Origin: Ferrimicrobium sp. | GTDB lineage: Bacteria; Actinomycetota; Acidimicrobiia; Acidimicrobiales; Acidimicrobiaceae | NCBI RefSeq assembly: GCF_027319265.1 | Contig: NZ_DAHVNP010000065.1 | Location: forward strand, 1-50,059 | Direction: 5' to 3' | DNA length: 50,059 nt | The notes under the pieces: model-generated | The model's input: the letters and a program-made list of their open reading frames with translations, nothing else | Database searches by the model: none | What the model was told of the DNA's origin: nothing | Program-made: the position numbers and the translations under genes | Shown here: one piece after another, positions 1 through 50,059 of the stretch | Layout: each line of letters starts with the position of its first letter | Numbering within the stretch: position 1 is the stretch's first letter

Positions 1-136
<136 letters not shown>

Positions 137-170
137 GGCACAAGACCGATAGCAATATCGGACCGCACAC

Positions 171-200
171 AATGGGGCTCCCTGAAAGGGTGGCCCCATT
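171..200 (+). terminator. Hairpin terminator of the tmRNA
   Basis: AATGGGGC (171-178) pairs with GCCCCATT (193-200), and an inner CCCT/AGGG pairing extends the stem. It lies 35 nt past the tmRNA end on the same strand. Only a short ATTT follows, so it is a terminator without a long T-run. Confidence 0.6.
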
Positions 201-582
201 TCCGGTTACCTGTCACATGGCCAATTCCGCCGGTGCTGCCTTATTGAGGCGGTCTTGCTTGAACAGACTTGCGTGAGCGCGATGGCTGAGCACCTTTCAT
301 CATCCTCCGACCAGTCAAGCGGAGGACAAACCCCCCTCATCACCACCGAGATCCAGAGGATCCTGAGGCTCAGGAATCGACATCGAGCTATAACCCCGCA
401 GTCCCCGTGCTGCCGATCAGGCCCTAGAAAGTACCCATCCTCTCGCACACTTCTCTGGAACCTGTGACCAAGTGGCGGCCCAAGATCTCGTGGTCCTGGC
501 CAAGATCACGCGACCCTGGTCGAGTCAGAGCACGAAGGACGGACACCCCTGGGCCGTCCACGACGACCGACCAGTTTCGGTA
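201..582. other. Non-coding gap between tmRNA and ftsX
   Basis: No convincing gene on either strand. The only structure seen is a hairpin, GGACGG (537-542) with CCGTCC (554-559), which could end the leftward ftsEX transcript, but it has no T-run. smpB, which in many actinobacteria sits between ftsX and ssrA, is not here. tmRNA 3' ends are common integration sites, but no second copy of the T-arm sequence is visible in this gap. Confidence 0.4.
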
Positions 583-1464
583 TCAGGTAGCCAGGAAACG
601 GCGCACCGCAATGGTGGAACCGAGCGTTCCCACCACGACACCCGCCACTACGATCACGGCGATCGTCTCAATCAGGTTGTGACTCGTCAGGACAAAGCCC
701 TCAAGGAGATGCATGCGAAAGTGCGAAATGGCATACCCGATGAGCGACTTCACCAGGATCACTACCCCGGTTGCGACCAACGCGCCAATCAAACCCTGCA
801 CCAGCCCTTCAAGCATGAATGGGATCTGTATGAAGGAGTTTGTCGCTCCCACCAAGCGCATCACCGCTACCTCTCTGCGGCGGGAGAAGATCGCCACCCT
901 GATGACGTTGAGGATCAATACCGCAGCGGACACCAGCAGTATGATCGCGACGGCCAAGATCACCGTCTGGGCTACATTCGAGACCGTCGTGATGGTGTTG
1001 ATCGCTGAGAAGTTATCGTTGACGGTGTCCACACCCGGTTGTCCCTGAAAGATCGCCGCGACCGCCCTCGTCTCCGCTGGATTCACCAAGGAGACACGCA
1101 AAAAGGTGGGAACAGCGGACTCAGGTACCGCGTTCACCAGGTCAGGTTGATTCGCCAAGAGCCTACGAAAATCAGCGTACGCCTCTGCCCGAGGGACATA
1201 GGAGAAGCTCTTCACTGCTGGGAGTTGGTGTAGTTGATCCTCGACCGCAGTGAACTCAGTCGGAGAGATCTTCGGCTGGAGGAAGACCAGCAGCTGCACA
1301 TTCCCCTTCCACTCGGCCGTTGCGGTGGATACTCCCTGCTTGATCAGCAACGCGGAACCCACTAGGGAGAGGGAGATCGCCACAGTGAAGATAGCTGCAA
1401 GCGACATCAGCCGGTTCCGCCAGAGATTTGTGCCGGTCTCCGCGGCAAAATACTTGATTGACAT
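583..1464 (-). CDS. ftsX: Cell division protein FtsX (permease-like subunit)
   Basis: Membrane partner of FtsE; the FtsEX complex couples ATP use in the cytoplasm to activation of peptidoglycan hydrolases at the division site. The 293-residue length and topology are typical: a short cytoplasmic N-terminus, TM1 at about 20-42, a large extracellular loop of about 120 residues, and TM2-4 at about 165-190, 218-240 and 266-288. The segment REVAVMRLVGAT between TM2 and TM3 is the characteristic FtsX/MacB-family coupling region. ATG start with AAGGA about 5 nt upstream, 6 nt after the ftsE stop, so the two genes are co-transcribed and probably translationally coupled. Identification is firm. Confidence 0.95.
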   Translation of the reverse strand: MSIKYFAAETGTNLWRNRLMSLAAIFTVAISLSLVGSALLIKQGVSTATAEWKGNVQLLVFLQPKISPTEFTAVEDQLHQLPAVKSFSYVPRAEAYADFRRLLANQPDLVNAVPESAVPTFLRVSLVNPAETRAVAAIFQGQPGVDTVNDNFSAINTITTVSNVAQTVILAVAIILLVSAAVLILNVIRVAIFSRRREVAVMRLVGATNSFIQIPFMLEGLVQGLIGALVATGVVILVKSLIGYAISHFRMHLLEGFVLTSHNLIETIAVIVVAGVVVGTLGSTIAVRRFLAT

Positions 1465-1470
1465 TGTTCC

Positions 1471-2157
1471 TTACACACCCAACCCATAGACGCCACGGAC
1501 CTGATCTCGGCTGAGGTGACCATTGTCGATCTCGATCACACGCCGCCGCATAGAGTCGACGATGCCGACGTCATGGGTCGCCATGACCACAGCGGTACCC
1601 GTGCGGTTGATACGCTCAAGGAGGTTCATCACGCCCCAGCTGGTATCGGGGTCGAGATTGCCGGTGGGCTCGTCCGCAAGAAGGATCAATGGCCGGTTGA
1701 CGAAGGCTCGCGCGATCGCCACTCGTTGCTGTTCACCACCGGAGAGCTGGTGTGGAAAGCGCTCCATCTTGTCCTCAAGACCGACCAGACGAAGGATCTG
1801 GGGCACCTGGGTGGCAATGAAACGGTTGGGTTTGCCAATCACCTGGAGAGCGAAGGCCACGTTCTGTGCCACCGTCTTGTTAGGAAGCAGACGGAAATCT
1901 TGGAAGATCACGCCGACGTTACGGCGAAAGTGGGGAACCTTCCAGTTGGGCATCGTTACCAGATTCTTGCCGGCGACCCAGATAGTACCATCGTCTGGCT
2001 TCTCTTCGCGGATCATCAACCGGATCAAGGTCGTCTTACCCGAACCAGATGACCCGATTAAGAAGACGAACTCTCCTCGATCGATCTCAAAGGAGATATC
2101 CCGCACTGCGGGGCTACCCTTAGAATACGACTTGGAGACATTTTCAAACTTGATCAC
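1471..2157 (-). CDS. ftsE: Cell division ATP-binding protein FtsE
   Basis: ABC-type ATPase of the FtsEX complex. At 228 residues it is of normal length. Walker A is GSSGSGKTT at about 35-43, the signature motif LSGGEQQR at about 138-145, Walker B LILLADEP at about 157-164, and the switch His lies in VVMATHD. GTG start preceded by AAAGGAG. It is encoded immediately upstream of ftsX on the same strand. prfB lies upstream with a gap of about 96 nt, the usual actinobacterial prfB-ftsE-ftsX order. The family is unambiguous; the FtsE assignment over other ABC ATPases rests on the FtsX neighbour. Confidence 0.95.
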   Translation of the reverse strand: MIKFENVSKSYSKGSPAVRDISFEIDRGEFVFLIGSSGSGKTTLIRLMIREEKPDDGTIWVAGKNLVTMPNWKVPHFRRNVGVIFQDFRLLPNKTVAQNVAFALQVIGKPNRFIATQVPQILRLVGLEDKMERFPHQLSGGEQQRVAIARAFVNRPLILLADEPTGNLDPDTSWGVMNLLERINRTGTAVVMATHDVGIVDSMRRRVIEIDNGHLSRDQVRGVYGLGV

Positions 2158-2253
2158 TCAAGAACTCCTTTGCATCGACCGGATCCACGCCCTGGAGCGC
2201 GAACAGCTCGACCGTCTCGACATATCCTAACACCCGAATCAATGCTCTGAGTC

Positions 2254-3357
2254 TCAATCGCTGTCATTTGCTCGACGCCATTCAAGAAACGCCTGGATAA
2301 ATGGACCAATCCTTCCATCGAGAACCTCCGTCACATTATGATCTTCGTAACCAGAACGATGATCCTTGACCAATTGATAGGGTGCCAAAACATACGAACG
2401 AATCTGGTTGGACCAACTCACCTCTGACTGGGGACCACCGATCGCACTCATCTGTGCGCGGAACTCCTCCCGATGGCGTTGCTCAAGCTTCGATATCAGA
2501 ATCTGCATCGCCCTCGCCTTGTTCTGCAACTGGGACCGCTCGTTCTGACAGGAGACCACGATCCCCGTCGGCAGATGGGTGATGCGCACCGCAGAGTCGG
2601 TCACATTGACGTGCTGTCCACCCGCTCCGGAGGAGCGATAGGTGTCAATACGCAACTCCTTGTCGTCGATCGCCACCTCGAAGGACTCATCCATCAGCGG
2701 TGTCACCTCAAAGGAGGCAAAACTCGTATGGCGTCGGTGTTGGGAGTCAAAGGGCGACATGCGAACGAGCCGATGAACCCCCCGCTCCGCCTGGAGTAGT
2801 CCGTAGGCGTACCGACCCTTGACGATGAAGGTGGCGGAGAGAATACCCGCTTCACCACCGGGCGTCACCTCATCGAGCTCAAAGCTGAACCCCGCCTCAC
2901 CCGCGTACCGCTCATACATTCGCAACATCATCTCGGCCCAATCCTGGGAATCGGTACCCCCCGCACCAGCATGGATCTCTGCAATCGCGTCGCCCTCGTC
3001 GAACTCTCCCGAGAGGAGTGCCCGAATATCCAGGCTTGCGAGGCGTTCGCTCACCCAAGAGAGGTTCTCCTCGAGTTCGTCGGCGAACTCAAGATCGCCT
3101 TGTTCAAGGAACTCGGCCTGCACCCGCGCATCCGAAAGACGGTGCTCGATGGACTCGAGTAATGCAACGTCCTCTCGCATCTGGGTGTAGCGGCGCGAAA
3201 CCTGCTGCGCCTGCTCAGGAGAGGACCAGAACTCAGGTGCGGCCATCTCCGCCTCAAGCTCTTGGAGCTGGACCCCAGCATCGTCAATCTTGAGATACCG
3301 GCGGGCGGCTTCAAGTCGATCCTCAAGCACTCCTAACCGGTCGCTGACGTCACTCAC
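2254..3357 (-). CDS. prfB: Peptide chain release factor 2
   Basis: Recognises UAA and UGA stop codons and triggers peptide release. The SPF tripeptide that reads the stop codon is present in VRMSPFDSQHRR, and the catalytic GGQ motif in SGAGGQHVN. At 367 residues it is full length in a single frame, so there is no programmed +1 frameshift of the kind found in Escherichia coli prfB. It starts with GTG in a GTGA overlap with the secA stop (TGA at 3354-3356), implying translational coupling to secA. The N-terminal region is rich in coiled-coil-like Glu/Leu segments, as expected for domain 1. Confidence 0.95.
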   Translation of the reverse strand: MSDVSDRLGVLEDRLEAARRYLKIDDAGVQLQELEAEMAAPEFWSSPEQAQQVSRRYTQMREDVALLESIEHRLSDARVQAEFLEQGDLEFADELEENLSWVSERLASLDIRALLSGEFDEGDAIAEIHAGAGGTDSQDWAEMMLRMYERYAGEAGFSFELDEVTPGGEAGILSATFIVKGRYAYGLLQAERGVHRLVRMSPFDSQHRRHTSFASFEVTPLMDESFEVAIDDKELRIDTYRSSGAGGQHVNVTDSAVRITHLPTGIVVSCQNERSQLQNKARAMQILISKLEQRHREEFRAQMSAIGGPQSEVSWSNQIRSYVLAPYQLVKDHRSGYEDHNVTEVLDGRIGPFIQAFLEWRRANDSD

Positions 3358-6083
3358 TTGCCATGACAGTGCTTGTATTTGAGCCCACTGCCACAGTAAC
3401 AGGGATCATTGCGGCCGATTCGCTCCTCTTCAGATTTGACGAGCGTCGCGTTCACCTCGACGTCCTCGATCGGCCGTTCTGCCACCGCCACCGCTCCTTG
3501 TGCCGCCTGGAACGACTCCAAGAGGTTGACGTCGCCAGGGTCAGTGGCCCCGTAATAGGATGCCTGTGCAAGATCAACACCTTGGGTCTCGGGACCCACA
3601 ACTTGAACCTGGAGCACGTAGCGGATGTAGTCATCCTCGATCCGCTTCATCAGCTCCTGGAACATGTCATAACCCTCCTGTTGCCATGCAACCAAGGGGT
3701 CCTGTTGCCCCATCGCACGGAGATTAATCCCGTCGCGGAGATAGTCCATATCGATGAGATGTTCACGCCAGTGTTGATCGACCACTGAGAGGAGCACCTG
3801 TCGCTCGATCTCGCGTGCTGGTGCTCCCGGTTCCTCATCCGGCCCTAGCGGAAGACTGGCAGATTTTTCCTGGTAGTACTCCAGTGCCTCTGCATGCAAC
3901 GAGGCGGATACCTGGGATTTCGTCGTCGCCTGATGGAGGTCTTCGACGACGAAGGCGGTCGGCCAATACAGCACTACCTGCTCCAGAAGTTCATCGAGGT
4001 TCCAATTATCCTCATAGTCCGTTGGGAGATAGGTCTCCACCAGTCGGTCGATCACCCGCGATAAGGATGCGATCGTGAATTCACTGAGATCCTCGCCAGC
4101 GAGGATCTCGCGGCGACGCTCGTAGATAACCTTGCGCTGTTCATCAAGGACCTTATCGTACTTGAGAACATCCTTACGAATATCGGCGTTTTTAGCCTCC
4201 ACCGCGGCCTGGGCGCGTTCGATGGCGCGTGAAACCGTCTTGGCTTCGATCGGCTGATCCTCAGGAAAGGCTTTGCTCATGACCCAGTTCACCACGCCAC
4301 CCCCCGCGAAGAGCCGCATCAGCTCGTCCTCAAGCGAAAGATAGAAACGACTCTCCCCAGGATCGCCTTGGCGACCAGCGCGACCACGAAGCTGATTGTC
4401 GATACGCCGTGACTCGTGTCGCTCTGACGCGATCACGTAGAGCCCGCCGAGTTGTCGAACCTGTTCGGCCTCTTCGGCACACACTTGGGTATACTTCTCC
4501 CGCGCCTCAGCAAAGTGTTGTTGACCCTCCTCACTCTCGGGGTCAACACCGTTGTTCATCAGCTCAGAGAGGGCGAGCCGATCCGGATTCCCGCCGAGGA
4601 GGATGTCCACACCACGGCCGGCCATATTGGTCGCCACGGTCACCCCGTGGAGACGACCAGCCTGGGAGACCACCTCCGCTTCAAGTGCATGCTGCTTGGC
4701 GTTGAGTACGGCGTGAGGAATGGATCGAGCGCTGAGCAGCTTGGAGAGGAGTTCAGACTTGGCCACTGAGATCGTGCCAACGAGTACAGGCTGTCCCCGC
4801 TCAAATCGGGCCTCGATATCATCGACGACGGCGTTGAACTTCGCCTCTTCGGTCTTGAAGATGAGATCACCGTGGTCAGTACGGATCACGGGCTTATTGG
4901 TGGGAATAGGGACCACGGTCAACTGATAGGTCGAGGCGAACTCAGCGGCCTCGGTCTCGGCGGTACCCGTCATCCCGGCAAGCTTCTCGTAGAGACGGAA
5001 GTAGTTTTGCAGCGTCACCGTCGCCCAGGTATGGTTCTCCTCCTGGATCCGCACGCGCTCCTTGGCCTCCACCGCTTGATGGAGCCCATCGGACCATCGG
5101 CGACCCTCAAGGATCCTGCCGGTGAACTCATCAACGATCTTGACCTCACCTCTGTCAACGATGTAGTCTTTGTCGCGCTTATAGAGATCCTTCGCCCGAA
5201 GCGCCTGATTCAGCTGGTGGAGGTAGGTCATGGCAGAGATGTCATAGAGATTCTCGATCCCGAGCGCCTTCTCTACCTTCCCGATCCCCTCCTCGGTGGT
5301 CATGACGATCTTCTTTTCCTCATCGACCTCGTAGTCAACGCCCGCCTTAAGAGTACGTGCCACCCCCGCAAACTTGTAGTAGAGCTCGGGGGACTGCGCC
5401 GATGGACCCGAGATGATCAACGGCGTACGCGCTTCATCAACCAAAATAGAGTCAACCTCATCGACAATGGCAAAGGCATGGCCGCGTTGGACCATATCGT
5501 CGAGGGTGGTGGCCATGTTATCGCGCAGGTAATCGAAACCGAGCTCGGTGTTGGTTCCATAGGTCACATCCCGCGCATAGGCTTCACGCTTGAGTTTGGG
5601 ATCGCTGATGTCGGCGGTCACCCGCCCCACACTGATGCCGAGCCGATCGTAGATCTGGGTCATCCACACCGAGTCACGGGCGGCGAGGTACTCGTTCACC
5701 GTTACAAGGTGGACACCTCGCCCGGTCAACGCATTGAGATAGACCGGCAGTGTCGAGACCAGTGTCTTTCCTTCACCCGTCTTCATCTCAGCAATCCATC
5801 CAAAATGCAGTGCCATTCCACCCATCAGCTGGACGTCATAATGGCGCTGGCCGATGGCACGCTTCGCCGCCTCGCGGACGGTGGCAAATGCCTCGACCAA
5901 GAGATCCTCAAGGGTCTCACCTGCATCGAGACGATCCCGGAACTCATCCGTCTTGCCTCTGAGCTCGTCATCGGTCAGCTGCTCGAACTCGGGCTCGAGC
6001 TCGTTGATCAGAGGAACGACGTCAGCAAGGCGCTTGACCTTTTTGCCTTCACCTGTTTTTAAAACTCGATCGATTATACCCAT
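3354..6083 (-). CDS. secA: Protein translocase ATPase SecA
   Basis: Motor ATPase that drives preproteins through SecYEG. Walker A is MKTGEGKT at about residues 101-108, followed by the DEVD box in AIVDEVDSILVDEART. The preprotein cross-linking domain, helicase-like domain 2 (QLRGRAGRQGDPG) and helical scaffold follow. The C-terminus carries a zinc-binding SEC-C motif (CYCGSG then CHGK), which marks it as the housekeeping SecA rather than SecA2. The chosen ATG at 6083 gives MGIIDRV and has GGGAG about 7 nt upstream; an earlier in-frame TTG would add seven unlikely residues. 909 residues. It overlaps prfB by four bases. Confidence 0.96.
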   Translation of the reverse strand: MGIIDRVLKTGEGKKVKRLADVVPLINELEPEFEQLTDDELRGKTDEFRDRLDAGETLEDLLVEAFATVREAAKRAIGQRHYDVQLMGGMALHFGWIAEMKTGEGKTLVSTLPVYLNALTGRGVHLVTVNEYLAARDSVWMTQIYDRLGISVGRVTADISDPKLKREAYARDVTYGTNTELGFDYLRDNMATTLDDMVQRGHAFAIVDEVDSILVDEARTPLIISGPSAQSPELYYKFAGVARTLKAGVDYEVDEEKKIVMTTEEGIGKVEKALGIENLYDISAMTYLHQLNQALRAKDLYKRDKDYIVDRGEVKIVDEFTGRILEGRRWSDGLHQAVEAKERVRIQEENHTWATVTLQNYFRLYEKLAGMTGTAETEAAEFASTYQLTVVPIPTNKPVIRTDHGDLIFKTEEAKFNAVVDDIEARFERGQPVLVGTISVAKSELLSKLLSARSIPHAVLNAKQHALEAEVVSQAGRLHGVTVATNMAGRGVDILLGGNPDRLALSELMNNGVDPESEEGQQHFAEAREKYTQVCAEEAEQVRQLGGLYVIASERHESRRIDNQLRGRAGRQGDPGESRFYLSLEDELMRLFAGGGVVNWVMSKAFPEDQPIEAKTVSRAIERAQAAVEAKNADIRKDVLKYDKVLDEQRKVIYERRREILAGEDLSEFTIASLSRVIDRLVETYLPTDYEDNWNLDELLEQVVLYWPTAFVVEDLHQATTKSQVSASLHAEALEYYQEKSASLPLGPDEEPGAPAREIERQVLLSVVDQHWREHLIDMDYLRDGINLRAMGQQDPLVAWQQEGYDMFQELMKRIEDDYIRYVLQVQVVGPETQGVDLAQASYYGATDPGDVNLLESFQAAQGAVAVAERPIEDVEVNATLVKSEEERIGRNDPCYCGSGLKYKHCHGK

Positions 6084-6131
6084 ATCAACTCCCGGTGGCT
6101 CCAAGCACTAGAGCAGTCTAGCCTCGGTCTC

Positions 6132-6683
6132 TCAGGAAGGATCGGCCACCTCAGCCTGATCTATTAATCCAACGGAGCCGTCTCCGCGACGATAGACGAC
6201 GGCGGAACGCTCGGTCAACGAGTTGATAAAGAGATAGAACGAGTGCGATAGCAGCTCCATGCGGACCGCCGCTGTCTCGGGATCCAGCACCTCAAGCTCG
6301 AAGGCCTTGGAACGCACAATCTGGGGCACCTCATCGAGTTGTGAGAGGTCCGCAACCTTGTCCGTCCTATGGTGTGGGTGACTGCGCGCCAGAAGACGAC
6401 CCTTCAGCTTCTCGAGCTGATGTGCCAACTTGTGTTCGGCACGATCAAAGGCAGCGAGTTCATCTTCGGCAGCACCCTTGGCACGAGCAACGGTGCTCGC
6501 AAGCCGCAGGGTGATCTCCGCGTGTACCTTGTCACTCTGGGCCGGATTTTGCGAGCGTTCAAAGAATACCTCTGCACGGTCGACCTCTCCGAGGTACTTA
6601 CTGAGGCGATGGACCCGGTCCTCGATCAGAGCCTTGGAATCATCGCTAACCACACAGCCCTTGCAACGGTACTCAACCTGCAT
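6132..6683 (-). CDS. hpf: Ribosome hibernation promoting factor, long form
   Basis: Binds the 30S subunit near the decoding centre and promotes inactive 100S ribosomes in stationary phase. The N-terminal domain (about residues 1-100) has the HPF/YfiA pattern of basic helices (DDSKALIEDRVHRLSKYL) and AEITLRLA strands. The C-terminal domain (from about 125, with IVRSKAFELEVLDPETAAVRM) is the dimerisation module of long HPF. The ATG at 6683 has AGGAG 8 nt upstream and gives 183 residues; an upstream GTG would add ten residues without a ribosome site. It lies 48 nt before secA on the same strand, as in many actinobacteria. Confidence 0.92.
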   Translation of the reverse strand: MQVEYRCKGCVVSDDSKALIEDRVHRLSKYLGEVDRAEVFFERSQNPAQSDKVHAEITLRLASTVARAKGAAEDELAAFDRAEHKLAHQLEKLKGRLLARSHPHHRTDKVADLSQLDEVPQIVRSKAFELEVLDPETAAVRMELLSHSFYLFINSLTERSAVVYRRGDGSVGLIDQAEVADPS

Positions 6684-6830
6684 CTCATTATCTCCTTCTG
6701 CCTGCTGGCTCACTTACCACATCGATCTTCGTATCGCGAAGAGAACATCCCAACTCACTAGTCACAACCGGTGATCGTCCGTCATCATCGAGATCCTCGT
6801 GCGTGGCCCCACCACACACTCCGGTCAGTC

Positions 6831-8111
<1,281 letters not shown>

Positions 8112-8285
8112 TTACCTCTCTCTTGGTCCTATTCCTGTTATCACGGTCCTCCCGATAGTCAGGAGGCGACGATACTTGGCACAACTATGTATGGTGTCAT
8201 CCACTCTACCCGATGGTGTGGTCACTACCACAAGCAGCCGTGAGAACCAGGGCTTGCCCAGCGGGATACGCTCGCGCGCGATCAG

Positions 8286-9323
8286 CTATTCAACCGCTGT
8301 ACCCGCCAGGAACCGTTTGACGTTGTCAAGAATCGTGATCGGACCCGGATCGATACCGAGCTGACCGGCGAGAGAGAGGGCGACATAGTCACCGACAAAG
8401 GTCAGATCGAAGAGGTTCGCCAACTCGCCAACACCATGTCCCTCGATCTCGATACAGTGCGCGAGACGAGGACCGATGGTCTTCATTGCGAACTCGTAAC
8501 GGCGCGCAATCTGGGGGTGTTCATAGTTGTGGCGAAGAATCACCAGGGAGAGATCGCGTGTCAGCAGCTCTGGGTAGGCATCGAATCCCGCCAATTCGTT
8601 ATGGCAGGCCTCAGGATAGACCGAGGAGAACGCCGGTGCCTTCGCATTCTCGTTGATCTGGGCCTTCCAGCGCATCGCCGCGACCTGGCCGAGTGGACCA
8701 GAGGAGACGATAATCGGGATCGTACCCTTCAATTCGGCGGCGATCGCGCTCGCCATCGAATCAGGGGTATCGAGTTCATCACGTCGCTCCTTGAGTCGCG
8801 TGATGGCGAGGTTGATCCAACCCGTTGCGCCTTTGAAGAGTCCTACCTGATCAAGAATGCCAAGTACCGATACCGACAGTGCGCCAAAAGCCGCTCGTGG
8901 CTGGGGAATGCGCCCGTCGACCCCGACGACACAGCATCCCCGCTCCTCCACTAACCGTGCGAGTTCGCCACCAGAGGTCACAGCAACGCACTTTGCCCCA
9001 TGATCGATCGCATGAGCGACCACCTCAAGCGTCTCCTCGGTATTGCCCGAGAAGGAGACGGCGATCACCAGCGAGTGTGGGCCGACGTAGCTCGGAAGCT
9101 CATATCCTTTGACAATCGTGATCGGGATTGCCATGAACGGAGCAGCGGCTGCGAGTGCAACATCTCCTGCGATCCCGCTCCCTCCCATCCCGACGACCAC
9201 GACGTGTTCGATGTGGTCTTTATTGGGCAGATCACACACTGAAGCGACCTGGGAAAGTGCCGCCTCCATCTGTTCGGGGAGCATCCGCGTGGCCTCCCAC
9301 ATGCCTTGTGAATCGACGTACAC
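8286..9323 (-). CDS. SIS-domain bifunctional phosphoglucose/phosphomannose isomerase-like protein
   Basis: Members of this family interconvert fructose-6-phosphate with glucose- and mannose-6-phosphate. The N-terminal SIS fold shows VVVGMGGSGIAGD (about residues 42-54) and the SFSGNTEET phosphate loop. The second half has a conserved INENAKAPAF segment and PEACHNELAG, where Glu and His act in the isomerase reaction. 345 residues, typical of the family. Start GTG with AAGGAG upstream. It abuts the Trm112-like gene and lies two genes from phosphomannomutase, which fits mannose/GDP-mannose precursor supply. In mycobacteria the equivalent position is occupied by a SIS protein of uncertain activity, so the isomerase function is probable rather than proven. 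Confidence 0.85.
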   Translation of the reverse strand: MYVDSQGMWEATRMLPEQMEAALSQVASVCDLPNKDHIEHVVVVGMGGSGIAGDVALAAAAPFMAIPITIVKGYELPSYVGPHSLVIAVSFSGNTEETLEVVAHAIDHGAKCVAVTSGGELARLVEERGCCVVGVDGRIPQPRAAFGALSVSVLGILDQVGLFKGATGWINLAITRLKERRDELDTPDSMASAIAAELKGTIPIIVSSGPLGQVAAMRWKAQINENAKAPAFSSVYPEACHNELAGFDAYPELLTRDLSLVILRHNYEHPQIARRYEFAMKTIGPRLAHCIEIEGHGVGELANLFDLTFVGDYVALSLAGQLGIDPGPITILDNVKRFLAGTAVE

Positions 9324-9563
9324 TTACGAATCTTCTCCTTCAGTCTGCGGTGACTTGTCAGACGCAAGCCCTAAGAGCCGAACGTGCTCCTTGTCGTCGA
9401 CGAGTTCGGCCTCCTCAATCAGGAGAATAGGGATATCATCCTCAATACGATATTTGCGTTTGAGGCGCGGGTTATAGAGCGCACGTTCGCTCTCGATATA
9501 GAGCAGCGGCTCATGGTCGACCGGGCAGGCCAAAATCGCCACAAAGTCTGGAGCAAGGGTCAT
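9324..9563 (-). CDS. Trm112-like small protein
   Basis: 79-residue protein of the Trm112/UPF0434 family, which in other organisms acts as a partner of methyltransferases or is of unknown role. The family's opening pattern appears as ILACPVDHEPLLY, and the later IPILLIEEA matches the usual ending of the domain. Only one cysteine of the usual zinc pair is present (CPVD), so metal binding by the classical CxxC is unlikely. It overlaps the phosphomannomutase gene by four bases and abuts the isomerase gene, so it is translated as part of that operon. The acidic tail (about residues 62-79) looks disordered. Confidence 0.75.
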   Translation of the reverse strand: MTLAPDFVAILACPVDHEPLLYIESERALYNPRLKRKYRIEDDIPILLIEEAELVDDKEHVRLLGLASDKSPQTEGEDS

Positions 9564-10921
9564 CGAATCACCTCCGAATCTGCCTTTGCCACAACGGCAA
9601 GAACCTCATGCGATCGCCGCGACACTTCATCATCGGTTGGCGCCTCAAGGTTAAGACGCAAGAGTGGCTCGGTGTTGGAGGGTCGAAGATTGAACCACCA
9701 ATCACCAAAATCAAGTGTTAACCCATCGAGGTGGTCGACTACCGCACGCCCCTGATAGGCGTTCTCAACGAACGCGAGGACGGCCGCGGTGTCTTGGACC
9801 TTGGTATTGACCTCACCAGAGTCGGAGTAGCGCTCCAACGAACCCCGCATCTCCGACAAGGATGACCCCTGGATGGCGATCTCCTCGAGGACCGTCAAGG
9901 CCGCGATCATGCCCGAATCGGCACGATAGTTGTCACGGAAATAGTAATGGCCAGAGTGTTCGCCCCCAAAAATAGCGCCGGTACGAGCCATCTCCGCCTT
10001 AATAAACGAGTGGCCAACGCGAGTCCGAATGGCGGTTCCACCAGCCTGTGTGATCACCTCAGGCACCGCCTTCGAACAGATCAAGTTATACAGAATCGTC
10101 TCGCCTGGAAAGCGACTGAGGATTCTGCGTGCGATCAATGCCGTCGTCGTCGATCCCGAGACCGGGGCGGCCTTGTCGTCGACCAGAAAAACGCGGTCAG
10201 CATCACCATCAAAGGCTAACCCAACATCAGCTCCCATCGATAGAACCTTGGCCCTGAGGTCGACAAGATTCTCTGGCTGGATTGGGTCGGCCGGATGGTT
10301 GGGGAATGAGCCATCGAGTTCGCCGTACATCACCTCAAGGCTGACGCCAAGATCATCAAAAACTGGCCCAACGATCAAACCGCCCATACCGTTTGCGGTA
10401 TCTGCAACGACTCTGAGGCCACGGAGCTTCGTGACATCGACAAAGGAGCGCACATGGGCAACGTACTCATCGAGCATCGATCGTCGCTCACACGTTCCTT
10501 GCACCGCACGGACTGGAACAGTGGTCGCAAGGTACTTGGTGGCAAGCTCTTGCACCTCGACCAAACCACTCTCTGCACCCACAGGGCTCGCGCCAGCCCG
10601 ACAAAACTTGATACCGTTGTAGTTACCCGGGTTATGCGAAGCGGTGATCATCACCCCAGGAAGATCGAGCCTGCCACTCGCAAAATAGAGGAGATCGGTC
10701 GAGGCGAGCCCAACATCGATCACATCCACTCCGGATGCGTTCAAACCTTCGACCAACGCAGACTTCAGCGCATCGGAAGAGAGCCGCATGTCGTAGCCGA
10801 CGATCACTCGATCGGTAGCGACAACCTGGGCGAAGGCCGCACCAATCGCCCGCGCCCAATCGACATTCAGTTCGTCTGGCACGATCCCCCGAACATCATA
10901 GGCCTTGAAAATATCGCTCAT
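9560..10921 (-). CDS. manB: Phosphomannomutase/phosphoglucomutase
   Basis: Converts mannose-6-phosphate and mannose-1-phosphate (and often the glucose phosphates), feeding GDP-mannose and cell-envelope glycan synthesis. It belongs to the alpha-D-phosphohexomutase family: the phosphoserine loop TASHNP (Ser about 95), metal loop FDGDADR, sugar loop GGEHSGHYYFRD and phosphate-binding loop RPSNTEPLLR occur in the normal order. 453 residues. ATG start with AGAGGG upstream. It is the first gene of a manB-trm112-isomerase run with 4-nt and 0-nt junctions. Substrate preference between mannose and glucose cannot be read from the sequence; the mannose name follows the actinobacterial context. Confidence 0.9.
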   Translation of the reverse strand: MSDIFKAYDVRGIVPDELNVDWARAIGAAFAQVVATDRVIVGYDMRLSSDALKSALVEGLNASGVDVIDVGLASTDLLYFASGRLDLPGVMITASHNPGNYNGIKFCRAGASPVGAESGLVEVQELATKYLATTVPVRAVQGTCERRSMLDEYVAHVRSFVDVTKLRGLRVVADTANGMGGLIVGPVFDDLGVSLEVMYGELDGSFPNHPADPIQPENLVDLRAKVLSMGADVGLAFDGDADRVFLVDDKAAPVSGSTTTALIARRILSRFPGETILYNLICSKAVPEVITQAGGTAIRTRVGHSFIKAEMARTGAIFGGEHSGHYYFRDNYRADSGMIAALTVLEEIAIQGSSLSEMRGSLERYSDSGEVNTKVQDTAAVLAFVENAYQGRAVVDHLDGLTLDFGDWWFNLRPSNTEPLLRLNLEAPTDDEVSRRSHEVLAVVAKADSEVIR

Positions 10922-11187
10922 CAGCCGGATTCACCCTCTTTCGCTACGACGACCGTCCAAACGCAGGAACTCGCCATCACGGCTGTGTGGCGGGACCAAA
11001 CCAGTGCAGTCTAGCCAACCCGCCGACCTACTAACCACTGGCGATCCTAGCAGAGAATGATGGCCGACGGTGATTGTCTACGGCCGGTGATCGAGATCCA
11101 CCACGGATGTCGATGACGAGCCCAGCCGCGCACCGCAGTCATGCTTCCCGAGCTGGGCCCGCTTCGTCGTTCGAACGCACAAGGAGG

Positions 11188-11412
11188 CTACGAGGCAGTC
11201 TTGGCGGGTCTTCCGCTCTTTCTTCGGTTGCCCGAACGAGCGCTCGTGGCCGCCAACTCTACGACTTCGCCAACTTGGGCCGCGAACCCATCGCGACGCC
11301 ACCATCGGCTGCCGCAAGCGGCACAGCTCACTAACACCACCTCGTGATCACCGACACCAAGCTCGATGATGACGAGTTCCTTCTCGCGACAGACTGGGCA
11401 CAACGCATCCAC
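11188..11412 (-). CDS. Small zinc-ribbon protein of unknown function
   Basis: 74 residues with two cysteine pairs, CPVC (residues 5-8) and CAAC (about 30-33), enough for one zinc ribbon. The C-terminal 25 residues are basic (RSGNRRKSGRPAK) and could contact nucleic acid. The GTG start has a strong GGAGGAGGAG ribosome site 5-9 nt upstream, which is the main support that the gene is real. It occupies the slot upstream of phosphomannomutase where mycobacteria carry another small Cys-rich protein, but no homology to that protein can be claimed from sight. Function unknown. Confidence 0.65.
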   Translation of the reverse strand: MDALCPVCREKELVIIELGVGDHEVVLVSCAACGSRWWRRDGFAAQVGEVVELAATSARSGNRRKSGRPAKTAS

Positions 11413-11509
11413 CCGACTCCTCCTCCACCCATGCTTTGAGGCTCTAGCGGGCCTCAGAGGTAAGTTGTCGGATCATTTTTTCCAAAACTTAAACATTTGA
11501 TGAAACACT

Positions 11510-11541
11510 ACTTCCCTGGTGAAGGGGTACTTTCTGGTGAA
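11510..11541. repeat. Two tandem 13-14-nt direct repeats, possible operator
   Basis: ACTTCCCTGGTGAA (11510-11523) and ACTTTCTGGTGAA (11529-11541) repeat with a 19-nt period, close to two helical turns. A further related TGATGAAAC lies just left. They sit between the possible minus-strand -35 at 11575-11580 and the zinc-ribbon gene. This geometry would suit binding of a dimeric regulator; no known consensus is recognised. Confidence 0.35.
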
Positions 11542-11939
11542 ACTTCATCACAACTTCGCCCTGTAGGTATACTCTGTCAACCCTAACAGGGCAACCGGTG
11601 AACGCGCCGCAGCGGTTCCATGCGTCTCCAAGGCCGCTTGAGGAGCTAGTGCACGCACACAAGAACTCCCGTCAGCACTGACATCAGACCACTTCAGACC
11701 CGATTTCATGACGATTACTAGCTGCATCGGCATCCACTCTTCCACCCAACAGCCTCATCCTCTGCAACGGACCGCAGTGGTACCTCGCATTGGATAGAGG
11801 TCACCGGGATCAGCACGAGCAATCCGGCGCCAGGGGACCATGAACTGGGGAAGAATGAGCCTATTTACACTGGAGCTTCCCGTGATCGGCCAGCATGAGA
11901 TAGCGTGTGTTGGTCAGGGATGCGTTAACTCGTCTAGGA

Positions 11940-11945
11940 TACACT
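11940..11945 (+). promoter_or_regulatory. -10 box TACACT of a leaderless transcript
   Basis: TACACT ends exactly 6 nt before the ATG at 11952, so transcription should begin at or next to the start codon. No Shine-Dalgarno precedes this gene and no good -35 is seen. Confidence 0.45.
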
Positions 11946-11951
11946 GCCCTT

Positions 11952-13205
11952 ATGTCGCATCAACTTGGACCCATGCGCTGGCGGGCATGGGTCATCAGCA
12001 CCGTGCTCAGCACGTTCATGCTTGCGGCGTGTGGCGGGTCCATAACGACATCACAGTCCCCCACTCCAGCACGCAGCTCACCGATCCCAACATCCATCAT
12101 TGGCGAGGTCACTCCGGGCATCTCGACGAGCTTCCAAGCCACCCAAAGCGTCATTGCCCAAACCGGCACCCGTATCGTAGTGGTGGGCACCGCCGCCTGT
12201 CTTCGAGCTTCTTGTCCGGCTCTTGCCACGAGTATGTTGAACTCCAACCTGCGCCCCGAGGGCTGGGAGACGGTCATCCTCAAGCGCTTTGGATTCAGCC
12301 CAACACACGGCACCGTTGTCGCTAGCTATCGCTTTGCAAATGGCCAGGAAGGTGCTGCGCTCTTCACCCAATACCGGACGAAGTCGATCCAGACCAAGCT
12401 CTACCTCACCACCGATGGTGGAGATCGGTGGGAGATGGTGGACACCTCGCATGATCAGGTGCTCGATGTCGCCTTCACCACCCACTCCCTCGTCGCGCTC
12501 GTGGGCGTCTGTCAGGATCGTGATGGTGCCAATGCGTGTAGTCGCTATGCCCTCGAGCGCCGATCGCTCGTCTCTCATCGGGTGATGACGACCCAGCTCC
12601 CGCTGCCAAAGCTGCCATACCCCTTCTTGGAACAGCCCTCTCTTGCGGCACAGGGATCCACCGTGATCGTCGTTGCAGACCCGACAGGACCACGAACCGC
12701 CTCTGCGCAATTGTTATTGAGTCGTTCGAGAAATGCACCGATCGTGGATCTGGTGCGGCCATCCCTTGACTCCGTCACGGCCTGCACGCTCCATCTCCGT
12801 ACCCCGACAATCTGGGCAAGCTGTCCGACAGGAATGCTCGTCAGTGAGCTCCGTGCCGAGACGTTCACCGGTCACTTCACCAGGTTTTGGTGGCCATCAG
12901 GGACGAGCGGAGATGCCTTTGCACCCGTGAACGCCCAAACTGCCTGCCGGCTGGTCGTCAATCAACGAGAGACCGGGGCTGCCCTGGAACGCACCACCGA
13001 TGGCGGTGCCGATTTTGTCACGGTTGCCCCGATCGTCACACCCCAATTTGCTCTCGGTGGATCAACCCTTGCGTTTGTCTCGCTGAGGCACGGCTTTTTA
13101 ACCGTCTCCAAATTCAGCCACCATCGCCTCCACCCCATCGTCTGGGCTACAACCAACGCAGGTCGACACTGGGTCCAAGTGTTTCCGTCCACAACGCGGA
13201 CATAG
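11952..13205 (+). CDS. Lipoprotein with BNR-like (beta-propeller) motifs, function unknown
   Basis: 417 residues. A signal peptide with lipobox LAAC places the lipidated Cys at about residue 27, so the protein is anchored outside the membrane. The body has sialidase/BNR-type motifs, TTDGGDRW near residue 140, TTDGGADF near 350 and TTNAGRHW near the C-terminus, which mark blades of a beta-propeller. Such repeats alone do not imply glycosidase activity, and no catalytic residues are recognised. ATG at 11952 was chosen because of the -10 box 6 nt before it; an in-frame GTG at 11907 would put a non-signal-like stretch before the signal peptide. A similar larger lipoprotein lies at 47773-49581. 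Confidence 0.75.
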   Translation: MSHQLGPMRWRAWVISTVLSTFMLAACGGSITTSQSPTPARSSPIPTSIIGEVTPGISTSFQATQSVIAQTGTRIVVVGTAACLRASCPALATSMLNSNLRPEGWETVILKRFGFSPTHGTVVASYRFANGQEGAALFTQYRTKSIQTKLYLTTDGGDRWEMVDTSHDQVLDVAFTTHSLVALVGVCQDRDGANACSRYALERRSLVSHRVMTTQLPLPKLPYPFLEQPSLAAQGSTVIVVADPTGPRTASAQLLLSRSRNAPIVDLVRPSLDSVTACTLHLRTPTIWASCPTGMLVSELRAETFTGHFTRFWWPSGTSGDAFAPVNAQTACRLVVNQRETGAALERTTDGGADFVTVAPIVTPQFALGGSTLAFVSLRHGFLTVSKFSHHRLHPIVWATTNAGRHWVQVFPSTTRT

Positions 13206-13541
13206 TCGGCGAGTCCCCATGTCCACAATGACCGCGCCCCACCGCCACACAACTCGTCTCCTCAGAGAGCCTCGCAGCCAGAGGCGAGTTGCTAGATGGT
13301 GCCTGATGATGGAACGAGGGGAGCGGCTGGCCCGCGAGCACCTGTTGGGTTTCCTGCACAGCAAAGACGACCTGCAGAACCACGCAGTGCCTTGGTGGGG
13401 CGTCGGTTCTTGAACGCCATCACGTCTCATCGTGCGAACTGAGCGATGCCCTGACAACTCTGTGAATATGAACTCCCTTCGTGGTCCGAGCCGGGCACAA
13501 CTCGGTCACCCTACGCCCATTCAAGGCAGTAGCCTGGTGGT
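13206..13541. other. Non-coding gap before mazG
   Basis: 336 nt with no convincing gene. The right end carries the likely leaderless promoter of mazG. A minus-strand frame with two CxxC pairs at 13098-13457 overlaps the end of the lipoprotein gene and is judged spurious. Confidence 0.35.
13530..13535 (+). promoter_or_regulatory. -10 box TAGCCT of a leaderless transcript
   Basis: TAGCCT ends 6 nt before the mazG ATG at 13542. The same spacing occurs at several other genes here. No -35 consensus is visible. GGTGG directly before the ATG is too close to act as a ribosome site. Confidence 0.4.
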
Positions 13542-14852
13542 ATGCAATCCACCATTGTCCTTATTGGAGCTGGAATCGCCACGACGATACCGCAGAATCT
13601 CGTTGCCCCCCTCGACGGGTGTACCACCATCGTCTGTAGGACCCTGCGCCACCCAGGTCTCTCGGAGGCACTCACTGCGGTAGTTGACCCGTCTGTACCG
13701 ATCCTGAGTTGTGATGACCTCTACGATCAGAGCCAAAACTTCGATGATCTCTATCCTCGCATCGTGGAGCGACTGCTGGATCTCAGCACAGTCGCCGGTA
13801 ATACCCGCATTGCCTACGTCGTCCCCGGCTCTCCAGCCATCGGCGAACGAAGTGTACAGCTCCTCCTCAAAGAGCCTGGCATCGACGTCGAGATCGGAGA
13901 TGGACTGGGGCTCCTTGACTACGCCGCCTTGCGCCTCCACATCGATCCCATCGATGGGCTCAAGATCGTCGATGCCATCGATCTGTTAACGGATTTCCCG
14001 ATCGAGAGCGACACACTCCTCGCCCTGCAATGTTTTGATCCGATGATCGCGACCGAGGTCACCGCCAAGGCCACCGAACGCGGCGGAGAGGTAACGATGC
14101 TCTTTCATCTCGGACTACCCGATGAGCGAGTGCTTGTTGTCGACGAGACGAGTACCGCACTCCAAACGTGTGACCATCTGACCAGTCTCCTGATCACCGG
14201 CCTTGGAGCCCCCTTTGCCGAACTGACCTCCCTGATCAGCATCGTCCACCGGCTGCGACAAGAGTGCCCATGGGACGCCGAACAGACCCACCGCTCACTG
14301 GCACGACACCTCCTTGAGGAGGCGCACGAGGTAGTACAGGCCATCGATGACCTTGAGCTCTCTACTGACGAGGATCCGCTGCTCGTTACTCACTTGGAGG
14401 AGGAGCTCGGTGACCTCCTCCTCCAAGTGCTCATGCATACCGAGATCGGCAACGAGGCCGGTGATTTTACGCTTGCATCGGTTGCAGCCGCCCTTCGCAC
14501 AAAGCTGGTGCGTCGTCACCCCCATGTCTTTGGTGACATCGACGTCGACTCCGCAGAACAGGTCGTCGCCAACTGGGAGACGATCAAGGCTGAGGAACGC
14601 AAGGGTGCGGCACCCGCCCAGGTGCCCGAGGCCTTGCCTGGTGCACTACGACTTCAGAAGGCGTATCGAAGGGTCACCGGGCTCGGGTACGAACCAGACG
14701 ACATCCGCAACAGTGTGCACGACTCCGTCGTCTCTGGGCCAGGCTCCAACGACCTCGTCGTCGCGGCCCTGACCGCGCTCGGCAACGGTGTCGATCTTGA
14801 GGAGACCCTTCGCCACGCTGCCCGTGCCCTTGAGGGACTCCTGCCTTCGTAA
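13542..14852 (+). CDS. mazG: MazG-type nucleoside triphosphate pyrophosphohydrolase with degenerate N-terminal methylase-like domain
   Basis: Hydrolyses (d)NTPs to monophosphates, a house-cleaning and stringent-response function. The MazG domain starts at about residue 228: CPWDAEQTHRSLARHLLEEAHEV, then LEEELGDLLLQVLMH, supply the helix-borne Glu/Asp metal ligands, and a second MazG-like half follows (FGDIDVDSAEQV, WETIKAEERK). The N-terminal 220 residues resemble the tetrapyrrole-methylase module of YabN-type fusions (PGSPAIGERSVQLLL, GLGLLDYAALRL), but the usual GxGPGD start is replaced by LIGAGIATTI. 436 residues. It lies 102 nt before eno, as in mycobacteria. Confidence 0.88.
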   Translation: MQSTIVLIGAGIATTIPQNLVAPLDGCTTIVCRTLRHPGLSEALTAVVDPSVPILSCDDLYDQSQNFDDLYPRIVERLLDLSTVAGNTRIAYVVPGSPAIGERSVQLLLKEPGIDVEIGDGLGLLDYAALRLHIDPIDGLKIVDAIDLLTDFPIESDTLLALQCFDPMIATEVTAKATERGGEVTMLFHLGLPDERVLVVDETSTALQTCDHLTSLLITGLGAPFAELTSLISIVHRLRQECPWDAEQTHRSLARHLLEEAHEVVQAIDDLELSTDEDPLLVTHLEEELGDLLLQVLMHTEIGNEAGDFTLASVAAALRTKLVRRHPHVFGDIDVDSAEQVVANWETIKAEERKGAAPAQVPEALPGALRLQKAYRRVTGLGYEPDDIRNSVHDSVVSGPGSNDLVVAALTALGNGVDLEETLRHAARALEGLLPS

Positions 14853-14918
14853 GCCTGTCGTACATAGCCAACGACCAGCGACGTGGCCGATGATGCTCGC
14901 GCCGTCCCGGGATGCTAA

Positions 14919-16543
<1,625 letters not shown>

Positions 16544-16552
16544 CGATCACCA

Positions 16553-16580
16553 CAAGACCTCCTACGCTGTTACGGTCTTG
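16553..16580 (+). terminator. Inverted repeat after ftsB, possible terminator
   Basis: CAAGACC (16553-16559) and GGTCTTG (16574-16580) are perfect complements around a 14-nt loop, starting 10 nt after the ftsB stop. No T-run follows, so termination is uncertain. Confidence 0.3.
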
Positions 16581-16690
16581 TCAGCACACTCACGCAGACG
16601 ACACCAAAGACCGATCTCCGTCTCGCGCCCCGACCTCGTTCGGGTGCCGCCGCAAACGTTGTGCCCACAACCAGAAAGGAAGTCGCTCCA

Positions 16691-18955
16691 GTGAGTATTC
16701 TCGGTAGTCGCGTCATCAGAAAAGAAGACCCTGCACTGTTGCGTGGAGAGGGTCGGTACGTAGCCAACCTCGACCTCGATCACCCGTTATATGCCTGCTT
16801 TGCCACCTCGCCCTTTGCCCATGCGACCTTCACGCATGTCAACACCGATGATGCCCTTGGTTTGCCTGGTGTGCGCCACGTCCTTTGTGGAGGGGACCTC
16901 GACGCCGCCCCCATCGCACCAGCCATACCAGACCGTCCAGAGTGCGCCCGTCCCGTGCTCGCCACCGAGCGAGTCCGTTATGTGGGTGAACCCTTTGCGC
17001 TCGTCCTCGCAGAGACACCTCAGGCGGCCTTTGACGGAGCGGAACTGGTCTATGCCGACTTCGACCCGCTCCAGGCCGTGATCGATCCCGAGCAATCGAT
17101 GGAGGATCTCGTCGCCCTTTTCCCTGGGAGCACCAACATCTTTGCCAAGAGTCCCGATAGTCCCAACGCAAACCTCTTCGCAGATGCCGATGTGGTCGTC
17201 ACCGAACGTCTGATAAACCAACGTCTCGCTCCCTGTTCGCTCGAGACGCGAGCGATGGCCGCAGTCCCCACCCCAGATGGTCGCCTCGTGGTCTACTCCT
17301 CGACCCAATCGGCGCATGGACTGCGAAGAACCCTGGTGAGGTGTCTCAATATCGACGAATCGAGCATCGTCGTGCGGGCCCAAGATGTCGGCGGAGGCTT
17401 TGGCGCTAAAGTGACGGTTTACCCAGAGGACGTCGCCATCGCCGCGGCGGCACACAAACTCAGGCGACCCATCACTTGGCACGAGGACCGCACTCGCTCA
17501 ATGCTTGGGCTCGTCCATGGACGGGCCCAAATCCAGTACCTTGAGCTCGGAGCAACCAAGGAAGGTAAGCTTGTCGGCTACCGCCTGCGCATCGTCCAAG
17601 ATAGCGGTGCCTATCCTGCCTTCGGGGCACTGCTCCCCACCCTCACCTGCCTCATGGCGCCCGGTACCTACCTGATTCCCAACGTAGAGACCTCCTACGT
17701 ATCGGTGGCCACCAACACCACCCCGATCTCGGCCTATCGCGGAGCTGGGCGGCCAGAGGCCGCTGCAGCCATCGAGCGCATGATGGATCGCCTCGCCGCC
17801 GAACTAGCCATGGATCCCGTCGAACTACGATTACGCAACCTCATCCCAAAGGAGGACTTCCCCCTGACCACGCCAACCGGCGCCAACTACGATGTCGGTG
17901 ACTACTCTAGGGCCCTTAGTACACTCTGCGAACGTGGCGGTTATGCACAACTCCGCGACGAACAGCGACGTCGCCGGGCCAGCGCAGCCCCCCTGCAACT
18001 CGGAGTCGGAATCGCCGTGTATGTCGAGGTCACCAACGGCGGTGGGTCGAGCGAGTATGGTCGAGTCGAGGTCCAAGATGATGGTGTCATCGTCGCCTAC
18101 TCAGGCACTTCACCCCATGGACAAGGACACGCCACCGCCTGGTCAATGCTCGTCGCCAATGAACTAGGAGTCGATCTCGACCAGGTACAGGTCATCACCG
18201 GCGACACCGACCTGGTTCCCCGCGGTGTCGGCACCTTTGGCTCGCGGTCGCTCCAAACAGGTGGTGCTGCCGTCTCTGGCGCTGCCCACGAACTCAGTAT
18301 CCGTGCCAAGCAGGTGGCCGCTGCGACCCTCGAAGCCAGCGAGGCCGACATCAGACTCAATGCCGATGGCGCCTTCGTCCACGGCAGCCCCTCAACCACC
18401 CTCGACTGGCCAACCCTGGCACGACGAGCACGCGAGCTGGACCAGCCACTCGACGTCACCTTGGACTTCGCTCCAGCGGATGCGACGTACCCCTTTGGAG
18501 CGCACCTTGCCGTCGTCGAGGTCGATGTTGAGACCGGTAGAGTGCACCTGATCAGCTTGAACGCGGTCGACGACGCAGGCAAGATCCTGAACCCGCTGCT
18601 CGCGGAGGGACAGCTCCATGGTGGCATCGCCCAAGGAGTAGCCCAGGCGCTCCTCGAGGAGTTCCAGTATGGGGCCGATGGCTCTCCGCTCACACCCAAC
18701 TTTGCGGACTACTCGATCATCTCGGCCGCAGAGCTGCCTTCATTCGATCTCTTTCACCAAGAAACGCCGACCTTCATGAATCCACTGGGTGCAAAGGGGA
18801 TCGGAGAATCTGGCACCATCGGGGCGACGCCTGCCGTCTGGAACGCCGTCATCGACGCTTTGGCCCACCTCGGCATCCGGCACATCAACCTACCGATGAG
18901 CCCCCAACAGGTCTGGCGCGCCATCACGACGATGCCTGCCGCCGAGCGTGCATAG
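16691..18955 (+). CDS. Xanthine dehydrogenase/CO dehydrogenase-family molybdopterin-binding large subunit (orphan)
   Basis: Molybdenum hydroxylase large subunit: the aldehyde oxidase/xanthine dehydrogenase a/b hammerhead domain comes first (VIRKEDPALLRGEGRYVAN, RYVGEPFALVLAE), then the MoCo-binding domain with DVGGGFGAK, AYRGAGRPEA (about 348-357), GSRSLQTGG and KGIGESG with the catalytic Glu at about 706. The loop AYRGAGR is that of form II CoxL-like enzymes; form I CO dehydrogenases have AYxCSFR, so CO oxidation should not be assumed. The substrate is unknown. The GTG at 16691 has AGAAAGGAAG upstream, giving 754 residues. The FAD (CoxM) and [2Fe-2S] (CoxS) subunit genes that normally sit beside it are absent from the window. 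Confidence 0.88.
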   Translation: MSILGSRVIRKEDPALLRGEGRYVANLDLDHPLYACFATSPFAHATFTHVNTDDALGLPGVRHVLCGGDLDAAPIAPAIPDRPECARPVLATERVRYVGEPFALVLAETPQAAFDGAELVYADFDPLQAVIDPEQSMEDLVALFPGSTNIFAKSPDSPNANLFADADVVVTERLINQRLAPCSLETRAMAAVPTPDGRLVVYSSTQSAHGLRRTLVRCLNIDESSIVVRAQDVGGGFGAKVTVYPEDVAIAAAAHKLRRPITWHEDRTRSMLGLVHGRAQIQYLELGATKEGKLVGYRLRIVQDSGAYPAFGALLPTLTCLMAPGTYLIPNVETSYVSVATNTTPISAYRGAGRPEAAAAIERMMDRLAAELAMDPVELRLRNLIPKEDFPLTTPTGANYDVGDYSRALSTLCERGGYAQLRDEQRRRRASAAPLQLGVGIAVYVEVTNGGGSSEYGRVEVQDDGVIVAYSGTSPHGQGHATAWSMLVANELGVDLDQVQVITGDTDLVPRGVGTFGSRSLQTGGAAVSGAAHELSIRAKQVAAATLEASEADIRLNADGAFVHGSPSTTLDWPTLARRARELDQPLDVTLDFAPADATYPFGAHLAVVEVDVETGRVHLISLNAVDDAGKILNPLLAEGQLHGGIAQGVAQALLEEFQYGADGSPLTPNFADYSIISAAELPSFDLFHQETPTFMNPLGAKGIGESGTIGATPAVWNAVIDALAHLGIRHINLPMSPQQVWRAITTMPAAERA

Positions 18956-18981
18956 GGGCGATGCCGCCGCATCGGACCGAC

Positions 18982-19085
18982 CGGGCTCCGAGCAGCAACT
19001 CTCCTCGTTGGGTAGCACCGACCCAAACGTCTGGCGCTAAGACGAGAGAGCACTGAAAAAGTAAGCACCGAGACGAGGGAGCCCG
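18982..19085. terminator. Nested inverted repeats between convergent genes
   Basis: CGGGCTCC (18982-18989) pairs with GGAGCCCG (19078-19085). Inside, CTCTC(C)TCGT-type sequence at 18999-19008 pairs with ACGAGAGAG at 19042-19050 with one bulge, and TGGGT/ACCCA forms a third small stem. The structure sits exactly between the convergent ends of the molybdopterin subunit and the foldase gene and could terminate both. The minus strand carries a CTTTTT run just inside it. Confidence 0.4.
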
Positions 19086-19089
19086 CTGG

Positions 19090-20109
19090 CTACTGTGCGA
19101 GCCCTGGCGTGAAGTATTGACTCAACGCTTTGGGACTTGGTCCCTTGCTTGGTGCCACCTGAAGGACGCCGCCGACATCCTTGACACGACCGTATTCTGG
19201 GTTGACCTCGAGCTGTTGTACTTTGGAGTCGCGAGCGAGAAAGTCGTTCAGTAACGCTGAGCCGTGCGAGAGCTCATCGTTGGCGGCACTCAGTTCAGCA
19301 TCATGGAAAGGAATCAGACTACGAGACGTGACCTCGATGATCGACCACCCTTGACTGATCTGCACCGGAAGCGAAGCTTTACCGATCGGCAAGGTCTCAA
19401 TCGCATGGGTATAGTTGGCCCCGAGAACTTGCTCGTACTGGGAGATGGTTCCACAACCGACGGCACCGCCGCTCGCTTGGCTACTCTTGTTCTCGGAGTA
19501 CTGGTTGGCGGCCGCCGCGAATGAGAGTCCCCCTCTGATCTTGGCGAGTACGGCATCCGCCTCAAGGGGTGAGGTCTCGAGGATCTCTGAGGAGCAGACG
19601 TCGACAAAGTTGCCGTGATGACTCGCATAATAGGCCTGGACGCCGGCCGTGCTCAGATTCACCTTCGCCAAGTACGCCTCCATGGCGACGATAGCTCGCG
19701 TATCACTGACTAACTGTGCCTGATAGGCCCTCGGAAAAGCGGCGAAGGTGGACTGAGAGCCGACCGATTGGATCGTGAGTGCCTTCGCAAGCTGTGCCTC
19801 TAGTGGAGTCGCCGTGATATTGAGTCGGTGCTCGGCTTGGAGGATACGATCGATCGTAATGCGACGATTCAAAATATTATCGACAAACAACGTGGTGTAG
19901 CTCTTCTTGCCTGGTCCAAAGACGGGTGACTTGTTCTTTGAGAGCAGCGTATCAAAGGCCGAGTTTGACGAGACCTCGCGTAGCTCCGTGTTCAGCTGGC
20001 TATTGGAGATCGTCTGTGAGCCAACCTTTGCGGCATAACCGATGGTCGAACAGCTCGCAAGAACAAACCCTAACACAAGCGGAAGGAACTTCAACAACCT
20101 TCGAGACAT
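19090..20109 (-). CDS. PrsA/SurA-like peptidyl-prolyl isomerase lipoprotein
   Basis: Extracytoplasmic folding helper. A signal peptide with lipobox LASC puts the lipidated Cys at residue 20. An N-terminal SurA-like helical region follows (SQTISNSQLNTELREV), and a parvulin domain at about residues 160-260 shows CSSEILETSPLEADAVLAKIRGGLSF, AANQYSENKSS and GGAVGCG. Parvulins normally have GGDLG at the last of these, so catalytic activity may be altered. The ATG at 20109 has an AGGAGG site and gives 339 residues. It lies downstream of mfd on the same strand with a 44-nt gap; in mycobacteria a lipoprotein also neighbours mfd-mazG-eno. Confidence 0.8.
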   Translation of the reverse strand: MSRRLLKFLPLVLGFVLASCSTIGYAAKVGSQTISNSQLNTELREVSSNSAFDTLLSKNKSPVFGPGKKSYTTLFVDNILNRRITIDRILQAEHRLNITATPLEAQLAKALTIQSVGSQSTFAAFPRAYQAQLVSDTRAIVAMEAYLAKVNLSTAGVQAYYASHHGNFVDVCSSEILETSPLEADAVLAKIRGGLSFAAAANQYSENKSSQASGGAVGCGTISQYEQVLGANYTHAIETLPIGKASLPVQISQGWSIIEVTSRSLIPFHDAELSAANDELSHGSALLNDFLARDSKVQQLEVNPEYGRVKDVGGVLQVAPSKGPSPKALSQYFTPGLAQ

Positions 20110-20153
20110 ACTCCTCCTTGGCTTCACAGCTTCCCTAGCCTACTATGCCTGCG

Positions 20154-23100
20154 CTACGACGGCGAATTCGATGGACCCAGAACGACTTCACGAACGACCT
20201 CGAGCAGGTTGTCTCGTGGTCGAAAGGGGATCACGAGCTCCTGTTCACTCCCTCGATAGGTTGGACGGGAAGCGAGTCGACGCAGACGAACCTCCTCAGA
20301 GGGACGGAGTTGGATCGGCTTGAGAAAGACCTCCATGGTCCCGGTTTTGGCCGAGCGACGCGACCCTACTTCACGTACCCCCCGCTCGATCAGCGCAAGC
20401 TTTAACCGCGTCATTTCGATGAGGTTCACCACTTGCCCGGGATGAGGTCCAAATCGGTCACTCAACTCGCTGGCGAGGTCCGTTACCTCCGCCTCATCTC
20501 GAGCGATGGCCAGGCGACGGTAGAGATCCATTCGCACCGCCTCATCGGCCACGTATTCCACTGGGATCGAGTACGAGATCGGAAGGTCGATATTGATCTC
20601 GGGCACCTCGATGCGCTCATCCCCCTTCATCTGTGCCACCGCCTCCGCGACCAGACGCACGTAGAGTTCATAGCCCACCGCGCTCATATGGCCAGACTGC
20701 CGCTCGCCAAGAAACGACCCAGCACCGCGCAGCTCAAGGTCACGCATCGCGATGCGGTATCCCGCCCCGAGATCGGTGTTCTCCACGATCGTTCGGAGAC
20801 GCTCCAGAGCGATCACCGAAAGAGGCTTGGTCCGAGGGTAGAACAGGTAGGCATAAGCCCGTTGCCCCGAACGACCGACCCGTCCGCGAAGCTGATGGAG
20901 CTGTCCGAGCCCGAGATCCTCCGCGTGGTCCACGATAAGCGTGTTGACCGATGGAAGGTCGATCCCGCTCTCGATGATGGTCGTACAGACAAGAACGTCG
21001 GCCTTACGATGCCAGAACTCATCGACAACTCGCTCCAACTCGTGTTCGGGGAGTTGGCCATGCGCGACCAGGATCCGCGCCGTCCCGACGAGGTCGGCGA
21101 CTTTACGCGCGATCGACTGGATATCGCGCACCCGGTTATGGACATAAAACACCTGACCACCCCTGATCAGTTCACGACGGATCGCCTCTGAGATCGCCGC
21201 ATCGTCATCGGGGCCAACGTGGGTCAGGATCGGTTGACGATCGAGCGGTGGTGTTCGCAACAGCGACATATCGCGGACGCCAACCAGCGAGAGCTCCAGC
21301 GTGCGCGGAATCGGAGTCGCCGACAACGTGAGCACATCGAGATCCGGATGGCGTGTCTTCCAGAACTCCTTGTGCGCCACACCAAAGCGCTGTTCCTCGT
21401 CGATCACAAGGAGCCCAAGCCGTCGAAAATCAATCTCCTTCGAAACCAGCGCATGGGTCGCCACCAGGCAGTCAAGGGTGCCAAGACGCAGCTCTTCCTT
21501 CAAGCGTTTGACTTCGCGAGGACTCACAAACCGCGACAACAACCCAACCTTGACGCCGTAGGGCTCGAACCGTTCACGGAAGGTGTCATAGTGTTGTTGG
21601 GCCAAGATCGTGGTCGGGACAAGGATCGCCACTTGGGCCCCGCTCTGGATGGTTTTAAAGGCCGCCCGAATGGCTACCTCCGTCTTCCCAAATCCCACAT
21701 CACCACAGACCATCCGATCCATTGGGACCGGCTGTTCAAGATCACTCTTGGTCTCTTCAATAGCGACGGCCTGATCAGGGGTGAGCTCGTAGCCAAAACT
21801 TGACTCCATCTCCTGCTGCCAGACGGTATCAGGCTCCTTCGCATGGCCAGCGGTGATCAGCCGCTTCTGATAGAGGACTACAAGCTCCTGTGCAACCTCA
21901 TTCGCCGCTCTACGCGCCTTCTTGACCTGCTGGCTCCACTCCTTTGAACCCAGTCGTGAGAGAGCTGGGTTCTCCCCACCGACGTAGAGGGTGATCCGAT
22001 CGGTCTGATCGGAGGGGAGGTAGATCTTGTCCTTTCCGCCGAACTCGAGCAACAGATAATCCCGTTCAACCCCTGCGAGGGACCGCGAGACGATTCCCTC
22101 GTAGCGTGCCACACCATAGGTCTCATGCACCACCAAGGTGCCTGGTACGAGGTCATCCAATGTCGAGGTGATCGTTCTTGGACGTTGGCGCCTCGGCTGT
22201 GCATTGGCCAGCGGCCGGACCAGATCCGCATCGGCCACCACCGCGAGCTTTGCCGCCTCGATGACGAAGGAGTGATAGAGGCGTACCCCCTCCACAAGAT
22301 AGAGGCCCGCCGCCTCGGGAGGGCTGGCCTCCCTTGTGAGTACCACTGGGTAACGATCAAAGCTCGCAAAGGTCGCGGTGAGTGCTCGTAGGCGAGCCGG
22401 CGACTCAGCGGTCACCATCACCCGACAGCCACCACGAACCAGAGCACCAACGCGTTCAACAAAGCCGGCCATATCGCGGTGATCGATCGAAAGCGGCCGG
22501 GGCTCGACACCACCATCGACCAACTCGACCCGACGTGCAGCACTTGACCGGAGATGAGCAAAGGGGGCGAGAAGGCCCGCGGTAGAGTCCGTTGCGTCGA
22601 TCCCCCACGTCGGTGCCAACGCATTCGTCATCGACTCCTCATCGGCAGCGATGCGCACCGACTCAGCCTCAAGCAGAGCACCCCCTGCGATGATCAGGAC
22701 ATCGTCCTCCCCGAGAAGGTCTGAAACGAGCGTCGCCTCATGATCGAGCAACAACGGGAGAAGACTCTCCACCGGGTCTGGACTCGTCCCCGCCAGCAAC
22801 TCACTGATTCGGTCCTGAAGGACTGGAGCCCGTTCAGCCAACTCCGCAAGTCTCCGACGTAACGGATCATCGATGAGCACCTCCTTCGCAGGAAGCACCT
22901 CGCAGTGCTCGATGGAGGTAATCGTGAGCTGTGAGGTCGGATCAAAGACGACGAGACGATCGATTTCGTCATCGAAGAAATCCACGCGGATCGGGTTGTC
23001 CTGATCTGGCGGGAAAATATCCACGATCGATCCGCGTACCGCAAACTCACCAGGACTCGACACCTGCGACTCTCGCAGATAGCCACCACGGACGAGAAAG

Positions 23101-23534
23101 TCGATCAGCGTCTCCTGGGACTGTTTCGTGCCAACCCGGAGCATCACGTACGCAAGACCAAGGGCACTCGGGGCGAGACGCTGCAGAGCGGCACGTACCG
23201 ATGCCGTCACTACCACCGGCCACTGCGACTCCTCCTGCAACGCCACCAAGGCGCGCAACCGACGTCCGGTCGTACGCATCGATGGTGCGACTCGCTCATA
23301 GGGCACGGTGTCCCACGCTGGCAACCAATAACTCTGGTAGCCATCCCCCAACGTCGCAAGGTCGTAGGCGACCGACTCAGCTTCGGCCTCACCTGCCACG
23401 ACCACCAGCATCCTCCCTCCGGATGCACGTTGGCCCATGATCGCCGCCGATGCAGCGGGTGCAGCACCGAGCAACTCGGGATCGAGCTTCTCTCCGAGAC
23501 CCTCCATCAATTTTGTGAGCACTGGAGCTCTCAT
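20154..23534 (-). CDS. mfd: Transcription-repair coupling factor Mfd
   Basis: Removes RNA polymerase stalled at lesions and recruits the UvrABC excision machinery. 1126 residues with the full domain order: UvrB-like N-terminal domains (GEFAVRGSIVDIFPP, PIRVDFFDDEIDRL), the polymerase-interacting RID (VPGTLVVHETYGVARYEGI), the RecG-like translocase with Walker A CGDVGFGKTEVA, DEEQ box in VIDEEQRFGV, SATPIPRTL, and QLRGRVGRSGQRAYAYL, then the TRG/D7 C-terminal region. The ATG overlaps the pth stop by one base (TGATG), so the two are translationally coupled. No key motif is missing. Confidence 0.96.
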   Translation of the reverse strand: MRAPVLTKLMEGLGEKLDPELLGAAPAASAAIMGQRASGGRMLVVVAGEAEAESVAYDLATLGDGYQSYWLPAWDTVPYERVAPSMRTTGRRLRALVALQEESQWPVVVTASVRAALQRLAPSALGLAYVMLRVGTKQSQETLIDFLVRGGYLRESQVSSPGEFAVRGSIVDIFPPDQDNPIRVDFFDDEIDRLVVFDPTSQLTITSIEHCEVLPAKEVLIDDPLRRRLAELAERAPVLQDRISELLAGTSPDPVESLLPLLLDHEATLVSDLLGEDDVLIIAGGALLEAESVRIAADEESMTNALAPTWGIDATDSTAGLLAPFAHLRSSAARRVELVDGGVEPRPLSIDHRDMAGFVERVGALVRGGCRVMVTAESPARLRALTATFASFDRYPVVLTREASPPEAAGLYLVEGVRLYHSFVIEAAKLAVVADADLVRPLANAQPRRQRPRTITSTLDDLVPGTLVVHETYGVARYEGIVSRSLAGVERDYLLLEFGGKDKIYLPSDQTDRITLYVGGENPALSRLGSKEWSQQVKKARRAANEVAQELVVLYQKRLITAGHAKEPDTVWQQEMESSFGYELTPDQAVAIEETKSDLEQPVPMDRMVCGDVGFGKTEVAIRAAFKTIQSGAQVAILVPTTILAQQHYDTFRERFEPYGVKVGLLSRFVSPREVKRLKEELRLGTLDCLVATHALVSKEIDFRRLGLLVIDEEQRFGVAHKEFWKTRHPDLDVLTLSATPIPRTLELSLVGVRDMSLLRTPPLDRQPILTHVGPDDDAAISEAIRRELIRGGQVFYVHNRVRDIQSIARKVADLVGTARILVAHGQLPEHELERVVDEFWHRKADVLVCTTIIESGIDLPSVNTLIVDHAEDLGLGQLHQLRGRVGRSGQRAYAYLFYPRTKPLSVIALERLRTIVENTDLGAGYRIAMRDLELRGAGSFLGERQSGHMSAVGYELYVRLVAEAVAQMKGDERIEVPEINIDLPISYSIPVEYVADEAVRMDLYRRLAIARDEAEVTDLASELSDRFGPHPGQVVNLIEMTRLKLALIERGVREVGSRRSAKTGTMEVFLKPIQLRPSEEVRLRRLASRPTYRGSEQELVIPFRPRDNLLEVVREVVLGPSNSPS

Positions 23535-24112
23535 CAGCGGGCCCGCTGGTTGTGTTGGGTCATCGCTCGCTCTGGACCGAGCTCGATCACGTCGCGCACC
23601 GCGTCGACACCTCGTTGCACCGCGAGATCGAGTTCGACTCGCTCCTCGGGCTTTGGACGAGCGAGCACAAAGTCCACCACAGCCGACTGATCGATGGGTC
23701 GACCGATGCCAATCCGCACGCGAACGAAGTTTTGTGTGGCGATGAGATGGGCGATCGACTTCAGTCCGTTATGGCCGGCGAGACCGCCACCTAACTTGAT
23801 GCGAACCACCCCTGGTTCGAGGTCGAGTTCATCGTGGATCACAATCAGGCCCTCTGGGTACTCGACTGGACTGTAGCGAACAAACTCAGCGACAGCGAGA
23901 CCAGAGTGATTCATAAAGGTCTGGGGAAGCAGCACATGCACGGTGTGCTCCCCAAGGCGTGCGGTTCCGGTTAACCCCTGGTGGCGACGGGACAACAGGA
24001 TACCGAGGTCACTGGCCAACGCATCAGCGACGGCAAAACCCATGTTGTGACGGGTGCCACGATAACGAGAGCCCGGATTACCGAGGCCGACGACCAAAAC
24101 TTGCTTACTCAC
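23534..24112 (-). CDS. pth: Peptidyl-tRNA hydrolase
   Basis: Recycles tRNA from prematurely released peptidyl-tRNA. Shows VVGLGNPGSRYRGTRHNMGF (Asn and catalytic His), FMNHSG, IHDELDL (catalytic Asp) and GGGLAGHNGLKS. 192 residues. The annotated GTG start gives MSKQVLVVGLGNPG, but the GGGAGG ribosome site lies directly against this GTG with almost no spacer; a TTG five codons later would have a spacer that is rather long. Either start keeps the whole domain. It sits 18 nt after rplY and overlaps mfd by one base, the rplY-pth-mfd run being common in actinobacteria. Confidence 0.94.
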   Translation of the reverse strand: MSKQVLVVGLGNPGSRYRGTRHNMGFAVADALASDLGILLSRRHQGLTGTARLGEHTVHVLLPQTFMNHSGLAVAEFVRYSPVEYPEGLIVIHDELDLEPGVVRIKLGGGLAGHNGLKSIAHLIATQNFVRVRIGIGRPIDQSAVVDFVLARPKPEERVELDLAVQRGVDAVRDVIELGPERAMTQHNQRAR

Positions 24113-24130
24113 CTCCCGTAGGATGGGTGA

Positions 24131-24655
24131 CTAAAGCTTGTCGGCTAGGCGAGCAACGATAGCCTCAGGGTCGCCGACCAGCACCACCCCTTTGGGGAGT
24201 GGAATCTGTCCAGCGGTGAAGGTCTCAGCCTCATCGAGCATCTCCAAAGAGATCTCGAGAAAGTCAGGAATATCCTTGACATGTCCCCGAACCCGAAGGC
24301 TCGGCTCTTCCATCTCAAGCTCTTCACTCACCGAGCGAAGCTCGATCGTCGCCTCCATCTCCTCGCGAACATTGATAGCAAGAAAGTCCAGATGGCTGAG
24401 GCTACGACGAACCGGGTGCCGCTGCAGCTCCTGTAGCTGCACCGTGGTGACCTTACCGGCCACCTCAAGCTCCATCAAGGCACCGACATTCACCCGATGG
24501 CCAAGGGCGGTCTCGAAATCATGGGCATCCACAAAAAGATTCCGCGTCTTTGTGGTACCGCCATAGACCACAGCTGGCACCTTCCCAGCCGCGCGTAGAC
24601 GACGACTCTCCGCACTTCCTGGTTCTCTACCTTCATAGGCAATAACCTTTGCCAC
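24131..24655 (-). CDS. rplY: 50S ribosomal protein L25, long CTC form
   Basis: Binds 5S rRNA in the 50S subunit. The N-terminal L25 domain (about residues 1-90) has SRRLRAAGKVPAVVYGG and HRVNVGALMELEVAG with the typical PVRRSLSHLDFLAI ending. The C-terminal beta domain (about 95-174) with LRVRGHVKDIPDFLEISLEML and IPLPKGVVLVGDPEAIVA is the TL5/CTC extension found outside enterobacteria. 174 residues. It is encoded between prs and pth on the same strand, the usual actinobacterial position. Confidence 0.94.
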   Translation of the reverse strand: MAKVIAYEGREPGSAESRRLRAAGKVPAVVYGGTTKTRNLFVDAHDFETALGHRVNVGALMELEVAGKVTTVQLQELQRHPVRRSLSHLDFLAINVREEMEATIELRSVSEELEMEEPSLRVRGHVKDIPDFLEISLEMLDEAETFTAGQIPLPKGVVLVGDPEAIVARLADKL

Positions 24656-24714
24656 GCAAACCTCACTTTTTGGGAAACAACATACAGAGCATAGCGGGTC
24701 CAGCTAGCCAACTC

Positions 24715-25686
24715 TCAGGAGAGGTTATCTCCATGGAAAAGCTCGGAGACCGATCCATCCTCAAAAACGGCGGCAATTGCGTCGGCGATCACCTTCGCGA
24801 TAGAGACAACTTCGATCTTATCGACCAGACGATCACCACTCAATGGCAGCGTGTTGGTGACGATCACCCGAGAGATGCTCGAATCGGTCAACCTTTTAAT
24901 CGCAGGGCCCGAGAGGATGGGATGGGTCGCCATCACCCAGACGTCACTCGCACCCCGGCTGAGCAACAGATCAGCAGCGGCCGTCACCGTCCCCGCGGTG
25001 TCGATCATGTCGTCAACAATGACACAACACTTGTCCGCGACATCACCAACGACGTTGAGGGCATTGACCACGTTTGCCATACCCTTTGGTCGACTCTTAT
25101 GCACAACCGCAAGACCTGCCTGTAGCTTCTGGGCGTAGCGTTCGGCAACCTTAACCCGTCCAGCGTCCGGTGCGACGATCACGAGGTCGCCAACGTCCTG
25201 GGCCCGCAGGTAATCGGTCAGCACCTGGGTGGCGGTGAGGTGATCGACCGGCCCGTCAAAAAATCCCTGGATCTGCCCTGAGTGCAGATCGACGGAGATG
25301 ATGCGATCCGCACCCGCAGCCTTGAAGAGGTCGGCCACCAACTTCGCGGTGATCGGTTCGCGACCAGAGGCCTTCCGGTCCTGACGTGAGTACCCATAGT
25401 AGGGACAGACCGCTGTGATGCGTTTTGCCGAGGCACGCTTGGCCGCGTCGACCATGATGAGCTGCTCAAAGATCGAGTCATTCACCGGGCCCGCATGCGT
25501 CTGGAGCAAGAAGATGTCCTTCCCTCGCACCGACTGATCGAACCGAGAGTAGATCTCACCGTCGGAGAACTCGCGCAACGTCAGCTCGCCTAGTTTCACC
25601 TGCAAATGGTCAGCAACTTCGCGAGCCAGCTCAGGATGAGCTCGACCCGAGAAGAGTTCGAGCCGCTTCCTTGGGACCAACTCCAT
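24715..25686 (-). CDS. prs: Ribose-phosphate pyrophosphokinase (PRPP synthetase)
   Basis: Makes phosphoribosyl pyrophosphate from ribose-5-phosphate and ATP for nucleotide, His and Trp synthesis. Shows the FSDGEIYSRFDQSVRGKD opening, YYGYSRQDRKASGREPITAK (flexible loop), DLHSGQIQGFF, KSRPKGM and the PRPP-binding VIVDDMIDTAGTV. The start was moved to the ATG at 25686, giving MELVPRKRLELFSG and 323 residues, the normal length: AAGGAG lies 6 nt upstream. The open frame extends 62 codons further upstream, but that part has no family similarity. Confidence 0.95.
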   Translation of the reverse strand: MELVPRKRLELFSGRAHPELAREVADHLQVKLGELTLREFSDGEIYSRFDQSVRGKDIFLLQTHAGPVNDSIFEQLIMVDAAKRASAKRITAVCPYYGYSRQDRKASGREPITAKLVADLFKAAGADRIISVDLHSGQIQGFFDGPVDHLTATQVLTDYLRAQDVGDLVIVAPDAGRVKVAERYAQKLQAGLAVVHKSRPKGMANVVNALNVVGDVADKCCVIVDDMIDTAGTVTAAADLLLSRGASDVWVMATHPILSGPAIKRLTDSSISRVIVTNTLPLSGDRLVDKIEVVSIAKVIADAIAAVFEDGSVSELFHGDNLS

Positions 25687-25901
25687 GTAAAGCTCCTTCC
25701 CTAGTTGCACCGACAATCGCGCAATCCCAACCCATAGTACTCGCTCCACGATGCAGCCAGCCGGTCGCCTGGCCCGGCGAGGTTCCCGGACGTGCTCCTC
25801 ACGCACTCGCATCGACCGCACACCGCCGCAACCGTCCCAACGTGAGCACACCGATGTCTGATATCGACCCATCGGCCGCGCAGCTGATCTCTCCGCTGAC
25901 G

Positions 25902-26999
25902 TTACTTCAAAAGAGAGAAGGGCTCTACCACCGCGTAATCTGCTACCGTGGCCCCCTCCCGGATCGACACATAGGGACCAGCCTGCACCGACGCACCGAT
26001 GACCGCCCCAGCGGCATCAACCCTAACCAACCTACTCCCGTCACCGACCTCGGTGTCGAGGAGACTCGATTCGGGACCGATCTCCGCCGAGTGGCCGATT
26101 CTCGTGCGGCCAAGCAACAGCGTGTTGGGCCAGATCGTACTCCCCCGACCGATCTTGACCTCGGCGTCGATCGTGATGGTCTCCGGTCGTACCATCATCA
26201 CACCCGCTTTGAGGTGTCGAGCAAGGATTCGCTCTCGCATGATCTCCTCTGCCTCAACGAGCTGTGGTAAGTCGTTCACCCCTTGGGTCTCATGTGCATC
26301 AGCCACCGGCATGACTCCCACCTGATAGCCAGCCTGGGCGAGCAGGCCGATCGTGTCCGTAAGGTAGTACTCTCGCTGTGAGTTCGACGGGGCAAGGCGT
26401 CGAATGGCAACCGGCAGCACGGCTAAGTCAAAAAGGTAAATCCCCGTGTTCACCTCACGGATTTCGACCTCGTCACCGACAAGGTCGCGGTCCTCCACAA
26501 TCCCACTAACCGCGCCTTTCGCTGTACGGACGATACGTCCATACCCAGCTGGGTCAGGCACCTCCATGGTGAGAATCGTCACCGCATTACCAGCCTGGGC
26601 ATGGGTTTTGGCGAGCTCACGCAGCGTGGCCGAACGCACGAGCGGAGTGTCCGAAGGGAGTATCACTACCTCAGAACCCGATCCTCCCACCCCGGGCAGC
26701 AGATCCGGCAATCTCGAGAGGCCCGCTGACACGGCATCGCCGGTGCCACGCTGCTCGGGCTGACGCACCGTGACGATCTCCGCGGCACTGGGTGTGGATC
26801 CGCGCAACTCTCGTTCCACAAGGTCGGCCTGGTGACCGACCACCACGACGACACGTTCGAGACCATCAACACCAAGCACCGCTCGCATCACATGTCCCAA
26901 CATGGAGACTCCACAGAGCTTCATAAGCGGCTTTGGCCTCTCGGATGCCATTCGCGTTCCTTTGCCAGCGGCAAGGACCATCGCATAACGAAGCGACAC
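25902..26999 (-). CDS. glmU: GlmU-type sugar-phosphate nucleotidylyltransferase with truncated acetyltransferase half
   Basis: The N-terminal half is a complete pyrophosphorylase, expected to make UDP-GlcNAc from GlcNAc-1-phosphate: LAAGKGTRM (residues 10-18), the binding Lys in RPKPLMKLCG, QRGTGDAV, VILPSDTPL, AGYGRIVR, EVNTGIYLF and the QREYYLTDTIGLLA signature. A left-handed beta-helix begins at about 250 (VEIDA-type hexapeptides) but the protein ends at 365, just after GPYVSIREGA, which aligns with the GPFARLRPGA segment of Escherichia coli GlmU. The Lys/His/Tyr/Asn of the acetyltransferase site, which lie beyond this point, are absent. GTG start with GGAGG. The glmU-prs-rplY order supports the name. 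Confidence 0.82.
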   Translation of the reverse strand: MSLRYAMVLAAGKGTRMASERPKPLMKLCGVSMLGHVMRAVLGVDGLERVVVVVGHQADLVERELRGSTPSAAEIVTVRQPEQRGTGDAVSAGLSRLPDLLPGVGGSGSEVVILPSDTPLVRSATLRELAKTHAQAGNAVTILTMEVPDPAGYGRIVRTAKGAVSGIVEDRDLVGDEVEIREVNTGIYLFDLAVLPVAIRRLAPSNSQREYYLTDTIGLLAQAGYQVGVMPVADAHETQGVNDLPQLVEAEEIMRERILARHLKAGVMMVRPETITIDAEVKIGRGSTIWPNTLLLGRTRIGHSAEIGPESSLLDTEVGDGSRLVRVDAAGAVIGASVQAGPYVSIREGATVADYAVVEPFSLLK

Positions 27000-27023
27000 T
27001 ATACCCTCCTCTCCCTTCCAAGA

Positions 27024-28595
27024 TTACTTGCTCATGCGTTGAAAGACGTAAGTGGTCACACTAAAGGGCTGACTAAGCGTCGCGACGATGGAGCCAGTCA
27101 CCGTAGGGTTCGCCACCGGTCGCAGGCTGGCCGTGAAGGAGGTCTCCACGCTGTATTTGGGTACCATCCGTGGGGATCCGTTCGGAAACTCAAGAATGAA
27201 GGGGATCGGGGGCGATCCCTCCGGCGAACGATTGATGGCGACCACCACCTCCAGATCACCCTCGCGCGCGGCCAACGCCTTGATACGAGAATCGGAGGTC
27301 GCCACCTGGTACAGTTGGGCCCCCGGGCGGAGATAACGCGAGAAGTTCGCCAACACCCAGTAGCGTTTGGTCAAATAGAGGTGGTAATCGCCAATGGCAC
27401 CTCCATTGAGGTCGAAGTAGATCAGACCATCGTTGCGACCCAGGGCGTTGATATCGCCAAAGCAGGTCGGGTCCGATGCGGGATCGCACCCGAGATCTGG
27501 AGAGAGTGCCAACCACCAATCAAAGGCTGAAGCTCCCGCCACCATCAGGTCGTTATAGATGGTGTCGGCGAGCCAGATGCCTGAGATCATCGTGGGATCG
27601 TACTGATAGGCAAACCCATTGGGAGTATGGCAGCAGATCTCACTCGCCCAAACCTGGTGATGAAGATGGTGAGCCAACAGGTACACCTCATGAAGGGTCG
27701 TGGCATCAGGGTAGTCGTACCCATGAAAAGTCAGCGCAGCGACCGCCTTGGAGGCCCCAGGATAACTGAGCCACTTCGACGTGTTGGCAAGGAAGCCGTT
27801 CGCGACAAAAGCGGACTCGTCGGCGATCACGTGACACCACGGAGCGAAACGTCGCAGGTCAGCAGCGAGCGCCACCACCAGTGGGCCACGCTCATCAATC
27901 GGAACCGCCATCCCCTCTTGGTGGCAGGACGCCTGAGAACCAACTGGCTCATTCATGGGTGAGACATAGGAGAGTTTGATGCCGAAATGAGAACGGATCC
28001 CTTGGACGGTCTCGGCCAGCTCGAGCGCATAGGCGGGTATCGCTGATGCCATGAGGGTTCCCCCGCAACTCTGATGGTTGGAGGTAAAGGCAGGTGGTGC
28101 GGCATTGACGAAACCAACCAGGTCGTGAACCCCTGCGTTGGCGGCTTGGCGCAGGAAATAGACTGCCTGGCTGTCGGTGCCGAAGTTGAAGGTCCCATTG
28201 GGTTGGTACCAGGTAGGCGGTGCCTTCCACCAGGTGGTGACGCCAACCCCACCCCCACCGATATTGAAGCGAAACTGCGAGAGCGCCAAGCCATGCGCAC
28301 CATAGAGCAGCTGGCCGATGCGCCGTCGATCACGGGGTCCCAGCGCATAGGCAGGATCGGACCACCACGCACCCGAGGCGCCGATGCCGACCAGCCGGTG
28401 CGAGGGGCTCGAGGCGACAGCACCCACCACAGTAGCCTGACGCGGTTGATCTAATGAGACCGCCGTCACGGGCGCCAGCGTAACGCCAGCATCGAGTACG
28501 AGGACTACAGCTACGACGAGGGAGGCGAGGAAAGCCCCCGCCAACCCCAACCTTCGTCCTAGCGAGCGTCCCTCAGTTGATCGACGTGTGGGCAC
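27024..28595 (-). CDS. Secreted or membrane-anchored glycoside hydrolase, GH30-like
   Basis: 523 residues. A basic N-terminus is followed by a hydrophobic segment at about 17-36 (signal peptide or anchor). The catalytic (beta/alpha)8 barrel shows GIGASGAWW, FRFNIGGGG, YVSPMNEPVGSQ with the putative acid/base Glu, FHGYDYP and VWASEICC with the putative nucleophile Glu. This pattern fits clan GH-A family GH30, whose members cut beta-1,6-galactan, glucosylceramide or xylan. A C-terminal beta-sandwich (KALAAREGDLEVVVAINRSPEG) closes the protein as in GH30. Substrate unknown. GTG start with no clear ribosome site, so the exact start is uncertain. It ends 24 nt before the glmU start on the same strand. 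Confidence 0.75.
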   Translation of the reverse strand: MPTRRSTEGRSLGRRLGLAGAFLASLVVAVVLVLDAGVTLAPVTAVSLDQPRQATVVGAVASSPSHRLVGIGASGAWWSDPAYALGPRDRRRIGQLLYGAHGLALSQFRFNIGGGGVGVTTWWKAPPTWYQPNGTFNFGTDSQAVYFLRQAANAGVHDLVGFVNAAPPAFTSNHQSCGGTLMASAIPAYALELAETVQGIRSHFGIKLSYVSPMNEPVGSQASCHQEGMAVPIDERGPLVVALAADLRRFAPWCHVIADESAFVANGFLANTSKWLSYPGASKAVAALTFHGYDYPDATTLHEVYLLAHHLHHQVWASEICCHTPNGFAYQYDPTMISGIWLADTIYNDLMVAGASAFDWWLALSPDLGCDPASDPTCFGDINALGRNDGLIYFDLNGGAIGDYHLYLTKRYWVLANFSRYLRPGAQLYQVATSDSRIKALAAREGDLEVVVAINRSPEGSPPIPFILEFPNGSPRMVPKYSVETSFTASLRPVANPTVTGSIVATLSQPFSVTTYVFQRMSK

Positions 28596-28876
28596 AGTTG
28601 ACCATGGCTCGCCAGTTCAAGGACGATCGGCACGCACGTGATCGCGCATCGCGCAACGACCGTGCGTCACCGCGCACGGCTCCACACGGATGGTGCACGA
28701 CGCCCCTCCGTGCAAAGATGGACTGACCCAGCTCACCAAGGGCCCGCGTACCGGTGCATGCGTGTTGATCCATCACGATCACAACCTACCCGCGGCCAGA
28801 CAGTGCCAAGGGGCCCCCGCAGGAGACTCTCACGAACCTCTCAGGTCTTGGTGTCACCAGGGAGGCACGCGATCCT

Positions 28877-30979
28877 TCATGCGAGTTCCCCAGCGAGGCC
28901 AAGGTTCGAGAGCAGGAACCTGGTGCGGCTCTTGGCCACCCGGCTAAGACTTGCCACGTCGGCCGGAGCGTGCCGGCTCGCCGGCAATACCACGAGTTCG
29001 ATATCCTTCGAAAGCTCGTTGGCACGCCCGAGCAGTGAGGCGGTGTGACCAAAATGGACATTCTCGTCCATCATGCCGTGGATAATCATGAGTTTTCCGC
29101 GGAGTCCCTCCAGTTCATCAAGGACCGATGAGCGCTCATAGCCCGTCGCATTCTCGATTGGGTCCCCAAGATAGCGCTCGGTGTAGGCGGTGTCATACCA
29201 GCGAAAATCCACCACCGGTGCGCCCGCAACACCGACGCCAAACACCTCTGGCGCTCGCGTCAGCGCGAGCAGAGTCATGTAGCCTCCATAGCTCCAGCCA
29301 TAGATTCCTACCCGTTCAGGGTCAAGCCGGTAACGGCGTTGGCAGTACTCCACGCCCCGCAGTTGATCCTCCAGTTCGATCTGGCCAAAGCGACCGCGCA
29401 GGTGCGCCTCAAAGTCCAGGCCCCGGCCATAGCTTCCACGATTGTCGAGTTTGACCACCACCGCACCCTGTTGAGCAAGGTACTGTGCCTGAAGATCCAT
29501 GGTCAGGCCAAAGTGATCCACCACCAGCTGAGCGTGTGGTCCGCCGTACACGGACACGATCAGTGGTGCTCCCTCACGCCGCTGTGGAGGAGGAAGATAC
29601 ACCGCCCCATACAAGGTCTCACCGGTCGCCGATGTGAGTTCGATCATCTCTGGTTCCACCAGCGCAAAAGGTACCGAAGTCGACCGAATCGATACCTCCT
29701 CGCCAGGGGTATCAAGCATCGCGACCGGAGAGCGGTCGCGAGAGGAAGCGTTCACATAGGTGCTACGACCATCGGGTGCTAGGACTCCTGTCGCGGCCCC
29801 ATACCCAACGGCTACTCGCTCGAAATGCTGCGACACGAGGTCAACCCGATAGATCCACTCTTGGGTTGGTGTAGCTCCGGTGGCGACCACCAGTGCCGTG
29901 GTGCCCTCAACGCCGAGGAGCTCGCGAATGACGACCGCTCCGATCTGTGTGCGAGTACCATCTGGCTGGAGGCGAATGAGATGGCGTTGACCCTCCTTGG
30001 CCTCCGACGTCGTCACAAGATCACCACCGGCCGCGAACTCTCGTTCTGGGAGATTGATCCACGGGTCACCGTGCTCGACGTCGAGCTCGGCGAGCGATCC
30101 ATCGCTTGGCCGGTACACCCAACGGGTGAGGCGGTCCTGGGCTCGATTGATGGAAGCGATCACCACTCGATCCCGGTCGAGCCACACCACATTGGCTAGA
30201 TAGCTCTGGTCATCAAAACTCTTGATCACCGTTCTGTTACGCGTCTCGAGATCGAAGAGACAGAGCACGACGGAGGCATTGGTCGCTCCTACCATCGGAT
30301 AACGGAAGCGCTCCACCATATTCGGGTGGACATCGGTGCGCACGATCAGGTGCTCCGCCACCTTGGACTCGTCGATCTCCGTGTAGACCAGCATGCGCCC
30401 CTGCGGATCGAGCCAGAGCCCGTTCATCCGGCCAAGCTCCTCCTGAGCCACGTACTCGGCCAAGCCAACCGACATGCCATCCCCCGCTGCCACCACGAGA
30501 CGCTCCCGCCGGCCGTCCCCAAAAACTACGACGAGTTCGGTTCCCGTCGTCGCAACGAAACAGTCGTCACCACATCGTTGGAGATGTTGGAGACCGGTGA
30601 AGTCGTATCCGCTGATCGCAGCACCATCGGGTAAGCCAACAAGCTGGAACGTACCACCGATGTTGACCAGCGCACGTTCATCGTCAAGGATCTGAAAGCC
30701 GCCGACGCCACCAAGGGTCTGTCGTAATCGTTGTTTACGCAACTCCTCTTCGAGCGTCTCAGCCTCGTGAGCCTCCCCCCCACCTGGGGCGGCAACGACG
30801 AGGTGTTCTTTCTTGTTGGCGATGTCAAAACGAAAAAGACCAAGACGATCACCGGTGTGCGGCGCAAGGTAATACAGATCGGTTCCGCGAGGGGTAAAGG
30901 CGACCTGACTCGGCAGCGTCATGCCGGGAATGGGTCGCAGGGCGAGGTCGGAGAGTCTCAATGGTGATGACGATTGCAT
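28877..30979 (-). CDS. S9-family peptidase (dipeptidyl peptidase IV-like)
   Basis: Serine peptidase with an N-terminal beta-propeller and C-terminal alpha/beta-hydrolase domain. The triad is Ser563 in GWSYGGY, Asp638 in MMDENVH and His670 in ASRHAP. A paired Glu in the propeller (YVAQEELGR, about 190) is placed like the Glu pair that holds the free N-terminus in DPP IV, suggesting removal of N-terminal dipeptides, often Xaa-Pro. 700 residues, close to the family norm. No signal peptide is visible, so it is probably cytoplasmic and acts on imported peptides. The ATG has a TAGGGT hexamer ending 6 nt upstream and no Shine-Dalgarno, which implies a leaderless message. Confidence 0.88.
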   Translation of the reverse strand: MQSSSPLRLSDLALRPIPGMTLPSQVAFTPRGTDLYYLAPHTGDRLGLFRFDIANKKEHLVVAAPGGGEAHEAETLEEELRKQRLRQTLGGVGGFQILDDERALVNIGGTFQLVGLPDGAAISGYDFTGLQHLQRCGDDCFVATTGTELVVVFGDGRRERLVVAAGDGMSVGLAEYVAQEELGRMNGLWLDPQGRMLVYTEIDESKVAEHLIVRTDVHPNMVERFRYPMVGATNASVVLCLFDLETRNRTVIKSFDDQSYLANVVWLDRDRVVIASINRAQDRLTRWVYRPSDGSLAELDVEHGDPWINLPEREFAAGGDLVTTSEAKEGQRHLIRLQPDGTRTQIGAVVIRELLGVEGTTALVVATGATPTQEWIYRVDLVSQHFERVAVGYGAATGVLAPDGRSTYVNASSRDRSPVAMLDTPGEEVSIRSTSVPFALVEPEMIELTSATGETLYGAVYLPPPQRREGAPLIVSVYGGPHAQLVVDHFGLTMDLQAQYLAQQGAVVVKLDNRGSYGRGLDFEAHLRGRFGQIELEDQLRGVEYCQRRYRLDPERVGIYGWSYGGYMTLLALTRAPEVFGVGVAGAPVVDFRWYDTAYTERYLGDPIENATGYERSSVLDELEGLRGKLMIIHGMMDENVHFGHTASLLGRANELSKDIELVVLPASRHAPADVASLSRVAKSRTRFLLSNLGLAGELA

Positions 30980-30985
30980 AGACCA

Positions 30986-30991
30986 ACCCTA
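30986..30991 (-). promoter_or_regulatory. -10 box TAGGGT of a leaderless transcript
   Basis: Read on the minus strand, TAGGGT ends 6 nt before the ATG of the S9 peptidase at 30979. No -35 match is seen; the strong hairpin at 31005-31039 lies just upstream and should insulate this gene from the ferritin-like operon. Confidence 0.42.
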
Positions 30992-31004
30992 GCGTGCACC
31001 TGAA

Positions 31005-31039
31005 TGAGGGGCTCAACTCGTTACGAGTTGGGCCCCTCA
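31005..31039 (-). terminator. 16-bp hairpin terminator after the ferritin-like operon
   Basis: The two arms 31005-31020 and 31024-31039 are complementary over 16 positions with a single non-Watson-Crick position and a 3-nt loop (TTA). It begins 34 nt after the end of the ferritin-like gene in the direction of transcription. Only TTC follows, so it lacks a U-tract, as is common in actinobacteria. Confidence 0.65.
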
Positions 31040-31072
31040 CCGGCCATCTCTACGCAAAGCGCGTGCCGCCAA

Positions 31073-31861
31073 TCAGAGCTTGGTGTAGTCCGATGTCGGT
31101 CGCGCCAACGTAGTGGGCTCGAAGGCGTTCGGCACCGGATAGGTGCCCAAGATAAAGTTGAGAATCGCTGAGTGCTGCATCTCGACTGGCTCGATGCTCG
31201 CTGCGGTCCGAATCGCGATGGGTTGGGCGAGGACTCCGATCGCCGAGAGATAGGTCTCCCCGGCGATATTCTCAATCTCTAGCGCCAGCTTTGCGAGATC
31301 AACGGTATTCGTTACCGAGGCAAAGTCCTTGTTCACCACTGGCGTGAGTACCGGATCCGTTGCCGTCACCGCCGACTTGCCAGCGGAACGCAGAATCGCA
31401 TTCCATGCAGCTCCATGTTCCTTGTGCTGGGCGCGCGCCGTCTCGGCGAAGACCACCACCGCAGGAGGTACTGCACCTAACTTGCCCGCCTTGGCGGCGT
31501 TGATACCTGCCGTATAGGCATAGACCCCAAGGTTCTCGAGGCTCGCCGCTAAGGCAGCCACATGAAGATCGGTCAGCGTGGAGGCAGATAGCTCAGGAGC
31601 GCTGGAAGAGGAGGAGACCTTCGTCGCCGAGGAACTCGAACCACAGGCCGCAAGCAGCGCACCTGCGCCGACGGTAGCACCCACTCCGAGGAGAAAGGTA
31701 CGTCGATTGAGACGAGAACGAGCCTCGACCTGTGATCGCTCTTGGGCGACCTCCTCGGCCCAATCCTTGGCACCCTCCTGGAGCGCTGGCAGGCTCACGT
31801 CGTGGTGAATCTCGTCAAGTTCAACGATCTTTGCATTGAGTTCAGCCTCACTGATCTCCAT
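31073..31861 (-). CDS. Exported ferritin-like domain lipoprotein
   Basis: 262 residues. A Tat-type signal (LNRRTFLLGVG, Arg pair at 53-54) runs into a lipobox LAAC (Cys about 73), so the mature protein is probably lipid-anchored outside. Before it lies an unusual 50-residue acidic tail. The four-helix ferritin-like domain (about 92-240) shows a diiron ligand set: Glu in ASLENLG, Glu and His in AETARAQHKEH, Glu in EIENIAGETY, and Glu/His in EPVEMQHSAIL. Function may be iron or oxygen-radical handling; it is unproven. The ATG at 31861 has GGGAG upstream. It lies 44 nt after a paralogue and downstream of a cupredoxin on the same strand. Confidence 0.78.
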   Translation of the reverse strand: MEISEAELNAKIVELDEIHHDVSLPALQEGAKDWAEEVAQERSQVEARSRLNRRTFLLGVGATVGAGALLAACGSSSSATKVSSSSSAPELSASTLTDLHVAALAASLENLGVYAYTAGINAAKAGKLGAVPPAVVVFAETARAQHKEHGAAWNAILRSAGKSAVTATDPVLTPVVNKDFASVTNTVDLAKLALEIENIAGETYLSAIGVLAQPIAIRTAASIEPVEMQHSAILNFILGTYPVPNAFEPTTLARPTSDYTKL

Positions 31862-31905
31862 GGTGGCTCCCTTTCTGTTCCTTTGATTCTCTCGATTGCG
31901 GTGTA

Positions 31906-32766
31906 TCACTTGACAGCTCCTTCCATGAGAGGACGAGCGTTAACGGTTGGGTAAAAGGCGTCGGGGAAGCCGATGGAGCCGGCAGCAGCGGGTAGTGCAG
32001 CCGCGTTGGGTGGCAACGCAATCAGCTGTGGAGCATTGCCCTTCAGCAACGCCTGCACAGCGAGCAGGATCGCGGCATGTTGTGCCTCAACACCCATCAC
32101 CGACGCCGTCAAGGTGCGCGCACTCGACGAGGTGATCACCCCTGTCGCCTTCACATAGGTCTCTGCTGCAGCTTGCTCGAGCTCCAGCGCCAAGGCAACC
32201 ACACCCTCAGGACCAGTGATTTTGGCCACCGCCGCCTTCACGACGGGAACGAGCGCGGGATCCGCACTGTTTTGCGGGGTTCCGCCAAGCGACTTGACGG
32301 CGGCGTTGAAGGCGCTCAGATGCTGCATGTGCTGGGCCATAGTGGTCTCGGCAAAGGCCTTGATCACGCCGTTGGCACTACTTCCACCGATATAGGGGAG
32401 CGTGAGTGCGGTCTTGTAGGTGTTGATGGCCAAGACCTCGATCGAGGCGTTGCTCTGGAGAATCTGGACATCAGTCGGGGTCGAGGCAAACGCTGGTGTC
32501 GACTCAAGGCTAAAGAGCGCCGCCCCAAAGCCTGCCGCCGCAAGAGCCCCTGCACCGAAGAGTCCAGTGCGCAACATACTTCGGCGTTCCTCGGCAACAG
32601 CCTCAGCCTCATAGGGATCGAGTTCCCCACGGCTGCGTAACTCCTGTCCGAGTTCGACGGTCTCTGCGAGACCCTGGTGAGCCTGTGCCATGGAATCCGA
32701 CTGCAGATCAGATGATTGTTCGATAAGTTCATTCAATGGACGTGGATCAAAGGCTTCTTTGGTCAC
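31906..32766 (-). CDS. Exported ferritin-like domain protein
   Basis: 286 residues. An acidic N-tail of about 60 residues precedes RRSMLRTGLFGAG (Arg pair 61-62), a Tat-like hydrophobic segment, and a probable signal peptidase site at AFA-ST near 94; there is no lipobox, unlike its neighbour. The ferritin-like domain carries the same ligand pattern: Glu in NASIEVL, Glu/His in AETTMAQHMQH (about 140-149), Glu in LELEQAAAETY and Glu/His in GVEAQHAAIL. The GTG at 32766 has AAAAGGAG 6 nt upstream; an earlier in-frame start would run into the cupredoxin gene and is rejected. Probably co-transcribed with the cupredoxin (gap about 71 nt). Confidence 0.76.
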   Translation of the reverse strand: MTKEAFDPRPLNELIEQSSDLQSDSMAQAHQGLAETVELGQELRSRGELDPYEAEAVAEERRSMLRTGLFGAGALAAAGFGAALFSLESTPAFASTPTDVQILQSNASIEVLAINTYKTALTLPYIGGSSANGVIKAFAETTMAQHMQHLSAFNAAVKSLGGTPQNSADPALVPVVKAAVAKITGPEGVVALALELEQAAAETYVKATGVITSSSARTLTASVMGVEAQHAAILLAVQALLKGNAPQLIALPPNAAALPAAAGSIGFPDAFYPTVNARPLMEGAVK

Positions 32767-32837
32767 TATTTTCTCCTTTTGTGAGACGATTTCTAGAACG
32801 AATAGCGTTACAATTGCTGCGTATCTAAGGCACCTCC

Positions 32838-33224
32838 CTACTTCACAACAACAAGAGTTCCGGTCATAAACTGATGAATAAGACATAGAAATGGATACGT
32901 ACCTGGCTTGTTATGGATAATGAAATGCACGGTGTGCCCCGGTGGGATCACCCCAGTATTGAAGCTACGATTGTCGGCAGTAAAGGTGTGCCCAACCGAA
33001 TCCTCATTGTGGATGATGATCTCCTCACCTTGGTGGACGACCACTTCATCGGGGATAAATTGGAAATTACTGATCACAATGGTGGCCGACTTCCCCGATG
33101 CAGATGGACCAGGATGCAGATTCGATGCACCGACACTTGCAGCACTCGAACCGCAAGCCGCAAGGACTAACCCTCCCAAGAGTAGGACGATTGCACCGAA
33201 GATCATTACTCGAAGTTGTCTCAT
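32838..33224 (-). CDS. Cupredoxin-domain lipoprotein (blue copper-like)
   Basis: 128 residues. Lipobox LAAC gives a lipidated Cys at about 24. The cupredoxin fold follows (VISNFQFIPDEVVVHQGEEI, HNEDSVGHTF, VHFIIHNKPGTYPFLC), with candidate type 1 copper ligands His79, Cys114, His117 and Met120. The Cys-x2-His-x2-Met spacing is tighter than in plastocyanin. Such proteins shuttle electrons or protect against metals outside the membrane; in acidophilic iron oxidisers related proteins (for example rusticyanin) carry electrons from Fe(II). It is first gene of a run with two ferritin-like proteins. ATG start with no clear Shine-Dalgarno, lying inside the loop of a perfect inverted repeat. Confidence 0.82.
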   Translation of the reverse strand: MRQLRVMIFGAIVLLLGGLVLAACGSSAASVGASNLHPGPSASGKSATIVISNFQFIPDEVVVHQGEEIIIHNEDSVGHTFTADNRSFNTGVIPPGHTVHFIIHNKPGTYPFLCLIHQFMTGTLVVVK

Positions 33225-33238
33225 GTTAGAACTTCGAG
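33209..33238 (-). promoter_or_regulatory. Perfect 9-bp inverted repeat around the cupredoxin start codon
   Basis: CTCGAAGTT (33209-33217) and AACTTCGAG (33230-33238) are exact complements with a 12-nt loop that contains the ATG of the cupredoxin gene. In DNA it could be an operator; in mRNA it would form a hairpin presenting or hiding the start codon. No known regulator consensus is recognised. Confidence 0.55.
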
Positions 33239-33255
33239 ACCACCACAATATCTGG

Positions 33256-33261
33256 ATTGTA
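33256..33261 (-). promoter_or_regulatory. -10 box TACAAT upstream of the cupredoxin gene
   Basis: TACAAT on the minus strand lies 31 nt before the ATG. The predicted start of transcription would be near 33249, just upstream of the inverted repeat. No good -35 is present, which could mean an activator or an alternative sigma factor. Confidence 0.35.
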
Positions 33262-33371
33262 AAGAGGACGAATTAATTGCCCTACTGAGGTGATCTCAGC
33301 GAACGGCCCTCGGCGCGCGATGGGTCATCTGAGCATGGTGCAAGCGATGGTCCGCAAGAAGCCAGGCTCCA

Positions 33372-34292
33372 TCAAGAGCCAGCGATGATGGCCAGGATCG
33401 CGACGAGGGCACTCATCCAGGCGACCTGGCGAGAGAGCCGACTCGCCCCACGCAGCGCCCGAACATCAGGTGGGGACCCCCCGAGGAACCGAGGTGTGCT
33501 GACCGCTCGGCCTCGATAGTGATTCACCCCTCCCAGATCGACACCGAGTGTGCCGGCGAAGGCCGCCTCAATCAGCCCCGCGTTCAGCGAGGGGTGTTGG
33601 GGAGCCAGTGTGATCAGGCGGCTGATGCGCCGACGTTGTTCACCATGAGCGCCAAGCCAGCTGACGATGACACCAAGAATCGCTGCAGGCGTCACCGCTA
33701 GGTCATCAACTTTTGCCGAGAAGTAGCCAAAGTTCTGGTAACGACGGTTCTGATGACCCACCATCGCATCGAGTGTGTTACTACTGCGAAAAGCCAGGGC
33801 ACCGCTTAGGCCACCAACCGCGTACCACCACAGTGGACCTAGGACCGCATCCGTGGTGTTCTCAGCGAGCGACTCGATCGCTGCCCGAGCGATCTCCTCT
33901 ACGCCAAGCCCAGCGGTGTCGCGACCAACAAGGTTTCCTAATCGTAGTCGTGCGCCGGACAGATCCCCCGCCTCGAGCAGCGCCGCAAGCGCCTCAGCCT
34001 CACGGACCAGCGATCGTCCCCCAAGGGTCAGCCACAGCCCAAGCGCCTCGACGATGCGTCCTCCTGACCAAAGGAGCGGAGGTAACACCAATGAAGGGAC
34101 GAGCGCCAAGCTCCACAACGCCGCTCCGCTAGCCCTCGAGTCCGCATAGACGTGTCCCTCGAGCCTATCGACACCGATCCCAAACCAGCGGACCGGGTGC
34201 CACCGATTCGCAGGGTCACCGAGGAGTTCGTCGAGCACCATCGCGCCGAGAACGACGAGCGCCGAGGGTCGTCGGTAGCGAGATCTAGCCAT
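33372..34292 (-). CDS. cobD: Adenosylcobinamide-phosphate synthase (CobD/CbiB)
   Basis: Integral membrane enzyme that attaches the aminopropanol (phosphate) arm to adenosylcobyric acid in B12 synthesis. Shows LDELLGDPANRWHPVRWFG near the N-terminus, NLVGRDTAGL, ESLAENTTDAVLGPLWWYAVGG, SSNTLDAMVGHQNRRYQNFGYFSAKVDD (in two parts), and APQHPSLNAGLIEAAFAG: all family hallmarks. 306 residues with several TM segments. The ATG overlaps the end of cobS by eight bases. It is the last gene of a cobI-cobU-cobS-cobD run. Confidence 0.92.
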   Translation of the reverse strand: MARSRYRRPSALVVLGAMVLDELLGDPANRWHPVRWFGIGVDRLEGHVYADSRASGAALWSLALVPSLVLPPLLWSGGRIVEALGLWLTLGGRSLVREAEALAALLEAGDLSGARLRLGNLVGRDTAGLGVEEIARAAIESLAENTTDAVLGPLWWYAVGGLSGALAFRSSNTLDAMVGHQNRRYQNFGYFSAKVDDLAVTPAAILGVIVSWLGAHGEQRRRISRLITLAPQHPSLNAGLIEAAFAGTLGVDLGGVNHYRGRAVSTPRFLGGSPPDVRALRGASRLSRQVAWMSALVAILAIIAGS

Positions 34293-35025
34293 GCACCCGT
34301 ATCACCGCCGCCGCGAGGAGCATGCCCGATTCAGCGACCAGACCCACCGCACCGACCACATCACCGGTGATCCCCCCAAGGCGCCGAACGGCAAAGGCAA
34401 GAACACCAAACCCGCACCCCACACCGAACACGATCGCAACCACCACCAGGGTCGTGGCGAGTAACGCCATGACAACGATGGCGATGAGCGCCTCAGCGAT
34501 GAGCGCCCAGATGATCGAGCGCCGCCGCTGGCTCGCAAAGACCTGCGCCATGGAACTCTCCTTAGCGAGTGGAAACCACATCATGGCGAGCGCCATCAAC
34601 GCACGACTGAGCACAAAAAACCCGATCACAAAGGCAGGAAAGGTCATCGATGACCAGGCGGCGACCCGCACCAGGACCACTACCATGAGCGCCACCACGG
34701 CAAAAGCACCTACCGTCGGCTCATCCATGATGGCGAGGCGCCGTTCCCTCGTTACAAAGCCGGCAAGGCCATCGGCGGTATCGGCTACGGCATCGTAGTG
34801 TAGCCCTCTCGTCAGCGCCGCATCGACGATGAGCGCCACCACCGCGCCGACCAGCGTTGAACCGGATCGATCGCCAAGCCAGAACCCCACAAAGGCCACA
34901 CTACCGACGATCAACCCCGTCAGCGGGATCACCACAAGACTGGCTGCGTTGAGCGAGCCTCCGAGAGGCAACAGGGTCATGAAGGCGATAGCCCCCCGTG
35001 CTCCTTGGAGCACACGACCCATCAC
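34285..35025 (-). CDS. cobS: Adenosylcobinamide-GDP ribazoletransferase (cobalamin synthase)
   Basis: Joins adenosylcobinamide-GDP to alpha-ribazole, the final assembly step of B12. 246 residues, strongly hydrophobic. It opens with GAIAFMTLLPLGG (the usual FLTRLPVP-like start) and contains the metal-binding region LTRGLHYDAVADTADGLAG followed by RRLAIMDEPTVGAFAV, matching the family's LHxDGLADTxDG and MKDSxxGxxG motifs, with a Tyr in place of the common Leu/Asp neighbourhood. GTG or the next ATG may start it. It overlaps cobD and lies 21 nt after cobU. Confidence 0.9.
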   Translation of the reverse strand: MMGRVLQGARGAIAFMTLLPLGGSLNAASLVVIPLTGLIVGSVAFVGFWLGDRSGSTLVGAVVALIVDAALTRGLHYDAVADTADGLAGFVTRERRLAIMDEPTVGAFAVVALMVVVLVRVAAWSSMTFPAFVIGFFVLSRALMALAMMWFPLAKESSMAQVFASQRRRSIIWALIAEALIAIVVMALLATTLVVVAIVFGVGCGFGVLAFAVRRLGGITGDVVGAVGLVAESGMLLAAAVIRVHG

Positions 35026-35046
35026 AATCGACCTACAGCGAGGGAA

Positions 35047-35577
35047 CTACTCATGCCCACGGTACCCATCGAGCGCAAGCGGAATCCCTGCCACGACCAG
35101 AAAGACACGTGCTGCCTCGCGCGCAAGTGCTTGATTCATCGACCCTAGCGCATCGACAAAGCAACGGCCAGCGGCGGTCATGGGATGGACGGCCAACCCT
35201 ACCTCCTCGGAGACGATCACCAGCGGCATGCGTCGCACTCGCAGGGTGGCCACGAGTTGCTGCGTCAATATCGCGAGTTCCTGCGCGTCACAGACGTCCA
35301 AACGCGATAACCAGGTGCCGATAGAATCGAGCAGCACTGGATGATCATCAAAGGCCAGCAGACGCACTAGATCACGGGGTTCCTCGAGCTCAAGCACGGA
35401 GAATCGGGGTCCTCGGCGCCGTTGATGAATCGCGACACGCTCGCTGAACTCTGCATCTGAAGATGCCGCTAGGGTGGCGATGTAGTGCACCGCCGGCTTA
35501 TCATCGAGGAGCGACTCGGCAAAGGCTGATTTACCGGAGCGCGTACCGCCAAGCACCAAGGTCGTTGGGCTCATCAT
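35047..35577 (-). CDS. cobU: Adenosylcobinamide kinase/adenosylcobinamide-phosphate guanylyltransferase
   Basis: Bifunctional enzyme that phosphorylates adenosylcobinamide and transfers GMP to it before CobS acts. The P-loop GGTRSGKSAFAE lies at about residues 9-20. YIATLAA, HQRRRGPRF, LLDSIGTWLS and VSEEVGLAVHP follow, the last being the typical SNEVGxGIVP block. 176 residues, normal. ATG start with AGGAGG upstream. It overlaps the cobI stop by four bases (ATGA), implying translational coupling. Confidence 0.92.
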   Translation of the reverse strand: MMSPTTLVLGGTRSGKSAFAESLLDDKPAVHYIATLAASSDAEFSERVAIHQRRRGPRFSVLELEEPRDLVRLLAFDDHPVLLDSIGTWLSRLDVCDAQELAILTQQLVATLRVRRMPLVIVSEEVGLAVHPMTAAGRCFVDALGSMNQALAREAARVFLVVAGIPLALDGYRGHE

Positions 35578-36284
35578 TGCCTCCTTTGGACGGGGACGAT
35601 AATGGTTGCAAAGTACCCCACGACGTCTGGAGCTTCACTAAGCGCGAGAACCTGTACGCGCTCAGTTCCCAACTCCATCCCTACCATAGTTCCCTCCAGC
35701 CGGCCAGCTCGGATGATCATGGCCCGGATAGCCGCGAAGTTGGCGGACAGCTTGTAGAGGACAAGCACAGACTCCCGGTCCTCAAGCAAGCGTGCAACAT
35801 GATCGAGTCCCCCAGTCGCTGGCACCAAATGGAGACGTTCGTCGTTGTCAACCAGGTTGGTCGTCGTCAGACTCGCCAACTGGCCAAAGGCGGGGATCCC
35901 CGGGATCACTTCCACTACGATTGGCACCTGCTCATGGTGAAGCGACGCCACAAAGAGCGAGAACGTCGAGTAGATGAGTGGATCACCAAGCGTAACAAAG
36001 GCAACCGTCGTATTCATGAGCCTTGGGCGCAGATCACGGATCAATGTGCGCGTGACATCCTCCCGCTGTGCGATGCCGGTGGTGCCACCCGTCATCGGCA
36101 TCGGCACCGAGACCACCTCTCGATCGGGCAACAGATCACGGACGATCCTTTCCGCACGGCCGATCGTTCGGGGCTGGCTCGAAGGAGCGAGAATGAGTTG
36201 GGCACTGGTGATGGCCTGCAGCGCCGCGAGCGTCACCAATCCAGGGTCACCCGGTCCGAGCCCCACCCCATAGATCTTCGTCAT
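35574..36284 (-). CDS. cobI: Precorrin-2 C20-methyltransferase-like enzyme
   Basis: SAM-dependent methylase of the corrin ring. Tetrapyrrole methylase fold with YGVGLGPGDPGLVTLAALQA at the N-terminus, FVTLGDPLIYSTFSLF in the middle and VEVIPGIPAFGQLASL, a combination typical of CobI/CbiL rather than the other ring methylases. The ATG at 36284 has AGGA upstream and gives 236 residues. It is the only ring-building enzyme in this cluster; the other three genes handle the lower-loop steps. It begins 24 nt after the sedolisin gene on the same strand. CbiL (anaerobic) and CobI (aerobic) forms cannot be separated from this sequence alone. Confidence 0.85.
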   Translation of the reverse strand: MTKIYGVGLGPGDPGLVTLAALQAITSAQLILAPSSQPRTIGRAERIVRDLLPDREVVSVPMPMTGGTTGIAQREDVTRTLIRDLRPRLMNTTVAFVTLGDPLIYSTFSLFVASLHHEQVPIVVEVIPGIPAFGQLASLTTTNLVDNDERLHLVPATGGLDHVARLLEDRESVLVLYKLSANFAAIRAMIIRAGRLEGTMVGMELGTERVQVLALSEAPDVVGYFATIIVPVQRRQ

Positions 36285-36308
36285 TCGTCCTGCGTCCACC
36301 ACCGCAGT

Positions 36309-38078
36309 TTAGAACCTGCCCGAGACTTCACGGAGATGCAGTGTCGCTGACGTGCGAACCCAATCCGTTGCATCCCCACTCCGTCCATCCCTCCAGTCGG
36401 CAAGTGCGCGGGTGAGCAGAGCAAAATTCGGTGTTCCAAGCCCCGTCGCCAGGCTGAAGCGGCCACCCGCCAGGAATCGACCTGGGTGGAGATGCCGAAA
36501 ATCGTTACCTCCCCGGCGCACCGGGAGGAAGACCCGACCATGATTGGAAAGGCGATAGAGCCAAGGGTTGATGAGTCCGAGTCTTGCGGAGGCATGGGCC
36601 TCGACCTCGGCGAGACCAGCTGCGAAGACGGATGCCGCCAGGCTCGTACCCCCCAACAAGGTCCATCCGCCTCTCGGTACATCGATCTCTCCACCAACCG
36701 CTATCATCGCGACATCGGGAACAAGCCGGCAACCCGCCCTGAGATGACAGAGTTGGTGGACTCCTCTTACACCAGCGTAGACACCGTGCTGGTAGGGCGG
36801 CTCGACAAAGACCCGAGAGAGCCCCCCACCGCTCGCGCCAGCGTAAGTCTGATCATTCCACACCCAAGGTCGAGCGGCGGGGCCTAGTGGGGTGGCAAAC
36901 TGCTCGCCACCGACCGCAGTCACCATCGGCTGCGAGGCAGGATCGTCGACCGAGAGCCCATCTCCACCCCTCGTGGCGAGACAATCCGATGACCCATCAT
37001 CACCACTCGCCGCCACTACCGTCTGTCCCTGCAGTGTGGCCTGTGCAAAGGCCAGCTCTTCGATCGTGAGCTGTTGGGGTGGGGTATCGCTCTCGCAGGA
37101 TCCCCACGTGGTCAGAAGAATGCTGGCGCGGTCCTGACTCACCATGCGCAGGTACAACGCATCAGCATCACCAGCACTCGCGGTATAGACCAGCAGATGT
37201 GCCCCAGGAGCGTAGGCGATCAACGTCTCGATGTCAAGTGCCATCTCCTCAAGGTGCGCATAGCTGGTGTTGTCGGAGCCGCCATCGACTGCAACGGTCG
37301 CTAGATGTACTGGTTCTCCCAGACAGCGGGCGAAGCGAGCGATACTCTGATCCAACGAGGGTGTCACGCTCCCAAACTCGGCGATCCCGACGGTGACCGG
37401 GTGCGGTAGTCGTGCCCGCGACAGGTGATAATACTTCGCAACTACCGCTGGCGAAAAGCCACCGCTCGGCGTGTTCTTTTGACTGAGTCCAGAACAGGTG
37501 AGCGATCTGTTCGCTCGCACACCTTTGGGGGTCACCGGGAAGTAACCATTGGCAAAGAGGCCAGTGACCCCATCGACAAGGTCATCGATCGCTTCGGGCA
37601 GCTTGGGGTAGGCGTCGGCGACAACGACACTCCTACCCCCCGAAAGATGTACTTGGTCAAAGGCGACCCCGAGGGCAGCTGATGCATCGGCTACCGTACC
37701 CGCGACGGGCATCACCAAACCACCAGCCCAAGGAGCTCCCGTCACCAAGCCGTAGTCCTGGAAGTAGTCACTGACAAGGTCTTGCTTGGCCGGTGTCGGA
37801 GCATAGCGCTGACCAAATTGCGCAGGGGTAAGGTAGCTTCCTGGTGGCTGCTGCGAGCGGAGCCAGGCAGCGGCGAAGAGCTGACGTTGATCCCGCGGTT
37901 TGAGTACGACGTCGAACTGTACCGTCATCGTCCCAGAAGCTCCCCGTTGGTTGATCAATTCCATCGCAGGATGTGCATGGGGAAGGAGGATGAAGCCGAT
38001 GCCGAGCAAGGAGGCAAGAAAGAACCGCACGCAAGCCGTGACCGGCCCGCCCTTGGCCTGTTTCCTCTGCATCATCAT
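36309..38078 (-). CDS. Sedolisin (S53) acid serine-carboxyl peptidase
   Basis: Secreted endopeptidase active at low pH. 589 residues: signal-like hydrophobic stretch at about 15-36, a pro-kumamolisin activation domain (about 45-190), then the catalytic domain. The Glu-x3-Asp pair is Glu278/Asp282 in EEMALDIE, the oxyanion Asp is in AASGDDGSSD (about 361), and the nucleophile Ser479 lies in GGTSLAAS. The family's usual SGTSxxxP ends in Pro; here Ser replaces it. A C-terminal SLATGLGTPN matches the Ca-binding region. It transcribes towards the cob genes and is divergent from rmuC. Acid activity fits the proposed acidophilic host. Confidence 0.85.
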   Translation of the reverse strand: MMMQRKQAKGGPVTACVRFFLASLLGIGFILLPHAHPAMELINQRGASGTMTVQFDVVLKPRDQRQLFAAAWLRSQQPPGSYLTPAQFGQRYAPTPAKQDLVSDYFQDYGLVTGAPWAGGLVMPVAGTVADASAALGVAFDQVHLSGGRSVVVADAYPKLPEAIDDLVDGVTGLFANGYFPVTPKGVRANRSLTCSGLSQKNTPSGGFSPAVVAKYYHLSRARLPHPVTVGIAEFGSVTPSLDQSIARFARCLGEPVHLATVAVDGGSDNTSYAHLEEMALDIETLIAYAPGAHLLVYTASAGDADALYLRMVSQDRASILLTTWGSCESDTPPQQLTIEELAFAQATLQGQTVVAASGDDGSSDCLATRGGDGLSVDDPASQPMVTAVGGEQFATPLGPAARPWVWNDQTYAGASGGGLSRVFVEPPYQHGVYAGVRGVHQLCHLRAGCRLVPDVAMIAVGGEIDVPRGGWTLLGGTSLAASVFAAGLAEVEAHASARLGLINPWLYRLSNHGRVFLPVRRGGNDFRHLHPGRFLAGGRFSLATGLGTPNFALLTRALADWRDGRSGDATDWVRTSATLHLREVSGRF

Positions 38079-38159
38079 CTAACTCGATGCCTTCCTTTAA
38101 GCCTCTGGGGCACAGCTGCGTCGGTACCCGGCCATACACTACAGAGCAAGGAGGTTAGT

Positions 38160-39461
38160 ATGGTCTACCTAGCGGTGCTCCTGGCGGTTGTGGTCGGATT
38201 GCTTCTTGGCTACCTCATTGGTCGCCGAGGGCAGGGTGAGAGTTCCACCCTAATGAATGAGTGCCGAGATCTACGCGAGCAGATGTCGGTGAATTCCACC
38301 GAGCTTGGTGAAGCACAACAGACGATCGCACGGCTCGAAGAACGACTCAGCGCCACGGCCCTCGCGAAAGAAGAGCTTGACCGATCTATCGAGTACGCCC
38401 ACAGCCTGCTGGCAGCGAGGGTCTCAACGACCATGCAGGGCTACACCGAAGAGCTTGCGACGCGAGCAGAGAAGACCTTCTCCGCCACGGCAAAGACCTC
38501 TTTTGAGCACCTTGTTCAGCCGGTCGATGAGGAACTCAAGCGTCTCAATACCGAGCTGCGCGATCTCCAGGACAATCGGCGGGAACAGTTCGGGGCGCTT
38601 GGCAAGTCACTCGAGGATCTCATGACGATCCATCTCCCACAGCTCAGGGCGCAGACCGACAGTTTGGTCAAGGCGCTACGCCAGCCGACGGTGCGCGGAG
38701 GATGGGGTGAGGTGCAACTTCGTCGGGTCATCGAACTCGCCGGCATGACTCGATACTGTGACTTCGAAGAACAACCAACCCTCAGCGATGACACCGGACG
38801 CAGTCGTCCCGATGTGGTCATCCACCTACCAGGGAACCGGTCCATCGCGGTCGATGCGAAAGCACCCCTTGATGCGTTTCTCCGGATGACAGAGGCCGAA
38901 ACCGACGAAGAACGTCTCACGTTACGTGCGGCACATGCCCATCAACTCCAGGTGATGGTGCACGATCTTGCCTCCCGTCGCTACGGGGAGCGACTACATA
39001 ACAGCCTTGACTTCGTCGTCCTCTTCCTCCCGGGTGAGGCCTTCCTCAGTGAAGCACTTGCCGCACAACCGTCCCTACTTGAGGAGGCTTTTACGCAATC
39101 GGTGATCATCGCATCACCGACCACCCTGCTGCCACTGCTGAAGGCCGTTGCTTTTGGCTGGCGATCGGAGGCACTCGAAGAAAATGCGGCACAGATCGCT
39201 GCGATCGGTCGCGATCTCTACCAACGCTTAGGCACCTTCCGAGATCACCTTGCCAGAATGGGTGGGGGGCTCGCCTCGGCCGTGAAGGCCTACAATGACG
39301 GCGTCGGCTCCCTCGATCGTCGGGTTCTACCCTCAGCGAGACGCTTTCTCGACCATGGGGTCGAGGGGAGAGAGGGTGAGCTCGAAGAGCTCGATACTGT
39401 TAGCGATTCTCTGCGCCTCGTCGACCCAGCCGTCATCCCTGTAGAGCATCCCAAGTCCTAG
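38160..39461 (+). CDS. rmuC: DNA recombination protein RmuC homologue
   Basis: Thought to limit illegitimate recombination, with a nuclease-like fold. 433 residues from the ATG at 38160, which follows AAGGAGG. It has one N-terminal TM helix (about 2-22), a long coiled coil (about 25-170, many Glu/Gln/Leu), then the RmuC domain: RGGWGEVQLRRVIELAGM, RPDVVIHLPGNRSIAVDAKAP (restriction-like D...DxK) and HLARMGGGLASAVKAYNDGVGSL. The upstream open frame overlaps the divergent sedolisin gene and is not coding. A possible -10 TACACT lies at 38136-38141. Confidence 0.92.
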   Translation: MVYLAVLLAVVVGLLLGYLIGRRGQGESSTLMNECRDLREQMSVNSTELGEAQQTIARLEERLSATALAKEELDRSIEYAHSLLAARVSTTMQGYTEELATRAEKTFSATAKTSFEHLVQPVDEELKRLNTELRDLQDNRREQFGALGKSLEDLMTIHLPQLRAQTDSLVKALRQPTVRGGWGEVQLRRVIELAGMTRYCDFEEQPTLSDDTGRSRPDVVIHLPGNRSIAVDAKAPLDAFLRMTEAETDEERLTLRAAHAHQLQVMVHDLASRRYGERLHNSLDFVVLFLPGEAFLSEALAAQPSLLEEAFTQSVIIASPTTLLPLLKAVAFGWRSEALEENAAQIAAIGRDLYQRLGTFRDHLARMGGGLASAVKAYNDGVGSLDRRVLPSARRFLDHGVEGREGELEELDTVSDSLRLVDPAVIPVEHPKS

Positions 39462-39525
39462 GGAGTTCCTTATTACCAGGGCACCTAACTCGTGCTCACC
39501 GACGTCACAACCCTTCCTTTTCACT

Positions 39526-39554
39526 TTGAGATGTTCCTGCGACACCGCTAAAGT
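39526..39554 (+). promoter_or_regulatory. Promoter TTGAGA-N17-TAAAGT, leaderless
   Basis: A five-of-six -35 match TTGAGA (39526-39531) and -10 TAAAGT (39549-39554) are separated by 17 nt. The ATG of the Mpo1-like gene starts 6 nt after the -10 box, so the message should begin at the start codon. Confidence 0.55.
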
Positions 39555-39560
39555 AGGTCT

Positions 39561-39878
39561 ATGACTGACGAATTTTGGTTGACATATCTGCGTGCACACT
39601 CGCGTCGGGCGACGCGAATGCTCCACTATTTTGGTTCGGCACTAGCGATCGTCGTCCTCGCGCGGGCGCGGCGGCCACGCGAACTCTTCGCCGTGCCCAT
39701 CGCCGGTTATGTCCCTGCCTGGTTTGCCCATTTCTTCATCGAACACAATAGACCAGAGACGTTTGCGCACCCTTTTGCATCACTGCTGGCGGACTACCGG
39801 ATGCTCGCTCTCGCGATGGCCGGACGCCTCGGTCCTCACCTTGCGCGAGCTCGCAATGAGCTCACCCCCGACGAGTGA
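39561..39878 (+). CDS. DUF962/Mpo1-like membrane protein
   Basis: 105 residues matching the small Mpo1/YGL010w family (DUF962): YLRAHSRRATRMLHYFG with the conserved His residues, GYVPAWFAHFFIEHNRPETF and HPFASLLADYRML. The yeast member is an iron-dependent dioxygenase in alpha-oxidation of 2-hydroxy fatty acids; the His residues thought to hold iron are visible. Two or three hydrophobic segments suggest a membrane location. Bacterial function is unknown. Its stop overlaps the GTG of the next MFS gene (GTGA), so both are translated from one message. Confidence 0.78.
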   Translation: MTDEFWLTYLRAHSRRATRMLHYFGSALAIVVLARARRPRELFAVPIAGYVPAWFAHFFIEHNRPETFAHPFASLLADYRMLALAMAGRLGPHLARARNELTPDE

Positions 39879-41077
39879 GCGCGACAAACGCGCCATCCAT
39901 GGGAGGTGGCCTCCTCAACAGGGATCTCCTGGTCTCTGTCCTTGCAACCAGCATGGCGTCGATCCCCGCATTCCTCGTCGGTGCTCTCGCGGTCGAGATC
40001 CGTCAGTCTTTTTCGGTGACCACCGCCGAGCTCGGCCTCGCCGTCACGAGTTATTATCTCGGCGCAGCCCTCTGGGCGGTACCCTCTGGTCGAGTAGCCG
40101 AACGTATGGGAGGGGTGCGGGTCCTGAAGCTCACCCCTGTCATTGGAGGCATCCTCCTCGCTGCGATCGCACTCTTGTCCTCCTCCTGGTGGCTACTCGC
40201 CCTCCTCCTTTTCCCCTGCGGGATGGTCAGCGCCGCCACCGCCACCGCCTCGAACCTCTTCTTGGCAAGGCGAGGTAAACCCGGCAAGCAGGGTGCCACC
40301 TTTGGTATCAAGCAAGCAGCGGTTCCCTTTGCCTCCTTACTCGGCGGTCTCGCTGTTCCGGCACTTGCGCTTACCGTGGGTTGGCGCTGGGCCTTTGGAC
40401 TCGCCGCCATTCTCTCCATCACCACGGCGATCTTGGTGCCACGGCCCTCGCAGCCACGATCCAACGTTGCGAGGCATGGCACAAGAGCACTGCCAGCGAT
40501 CGATAAACTGCCGATCACCTTGCTTGCCATTGGTATCGGACTTGGGGTTTTCAGCGCATCCGGCATGGCTGCCTTTCTGGTCTCTGGTACTGTCCATGCG
40601 GGTATCTCCAAAAGTGCCGCCGGCTTCATCGCCGCACTCGCCGGAGCCACGACCGTAGTGGTGCGCATCACCAGTGGCTTGCTCGCTGATCGTCGCGACT
40701 CCTCCCATTTCTCGGTCATCGCCATCATGATGCTCATCGGTGCCGTTGGTTATGCAAGCCTCGCGCTTGGACAACACCTAGGGCTGGCCGTGCTCCTCGT
40801 ACCCGGTGCGGTCATTGCTCTTGGTGTCGGCTGGGGATGGAACGGACTCTTTAACTTCGCTGTGATCGACAAACATCGTGCAACCCCAGCCAGAGCGACG
40901 GGTATGACCCAGTTAGGAGGTCGACTCGGCGGAATGCTGGGTCCAACCATCATCGGTCTCGGTATCGATCACTTCAGCTACAGTGCGGGATGGTTGCTTG
41001 CAGCGACCACCTGTGGCTTAGCCGCAGTAGCTGTCGTGGCCGGAAGTCACCTACTGGAACAACGAACGGCCACGTGA
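39875..41077 (+). CDS. MFS transporter
   Basis: 400 residues with about 12 hydrophobic segments, a major facilitator. The loop between TM2 and TM3 reads VPSGRVAERMGGVRVL, close to the family GxxxDRxGRR motif but with Glu for Asp. A similar loop GLLADRRDSSHF occurs in the second half. GTG start in a four-base overlap with the Mpo1-like gene. Direction and substrate cannot be told; the internal EGxxxR-type signs of drug efflux are not evident. It ends 21 nt from the convergent aldo/keto reductase gene. Confidence 0.85.
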   Translation: MSATNAPSMGGGLLNRDLLVSVLATSMASIPAFLVGALAVEIRQSFSVTTAELGLAVTSYYLGAALWAVPSGRVAERMGGVRVLKLTPVIGGILLAAIALLSSSWWLLALLLFPCGMVSAATATASNLFLARRGKPGKQGATFGIKQAAVPFASLLGGLAVPALALTVGWRWAFGLAAILSITTAILVPRPSQPRSNVARHGTRALPAIDKLPITLLAIGIGLGVFSASGMAAFLVSGTVHAGISKSAAGFIAALAGATTVVVRITSGLLADRRDSSHFSVIAIMMLIGAVGYASLALGQHLGLAVLLVPGAVIALGVGWGWNGLFNFAVIDKHRATPARATGMTQLGGRLGGMLGPTIIGLGIDHFSYSAGWLLAATTCGLAAVAVVAGSHLLEQRTAT

Positions 41078-41098
41078 TAGCGAGTGGCCAAGCACCCC

Positions 41099-41953
41099 CT
41101 ACGAGGCTAGGCCATCCAGTCGCGCCAACTGCTCCACTGTGAGCTCGATCTCCGCTGCGGCGATATTCTCCTCGACGTGGGCCACACTGGAGGTTCCAGG
41201 TATCGGTAGCATCACCGGTGATTTTGCGAGCAGCCAGGCCAATGCGACCTGTGCTGGGCTTACACCGAGCTCGCGTGCCACCTCACCGAGTGCACCGTCA
41301 CCTTGCGCAAGTGCCCCTGTCTGAATCGGGAACCAGGGGATGAACGCGATACCCGATGCTTCACAGTACTGAAGAACCTCCTCAGACTGGCGATTGGCCA
41401 CGTTATAGAGGTTTTGAACCGAATCAATTGTGGCGTAGGTCCGCGCCTCCTCAATCTGGGCTACCGTGACCTCCGATAGGCCAATCCTATCCACCTTGCC
41501 CTCTGCTTGAAGTTCCGCCAAGAGCCCGACCTGGTCTGCCAAGGGGACATCGGGATCAACGCGATGGAGTTGGAAAAGATCCAACCGATCAACACCAAGT
41601 CGGCGAAGACTCATCTCCGCCTCCTGTCGAAGGTAGGCTGGACGACCCACCGGCACCCAGACACCCGGTCCGGTACGTACGAGACCCGCCTTCGTTGCGA
41701 TGGCCAGCGCCTCTGGGTACGGATATAGCGCCTCATGGATGAGCTCTTCACTGACATAGGGTCCATAAGAATCTGCCGTGTCGATCAGCGTCACCCCGAG
41801 TTCGACTGCTCGGCGCAGCACCTGCTTCGCCTCCGCTGGATCCCGAGGGGGTCCCCAGACTCCAGGACCTGTGATCTGCATCGCGCCGTAGCCAAGCCTT
41901 CCTACTCGCAATGTTTCACCGATCGCAAACTCTCCACCAGTAAAATCTGTCAT
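41099..41953 (-). CDS. Aldo/keto reductase
   Basis: NADPH-dependent oxidoreductase with the (beta/alpha)8 fold. The catalytic tetrad is visible: Asp in LIDTADSYG, Tyr in the same motif, Lys in IATKAGL and His in FQLHRVDP. Cofactor-binding [16 protein letters not shown] lies near the C-terminus. The ATG at 41953 with AGAGG upstream gives 284 residues; the frame runs 13 codons further upstream without a ribosome site. Substrate unknown. It stands alone on the minus strand. A possible -10 lies in the gap to the right (GATAAT/TAGGAT on the minus strand near 42044-42052). Confidence 0.9.
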
Positions 41954-42493
41954 CAACACCTCTTCGTTTGCTATCATCAGGTTCTCCGCCAAGGACAGTT
42001 CGCTGCCAATGGCCTAGAAAACTATTTGCATCTACAACCATTATCCTAGTCGTGCGTTCCCGATCCTCGGATGGGATACCTCCTTCACCTCAGCCCGGCG
42101 AAGATGTGCCCTCTCGGCAGCCCTTCCTCGTGGGCTTGATACCCTCGTTCCACACGCCCAGCCACCCAGAGAGGCAACGATCGCCCAACCAACTCCCACT
42201 GAATCCGACCAGCATCAAGGGAACCATTCTCACCGTCGGCCCCGTCGTGAAACTGGCTTGCTACCGTACTGCGCTGTGGAGGCGTGCTTGGCACCTCCGC
42301 TACCCATTTGTCGATCCGGCGGTAATCAAATATTCAAGCAAGTCCACCACGATCGACCGCCAAGAACGTTGCGGTACTATTAACCAGCGCAGTGACGTCG
42401 TTTTTCACCCAAAAACGTGAAGATCGATAGACCACAACATCTTTTTTGGGAACCTGATAACCTCTAGGCCATATCGCTGGCTATAATCGTGAC
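41954..42493. other. Non-coding divergent gap
   Basis: 540 nt between divergent genes with no credible gene. It holds possible promoters for both sides, and an AT-rich hairpin CGTTTTT (42399-42405) with AAAAACG (42411-42417). A 69-codon minus frame (42085-42294) and an overlapping 150-codon plus frame were judged non-coding; they could be remnants of a lost gene but no family is recognised. Confidence 0.35.
42482..42487 (+). promoter_or_regulatory. Perfect -10 box TATAAT of a leaderless transcript
   Basis: TATAAT ends 6 nt before the GTG at 42494. The gene has no Shine-Dalgarno. No -35 match lies at the right distance. Confidence 0.55.
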
Positions 42494-42964
42494 GTGCATT
42501 CTCTCACTGACACAATCGAGTCAGAATTCGTCAACATCTCGTCCGACTTGCCAGACTTGCCAAAGGAGTTTGTTGCATGGTTGGCCCGCTGGGCTTGGTT
42601 GATCGTCGCAATCGTGGGGGTCCTTTACCTCTTCGACGCCCTGGGCTTCTTAACCTTGGCAAACGACTTTGGGTTTGTAGGGTTCTTTGGTGGTGTGAGT
42701 TTCACCTTTTCGCTCTACCTTGCCGCGGCGCTCACCGCTGTTTATGGCGTGTGGTACCTAGTAGCCGTTCCCGGTTTACGTGAGCACCGACGCCGTGGGT
42801 GGCAGTTGTTATTTTATGCATCCCTAATCCAGGTCGCGATGGTTATCATCGTCGTGGTATTGACCGGCTTGGGTAACATCTGGTCCCTCTTGGAGGTGCT
42901 TGTCGTCTGGTATCTCCTCTTTCAGATTAGGCCGGCCTTTGTTGCAGCCAACGAAGCTGAATAG
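42494..42964 (+). CDS. Four-helix membrane protein of unknown function
   Basis: 156 residues. After an acidic N-terminal region of about 25 residues come four hydrophobic helices at about 30-50, 60-88, 102-124 and 128-146. Polar connections are short, with a basic loop REHRRRGW before helix 3. The pattern GWQLLFYASLIQ and WYLLFQIRPAF recalls an uncharacterised family of small bacterial membrane proteins that share LLFYS and LYLLFQIR segments; this likeness is from memory and not tested. GTG start from the TATAAT 6 nt upstream. No neighbour hints at a role. Confidence 0.68.
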   Translation: MHSLTDTIESEFVNISSDLPDLPKEFVAWLARWAWLIVAIVGVLYLFDALGFLTLANDFGFVGFFGGVSFTFSLYLAAALTAVYGVWYLVAVPGLREHRRRGWQLLFYASLIQVAMVIIVVVLTGLGNIWSLLEVLVVWYLLFQIRPAFVAANEAE

Positions 42965-43217
42965 ACAAACCTCCGAGATCCGTCGCGGGAATTCCATCAT
43001 AGATATCGATATCACACCTGCATCATCGCGACATGACGGCGCTACCAGGTCTGAACCGACTATGCTTGATCCTCTAGAAAACCATGGTCGGAACGTCTGC
43101 AAGTCACCGCATGGTGTGCGAATGCTTGCGACAAACATGAGAAGGCAATAGGAGGAGTCTGCGGTGGGAGGATGGATGACTACCAATATTCGAGGTATCC
43201 CATCGGGAGACGGGAAC

Positions 43218-43739
43218 ATGCAACACCGATTTCATCGGTCTAAGCATCTGGTTGCAGCTCTCAGCCTTTTGGGCATTACGTCTCTGCTACTAGGCGCCTG
43301 CGGCTCCTCCTCTGGGGTCTCGGTATCAACCCCGAACGGCACCGCAAAGGTCAGTACCAACTCAAGCGGATCGAAAGTGACATTCAAGACATCCAAGGGT
43401 AGCGAGGTGATCGGGGCCACCTCTAGCCTTCCCTCCGGTTTTCCTTCCGGAATCCCATTACCACCCCATATCAAGTTGGTTGGGAGCATCGCCACTACCG
43501 TCTCGGGGGGTCAGCATTACGAGTTAACATACTCCTTTACAGGCAGTTTCCGATCTGAGCTATCAAGCTATGCGTCCGAACTTCATGCTGCCAACTACTC
43601 CGATAAATCGAGCTACTCTTACAATGGTGGAGCTGTCCAAAATTGGTCATCAGCAAGCTGGAACATTACGATCCTTGGATCAAGTGGGAGCAGTGGGACC
43701 AAGAACTCCTTGATCGTGACGGTTACCAAACCAAGTTAG
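43218..43739 (+). CDS. Small lipoprotein of unknown function
   Basis: 173 residues. Signal peptide with lipobox LGAC (Cys about 28). The Ser/Thr/Gly-rich linker is followed by LPSGFPSGIPLP (about 70-82), a segment found in several uncharacterised actinobacterial lipoproteins, and a C-terminal domain with alternating strands (YELTYSFTGSF, SWNITILGS). The ATG at 43218 with GGGAG upstream puts a normal basic n-region before the signal. Two earlier starts, GTG at 43164 after AGGAGG and ATG at 43176 after GGGAGG, are also served by ribosome sites and would lengthen the n-region to over 30 residues. Confidence 0.68.
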   Translation: MQHRFHRSKHLVAALSLLGITSLLLGACGSSSGVSVSTPNGTAKVSTNSSGSKVTFKTSKGSEVIGATSSLPSGFPSGIPLPPHIKLVGSIATTVSGGQHYELTYSFTGSFRSELSSYASELHAANYSDKSSYSYNGGAVQNWSSASWNITILGSSGSSGTKNSLIVTVTKPS

Positions 43740-43949
43740 CAGACACCACCACCCTCTCCAAAGGCATAGCGAGGAACAACCCTCAGCCTTTTAGGTACGA
43801 GTTCAGCATCGCTTTCCTGGAAAGTAATCATGTAACACCCAACTACTCGCCAAGCTCAGACCCATCGAATAGCGAGCACGTAATAGAGCTGCAACCCCTG
43901 CTCAAACAACGGGGTTATTTGGCACCATGGTACCACGTGCCCGCGATTA

Positions 43950-44162
43950 TTAAGTTGGGTTAACGACGTGCACTCCGACACCCCAGTCATAATACAGAAT
44001 CGTCTCATAGACCTGATAGGGGTGACCCTCTTGAACACAATACTCAGTGAGTTGAAGTTCCCGCGAGCGATGATCTGGATCCATCCAGAGACTGAAAGCG
44101 ATCGAATCGATGATCTGTTGAGCCGGGCTAACGAGCGTCGTGGTGGCTTGCTGTTCCATCAA
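43950..44162 (-). pseudogene. In-frame C-terminal remainder of the secreted LppX-like protein
   Basis: This 70-codon frame continues the gene at 44163-44744 in the same frame, directly after its TAA. It reads like the missing C-terminal half of an LppX/LprG-type domain: FSLWMDPDHRSREL corresponds to the usual LWIDPxTxLPVR strand pair and GVGVHVVNPT to the terminal strand. Total length with the upstream part would be 264 codons, normal for such a protein. It could be translated by read-through or by restart at the ATG two codons after the stop, but no ribosome site is present. A nonsense mutation is the simplest reading. Confidence 0.55.
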
Positions 44163-44744
44163 TTACACCCCTTGGCTGTCTAAAGTAGCACTCACCCCTA
44201 TGGTGACGTGACCACGGATAAACTTGCCCGGCACTCCATGAACGTTGACCAAATAGGGAAGCAGCTTACTGAGCGGAAAGGGATCCTCAGGATGGACAGT
44301 ACCCTCATGCCACCCACCACCTGGCGGATTAGACTCATCCCAGTAACGACTGCCGATGGCGATGAAGTGTCCCAGCACCGTCACCGCGTTCGCACCACTG
44401 AGGCCACTCACCGTTGAATGCGTCGTACCCACAAGCTCCCGGTTCAAAGGATCAGTAGTCATGGTCGTCACCGAGTCGATGTTGCCGAGAGAATCCGTGA
44501 TGGTAATGTTCATGTGAACCGGCTCTGCTCCCACGACGACTCCAGCACGATCGAGCAAAGAGGCTCCTTGGCCAGTGCTTGTGCTAGCACCCTTCGCTTC
44601 TGCTGTTTTCACTCCAGAGGTCGCTTTGGGCAGAGCAGCGTGCTTAACAGATTCTGCGTGCTCGACACCAGAGGCCGCGAGCAAGAAGGGCAGCAACCCA
44701 AGCACCAGCCAAACGGAGCGAAATCGCCGACGATGGAAATCCAC
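44163..44744 (-). CDS. Secreted LppX/LprG-like protein, N-terminal part (interrupted by in-frame stop)
   Basis: 193 residues to a TAA at 44163-44165. An N-terminal signal peptide (basic MDFHRRRFRS, hydrophobic about 11-24, cleavage near AAS-GVEH) and a Thr/Ser/Ala-rich linker precede a domain with strands such as VHMNITITDSLGNI and MTTDPLNRELVGTT. It ends soon after HVTIGVSATLDSQGV, in the middle of the expected fold. The reading frame goes on for 70 codons beyond the stop. The GTG start has GAGG just upstream, and a possible promoter lies at 44771-44801. No lipobox Cys is present. Probably a recently inactivated gene. Confidence 0.6.
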   Translation of the reverse strand: MDFHRRRFRSVWLVLGLLPFLLAASGVEHAESVKHAALPKATSGVKTAEAKGASTSTGQGASLLDRAGVVVGAEPVHMNITITDSLGNIDSVTTMTTDPLNRELVGTTHSTVSGLSGANAVTVLGHFIAIGSRYWDESNPPGGGWHEGTVHPEDPFPLSKLLPYLVNVHGVPGKFIRGHVTIGVSATLDSQGV

Positions 44745-45079
44745 TATGCCTCAATCAACACACTATGTCCAGAATACACCCAGAGCAATATAACTTATCA
44801 ACAAGTGTTTGTGCTTGCACCGTCGAGATTATATGCTCGAGTCTTCAGATGTTGGCACCTGATTGTCGTGACCGTTAGCAGCGATCAGCGACAAACGAGC
44901 AACGTATCCTTGATCATCCCACGATGAGAAGTATGGCGAGCACACAACCGCTCAAAATAGATGCGATCAGGCTCGACTCCCGATCACCATACCTATCCGG
45001 CTCCATCCCATTCGTCCAATCCGGTGTCCTAACTCTCGCCAGTACAGAACTCTTGCGTCACTCCCCGAGATGGACAACC
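44745..45079. other. Non-coding gap between LppX-like gene and regulator
   Basis: 335 nt. The left part holds the promoter for the LppX-like gene; the sequence 44781-44850 is notably AT-rich against the surroundings. Nothing else recognisable; the right part is downstream of the ArsR-type regulator and no terminator hairpin is seen. Confidence 0.3.
44771..44801 (-). promoter_or_regulatory. Candidate promoter TTGATA / TATTCT or TGTATT
   Basis: Minus-strand TTGATA (44796-44801) lies 17 nt before TGTATT (44773-44778) or 19 nt before TATTCT (44771-44776). It is 27 nt or more upstream of the LppX-like start at 44744. Confidence 0.35.
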
Positions 45080-45829
45080 TCAACCGTCAATAACGATACC
45101 AAACTCTTGAGCGAGATGAGACCGGCCAGATTGCGTCACCTTCACGACTCGGCGATCGCCACGGGTAATCCATCCAAGATCGAGAAGACGTAGGAGCAGT
45201 GCACTTCCCAGTGCGCCAGCGAGGTGTGGACGCTGTTCACTCCAGTCCAGACAGTAGCGGGTTAATGGACGCCTCGAGGGACTAACGAGTTGGACACCGA
45301 GTTCTAGCAGACGTGATCTGCCCCCATCGGTGAGGAGGTAGTCAAAAGATCGTCCCGCTCCGAGGATGGGATCCGACTCCCTGGTTCGCTTGCTCTGGCT
45401 GGCCACAAGAACTCCGTCACGAACAAGCGCCTCCAAGAGCGCCACACCCAGGCGCCCGGCGAGGTGGTCGTAGCAGGTTCGAGCCTCACGAATCGCCCTT
45501 GCGTGCGTGTCTTGGCGCAGGGATCGGATCGGGCGATAGGGGGCAAGACAGGCGAGTGCCTCAAGCGCTTGTGCGACCTCGCTACGAGAGAGACGGAAGT
45601 AACGATGACGCCCTGAGGCCTCAACGCTAATCAATCCCCCGCCGACAAGCCGAGCCAGGTGAGCCGATATCGTAGAGACGCTCACGCCAGCCTCTGCGGC
45701 TAGCGTGCTCGCGGCCAAGGCTCTCCCATCGAGCAGCGCCATGAGCACCGCTGCACGAGCGGGTTCTCCGATCAAGGCAGCCACAACCCCTATGTCACTG
45801 TCACCAAGCGCTGGTGTGTTCGTCGTCAC
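45080..45829 (-). CDS. ArsR-type winged-helix transcriptional regulator
   Basis: 249 residues. The N-terminal winged helix-turn-helix (about 10-85) has RAAVLMALLDGRALAASTLA, GVSVSTISAHLARLVGGGL and the wing VEASGRHRYFRLS. The C-terminal part is longer than in small ArsR proteins and has RTCYDHLAGRLGVALLEALV and a second winged-helix-like end (LLDLGWITRGDRRVVKVTQSG). No ELCVCDL-like metal site is seen, so the ligand is unknown. GTG start with TAGAGT 6 nt before it and no ribosome site. A divergent, decayed MFS exporter lies directly upstream and was probably its target. Confidence 0.85.
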   Translation of the reverse strand: MTTNTPALGDSDIGVVAALIGEPARAAVLMALLDGRALAASTLAAEAGVSVSTISAHLARLVGGGLISVEASGRHRYFRLSRSEVAQALEALACLAPYRPIRSLRQDTHARAIREARTCYDHLAGRLGVALLEALVRDGVLVASQSKRTRESDPILGAGRSFDYLLTDGGRSRLLELGVQLVSPSRRPLTRYCLDWSEQRPHLAGALGSALLLRLLDLGWITRGDRRVVKVTQSGRSHLAQEFGIVIDG

Positions 45830-45835
45830 CCGTCC

Positions 45836-45841
45836 ACTCTA
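45836..45841 (-). promoter_or_regulatory. -10 box TAGAGT of a leaderless transcript
   Basis: On the minus strand TAGAGT ends 6 nt before the GTG of the regulator at 45829. Confidence 0.42.
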
Positions 45842-45944
45842 TTCTCACGGTACTTCGGGGCGTCGCGAGGGCTCCGATGGTAGTGCTGAAGGTGTGGCCG
45901 GAGGTCGACCGGAGTATGGGACCTTGGGAAGCGGCGCCATCCAG

Positions 45945-46300
45945 GGATTCGCCCTGGACCGTCGGCGGCTACCTGTGTTGGGTACTTCATGGTCATCCTT
46001 GACACGATGGCGGTCCAGTTCGCGCGTGCACGACTATCGTACATACCTCCACTCAACCACCAGTGGATCGCCGACTCCTACAACGCGGTCCCTGGTGTCG
46101 TGCTGCTCTCGGGAGAATGCGAGGAATTCGACATTTCGCGAGTGGGTATGACGATCTTTGTTCTCGAATCTGCCCTTCCCAGAGTTGTACCAGCCCTGGG
46201 TCTTTTAGTTGCCGCGCGATCCATCCAGGGGATCGGCGCTGCCTTCGCTGCGCTATGGTGGCACCTCTTCCCAGGATTGTCCCCCATCGCAAGCAGTCGG
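45945..46300 (+). pseudogene. Decayed QacA/EmrB-type MFS exporter, N-terminal remnant
   Basis: One frame reads GYFMVILDTMAV at about 45981-46016, the TM1 signature of DHA2 exporters, then HQWIADSYNAVPGVVLLSG, where intact proteins have QWVVxAYxLxxGxLLLxGG, then VGMTIFVLESALP and LLVAARSIQGIGAAFAAL, the TM4 region. Conserved residues in between (GRRRVF loop) are lost, no proper start is visible, and similarity stops at about 46260. The rest of a 14-TM transporter is absent; only 210 nt remain before the next gene. The open frame itself runs to 46426 without further likeness. Confidence 0.65.
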
Positions 46301-46514
46301 AGGCGAGCCCATCTTCGCTTTGATCTCTTGCCAGGGTACCGCAACCCTCCCAGACATCCGAGCAATCGCCAGTGCCACGCCGGGACTGACACCGGTGACA
46401 CGCTACCACTATCTGTCGAGACATAGATGGGCAGCACCTTGGCCTATCCCGACCGAGACGGGCAGGGCAGACACGTCCTGAGCCTGCGTCGGGTACAACA
46501 GTGACGGTCACCGA

Positions 46515-47306
46515 TCAATATCCAGAGAGAAGCGCTCTGAGCTCGGCTAGTACGCTTGGACCACCAGGAGCACTTACGCGGCGCGGGTCATTGGGCATTC
46601 TTCCCCACAGAAGGAGTAACCTTGCTGCTGTGTCGGCCACAATCGTCGGATCGGAGTCGTCGTCCCCAAAGACCAACTGACGGCCATTAAAATCCTGGCT
46701 GACCACAACGCTAGGCGCATCTAGTGTTCCAACGATGAGCGAACCCGCCGGTTTTGTCCATTGAACGGTCTGATCAACGAGTACCGTCCCGAGTACCGTG
46801 ACCGCATGTGCGGTGAGCTCCGGCTGCGAGAGGAGCGTAAAGCCAATCTCATCATCGCCTCGCAGATCCCATCGATGCAGCGCCAACTCGCTACGCAGAT
46901 GGGTAACAAAGGTAGCGACTACCATTGATCGACCGTTCCAGGGGACCACTGCATCAGGATCCTCGACGAGAATGGCATGAAGGACCCGAGAGACGCGTTC
47001 CAACGAGGCGAGCAACTCGTTGCGCAACCGCTGATCTGCGATCTCCCGGTACGGCGCCTCACGCTCCTCAAACGATCGGGTCACTGGGATCGGCAGGCCT
47101 TCAAGTGCAGCCTCGAGATTCAATGAGATCTCAATTGCTCCCGCCGTTAAGTGAGCTACGAGTTCATGGGTTCGCCAGAGCTCACAGGCGGTAAGCGCTT
47201 CCGGCGGTGTGTTCTCTAGAGTCTCCAAAAATGCCTCCTGTTCGGGGAAGAGATTGTGAGTCGTGATAGGGTTGATGGGGCTGTGATGGCTAGGAGAGTG
47301 TGTCAT
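46515..47306 (-). CDS. Mycothiol-dependent maleylpyruvate isomerase-like (DinB-fold) protein
   Basis: 263 residues. It fits the actinobacterial MDMPI N-terminal family: WRTHELVAHLTAGAIEI (metal-binding His helix), a middle region with HLRSELALHRWDLRGD carrying further His residues, and the C-terminal domain ending DTAARLLLLWGRMPNDPRRV. Relatives use mycothiol as cofactor; others have unknown roles, so the isomerase reaction should not be assumed. The ATG at 47306 has a TAACCT hexamer 7 nt upstream and no ribosome site; a GTG/ATG further upstream would add 16 unrelated residues. It stands alone. Confidence 0.75.
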   Translation of the reverse strand: MTHSPSHHSPINPITTHNLFPEQEAFLETLENTPPEALTACELWRTHELVAHLTAGAIEISLNLEAALEGLPIPVTRSFEEREAPYREIADQRLRNELLASLERVSRVLHAILVEDPDAVVPWNGRSMVVATFVTHLRSELALHRWDLRGDDEIGFTLLSQPELTAHAVTVLGTVLVDQTVQWTKPAGSLIVGTLDAPSVVVSQDFNGRQLVFGDDDSDPTIVADTAARLLLLWGRMPNDPRRVSAPGGPSVLAELRALLSGY

Positions 47307-47772
47307 GCAAACGAGGTTAGCTTCGGGGTGCTTCGGGCTGCGACGAAGTATCAATGCTTGCGTTGTAGATCCCTCTTAACCGGTCTACCGACGGTGAGGA
47401 ACAGTGGTAGCGGTAACGAACACCCATCCGGCCGTCCAACAAGTCGCAACTGACCGTATCTCATCGCAGCGTCATGGTGCATCTTCGACCGGTCGAGCTC
47501 CAAGTGGTGTGCCTCCACAATCCAGAACCGTTGGGCTGATGAACGGACAAATCTCGGCCCAGCGATAGTCGAGTCAAATGCCTAGGCGACGAGTACCGTC
47601 GCGGCCATCCCTCCACTGCGAAGATGACATGAGCAACCAAGGACGATGCGAGCATAGACCCGCCACCCACCGAGTCGAGGTGCAATCCTTCATCCGCTTC
47701 GACTACGGACAGACTCCTCAAGCCGCACATCACAAGACCCAACCCACCCCAGCGGATGGACGATCCATGATC
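47307..47772. other. Non-coding gap, 466 nt
   Basis: Holds the likely promoter of the MDMPI-like gene (minus-strand TAACCT at 47314-47319). Several short minus frames cross 47460-47740, one of which reads like protein for 50 codons in two alternating frames, so a decayed gene is possible, but no family is recognised. Confidence 0.3.
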
Positions 47773-49581
47773 TTAAGGGGAGACAAGGCCCCAGTGACCA
47801 CCTCCATTGGTGGTCCCAACGAATGCACTACAGCCGGAGTCACAGCTAGTCGCCTGGAGCCAGCCGGTCGTGGAGGAGACAAAAACCGCTGTAAACCCTC
47901 GGTGGAAAAAGGAGGGGATCGGTACGCGCACCACCGAACCCGTCACACGGCTCACCCGAACAAGAAACGAAAACGAAGGCGTGGCGTAGGGGCTGAGCGT
48001 AGCCCAAACAACCCCAGACGAGGCGTAATCGATCGCATCGATATCGTTCGCACCAACACTGATATTTGTCCAGCTCCGCCCGCCGTTACCGCTATAGGCA
48101 AGATAATCACTCCTACCTGGCGAGCCAGCGCCTGTGCCGAACCCCACCCGCTGCGTTGCGCCAATCCAAAGACTCTGCGCGGAAAGTGGGTACATGGCCA
48201 GCGGAATCGTGGAGTCGAGGTGCAAGTCGATCCCACGCGCACTGGTGGCGATCGACGAGAGATACACGGGACCAGGACCAGCGTTGGAACTCGCCTCCGT
48301 GGCGAGTCCGCTGCCGGCCGCCACAACCGAGGAGACCGTCCTAGAGATAGCCAGGGGAAACGGGATGCTTCGCTCATCACCCGCTCGGTCGAGGGCGAAG
48401 AGCTGCAGAGAGCCGTCGGACTTTTGCAAGGTGATAAGAAGGGAGCGTTTCGTCGTCATTCCGATCACTTGAGCATCCGGGGACCTCAGTAAGGTCTGGA
48501 GGGTTGGAGAACTCCACTTCGTCACACCAACCATCACGACGTGTTGACCCTGTTGGTTCACACCGACTGTACCGAGGCGACCCTGGGCATTGAAGACCGC
48601 GCTTGCCATGAGCGCGGGATAGGAGCGTCTCCACCCACTCTTATCGCTGTATTGGTAGATCCCCCGCCCAGAAACTGCGATGACCGCGCCATCTGAGAGT
48701 CTCCGAAAGTTATTGAACTCGACCCGCTGAGTTCCGAACCAAGCCGGCTGTCGTTCGACAAAGTTTGGCGTGGGTTTAGTGGCGAGAAGCGGCGGCGTCG
48801 GGTCAAAATTGGCTCCTGGGCTTGCCTGGAAACCAACGATCGTACTTTGACCAACGACTTGAAGGCTACTGGGCTGAAGACTGCCAGCGGGCGGCTGAGG
48901 AGCAGCCAAGCCTCGAACCTCCCTCTGGAAGGTGGATGTTCCTTCCTTCCGGACAAAGTAGGCTGGCGCTCCTCCCCCGCCACTCTCTACCATGAGATAG
49001 GAATCACCGCTAGTGAAGTCAAAGAGAACCCGGTCCGGGTAAGAGATGGGGAGCGTCCCGATCGCATGCCAGCTATGTCCACCGTCAGTGGTCTCATCGA
49101 CGACGGTTGCTGTCGGTGTGCCGAGCACCACATAACCATGGGTGGAGGTCACCAAACCCAACCCCACGATGCTACCCTGGCGCGAGAAGTTATGGAGGAG
49201 TCGAAAGTGGTCTCCACCATCGACCGCAGCGTACACACTACCGCTTGACTCGGAGGCCACCATTCCGTCATGCCGATTGAGAAAATCGATGAGATCGACC
49301 GATCCCGAGAGGCGCGCGAGTTGAGAAAACTTGCCCCGTTGGTACCTTAAGAGGACCGGGTTACCTCCATCACTCGACGCAGAGGAGAGATACACCGACC
49401 CTGACGGGGTGATCGAGCTCTGCAATATCTCTAGAGGGAGGGTCGCATTGGTCCCGGCCGCCTTGCTTCGGGTAGTTCCGGCAGCATGCGAACTGACAGA
49501 CCCACAACCCGCCAAGAGCATCGTGGTCGCGATAAACGCTATTGCTCCTCGCATCAGCCATAGTGGAGCTTGTCGGCCCAT
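47773..49581 (-). CDS. Large lipoprotein with BNR-like (beta-propeller) motifs, function unknown
   Basis: 602 residues. Signal peptide with lipobox LAGC (Cys about 26) and a Ser/Ala/Thr-rich linker. The body shows repeated propeller motifs: AAVDGGDHFRLL (about 120), TTDGGHSWHAIG (about 165), SGNGGRSWTNIS (about 500) and TTNGGGHWGLVSP at the very end. No active-site residues of sialidases are recognised, so it is more likely a binding or scaffold protein on the cell surface. It is similar in design to the lipoprotein at 11952-13205. The ATG at 49581 is preceded by TAGGTAACTG; an ATG nine codons later is also possible. Confidence 0.78.
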   Translation of the reverse strand: MGRQAPLWLMRGAIAFIATTMLLAGCGSVSSHAAGTTRSKAAGTNATLPLEILQSSITPSGSVYLSSASSDGGNPVLLRYQRGKFSQLARLSGSVDLIDFLNRHDGMVASESSGSVYAAVDGGDHFRLLHNFSRQGSIVGLGLVTSTHGYVVLGTPTATVVDETTDGGHSWHAIGTLPISYPDRVLFDFTSGDSYLMVESGGGGAPAYFVRKEGTSTFQREVRGLAAPQPPAGSLQPSSLQVVGQSTIVGFQASPGANFDPTPPLLATKPTPNFVERQPAWFGTQRVEFNNFRRLSDGAVIAVSGRGIYQYSDKSGWRRSYPALMASAVFNAQGRLGTVGVNQQGQHVVMVGVTKWSSPTLQTLLRSPDAQVIGMTTKRSLLITLQKSDGSLQLFALDRAGDERSIPFPLAISRTVSSVVAAGSGLATEASSNAGPGPVYLSSIATSARGIDLHLDSTIPLAMYPLSAQSLWIGATQRVGFGTGAGSPGRSDYLAYSGNGGRSWTNISVGANDIDAIDYASSGVVWATLSPYATPSFSFLVRVSRVTGSVVRVPIPSFFHRGFTAVFVSSTTGWLQATSCDSGCSAFVGTTNGGGHWGLVSP

Positions 49582-50059
49582 CAGTTACCTACTTCACGAA
49601 ACAGAGTGCACGCACCCAACCTAGCTCAGCACCACGTCTCTCATGCTTGCAACCCGCTCGTTCAACACAGATTCCCCAAGAACCTCCCCCACCTCGCAAG
49701 AACTTGTGCCCTCACGTGCCAATCTGGCGCAACCCTTCGATCGCTTGGCAACGCCCTAAGGCAGCCTCCATTCTGAGCGACAATGCCACCACTGCAGCGG
49801 TTGGGATATCCACCATGCTCCTCACGAGTGCACGCGCAAGATACGTGACCGCATAATCTGCGCTTGTGATTTTGAACCTCCCATACCCAACACGTATGCG
49901 AAGATAACCCGGGTTAGCCCCAATACCACTTAGTTAAGGTCCGAGCCCACTGCCAGCGGCATGGCGCCTCTGTGGTGAAGTGCGTGAGGGACCAGTGATG
50001 ACGATTGTGTCGCGTGGATGAACTTGTAGGTGAGCAGGATTGCGCTGATGGGCACGTTT
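49582..50059. other. Non-coding right edge of the window
   Basis: 478 nt without a supported gene. It contains the perfect 12-bp palindrome TAACCCGGGTTA at 49905-49916. Two minus-strand frames are open from the right edge to stops at 49934 and 49930, so the 3' end of a leftward gene could enter here, but neither reading can be preferred. Confidence 0.3.

Follow-up and report, generated by a model that had tools for sequence, protein, structure and literature searches.

A conserved module of a cupredoxin and two Ferritin_2 proteins in Ferrimicrobium: a candidate exported di-metal redox system with SigK-type promoter motif

What a cupredoxin lipoprotein and two ferritin-like proteins might do together is the question raised by three genes on the minus strand of a 50,059-nucleotide stretch of Ferrimicrobium sp. 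DNA (contig NZ_DAHVNP010000065.1, assembly GCF_027319265.1), the whole of which was analysed and is here called the window. The genes are CUP (33224-32838), FERA (32766-31906) and FERB (31861-31073). A preliminary description had seen in them a metal-redox operon, and both the arrangement of three genes on one strand and the kinds of protein, one cupredoxin lipoprotein and two Ferritin_2 proteins according to Pfam, are borne out. The intergenic distances given there, 71 and 44 nt, likewise hold with FERA starting at the GTG at 32766 and FERB at the ATG at 31861; these are the preferred starts, each preceded by a GGAG-like ribosome site (AGGAG and GGGAG respectively). By Pfam, the trio is flanked on its 5′ side by cobalamin genes of the cobD, cobS and cobU types and on its 3′ side by genes for an S9 peptidase and a GH30-like protein. 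A Pro-kumamolisin/subtilase-type peptidase is encoded beyond the cobalamin genes, further upstream (36309-38078; Pfam), and relatives of its gene are found near module copies in six loci, four belonging to the same genus. A hairpin of 17 pairs (31003-31041, minus strand) in the gap that separates FERB from the S9 peptidase gene is a possible transcription end or processing site; its 103-nt stretch has a z of -3.2, equalled by 3 of 200 shuffles. While the hairpin is strong, to call it a strong terminator, as had been done, is an overstatement, because it has no T run and is not among the sites called by a terminator scan.

The first gene encodes a predicted type 1 cupredoxin of 128 amino acids (Cupredoxin_1 PF13473, E 2.6e-15; Copper-bind PF00127, E 3.1e-5), the only Cupredoxin_1 match in the genome. 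Its putative copper ligands H79, C114, H117 and M120, as well as the lipobox cysteine C24, show no variation across an alignment of 14 relatives, the window's protein among them. FERA and FERB, the only Ferritin_2 (PF13668) matches of the genome, clearly pass the family cut-off of 24.7 bits with 58.6 (E 9.8e-16) and 53.3 bits (E 4.1e-14) respectively.

Is the trio more than an accident of neighbourhood? Among 75 distinct related loci (identical ones merged, the window and locus L174 excluded), 11 were too short to judge; in each of the 64 with enough flank FERA and FERB are adjacent, and in 48 a cupredoxin gene adjoins them. The order is CUP-FERA-FERB in 29 and FERA-FERB-CUP in 19 loci, while no cupredoxin was detected in 16, a maximum, as the profile used for it was built from the family; in L107 the cupredoxin match lies on the opposite strand. 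A chance neighbourhood is thus rejected, and the trio is a real, conserved module. Unlinking in relatives, which the preliminary description had named as refuting its idea, did not appear: linkage is kept although other neighbours differ between genomes, and the set recurs, as FERA-FERB-cupredoxin, on a Streptomycetaceae linear plasmid.

Module relatives are found in many acid-habitat and soil bacteria. The FERB profile identified 73 named loci, mostly in uncultured actinobacterial bins, many of them titled Acidimicrobiaceae or Acidimicrobiales, and including Ferrithrix thermotolerans and Aciditerrimonas ferrireducens; it matched in 25 of 296 sampled genomes of the class and in 7 of 396 of the phylum, all seven in the window's order. 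On viral contigs no FERB relative was confirmed. Three module-bearing loci titled Acidobacteriota or Saccharibacteria (L064, L082 and L097) group among actinobacterial copies and are probably mislabelled or misbinned. Our literature search, which took in few subscription papers, found no paper recognisable as dealing with this trio, weak evidence of absence, and PMC4417700 mentions no such genes for F. acidiphilum.

In a tree of 71 FERA, 71 FERB and 10 outside sequences, FERB forms one clade (100/100) with FERA on the other side, which indicates that the two part at one old split; the tree carries a long-branch warning, and FERA as a single group is unresolved in it (one change in 24% of bootstrap trees). 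Of 21 loci in which CUP comes last (20 and L174), 19 group together in both halves of the tree, along with L104, where no CUP was detected, and L065 and L174 are placed elsewhere, so the position of CUP has changed rarely, but more than once.

The metal site itself is distinctive. The preliminary description had attributed a diiron ligand pattern to both proteins, but the canonical arrangement E..ExxH..E..ExxH is found in neither, as helix 2 holds HxxH rather than the standard ExxH. The predicted site consists of E111, H147, H150, E198, E228 and H231 in FERA (287-amino-acid reading from 32769) and of E110, H147, H150, E198, E228 and H231 in FERB (263-amino-acid reading from 31864), with the HxxH encoded at 32320-32331 and 31415-31426 respectively, both on the minus strand. 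In an alignment of 71 pairs, made up of 69 loci, the window and L174 (13 duplicate loci were left out, as were those where the partners did not both exceed 150 bits), all six positions are invariant in all aligned rows of both proteins (70 or 71 rows for FERA), and helix 2 reads HxxH in 70 of 70 FERA rows, one further row being gapped, and in 71 of 71 FERB rows; an alanine three residues past the helix-3 glutamate is also invariant in both. With histidine in place of the glutamate that ferritin-like sites usually have in helix 2, each protein would bury a two-metal site of three glutamates and three histidines. Among aligned relatives, those from Thermus, haloarchaea and Miltoncostaea have glutamate at the first helix-2 position, as is also read in the T. 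aquaticus and T. oshimai sequences, while those from Variovorax, Cupriavidus, Acidithiobacillus, Nostoc and Streptomycetaceae have histidine.

Adjacency in pairs, together with a helix-2 HxxH, is also seen among more distant Ferritin_2 genes of the class (L138, L140, L141, L143 and L148). A further tandem subgroup (L151, L152, L136 and L137) has in one partner an aspartate for the helix-4 glutamate (DMQH- or DAKH-like), and three of its loci (L151, L152 and L137) have lost the second histidine of helix 2; the subgroup provides a natural set of site variants. Csp1 exemplifies a type of copper storage protein; storage of this kind was considered and rejected for the module, as the window's FERA has no cysteine and the only one in FERB is that of the lipobox.

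With what such a site might exchange electrons is suggested by relatives outside the Acidimicrobiia, for which 14 of 31 plasmid records were opened, the remainder including most Thermus and several haloarchaeal ones. In all five Burkholderiales plasmid loci opened (Cupriavidus, three Variovorax and Paraburkholderia), the gene for an RR-bearing HxxH protein is directly followed by one for a CxxCH protein, which matches Pfam Cytochrom_C in Cupriavidus and is annotated as cytochrome c in Variovorax RA8; the three Variovorax loci also have a sigma factor upstream of the Ferritin_2 gene. Within 1.5 kb, neither a cupredoxin nor a CxxCH protein was detected beside eight ExxH-type proteins from seven loci, nor a carrier at the HxxH loci of Acidithiobacillus and Nostoc, in a scan that covered CxxCH proteins below 400 amino acids on the strand of the ferritin gene and that misses the cytochrome visible at locus L213. 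Two unrelated carriers beside one type of site favour electron transfer over hydrolysis, in a sample that is small outside the Acidimicrobiia. The earlier idea of a redox operon gains from the cytochrome c found in the carrier's place; iron oxidation or storage as its specific role does not.

That specific role, proposed at the outset for the cell surface, agrees poorly with the distribution of the genes. Though 6 of 7 genomes of the genus have Ferritin_2 genes, only 18 of 42 family genomes do (9 of the 20 that are at least 90% complete; the window's genome is counted in each, and some genomes are incomplete), 14 of these 18 with a cupredoxin gene directly before FERA. Genus member G002 keeps the S9 peptidase and GH30-like genes, but the 1.27 kb ahead of its peptidase gene are devoid of the trio and it yields no Ferritin_2 match; some relatives are bins titled bog or palsa, and the ligand set is unlike that of ferroxidase centres. 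An alternative is a surface metal buffer, in which FERA and FERB would hold iron or copper, by sequestration or ferroxidase-type detoxification, under acid Fe/Cu stress and CUP would be a copper shuttle or sink. A ferritin-like fold, three extra-cytoplasmic metal-type proteins in a single operon, named relatives that include Ferrimicrobium, Ferrithrix and Aciditerrimonas, and an iron ABC transporter permease annotated in the Thermus thermophilus HB8 locus speak for such a buffer, yet HxxH departs from the usual ferroxidase ligands, no Ferritin_2 gene was detected in 24 of the 42 family genomes, some of them incomplete, and cytochrome c, which occupies the carrier's place in Burkholderiales, would be no substitute for a copper shuttle. 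We regard a buffer as unlikely.

The FERB model (mean pLDDT 75) is a four-helix bundle which superimposes on mini-bacterioferritin 9qq5 with Z 17.0 (rmsd 1.7 over 133 residues) and on RvFeMP 8w9k with Z 15.5 (rmsd 3.0 over 148 residues); the predicted fold is like that of bacterioferritin and Dps. Foldseek searches with this model were weak (best E 0.017, none below 0.001), and sequence searches of the PDB found no convincing relative (best E 0.4 for FERA and 0.059 for the FERB alignment); for FERA no fold is claimed owing to a weak model (pLDDT 62). The likeness to RvFeMP brings in a hydrolytic alternative, as RvFeMP-1, RvFeMP-2 and DRB0118, all of PF13668, are metal-dependent phosphatases according to PMC11616004, where inactivation of DRB0118 is reported to lower desiccation survival. 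FERA and FERB might accordingly be exported phosphatases for stress or desiccation tolerance, with CUP serving something else, and phosphatase is the only activity assigned to the widespread, little characterised Ferritin_2 family in the parts of the literature consulted. Family membership and the structural match speak for such enzymes. The RvFeMP-type ligands, a glutamate plus ExxH for M1 and the Glu/Asp set of RvFeMP-1 for M2, are nevertheless not those of FERA and FERB: the metal ligand Glu90 is replaced by histidine and the column of the catalytic Asp135, which DRB0118 also does without, is an invariant alanine, equivalences that are drawn through ExxH relatives as RvFeMP itself is not in the alignment. 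RvFeMP-1 moreover has very low activity in acid and crystallises metal-free at pH 4 (PMC11616004), whereas FERA and FERB should face acid, and the electron carriers adjoining HxxH proteins would be left unexplained. Because of the differing ligand set and the near inactivity of RvFeMP-1 in acid, we do not class FERA and FERB with these phosphatases, and consider phosphatase activity quite improbable.

Both ferritin-like proteins carry a conserved region about 50-70 residues long ahead of a hydrophobic segment. FERB combines an RRxF/L motif (RRTFL in the window) with this segment, as expected for a Tat substrate, and has a lipobox (LAAC). The RR motif was found in 67 of 71 FERB proteins and the lipobox in 43 of 71, counts which are approximate because mechanically called ORFs in G+C-rich loci often start too early; R54, R55, F57 and L58 are invariant in 17 of 17. 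FERA, with an AxA-like site at the end of its hydrophobic segment, lacks this signature as a family: RR occurs in 11 of 71 (subject to the same early starts), with no invariant RR among 16 aligned, even though the window's own FERA has one (ERRSML) before the segment. Of the two Tat-type proteins described previously, FERB thus retains this designation, but FERA does not. FERB would be exported by Tat in a folded and perhaps metal-loaded state, and may carry FERA along.

The earlier reading had passed over the relatives outside the Acidimicrobiia, and also a regulatory link: 36 of 64 loci have, divergent to the module, a pair of genes for a SigK-type ECF sigma and an RskA-type anti-sigma factor (Pfam on examples). 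Thermus, Acidithiobacillus and Nostoc likewise have sigma/anti-sigma pairs adjoining Ferritin_2 genes. All three Thermus plasmid loci opened (L176, L215 and L216) combine sigma, anti-sigma and RR-bearing Ferritin_2 genes; a CHRD-domain gene comes after the Ferritin_2 gene in T. oshimai and also in T. aquaticus, where a peroxiredoxin-like gene on the opposite strand stands between the two. On Nostoc linckia NIES-25 plasmid2 (L183), an HxxH Ferritin_2 gene is beside an ECF sigma gene and one for an anti-sigma factor of the ChrR type (cupin), a type known from singlet-oxygen responses.

In the window, the promoter-like motif CAATCC-N17-CGAA (33233-33259, minus strand) ends 8 nt from the CUP ATG, a spacing that suggests a leaderless or nearly leaderless mRNA. 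The mycobacterial SigK consensus is CCATCC-N16/17-CGAAT, which the module motif resembles in sequence. Upstream of the module, ATCC-N16-18-CGAA is present in 53 of 69 regions, the window included, against 1.15 expected from shuffles by an approximate shuffler; seven control patterns gave 0-5. In reverse complement, the orientation that would suit the divergent sigma gene, the count is 25. The strict motif is missing from the remaining 16 of the 69 regions, several with a linked sigma gene, including Ferrithrix (L048). Among six genus members, whose upstream DNA has diverged, the main conserved blocks are CAATCCA and CGAA. The exact motif, at 12 sites in the genome against none for the reversed pattern, is not specific on its own, since 11 of these lie inside mechanically called ORFs and this one alone outside; counted over the window alone, a looser pattern occurs about as often as chance predicts (7 sites against 6.7).

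The only RskA_C match detected in the window's genome is beside a SigK-like gene on another contig, so that regulation of the trio would act in trans. Autoregulation of this sigma gene is unsupported, as none of the three looser motif matches near it (1.9 expected) is in promoter position. A thiol switch in the sigma factor appears unlikely, as 28 of 43 linked sigma proteins below 240 amino acids (duplicate records included) have no cysteine; a cysteine-less Nocardia SigK is active without RskA activation according to PMC7509140.

A small operon, lipoproteins and a stress-type sigma factor might also be expected if the proteins served to assemble, or to control the quality of, some other exported metalloprotein, CUP being the donor of metal or electrons, but no client gene recurs, the most frequent extra neighbour cluster being found in 13 of 78 loci, and we think this very unlikely. 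The reading that we prefer, tentatively and as somewhat short of an even chance, is that of an exported, paired di-metal redox module that brings its own electron carrier and answers to a stress-type sigma factor. Through an ECF sigma switch of the SigK type the cell would place a three-part redox module outside the membrane, in which FERA and FERB, old paralogues, would act as one unit, probably a heteromer, and CUP would be their dedicated carrier, as the c-type cytochrome may be in Burkholderiales. Its most likely task would be defence against stress at the cell surface, by reduction of an oxidant (peroxide or oxygen) or by oxidation of a metal ion. Of the readings weighed here, a putative redox role is the best supported; the invariant ligand change, the lineage-variable carrier neighbour and the sigma switch make it a specific, testable hypothesis. 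More speculative, and rather doubtful, is the idea that exported di-metal redox enzymes sharing a three-His/three-Glu site form a whole class, which would draw on interchangeable dedicated carriers, cupredoxin or cytochrome c, and be switched by ECF sigma factors; in the Acidimicrobiia it would be represented by an obligate FERA/FERB pair with a Tat-type FERB carrying a mostly RR-less FERA, an acid-working surface counterpart of rubrerythrin. Under the redox reading, SigK/RskA-type regulators would gain a metal-redox cargo, and Tat co-export of an RR-poor partner a test case.

Among known systems, the RvFeMP/DRB0118 phosphatases share with the module the Ferritin_2 family, the four-helix fold, export and a link to stress, but FERA and FERB differ by HxxH for ExxH and alanine at the Asp135 column, as tandem paralogues, by their electron-carrier partner and by their acid habitat. 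The mycobacterial mpt83-sigK-rskA cassette likewise ties SigK/RskA to exported proteins and has a conserved SigK-type site, its cargo being MPT70/MPT83 rather than a metal redox set, as described in PMC7509140. T. thermophilus HB8, where the sigma/anti-sigma pair is named sigE-TTHB212 (PMC4153023), resembles many module loci in having an ECF sigma and an RskA_C-type anti-sigma gene with an RR-bearing Ferritin_2 gene behind, but this is single, of the ExxH type and with no carrier detected within 1.5 kb. The Burkholderiales pair of Ferritin_2 and cytochrome c shares HxxH, the RR motif and the carrier as next gene, and differs in its one Ferritin_2 gene and its haem instead of copper carrier. 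In rubrerythrin with rubredoxin, a ferritin-like di-metal protein also works with a small electron carrier, there cytoplasmic, with an ExxH site and an iron-sulphur carrier. FERA and FERB have neither that ExxH diiron site nor a Pfam match to a rubredoxin domain, and the analogy is one of working, with no membership claimed, by which the module would in principle be a surface counterpart of rubrerythrin with rubredoxin.
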